10,364 nt of DNA, taken from the NCBI GenBank assembly GCA_003021325.1, contig PXQM01000115.1:1-10364 (forward strand). Reading direction: 5' to 3'. Positions 1 to 10,364 of the stretch are shown here, in pieces. The notes beneath the pieces are model-generated. The model did no database searches and was not told the origin of the DNA. It saw only the letters and a list, made by a program, of their open reading frames with translations. The DNA is from Halobacteriales archaeon QH_10_70_21 (GTDB lineage: Archaea > Halobacteriota > Halobacteria > Halobacteriales > Haloarculaceae). Positions within the stretch are counted from its first letter, which is position 1; each line of letters begins with the position of its first letter. Both the position numbers and the translations under genes were made by a program.

Positions 1-113
1 GTTCCGATTCGAACGAGCGTAACGAGCGTCCGAGCTTCGTACTCGGTCAGCCCCAACTCGATGAGGTCATCGGACAGTGCCACCATGAGTTGTTCGTCGG
101 TTCTCCCACTCAT
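1..113 (-). CDS. TrmB-type transcriptional regulator, N-terminal fragment
   Basis: The reading frame starts at the ATG at 113-111 and runs off the left edge, so only 37 residues are visible. They include the segment LGLTEYEARTLVTLVRIG, which matches the opening of the TrmB winged-helix domain (known pattern: LGLTEYEA followed by a hydrophobic helix). In archaea, TrmB-like proteins are DNA-binding regulators, often of sugar or central metabolism. The ligand and targets cannot be judged because the C-terminal part lies outside the window. An internal ATG at 86-84 is possible, but the upstream ATG is preferred because a TATA-like box sits about 26 bases before it. The next gene on the + strand is divergent, across 333 bases. 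Confidence 0.75.
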   Translation of the reverse strand, partial: MSGRTDEQLMVALSDDLIELGLTEYEARTLVTLVRIG

Positions 114-135
114 GAGTCGACGAACGGTTCGCGGC

Positions 136-143
136 TATTTAAC
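136..143 (-). promoter_or_regulatory. TATA-like box for the TrmB-type gene
   Basis: Read on the - strand this is TTAAATA, centred about 26 bases upstream of the ATG at 113. This is the spacing expected for an archaeal TATA box driving a leaderless transcript. The match is by eye only. Confidence 0.6.
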
Positions 144-446
144 TTCGCCCCCGGACTCCCGTACCCGGAATGGACGGGAAGAGTACGTGAAACAACCCGT
201 TGATGCCCGCACCGCTTCACGTTCCGGCGGACGAACACCAGGCAGTCGTGGACGAGTTTGCACGGTCTCCGGCCCGGCGGCCGTCTCCGAGACCCCCTGA
301 ACGCGCGGGCGAGGTGCCGAAGTTCCGGACACGTGTTGAAACGTTTCGAACCGTGACGAGAATGAAGTTCTTTCACACCGATCCGTTCTCGCTTTCTGAA
401 CGGAAATGGGGACCTTGACCGTACACCCGACGTGTGTCCACCCGCA
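144..446. other. Intergenic stretch without a recognisable gene
   Basis: This lies between the promoter of the TrmB-type gene and the broken cold-shock gene. An open frame at 200-418 (+) starts MMPAPLHVPADEHQ but becomes Arg/Pro-rich, has mixed third-position composition and resembles no family I know. It could be a decayed fragment, but I would not call it a gene. No convincing TATA box is seen at the expected place (around 420) for the cold-shock gene, which fits that gene being inactive. Confidence 0.5.
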
Positions 447-690
447 ATGGCAAACGGTACGGCCGACTTCTTCGACGACACTGGCGGTTACGGTCTCACT
501 CTCGACCGAGGACTCTGACGAGGACGTTTTCTTCCACATGGATGACGTTGTCGGCGAGGATTTCACCGAGGGACCCGAGATCGAACTCGACATCGAGCAG
601 GCACCGAAGGGCCCGCACGCGCCGAACGTGGTTCGTGCACAACGGTGGACACTGGCGCACCTGGCGGCACGTGACACGAACGGTTTTTGA
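447..690 (+). pseudogene. cspA: Cold-shock domain protein gene with a +1 frameshift and lost stop
   Basis: The ATG at 447 opens a frame reading MANGTADFFDDTGGYGLT, the start of a haloarchaeal cold-shock protein (OB-fold, single-stranded nucleic-acid binding). That frame hits TGA at 516-518. The rest of the domain continues in the next frame from about 502: STEDSDEDVFFHMDDV, then a segment ending IEQAPKGPHAPNVVR at 636. The DVFFH motif corresponds to the RNA-binding RNP2 motif; the RNP1-like GGYGF(I) stretch is where the break falls. One extra base within about 495-501 explains the shift. After NVVR, where family members of about 64 residues normally stop within a residue or two, the frame runs on for 17 residues of unrelated sequence to the TGA at 688-690. 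So there appear to be two lesions, plus no clear promoter. A sequencing error could explain the frameshift but not the tail. The family identification is confident; inactivity is inferred. Confidence 0.85.
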
Positions 691-722
691 GCTCGTATTC
701 AGCGCGGCGCCAGCGCCGGACT

Positions 723-1226
723 TCAGAACGCCTCCTCGATGCGCCGCCGGGTCGCAGCCTCGGTGCCGGAGTTGTCGACCACCAGGTGGTCCATCTCGAC
801 CGGATCGAACCGGTCGCGGAACCGACGGTGGACGTCGAGATCGGCGTCGCTGACGCCGTCCCGCTCGGCGATGCGCTCCTCGACGACGGCCTCGTCGCAG
901 TCGACGCGGACGAGCCTGAAGCTCGCACCCGTGCTGGCGGCCAGGTCCCTGGCGTCGGCACGCCTGTCCCGCCCCTCGAACGTACCATCGAGGACGACGG
1001 GGCCCGCGTAGAGGCGCTCGCGCGCCCGAGAGAGGAGTTCGTCGTAGACGGCGGCCGTCTCCTCGGCCGTGTACGCCGGCTCCTCGAACAGCTCCTTCCG
1101 GACGACGTCGGTCCGCAGGACGGCGGCGTCCAGCCTGTCGGCGATGGCTCGCGAGACGGTCGACTTGCCGACGCCCGGCAGCCCGCAGACGACGACGAGC
1201 GGCGTCCCATCGGAGCGGTCACCCAT
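723..1226 (-). CDS. AAA-type P-loop kinase-like ATPase
   Basis: The product is 167 residues. It opens with a nucleotide-binding core: a beta strand PLVVVCGLPGVGKST (about residues 9-23) with the Walker A motif GLPGVGKST. Further on is VVLDGTFEGRDRR (about 77-89), equivalent to the second acidic strand, and an Arg-rich lid-like region. This is the layout of small single-domain kinases such as the AAA_33/zeta-toxin-like, shikimate-kinase-like and tRNA-Sec-kinase-like groups. The substrate cannot be read from the sequence. The frame stays open upstream to 1373, but that extension is Arg-rich and unlike the protein. The ATG at 1226-1224 is preceded by a Shine-Dalgarno-like GGGGGAG six bases away, and the family core begins right after it. 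It appears to stand alone, facing the cold-shock pseudogene across 32 bases. Confidence 0.85.
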   Translation of the reverse strand: MGDRSDGTPLVVVCGLPGVGKSTVSRAIADRLDAAVLRTDVVRKELFEEPAYTAEETAAVYDELLSRARERLYAGPVVLDGTFEGRDRRADARDLAASTGASFRLVRVDCDEAVVEERIAERDGVSDADLDVHRRFRDRFDPVEMDHLVVDNSGTEAATRRRIEEAF

Positions 1227-1386
1227 CCGCGACTCCCCCGAACGACGGACGGCGTTTCGACGGCATCTACGAGAGTACAGCGAGGTCCGACGCATGAACG
1301 TTTCCCTCCGTCGGCGGGCGGTGTTCAGATGAGGACCAATCAGGAGGCGGCTTTTGCCGGCCGAACGGACCACGTCCTGGTGGACT

Positions 1387-1491
1387 GAAAGGGCGAGCGT
1401 TCTCGGTGACCCCCGACGACGTACGCACCACAGGGAGCGAAGCGACCGAGGAGCGCAGCGAGTCGCGGGAGCCGAGAATGCGAGGGCTTTC
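1387..1491. other. Possible structured non-coding element (inverted repeat)
   Basis: GCGTTCTCGG at 1397-1406 can pair over ten positions (one G-U) with CCGAGAATGC at 1472-1481. An outer GAAAG (1387-1391) can pair with CTTTC (1487-1491). The enclosed loop of about 65 bases contains the GAGCGAAGCGA repeats. The opening CTGAAAGGGCGAG resembles intergenic sequence I recall as frequent in haloarchaeal genomes, but that is memory only. It could be an RNA element, a relic of a small non-autonomous element, or chance pairing in GC-rich DNA. Confidence 0.3.
1435..1461. repeat. Short direct repeat GAGCG(A/C)AGCGA
   Basis: Two 11-base copies differing at one base lie at 1435-1445 and 1451-1461 (period 16). 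GAGCGAAGCGA-type repeats are common in haloarchaeal intergenic DNA; their function is unknown to me. Confidence 0.6.
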
Positions 1492-1540
1492 TGGCTCTCT
1501 GAAACACTTATCTGAACACTACCCCGTCGGCGGACGCAAC

Positions 1541-1549
1541 GCTTTTTCC
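1541..1549 (+). promoter_or_regulatory. T-rich TATA-like element before the 40-residue gene
   Basis: GCTTTTTCC lies about 27 bases upstream of the ATG at 1572, the position of an archaeal TATA box for a leaderless or short-leader transcript. The match to a classical TATA is poor. Confidence 0.35.
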
Positions 1550-1571
1550 ACCCGCCGTCCTCGGAGTGGGC

Positions 1572-1694
1572 ATGGACCAGTTCATCGTCGAGAACGAGGA
1601 GCAGCTCTCGCCCGTGGTCGTCGTCATGACGGGCGTTCTCATTACGGCCTTCGTCATCGGAATCGCGTACTCAGCCGCCGGCTTCCTCCTGTAG
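1572..1694 (+). CDS. 40-residue single-span membrane microprotein
   Basis: This is a short frame of 40 residues: an acidic N-terminus, MDQFIVENEEQLSP, followed by one hydrophobic helix (VVVVMTGVLITAFVIGIAYS and on to AAGFLL at the end). The layout suggests a small integral membrane protein with the charged N-terminus outside the lipid. A Shine-Dalgarno-like GGAGTG (1563-1568) ends three bases before the ATG, and a T-rich element sits near -27. Third positions are mostly G or C, as in neighbouring genes. No known function is recognised; such mini-proteins in haloarchaea are often conserved but uncharacterised. It is followed on the same strand by another mini-gene 71 bases on. The main doubt is its small size. 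Confidence 0.6.
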   Translation: MDQFIVENEEQLSPVVVVMTGVLITAFVIGIAYSAAGFLL

Positions 1695-1736
1695 CCACGG
1701 CGGAAAATCGGGTCGCCGGCTGCCGCGGGGGAGAAG

Positions 1737-1743
1737 TACTTAT
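1737..1743 (+). promoter_or_regulatory. TATA-like box for the zinc-ribbon gene
   Basis: TACTTAT is centred about 26 bases upstream of the GTG at 1766, with a purine-rich GAGAAG just before it that could serve as a BRE. This spacing supports the GTG as a leaderless start. Confidence 0.55.
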
Positions 1744-1765
1744 CCCGCCGGCCCGAACGGCTGGT

Positions 1766-1963
1766 GTGTCCGAGGGCCGAGATCTCCGACAGCCGGACCA
1801 CGCGATACCGCCGCAGACCGACGCGATACGTGCCGAGCTCCGGGCGGGGCGTCGCGAACTCCTCCACTGTCTGGACTGTGGCCGCCAGCTCGCGGCGCTG
1901 CGGCACGACGACTCGTGTCTCTTCTGTGGCTCCAGCGCCGTGATAATCGAGACGTGGCGCTAG
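1766..1963 (+). CDS. Small zinc-ribbon protein with two CxxC knuckles
   Basis: The predicted product is 65 residues, from the GTG at 1766 to the TAG at 1961-1963. The C-terminal half has two cysteine pairs, HCLDCGRQL and SCLFCGSS, separated by 12 residues. This is a four-cysteine zinc ribbon expected to bind one Zn ion. The N-terminal half is charged and probably helical (TDAIRAELRAGRRELLHC). Such single-ribbon mini-proteins are numerous in haloarchaea and may act in protein-protein or RNA/DNA contacts; no specific role can be assigned here. The start is chosen because a TATA-like box lies at the leaderless distance; the frame is open further upstream but reads as non-coding. Its stop overlaps the stop of the convergent membrane gene through the palindrome CTAG. 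Confidence 0.75.
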   Translation: MSEGRDLRQPDHAIPPQTDAIRAELRAGRRELLHCLDCGRQLAALRHDDSCLFCGSSAVIIETWR

Positions 1964-2250
1964 CGGTACAGCGAGAGGTATATCATCACGAACCCGACGA
2001 TGAACGGGACCGTCTCCGCTATCCGGAGGTAGTAGAGCTCCTGGCCCAGATCGCCGGAAACACCGACCTGGGTCGTGAGGTTCGTGACGGCGACCCCCAT
2101 ACTAATGAAGGCGAAGCCGATGAAGGCGTACTGCAGGCGCTGGCTCCCCCGCTTCGAGTACGCCTGGAAGCTGATCAGCGTCAGTCCCAGCGAGAGCCCG
2201 AAGAGGACGAGCCGCATCAGGATGAGAACGCCCTGCAGGAGGTTGACCAT
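1960..2250 (-). CDS. Three-span membrane protein (DUF7521-like)
   Basis: The 96-residue product has three predicted membrane helices: about residues 5-27 (including ILMRLVLFGLSLGLTLIS), 38-58 (LQYAFIGFAFISMGVAV) and 75-94 (ending FVMIYLSLY). A short basic loop, YSKRGSQR, lies between the first two. From memory this matches a haloarchaeal family of unknown function (DUF7521) often encoded beside winged-helix regulators, and that is its context here: the regulator at 2291-2641 lies 40 bases upstream on the same strand. It could be the membrane sensor or anchor of a two-gene regulatory unit, which is inference. It also has its own TATA-like box, so it may be transcribed separately. The stop codon overlaps that of the convergent zinc-ribbon gene. 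Confidence 0.8.
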   Translation of the reverse strand: MVNLLQGVLILMRLVLFGLSLGLTLISFQAYSKRGSQRLQYAFIGFAFISMGVAVTNLTTQVGVSGDLGQELYYLRIAETVPFIVGFVMIYLSLYR

Positions 2251-2271
2251 ATTCCGGGAACCCCTGGAGCC

Positions 2272-2280
2272 GTATTAAAA
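2272..2280 (-). promoter_or_regulatory. TATA box for the three-span membrane gene
   Basis: On the - strand this reads TTTTAATA, centred 27 bases from the ATG at 2250. It lies in the 40-base gap after the regulator gene and gives the membrane gene its own leaderless promoter. It could also act as a T-rich terminator for the regulator transcript. Confidence 0.65.
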
Positions 2281-2290
2281 ACAGCGGACG

Positions 2291-2641
2291 CTACTCGGCG
2301 CTCAGGTCGTCCCACAGCCGCGTGAACCGGTCAGGGAGGTTCTCCTTGCGGTAGATGCGGACCTTGTACTCCTCGTCCTCGAGCTGGATGACCGTGCTGT
2401 CGAAGTTGCACTCGTAGATGTTGTAGTGGTTGCCGTCCTCGGCGACGGCGGTCTGCTCGGTGACGAGGTCGTGCTCCTCGAGGATTTCGAGCCGGCGGTA
2501 GATGGTGGGCAGCGAGAGGTCGCACTCCTCGGCGAGCTCCTTCGCCGAGCGGGGCTCCCGGCTGATAGCCGCAAGTACCGTTCGGGCGTGTTGGTCGCCG
2601 ATTGTGTCGAGGATGTCCTCGATACTCCGGTCTTCGGCCAC
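2291..2641 (-). CDS. ArsR-like winged-helix transcriptional regulator
   Basis: The product is 116 residues from the GTG at 2641-2639. Residues about 6-62 form a winged helix: ILDTIGDQHARTVLAAIS (helix 1), then SAKELAEECDLSLPTIYRRL (helix-turn-helix, residues 32-51), then EILEEHDLVTEQ leading into the wing. This is the ArsR/MarR-like fold seen in many haloarchaeal regulators. The C-terminal 45 residues (for example YECNFDSTVIQLEDEEYKVR) look like a beta-rich accessory or dimer segment. The only cysteines, C40 and C78, do not form a metal motif, so metal sensing is not supported. The GTG start is chosen because a TTTTGTG TATA-like box is centred about 26 bases upstream; the frame continues further without coding character. 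It precedes the three-span membrane gene and diverges from the universal stress protein gene. Confidence 0.85.
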   Translation of the reverse strand: MAEDRSIEDILDTIGDQHARTVLAAISREPRSAKELAEECDLSLPTIYRRLEILEEHDLVTEQTAVAEDGNHYNIYECNFDSTVIQLEDEEYKVRIYRKENLPDRFTRLWDDLSAE

Positions 2642-2662
2642 GTTCTGACTGCGGTACGGTAG

Positions 2663-2670
2663 CACAAAAG
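2663..2670 (-). promoter_or_regulatory. TATA-like box for the winged-helix regulator
   Basis: On the - strand CTTTTGTG is centred about 26 bases upstream of the GTG at 2641. It lies in a 93-base divergent promoter region shared with the universal stress protein gene, so the regulator could control both directions. Confidence 0.5.
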
Positions 2671-2703
2671 GGTTTCCGGCCGCCGCCTGCGCCGGAGGGT
2701 CCG

Positions 2704-2710
2704 TTTGAAG
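2704..2710 (+). promoter_or_regulatory. TATA-like box for the universal stress protein gene
   Basis: TTTGAAG is centred about 28 bases upstream of the ATG at 2735, consistent with a leaderless start. Confidence 0.45.
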
Positions 2711-2734
2711 TGCGTGGGCCGACGAGCAGGTGGT

Positions 2735-3172
2735 ATGTACGATACCGTGCTCCTGCCGACGGACGGCAGCGACGGTGCTGCGGAGTCGCTGGACCACGCC
2801 GTCGGCGCCGCCGAGGCCTACGACGCGTCGCTGGACATCATCTCGGTCGTCGACCACCGTGTCGTCCTGGCGGCCGACGCCGACGAGAAGGAGTCCGTTC
2901 GCGCGGACCTGACCGACGACGCGTCCGACGCGGTCGCGGTGCTTGCCGACCGGGCCCGCGCCGCCGGCATCGAGACCACGACCGCGACCCCGGAGGGCGT
3001 GCCCCACCGCGAGATACTGGCCTACGCGGAGCGGGCCGGCGTCGACCTGCTCGTCCTCGGGACCCACGGCCGGACCGGCCGCGAGAAGCGCCTCAACCTC
3101 GGAAGCACGACCGAACGCGTGGTGAAGGCCGCCGACAGGCCGCTGCTCGTCGTCGACATCGGCGGGGAGTGA
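2735..3172 (+). CDS. Universal stress protein (UspA family)
   Basis: The 145-residue product is a single Usp domain of normal length. It begins MYDTVLLPTDGSDGAAES, the beta-1/loop of the family with the conserved Asp (D10) that contacts the nucleotide. Near the C-terminus is the ATP-binding loop GTHGRTGREKRLNLGSTTE followed by RPLLVV, the last strand. The loop has the spacing G-x2-G-x10-G-S, one residue longer than the textbook G-x2-G-x9-G-S/T; I recall haloarchaeal members with this longer form. UspA proteins are cytoplasmic stress-related nucleotide binders, usually dimers. The start is fixed by homology and by the TATA-like box near -28. It diverges from the winged-helix regulator and converges on the hydrolase gene, with stops 22 bases apart. 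Confidence 0.93.
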   Translation: MYDTVLLPTDGSDGAAESLDHAVGAAEAYDASLDIISVVDHRVVLAADADEKESVRADLTDDASDAVAVLADRARAAGIETTTATPEGVPHREILAYAERAGVDLLVLGTHGRTGREKRLNLGSTTERVVKAADRPLLVVDIGGE

Positions 3173-3194
3173 CGGCGCGGGCAACCGGCGGGTC

Positions 3195-3974
3195 CTACTC
3201 GACGGTGTTCCGGAGCGTCCCGATTCCCTCGTACCGGATGGCTATCTCGTCGCCCGGTTCGAGCAGCCCGGGATTCGCCGGGCTACCGAACGAAACCACG
3301 TCGCCGGGCCTGAACGTGAACCGCTCGGAGAGAAACGAGACCACCTCGCGGGGCTTTATGAACATGTTCTCGGTGTTGTCGTGCTGGCGCCGATCGCCGT
3401 TGATGTGCGTCTCCATCTCCAGTCCGACCGGGTCGATGTCGGTCGCGAGCACCGGGCCCAGCGGCCCCGAGGCGTCGAAGGCCTTCCGGGCGGTCCGGCG
3501 CTCCTGGTCGAGGCAGTCCAGGTCGTTCAGGACGGTGTAGCCGCGGACCACGTCGTCGACGTCCGCCTCGTCGACGTGCTTGCATTCGGTGTCGATGACG
3601 GCCGCCAGTTCGCCCGCGTACGTCAGCTCCTGGGAGAACCCGGGGTACGGAATCGGCGTCTCCGGGGGGTGCAGCGACACCGGCGGCTTGATGAAGAAGT
3701 CCGGCTCCTCGGGCACCTCGTAGTCCATCTGGTCGACCGTCTCGCCGAAGTTCCGTCCGACGCAGTAGAAGACGCCGGGGTCGCAGGGCGCACGCAGGTC
3801 GTACTCGTCGGGGGGGAACGCCCCCTCGTCGGTGCGAACGGTACCGTCGTCCTCGTACTCGCCCTCGAGGACGCCGGCGTCGGTCTCGATACGATGGGGC
3901 TCTCGTCGGCTCCCGGCACCGGCGCGGCGTGGACCGTCAGCCGGAACTCGCCGCTCGGGAGCGAGACCTCGCAC
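3195..3974 (-). CDS. Fumarylacetoacetate-hydrolase-family protein, normal start lost
   Basis: The family-like part runs from 3896 to the stop at 3195 (about 233 residues). It contains CVGRNFGETVDQM, a substrate-pocket region DFFIKPPVSLHP, TYAGELAAVID with the metal-binding Glu, and a C-terminal FTFRPGDVVSFGSPANPG. These are hallmarks of the FAH superfamily (metal-dependent hydrolysis, decarboxylation or isomerisation of acyl-pyruvate-like substrates); the actual substrate is unknown. The N-terminus reads HRIETDAGVLEGEYEDD, which is where relatives start within about four residues, yet no ATG, GTG or TTG lies in frame there. The first in-frame start upstream is a GTG at 3974-3972, inside the sensor gene, which would add 26 foreign residues. 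The next start downstream is an internal ATG at 3728, past the CVGRN motif. The body looks intact, but expression is doubtful. It overlaps the 3' end of the sensor frame. Confidence 0.8.
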   Translation of the reverse strand: MRGLAPERRVPADGPRRAGAGSRREPHRIETDAGVLEGEYEDDGTVRTDEGAFPPDEYDLRAPCDPGVFYCVGRNFGETVDQMDYEVPEEPDFFIKPPVSLHPPETPIPYPGFSQELTYAGELAAVIDTECKHVDEADVDDVVRGYTVLNDLDCLDQERRTARKAFDASGPLGPVLATDIDPVGLEMETHINGDRRQHDNTENMFIKPREVVSFLSERFTFRPGDVVSFGSPANPGLLEPGDEIAIRYEGIGTLRNTVE

Positions 3975-5074
3975 TCGGCGCCGTGAATCGGCCGGCTGGC
4001 GTTCGAAACCACCTCCCAGAGATGCTCGCCGTCGGCGATTGGCTGGCCGCTGTGACCCCGGAACGTGACGGCCAGCTCCGACGGTGACAGCCCCTCGAGC
4101 GCCGACCGCTCCGTTCCGAAGGCCGCCGTGGCCTCGCCGTTCACCCGGCGAATGCGCCCGGTCTCGTCCATGAGCAGGAGCGGCATGGGGGTGACCTCGA
4201 ACACGCGCCGGGTGAGGTCCTGCTCGCGGCGGAGCCGTCCCTCCGTCCGCTTCCGTTCGGTGACGTCCTGGGCGTTGACGATGACTCCCTCGACGGCGGG
4301 GTTCTCGAGGTGGTTGGTGGCTCGGACCTCGACGAAGCGCCACCCGCCGCCCCGTTCCCTGAAGCGGAGCTGGACCGAGAGCGTGATTCCGGGCGACTCG
4401 AGCACCTGTGCGAACGCCCGTTCGGCCCGGTCCAGGTCGTCCTCGTGAACGTACTCGAAGGCCGACTGACCACGGAGCTCGCGAGGTGTGTACCCCACCA
4501 CGTCCTCGACGGACGGACTGACGAACTCGAACTGACCGGCCCCGTCGAGCACGCCGGTCACCGCGGGCGAGTACTCCAGTAGCGCCCGGAGCCTCGACCG
4601 CTCGCGTTCGACGGCGGTCCGGGCCTTCGTTCGCGCCGCCGCGGCCTCGGCCGACGCCCGCCGGGCGTCGACGACGCTCTCGACGCGGTGGGCGAGGCGG
4701 ACGAACCGTTCGGACCCGCCGCGCTTCGCCATGTAGTCGGTCACTCCCAGCGAGATGGCCTCGCTGGCGACGCTCTCGTCGCCCTTCCCGGTGTACAGGA
4801 TGAACGGCAGCTCACTGGCGACGACCCTGACCCGGCGGAGCAGCTCGAGGCCGTCGACCCTCGGCATGTCGTAGTCGGCGACGACGCAGTCGAACTCCGA
4901 CAGCCGGTCGGTGACGGCCGCCGGGTCGGTCTCCGTCGCGACGTCCAGCCGGTCGCTCGCCTCCTCGAGCCCCTCTGCAGTGAGCTCGCACAGCTCCTCG
5001 TAGTCGTCCACGTAGACGACCGATATCTCCTCTTGTTGGGCCTCCCGGTCCGTTCGCCCGGTCTCCGTAGACAT
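3623..5074 (-). CDS. Receiver-PAS-PAS signalling protein, C-terminus replaced
   Basis: From the ATG at 5074 the frame encodes 483 residues. Residues 17-135 are a response-regulator receiver: acidic pair D23/D24, phospho-acceptor D67 in VVADYDMP, T95 in LYTGKG and K117 in YMAKRG. Residues about 140-165 form a charged coiled linker. A PAS domain follows (about 160-275, with FVSPSVEDVVGYTPREL and ending NAQDVTERKR) and then a second PAS (about 283-393). After residue 395 the sequence turns into Arg/Ser/Thr-rich nonsense because it reads the hydrolase gene out of frame, down to a stop at 3623. Haloarchaeal proteins of this type often end in HisKA/HATPase kinase domains; none is present here. The likely reading is a cytoplasmic two-component protein cut short by a deletion. 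The start is supported by an excellent TATA box. Confidence 0.85.
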   Translation of the reverse strand: MSTETGRTDREAQQEEISVVYVDDYEELCELTAEGLEEASDRLDVATETDPAAVTDRLSEFDCVVADYDMPRVDGLELLRRVRVVASELPFILYTGKGDESVASEAISLGVTDYMAKRGGSERFVRLAHRVESVVDARRASAEAAAARTKARTAVERERSRLRALLEYSPAVTGVLDGAGQFEFVSPSVEDVVGYTPRELRGQSAFEYVHEDDLDRAERAFAQVLESPGITLSVQLRFRERGGGWRFVEVRATNHLENPAVEGVIVNAQDVTERKRTEGRLRREQDLTRRVFEVTPMPLLLMDETGRIRRVNGEATAAFGTERSALEGLSPSELAVTFRGHSGQPIADGEHLWEVVSNASRPIHGAECEVSLPSGEFRLTVHAAPVPGADESPIVSRPTPASSRASTRTTVPFAPTRGRSPPTSTTCVRPATPASSTASDGTSARRSTRWTTRCPRSRTSSSSRRCRCTPRRRRFRTPGSPRS

Positions 5075-5098
5075 GTGAGGGTTACACACACCCCGGGG

Positions 5099-5104
5099 TT
5101 TAAA
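5099..5104 (-). promoter_or_regulatory. TATA box for the receiver-PAS gene
   Basis: TTTAAA (palindromic), with TTTCTT-rich flanks on the + strand, is centred about 27 bases upstream of the ATG at 5074. It is one of the best promoter matches in the window and implies a leaderless mRNA. Confidence 0.75.
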
Positions 5105-5179
5105 TTTCTTGTCGCCGTCGGAAACTCCAAAGCACTGCGACGCGGTTTCTACCACCACGGTCGGGACGGCGACCGGGTT

Positions 5180-6095
5180 CTACGTCCCGCCGAGCGGATG
5201 TGCGACGGAGAGAGCCCCGGAGACGACCGAGAGCGTGGCCGATTCCAGCGGCCGCTCGATCGGGGTTCCGTCGAGTTCTACCGGGACCGTCGCGTCGGCT
5301 TCGACCGTCACTCGCTCACCCGACCGGTAGCTGACGGCCGGATGCTCGAGGAGCCGGCCGGCCCGGGGCGACCGAAGAAGCCCGACCGAACCGCTCAGTC
5401 CGGCCGGTTCGACCGCCAGGGCGTGGAGCAGTCCGTCACCGGGGCGGGACTCCGACAGCAGCGCGAACTCGCTACCGCGGTAGCGGCCGCCACCGACGGC
5501 GACCAGCCGGGCGGCGCCCTCGAACAGTCCGTCGCCGTCGACGGCCACGGAAACCACCACCGGGTCGGCGGCGACCGCAGCACCGGCAGTCGACAGCAGG
5601 TACGCGAGCGGTCCGGGCAGCCACCGCAACCGCTCGGCACCGTCGAGCGCGCTGCGGAAGAGCCCGACCGTACATCCGAGGACGAAGTACGTCTCCGGTA
5701 TCGGGGGCGAACTCCCTATCCGGCCCACCTCGAGCGGACGGGTTTCGAATACCGTCCGCGAGCGCGCGGGCGACCCGCTGCCAGTCCCGGCGCCCGTAGA
5801 GGTGTCGGTACATCGAGTTCCCGCGTCCGGCCGGTACGACGAACAGCGGCGGTTCGTACTCGCTCTCGACGAGTGCCGCCGCGACCTCACGGAGTGTCCC
5901 GTCGCCGCCGACGACCACGAGGTCGCCCCACGCGGCCTGCTCGCGGACGGCGACGGGTACGTCCGCCTCGCCGGTGGTGATGCGGGCGTCGACCTCGGCG
6001 TCGGGGAAGCAGCCCGCGAGGGTCGCAAACAGGGTTGCGGCGTCGCCGGACCCGGCGTGTGGATTGACGACCGCGCGGACGCCCCCTGGCCTCAT
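5180..6095 (-). pseudogene. Diacylglycerol/lipid kinase-like gene with a +1 frameshift
   Basis: The ATG at 6095-6093 starts MRPGGVRAVVNPHAGSGDAA, followed by LVVVGGDGTLREV (residues 59-71) and VPAGRGNSMYRHLYG. These are the NPxxG, GGDGT and PxGxGN blocks of the DAGK catalytic domain (YegS/LCB5-type lipid kinases, ATP-dependent). The frame is good for 115 residues to ALADG (codon at 5753-5751). It then continues correctly only in the next frame as FETRPLEVGRIGSS, down to SVAHPLGGT and the stop at 5180-5182. One extra base within about 5747-5754 explains this. Rejoined, the protein is about 304 residues, normal for the family. As written, translation would end at 5472 after 207 residues with a foreign tail. 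Its ATG overlaps the stop of the MmgE/PrpD gene (ATGA), implying translational coupling. Sequencing error is a real alternative. Confidence 0.85.
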
Positions 6096-7675
6096 CCGGG
6101 GCCCCCGAGTCCGGTCAGGGCCGCGAGCGAGACGGTCTCGGTTTCGTCGATCGCGAGCAGTTCGTCGGCTCTGCGGCGGGCGGTGGATTCGCGCACCCCC
6201 GCCCCCGCCAGCCCGGTCCAGTACTTCCGGCGCGCGACCGCACGGTGCTCCGAGAGCGGCTTCCCGGCGAACCCGGAAGGATGCTCGACCGTTGCCTGGA
6301 CGGTCCGCCCCGCTGTCGTCGTGACCTCGACACGGGCGCCCATCCGCTTGTCCGCCTCCGAGAGGTCCGTCGGGAGCGGCCGCTTCCGGAGGAACCGCGC
6401 CAGCATCGGCAGGCGACGCAGCGCCGCCATCGGCCCGACCGTCCTTGCCGCGTACCCCACGACTGGAAGGCCGACGCGCCGGAGCATCGCTCCGACCGGC
6501 ACCTCCGAGTTCAGTGCCGCGACCGTGAACTCGCTGTCGTGGTGGACGAACACCCGGTCGGCCAGCCGCCAGACGTTCTCGTCGCGGGTCCGCTCGCCGA
6601 CCTGTCGCGGCGTGTGCTCGCCGTCGGCCAGCGCGACCGCGACGTTGAACGGAACCGTAAACGAGAGCGCCGATACCGGGCTCTGCGGACCGTCCAGGTA
6701 CGGCGCGGCGCGCTCGTCGACCCCGGTGGTGAGCAGCGAGCCGTATACGTCGACGCGCCGGACGGTCGTGCGCCCACGGTCGAGCCGGCCCCGTGCCTCG
6801 AGGGCCGCCTCTATCGGTGCTGTCACGTAGGCACAGCCTGGCACCGGCTTGACCGTCAGTGCCCGGGTATGCCATCGGTCACCGAACCCCCCGAGGAACT
6901 CCGGGAGCGGGTGGTCCGCGAACTCGTCGAGGAAGCCGCCCTCGGCTTCGGCGAGCCGTGGGGCGCCCGTCAGACCGGCGCGGGCGCTCTCGACGGCCTC
7001 GAGACCGCTCGCGATCGGTTCGCTCGCGCTCCAGACCTTCGCATCGGCGCCCAGGAACGGCGGCTCAAGCGGCCAGGGTGGCTGCAAGAGCGCCGTTCCC
7101 AGAGCGTGCGCGAGCGTCCCGGCGTCGTCGTCCTCGACCACCGCGCGACCGACTGCGGCACCGACGGCGTGGATGTACGCGGCTTGCTGGCCCCGGAAGG
7201 GCCCGATTGCGACCGCGGAGGCGAGCCTCGCGGCCACCTCGTTGGCCGCGACCTGGGCGACGAGGAACCGCCGGCCGCTCGCCCCCGACGCCTCGGCGTA
7301 CGTCAGCGGGACGAAGACGGCACTGTGTCCCGTGTGGCCGCCGAGGACCGTGTCGTCGAAGTCGAGGGCCATCGACAGGCCGGCGTTGCCGCGGGCCGCG
7401 CTCGCCGGCGACAGTTCGGTTCCGTCGACCAGGGTCGCGCCGTCCCCGGCGTCCCCCTCGGTCGCCGTCTCCACGATGCTCCCGCCGAGCGGGTGGTCCA
7501 GCGTCCAGACCGCAGCGCCGACGGTACTGGTCAACTGGGCCCTCGCCGCCCGGCGGACCGGTGCCGGAACGTCGCGGTAGGTCAGGTCGGCCGCCCAGGC
7601 GGCTGCCCGGTCCAGGAACGGCCCCGGTTCCGGCCCCTCGCTACCGACGAACGGCAGCCGGTCGGTCAGACTCAT
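6092..7675 (-). CDS. MmgE/PrpD-family protein
   Basis: The product is 527 residues, longer than the usual 450 or so. Family-like segments include an N-terminal helix bundle, the block ALDFDDTVLGGHTGHSAVF (residues 103-121), a helical stretch with AANEVAARLASAV, and KPVPGCAYVTAPIEAALEA (276-294), corresponding to the conserved KPYPxC region. Members are cytoplasmic enzymes such as 2-methylcitrate dehydratase and cis-aconitate decarboxylase; substrate specificity cannot be assigned. About 60-70 residues near the C-terminus (AARTVGPMAALRRLPMLARF onward) look like an insertion and may explain the extra length. The stop overlaps the start of the lipid-kinase gene (ATGA). The SRAP gene lies 42 bases upstream on the same strand, so a three-gene transcript is possible. 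Only a weak CCTAAG element lies near -30. Confidence 0.82.
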   Translation of the reverse strand: MSLTDRLPFVGSEGPEPGPFLDRAAAWAADLTYRDVPAPVRRAARAQLTSTVGAAVWTLDHPLGGSIVETATEGDAGDGATLVDGTELSPASAARGNAGLSMALDFDDTVLGGHTGHSAVFVPLTYAEASGASGRRFLVAQVAANEVAARLASAVAIGPFRGQQAAYIHAVGAAVGRAVVEDDDAGTLAHALGTALLQPPWPLEPPFLGADAKVWSASEPIASGLEAVESARAGLTGAPRLAEAEGGFLDEFADHPLPEFLGGFGDRWHTRALTVKPVPGCAYVTAPIEAALEARGRLDRGRTTVRRVDVYGSLLTTGVDERAAPYLDGPQSPVSALSFTVPFNVAVALADGEHTPRQVGERTRDENVWRLADRVFVHHDSEFTVAALNSEVPVGAMLRRVGLPVVGYAARTVGPMAALRRLPMLARFLRKRPLPTDLSEADKRMGARVEVTTTAGRTVQATVEHPSGFAGKPLSEHRAVARRKYWTGLAGAGVRESTARRRADELLAIDETETVSLAALTGLGGPG

Positions 7676-7717
7676 TGAATGTCCCGTCGGCGGCCCTCGG
7701 CTTAGGCCTTCGCCCGG

Positions 7718-8431
7718 TCAGGCGTCGACCTCGCGGACCAGCCCCGGGCGGTCGTTCGATGGGTCGTTGACCGCCGTCGAGACCGGATAGGCGCGGAAGT
7801 CGTCGGCCGGTGCCGGCTCCAGTGGAACGTCCGCTTCCTCGAGCCAGGCGGTCTCCCGGTCGGGCTCCAGAACGACCGCCATCCGGTGGTGGAGCGGCTC
7901 GACGACCGCGTTGGGCTCGGTCGTCAGGATGGTGAACGTGTCGACCGGGTCGGGGTCGGCGCCGGGGCTGTCGCCGCCGAAGGAGCCGAGACCGGTCTGG
8001 ACGGTGTCGGGGGTCCACCGTTCCCAGAGGCCGGCCATCGCGAAGGGACGGTCGTCCTCGAGGGCGACGCGGTACGGTCGCTTGCCGTCGTCGGTGTCGG
8101 CCCATTCGTAGAAGCCGTCGGCGAGCACGAGACACCGGCCTCCGGTCGGGGACTCGGCGTCGGCGTCGCCCTCGTAGGCCCGCGCGAAGGCGGGTTTCTC
8201 GTCGACCGTCTCGGCGCGGGCGTTGATGTGGCCGTCGGCGCCGTCGTCGGCCCAGCGGGGAACGAACCCCCACTCGAGCCGCTGGATGGTGTCGGACGCC
8301 GTGGCCGTGATGACCGGCAACTCCTGGCTCGGGGCGGCGTTGTACCGGGGCTCGAACTCGTAGGCGAAGCGCGCGTCGAAGCGTGCCTCGAGCTCCTCGG
8401 GGGCCGTGAAGAGACTGTAGCGACCGCACAT
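7718..8431 (-). CDS. SRAP (SOS-response-associated peptidase / HMCES-like) protein
   Basis: The 237-residue product starts MCGRY; after Met removal Cys2 is the residue that SRAP proteins use to crosslink abasic sites in single-stranded DNA. Other family landmarks are YNAAPSQELPV (30-40), WGFVPRW (54-60), NARAET (N70, 70-75), DGFYEW (E109, 105-110) and LHHRMAV (H181, 180-186). The Cys/Asn/Glu/His active set is therefore complete; the usual HxRMP motif has Ala instead of Pro. The length is normal for the family. The known role is shielding abasic sites by a reversible DNA-protein crosslink. The start is fixed by Cys2 and by a TATA box about 28 bases upstream. Confidence 0.95.
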   Translation of the reverse strand: MCGRYSLFTAPEELEARFDARFAYEFEPRYNAAPSQELPVITATASDTIQRLEWGFVPRWADDGADGHINARAETVDEKPAFARAYEGDADAESPTGGRCLVLADGFYEWADTDDGKRPYRVALEDDRPFAMAGLWERWTPDTVQTGLGSFGGDSPGADPDPVDTFTILTTEPNAVVEPLHHRMAVVLEPDRETAWLEEADVPLEPAPADDFRAYPVSTAVNDPSNDRPGLVREVDA

Positions 8432-8455
8432 GGACGAGCCTACGGCGTCCGGTTC

Positions 8456-8463
8456 GATATATG
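8456..8463 (-). promoter_or_regulatory. TATA box for the SRAP gene
   Basis: On the - strand this reads CATATATC, centred about 28 bases before the ATG at 8431. Confidence 0.65.
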
Positions 8464-8522
8464 TGGCGGGGCTGGCAGGCGGAACGTGGATACACGGCGG
8501 CGGCGTTCCGCGCTCCGGCCCG

Positions 8523-8537
8523 GACCGGCCGCCGGTC
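8523..8537. repeat. Short dyad between the RDD and SRAP genes
   Basis: GACCGGC at 8523-8529 is the exact reverse complement of GCCGGTC at 8531-8537, with one base between. This could be an operator-like site about 65 bases upstream of the SRAP promoter, but such dyads arise easily in GC-rich DNA. Confidence 0.25.
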
Positions 8538-8576
8538 GTGAGGTCAGATCACGGGCCGTCTGGTCGCGCCGTCCAG

Positions 8577-8584
8577 TATAAAAG
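8577..8584. promoter_or_regulatory. TATAAAAG: orphan TATA box or T-tract terminator
   Basis: TATAAAAG on + is CTTTTATA on -, located 11 bases past the stop of the RDD gene. On the - strand it could be the T-rich end of the RDD transcript or an extra promoter for a leader of about 120 bases before SRAP. On + it would fire antisense into the RDD gene. The sequence alone does not decide. Confidence 0.35.
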
Positions 8585-8594
8585 CTCGGCAGCG

Positions 8595-9029
8595 CTACAG
8601 CGGGTCCGGCTTCTCCTTGGTTCCGACCACGATGGTGTCGGCAACCAGGTCGCCGATTCGCTGTCGCCGGTCGGTGACGTAAATCGCGACGAAGCCGACG
8701 AGGTCGACGAGACGGAGCAGCGTCCGTATCGCCGACTCCCTGTAGGATATCGGCTGGTCGTCCTCGCCGATGACGACGATGTCCATGAGCATCTTCCCGA
8801 CGGTCTGGCCGTACTCGGCCTCGAGGTAGATGAAGTACGCGAAAAAGAGGACCGCGTCCAGGGCGAAAAAGAGGAACCCGAGCGGCTCCCAGACCAGGAA
8901 CGCGGTGTTCGTAGCGATGCTCAGGACGACGGCGACGCCGACGACGTCGATGAGAAACGCAGCGATGCGCTTGCTGATGATGTTGTTTTCGGTCCCCAGA
9001 TTGGGGGTCGGCCGTTCGAGCGTCGACAT
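8595..9029 (-). CDS. RDD-family membrane protein
   Basis: The product is 144 residues. The first helix carries the RDD signature: KRIAAFLIDVVGVAVVL with R21 and D28. A second hydrophobic region is LGFLFFALDAVLFFAYFIYL (about 50-69). The loop YGQTVGKMLMDIVVI (73-87) is the conserved GxTxGK segment, and a third span, LVDLVGFVAIYV (about 107-118), ends near TDRRQRIGDLVADTIVV, another typical RDD motif. RDD proteins are small integral membrane proteins; some have been linked to ion transport, but no activity can be assigned here. The ATG at 9029-9027 is chosen over the upstream open frame because the sequence before it is not coding-like and a TATA box lies near -27. The gene diverges from the DsbA-like gene across 114 bases. 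Confidence 0.9.
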   Translation of the reverse strand: MSTLERPTPNLGTENNIISKRIAAFLIDVVGVAVVLSIATNTAFLVWEPLGFLFFALDAVLFFAYFIYLEAEYGQTVGKMLMDIVVIGEDDQPISYRESAIRTLLRLVDLVGFVAIYVTDRRQRIGDLVADTIVVGTKEKPDPL

Positions 9030-9052
9030 AGTCGGAAGTCGTCGCGGCGTCG

Positions 9053-9059
9053 GATAAAT
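9053..9059 (-). promoter_or_regulatory. TATA box for the RDD gene
   Basis: ATTTATC on the - strand, centred about 27 bases upstream of the ATG at 9029. Confidence 0.65.
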
Positions 9060-9090
9060 GTGCGTCAGACCCTCGTATGACGTCTGTGCG

Positions 9091-9109
9091 GTCGGAGTAC
9101 ACGTCCGAC
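9091..9109. promoter_or_regulatory. Perfect 6-7-6 dyad beside the redox-operon promoter
   Basis: GTCGGA (9091-9096) and TCCGAC (9104-9109) are exact reverse complements separated by seven bases. The dyad ends just before the position of the BRE/TATA at about 9108-9120 of the DsbA-like gene, where a bound dimer could block or help transcription. No cognate regulator is known. Confidence 0.35.
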
Positions 9110-9113
9110 GAAT

Positions 9114-9120
9114 CGATATG
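9114..9120 (+). promoter_or_regulatory. TATA-like box for the DsbA-like gene
   Basis: CGATATG is centred 27 bases upstream of the ATG at 9144 and supports that start over the GTG at 9129. Confidence 0.5.
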
Positions 9121-9143
9121 TTTCGAGCGTGAAATCTGCCGAC

Positions 9144-9698
9144 ATGCACACGACCCGGCGGTCGCTGCTCGCTGGCGCGGCGGGCGCGGCGGCCACCCCG
9201 CTTGCGACCGTCGTCGCCTTCGAGGACCCCTCCTGCCGGCAGTGCCGGCGGTTCGAGACGGAGACGTTCCCGACGCTGAAGAGCGAACTCGTCGACCCCG
9301 GCGATGCGGCCTTCGTCTACCGGACGCTCGACATCACCTTCCCGTGGGGCGAGCCGGCCAGCCAGGTCATGGCCTCGACGTACGCCGCCGCCGACGCGTT
9401 CTGGGGGCTCAAGGACTACTACTACGAGCGACAGCCGGAGTTCGAGGTCGACAACGTCTTCGAGCTGTCGGCGTCGTACCTCGAGGAGCAGCCGTCGGTC
9501 GACGCCGACGCCGTCGTCGCGGCGGCCCGGGACGGCGAACACGACGAGTTCGTCCAGCGGAACCGGGACGCGGCCGAAGAGGCGGGCGTCGGCTCGACGC
9601 CGCAGTTCTTCCTGTTCCGCGACGGGACGTTCCGGACTGAGGTGGCGGGGCCGCAGGATTACGAGGTGTTCGAGAGCGCCCTGGGGTTCGACGCATGA
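9144..9698 (+). CDS. DsbA/thioredoxin-fold protein with Tat-type N-terminus
   Basis: The 184-residue product starts MHTTRRSLLAGAAGAAATPL, a twin-arginine signal pattern. The thioredoxin fold follows at once: ATVVAFEDPSCRQCRRFE holds the first strand and the redox motif C31-R-Q-C34, the middle is a helical insertion (TFPWGEPASQVMASTYAA and on), and STPQFFLFRDG carries the cis-Pro (P153). This is the DsbA-family layout, expected to make, break or shuffle disulphides outside the membrane. The link between signal and fold is unusually short: no lipobox Cys or spacer is seen, whereas relatives usually carry tens of residues there. Either the signal acts as an uncleaved anchor or a piece has been deleted. 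The stop overlaps the next gene (ATGA), so the two products are probably made together. Identity is confident; export is less so. Confidence 0.87.
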   Translation: MHTTRRSLLAGAAGAAATPLATVVAFEDPSCRQCRRFETETFPTLKSELVDPGDAAFVYRTLDITFPWGEPASQVMASTYAAADAFWGLKDYYYERQPEFEVDNVFELSASYLEEQPSVDADAVVAAARDGEHDEFVQRNRDAAEEAGVGSTPQFFLFRDGTFRTEVAGPQDYEVFESALGFDA

Positions 9699-10294
9699 CC
9701 GTCGGCCGACACCTCCCGACGCTCCCGCGCTCGACCGACGACTGGCGGCTCATGGGCCGGACGGCCCGGCTCGTGCTCTCGGTCCCGGGATACGCCGTCG
9801 TCGCCGTCCTCGCGGCCGCAGTCGGGCTCACGCTCTTCGTCTTCTCGCTGAACCTCCCGCTGGTCGGGCTGGCGCTGACCGGTACGCTCCCGGGGAGTGC
9901 CCGTCTGACGATTCTGGCGAAGCTGTACCCGTTCGTCGGCACGGGCTTCGGCCCCGTCCAGGGCGGACTCCTCGTCGCCGTGGCTGCCCTCTTCGGCGTC
10001 GACGTGGCGATGGTGACGTACCACCTGCGCGAGCACGGCGTCTCGCTGTCGGGCGGCGGCGGGAGCGTCGTCGGTGCCGTCCTCGGCGCGCTCGGTGCGG
10101 GCTGTGCCGCCTGCGGGTCGGCGCTCCTGGTCGGAATCCTGTCGCTGTTCGGCGTCTCGACGACGCTGCTGTTTCTCCCTCTCGACGGCCTGGAGTTCGC
10201 ACTGCTCGCGCTCGTGGCGCTCCTCCTGTCGATTCACTGGGTGGCCGACGGGATGCGCGGCGGCCGGGTAGCCGGCTGTCCCGTCGAGCCCTGA
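9695..10294 (+). CDS. Multi-span membrane protein with a CxxC motif, partner of the DsbA-like protein
   Basis: The product is 199 residues with about four or five hydrophobic spans: around 26-50, possibly 54-64, 88-108, 123-151 and 155-182. The fourth holds GALGAGCAACGSALLVGILS, with C137 and C140 spaced as CxxC inside the hydrophobic stretch; a third Cys, C195, is at the tail. The protein does not match DsbB, VKOR or CcdA by motifs I can see. A redox-active CxxC in a membrane protein translationally coupled to a DsbA-like gene nevertheless suggests an electron-relay partner that re-oxidises or re-reduces it. That role is inference; structural cysteines remain possible. The start overlaps the previous stop as ATGA. 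Confidence 0.8.
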   Translation: MTVGRHLPTLPRSTDDWRLMGRTARLVLSVPGYAVVAVLAAAVGLTLFVFSLNLPLVGLALTGTLPGSARLTILAKLYPFVGTGFGPVQGGLLVAVAALFGVDVAMVTYHLREHGVSLSGGGGSVVGAVLGALGAGCAACGSALLVGILSLFGVSTTLLFLPLDGLEFALLALVALLLSIHWVADGMRGGRVAGCPVEP

Positions 10295-10295
10295 T

Positions 10296-10364
10296 GTGGA
10301 CTGTCGCGAGTTCGGGCGGTACTGGCTCGTCGCGTGCGGGGGTTGCAGCGGACCCGACCGACCC
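10296..10364 (+). CDS. Start of a possible next gene with a CGGC motif, cut by the window
   Basis: A GTG one base after the previous stop opens a frame with no stop to the window end (23 codons): MDCREFGRYWLVACGGCSG, then PDRP. Of the three + frames here it has the strongest third-position GC bias, and it contains aromatic residues and a C-x2-C pair (ACGGCSG). If real, it is a third member of the redox operon. An ATG in another frame at 10294 (MWTVASSGGTG) is a weaker alternative. I do not recognise a family. Confidence 0.35.
   Translation, partial: MDCREFGRYWLVACGGCSGPDRP

Follow-up and report, generated by a model that had tools for sequence, protein, structure and literature searches.

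The window (the whole stretch of DNA that was analysed, 10,364 nucleotides from Halobacteriales archaeon QH_10_70_21) carries on its minus strand, in the 5′-to-3′ direction, an MmgE/PrpD gene, a lipid kinase gene, a receiver-PAS-PAS sensor gene starting with the ATG at 5074, and a gene of the FAH hydrolase family ending at 3195. The features are as follows, with P0121 and P0001 being the database proteins described below.

7675-6092, minus strand: MmgE/PrpD gene.
~6095-5180, minus strand: YegS-type lipid kinase gene, with DAGK catalytic and YegS_C domains.
5099..5104, minus strand: TTTAAA, a putative TATA-like element 24 nt upstream of the sensor ATG.
3890..5074, minus strand: native part of the receiver-PAS-PAS sensor, 395 aa from the ATG at 5074 (Pfam Response_reg, PAS_4 and PAS); 393 of the 395 residues are those of P0121.
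3894..3974, minus strand: foreign leader of 27 residues, judged by sequence and composition, that the hydrolase would carry if the GTG at 3974 were used.
3890..3893, minus strand: probable deletion junction, where the codons of sensor Val395 and hydrolase Arg5 overlap, placed by comparison with nine relatives, P0121 and P0001.
3623..3889, minus strand: tail of the sensor ORF beyond the junction (88 residues and a stop), where hydrolase codons are read out of frame.
3195..3893, minus strand: FAH-family hydrolase (PF01557) from native residue 5 to the stop, without its native start and first four residues.
2705-3172, plus strand: universal stress protein (Usp) gene, on the opposite strand to the hydrolase.

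The sensor frame is open from 5158 to 3623 on the minus strand (an ORF of 511 aa), and the hydrolase frame is open on the same strand from a GTG at 4343 to 3195 (382 aa, or 259 aa when counted from the GTG at 3974). Since both frames are open across the break, the lesion is invisible from the open frames alone and is revealed by homology. In protein alignments, the last residue with native sensor similarity is Val395 (codon 3892-3890), while the first with hydrolase similarity is native Arg5 (codon 3893-3891). The two codons have two bases in common and lie in different frames, such that both similarities break within the same four bases. The passage from sensor to hydrolase is therefore confirmed as described in an earlier sequence-only reading, which had placed both transitions at about 3890-3905.

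The closest database protein to the window sensor, P0121, is an intact sensor of 432 aa that ends SPIVVAVDHAEPL, represents 24 member sequences and is 99% identical to the window. Residues 1-387 are identical and the only differences before the break are at residues 388 and 391. Beyond the break position P0121 continues for nine residues and then ends. Judged from this protein, the sensor appears to have lost its last nine residues, so that the loss of a C-terminus, as previously proposed, holds but is a short one. In profile searches the window sensor retains its receiver and PAS domains (Response_reg, PAS_4, PAS_3, PAS and PAS_8). Past Val395 it is out of frame, and a complete second PAS domain and the native C-terminus are absent; P0121 has two PAS_4 stretches vs. 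one in the window. The 88-residue tail contains 21 Lys and Arg residues vs. a single Asp or Glu, compared with 47 vs. 72 in the native sensor. None of its 8-residue pieces occurs in the 325 database proteins returned by the protein searches, and 6-residue pieces occur in five distant PAS proteins among the 325, at scattered places.

It should be noted that the two sensor residues that differ from P0121 (388 and 391 of 395; 3902-3913, minus strand) adjoin the junction, being no more than eight residues from it. These substitutions could stem from mutagenic repair, or from a poor-quality sequence end joined by the assembler.

The intact counterpart of the hydrolase is P0001, a protein of 236 aa that starts MKLARIETDAGVLEGEY (MKLARIET), represents six member sequences on six contigs and is 99% identical to the window, with 229 of 232 residues identical and three different. 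P0001 and P0121 are both cluster representatives and may derive from different strains. Comparison with P0001 suggests that the window hydrolase has lost its first four residues. The rest is complete: the frame 3974..3195 on the minus strand matches FAA_hydrolase (PF01557) with 160.3 bits (cut-off 23.9; E 6.9e-47) over profile positions 3-213 of 214, i.e. the whole catalytic domain, which in P0001 spans residues 47-235. The window hydrolase resembles HpaG/HpcE-type FAH hydrolases/isomerases of known structure (1gtt, 2dfu and 1wzo) in having the whole catalytic domain. It differs from that type in lacking the start and four residues, and neither protein reaches the NCBIfam equivalog cut-offs (for the C-terminal subunit of HpaG, P0001 123 bits and window 120 bits vs. 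276). Between the junction and the ATG at 3728 the hydrolase frame contains no ATG, GTG or TTG. The next in-frame starts are this ATG, which corresponds to native residue 60, and later ones, all within the catalytic domain. Across the family of genome G001, a hydrolase match at E ≤ 1e-80 is found in 97 of 146 genomes, with no internal stop in the matches listed.

In nine of nine related genomes carrying the pair (L001-L005 and L055-L058), sensor and FAH hydrolase are two complete and separate genes, with a sensor stop and a hydrolase ATG. The count includes genomes with a sensor match of more than 300 aa and more than 40% identity upstream of the hydrolase. Shorter or less similar sensor matches (e.g. 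L011 and L019) are not counted, nor are L022-L025, L030-L033 and L038, which are second copies of genomes already included. The window has the same gene order and strands as these Natronomonas-related haloarchaea, namely: lipid kinase, sensor, FAH hydrolase and then Usp on the opposite strand. In contrast to the window, which lacks all of these elements, the relatives have a sensor stop, then a spacer of 24-179 nt, replaced in L055 by a second sensor, and a hydrolase ATG. An ATG four to five codons upstream of the Arg codon is found in 35 of 36 distinct relatives, the remaining one (L021) being one that could not be evaluated.

Measured between the two break positions, the nine relatives in the above order have 87, 90, 141, 215, 90, 1367, 91, 76 and 221 nt, that is, 76-221 nt in eight of them and 1,367 nt in L055. 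This last genome (G125, probably Natronomonas marina) is the closest of the nine (hydrolase 88%, sensor 73%), and its distance is long because a second, paralogous sensor of 410 aa stands between the first sensor and the hydrolase. The two L055 paralogues (7830-5329, minus strand) are tandem receiver-PAS-PAS genes between lipid kinase and hydrolase; their receivers are 83% identical and their PAS parts 47%, a contrast that suggests either gene conversion or selection that differs between the halves. In a tree built from 64 sensors, the window sensor and P0121 belong to a clade of 21 rows (support 100/100), together with the first sensor of L055 and with L001, L002 and L005; the second sensor of L055 lies far from it. 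A hybrid origin of the window sensor from two tandem paralogues was also considered and rejected, as the sensor differs from P0121 at no more than two residues before the break and clusters with the first L055 sensor, not with the second.

The near-identical intact proteins and the nine relatives with two complete genes support the earlier suggestion of one deletion between tandem genes on the same strand, and the extra DNA that it foresaw between the genes of a relative is present in all nine. We consider it likely that a real and recent net deletion in a Natronomonas-related haloarchaeon took out the DNA separating codon 395 of the sensor from codon 5 of the hydrolase. What would have gone is probably the last nine sensor codons and stop, the spacer, and the start and first codons of the hydrolase. 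As the closest relative has a second sensor between the genes, the parent may have had one or two, and the deletion would measure either about 0.1 or about 1.4 kb (~75-220 nt from a one-sensor parent, ~1.4 kb from an arrangement such as that of L055). Judging from the body of the hydrolase, which is without decay, the event looks recent.

The same out-of-frame arrangement, which would have spoken against a deletion had relatives shared it, is found in none of those examined. Outside the window, there is no deleted allele among the best 120 of 1589 hydrolase matches, among the best 120 of 149 sensor matches (the search scored the 7997 candidates sharing most words) or in the nine related genomes with both genes. 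A search of viral contigs found no relative. Forty-eight plasmid records matched, none across more than 80% of the query; the best 20 of them are 66-76% identical, chiefly under FAH, receiver or PAS genes, and one further record falls in the 80-90% band. A literature search covering titles and the openings of abstracts returned nothing on the subject.

An artefact of assembly or library preparation is a possible but less probable account: two contig ends would have been merged, or a chimeric molecule formed, with the loss of ~75 nt or more, and the organism would have both genes intact. It would agree with the return of only intact forms among the database proteins and with the clustering of the two sensor substitutions at the break, and the window may be a metagenome record. 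The DNA of the relatives argues against it. At the positions matching the junction, none of the nine has a base common to both sides, and exact words shared within 40 nt of the break on either side are at most 5-10 bases long (eight relatives scored). With no repeat of assembler length at the break in these genomes, a k-mer collapse is unlikely to have produced this junction unless reads spanned it. Moreover, eight other window genes (AAA_33 kinase, DUF7521, HTH, Usp, MmgE/PrpD, SRAP, RDD and thioredoxin-like; window 1-700 and 9700-10364 set aside) each align to one or more relatives without a change of frame.

The same comparison, which concerns the DNA of relatives rather than that of the parent, leaves unsupported the CCATCGT-like direct repeat that the sequence-only reading had offered as a microhomology at the break. 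A match of three to four bases at the junction would require a CGT Arg codon, which 7 of 35 relatives have; the closest has CGC.

A further lesion lies nearby. The lipid kinase is split: ORF 6875-5472 has the frame of the DAGK catalytic domain and ORF 6028-5180 that of YegS_C, and the frame switch is at ~5742-5749 (minus strand). P0241, a protein of 182 aa that is 97% identical to the lipid kinase and represents 23 member sequences, has its start at the equivalent of 5728. Of the 85 matches returned, the best full-length one has 74% identity. The start of P0241 directly after the switch suggests that sibling strains share the frameshift, which would make it older and no error of this record, a reading that depends on the gene caller's choice of start for P0241.

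Upstream of the hydrolase, the sequence AACACGTAAG (with up to two mismatches) lies within the 70 nt upstream of the start codon in 14 of the 20 relatives whose hydrolase identity is at least 79.5%, and is missing in six; below 79.5% it occurs in 1 of 15. Overall 15 of 35 relatives have it, starting 33-34 nt upstream of the ATG. The background, taken from these loci with the true sites left in, is 146 of 14,400 stretches of 70 nt. With at most one mismatch it stands 33-34 nt before the FAH ATG in L001-L006, L008, L012, L030, L031, L033, L035, L036 and L038. It is retained in L006 and L012 despite a different upstream gene. In L001, L002, L005 and L056 the sensor stop codon lies inside the element. 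The proteins of these four end in NNT, GNT or GNA, and so do 26 of the 53 sensor homologues (P0121-P0173). A position 33-34 nt before the ATG fits the spacing of a haloarchaeal core promoter with a leaderless transcript, and the element is probably the core promoter of the hydrolase. Searches for bacterial-type promoters and terminators in 3100-5300 gave none, the models being bacterial and uninformative for an archaeon.

No such element precedes the hydrolase in the window, where the two hits at two mismatches are at 6270 and 8355, vs. a chance mean of 3.5. The deletion probably took the core promoter of the hydrolase as well, so that use of the GTG at 3974 would need a transcript coming from the sensor. 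This amends the earlier proposal that this GTG might still allow a hydrolase with 26 foreign residues: the codon is indeed in frame, the foreign residues number 27, and the sensor would have to provide the transcript.

A functional arrangement would take this form, with the sensor promoter driving a hydrolase from the GTG at 3974 or a frameshifted sensor-hydrolase fusion, and we regard it as very improbable. Young regulatory rewiring kept in one strain, in which the hydrolase has acquired a sensor-derived leader and come under the promoter and start signals of the sensor, is similarly remote. The open frame back to GTG 4343 and the undecayed hydrolase body, with 3 of 232 residues different from P0001, would be in keeping with function; the lack of decay is equally explained by recent loss. 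Ten of the 120 listed homologues start more than four residues (up to 39) before the conserved AR motif, which may mean that an N-terminal extension of the FAH protein is as such tolerated, or that the start was wrongly called. Against this, 6-residue pieces of the 27-residue leader are absent from all 325 proteins returned, and coverage of the 483-aa query stays at or below 82% in each of the 120 sensor homologues listed. In composition the leader is basic (7 Lys and Arg vs. 3 Asp and Glu), and no GGAGG-like signal is seen in the 15 nt before the GTG. BLAST matches extend into the leader in several relatives, but the matching bases there precede the family ATG. The next in-frame start, the ATG at 3728, again falls inside the catalytic domain.

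We return to the favoured reading, a recent net deletion. The sensor would most likely carry a junk tail of 88 residues in place of its last nine, and the hydrolase, without a start of its own and probably without its promoter, would most likely no longer be made. The gene is therefore probably silent, the first in-frame start after the junction being one that lies within the catalytic domain. Recent deletion pseudogenes of prokaryotic strains likewise show a single small deletion, intact close siblings and no further decay, and the window has no feature that distinguishes it from them in general.

Taken together, these results open no wider question and most likely describe an ordinary two-gene lesion, a loss of function at the level of the strain that is too recent for the remaining hydrolase sequence to show decay. 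The comparison with relatives further shows a sensor stop codon inside the conserved element before the hydrolase in at least four of them. The locus cautions against annotating the 511-aa sensor ORF or the 259- or 382-aa hydrolase ORF as natural fusion proteins, and offers a clear case in which one probable deletion at strain level disables two neighbouring genes together.
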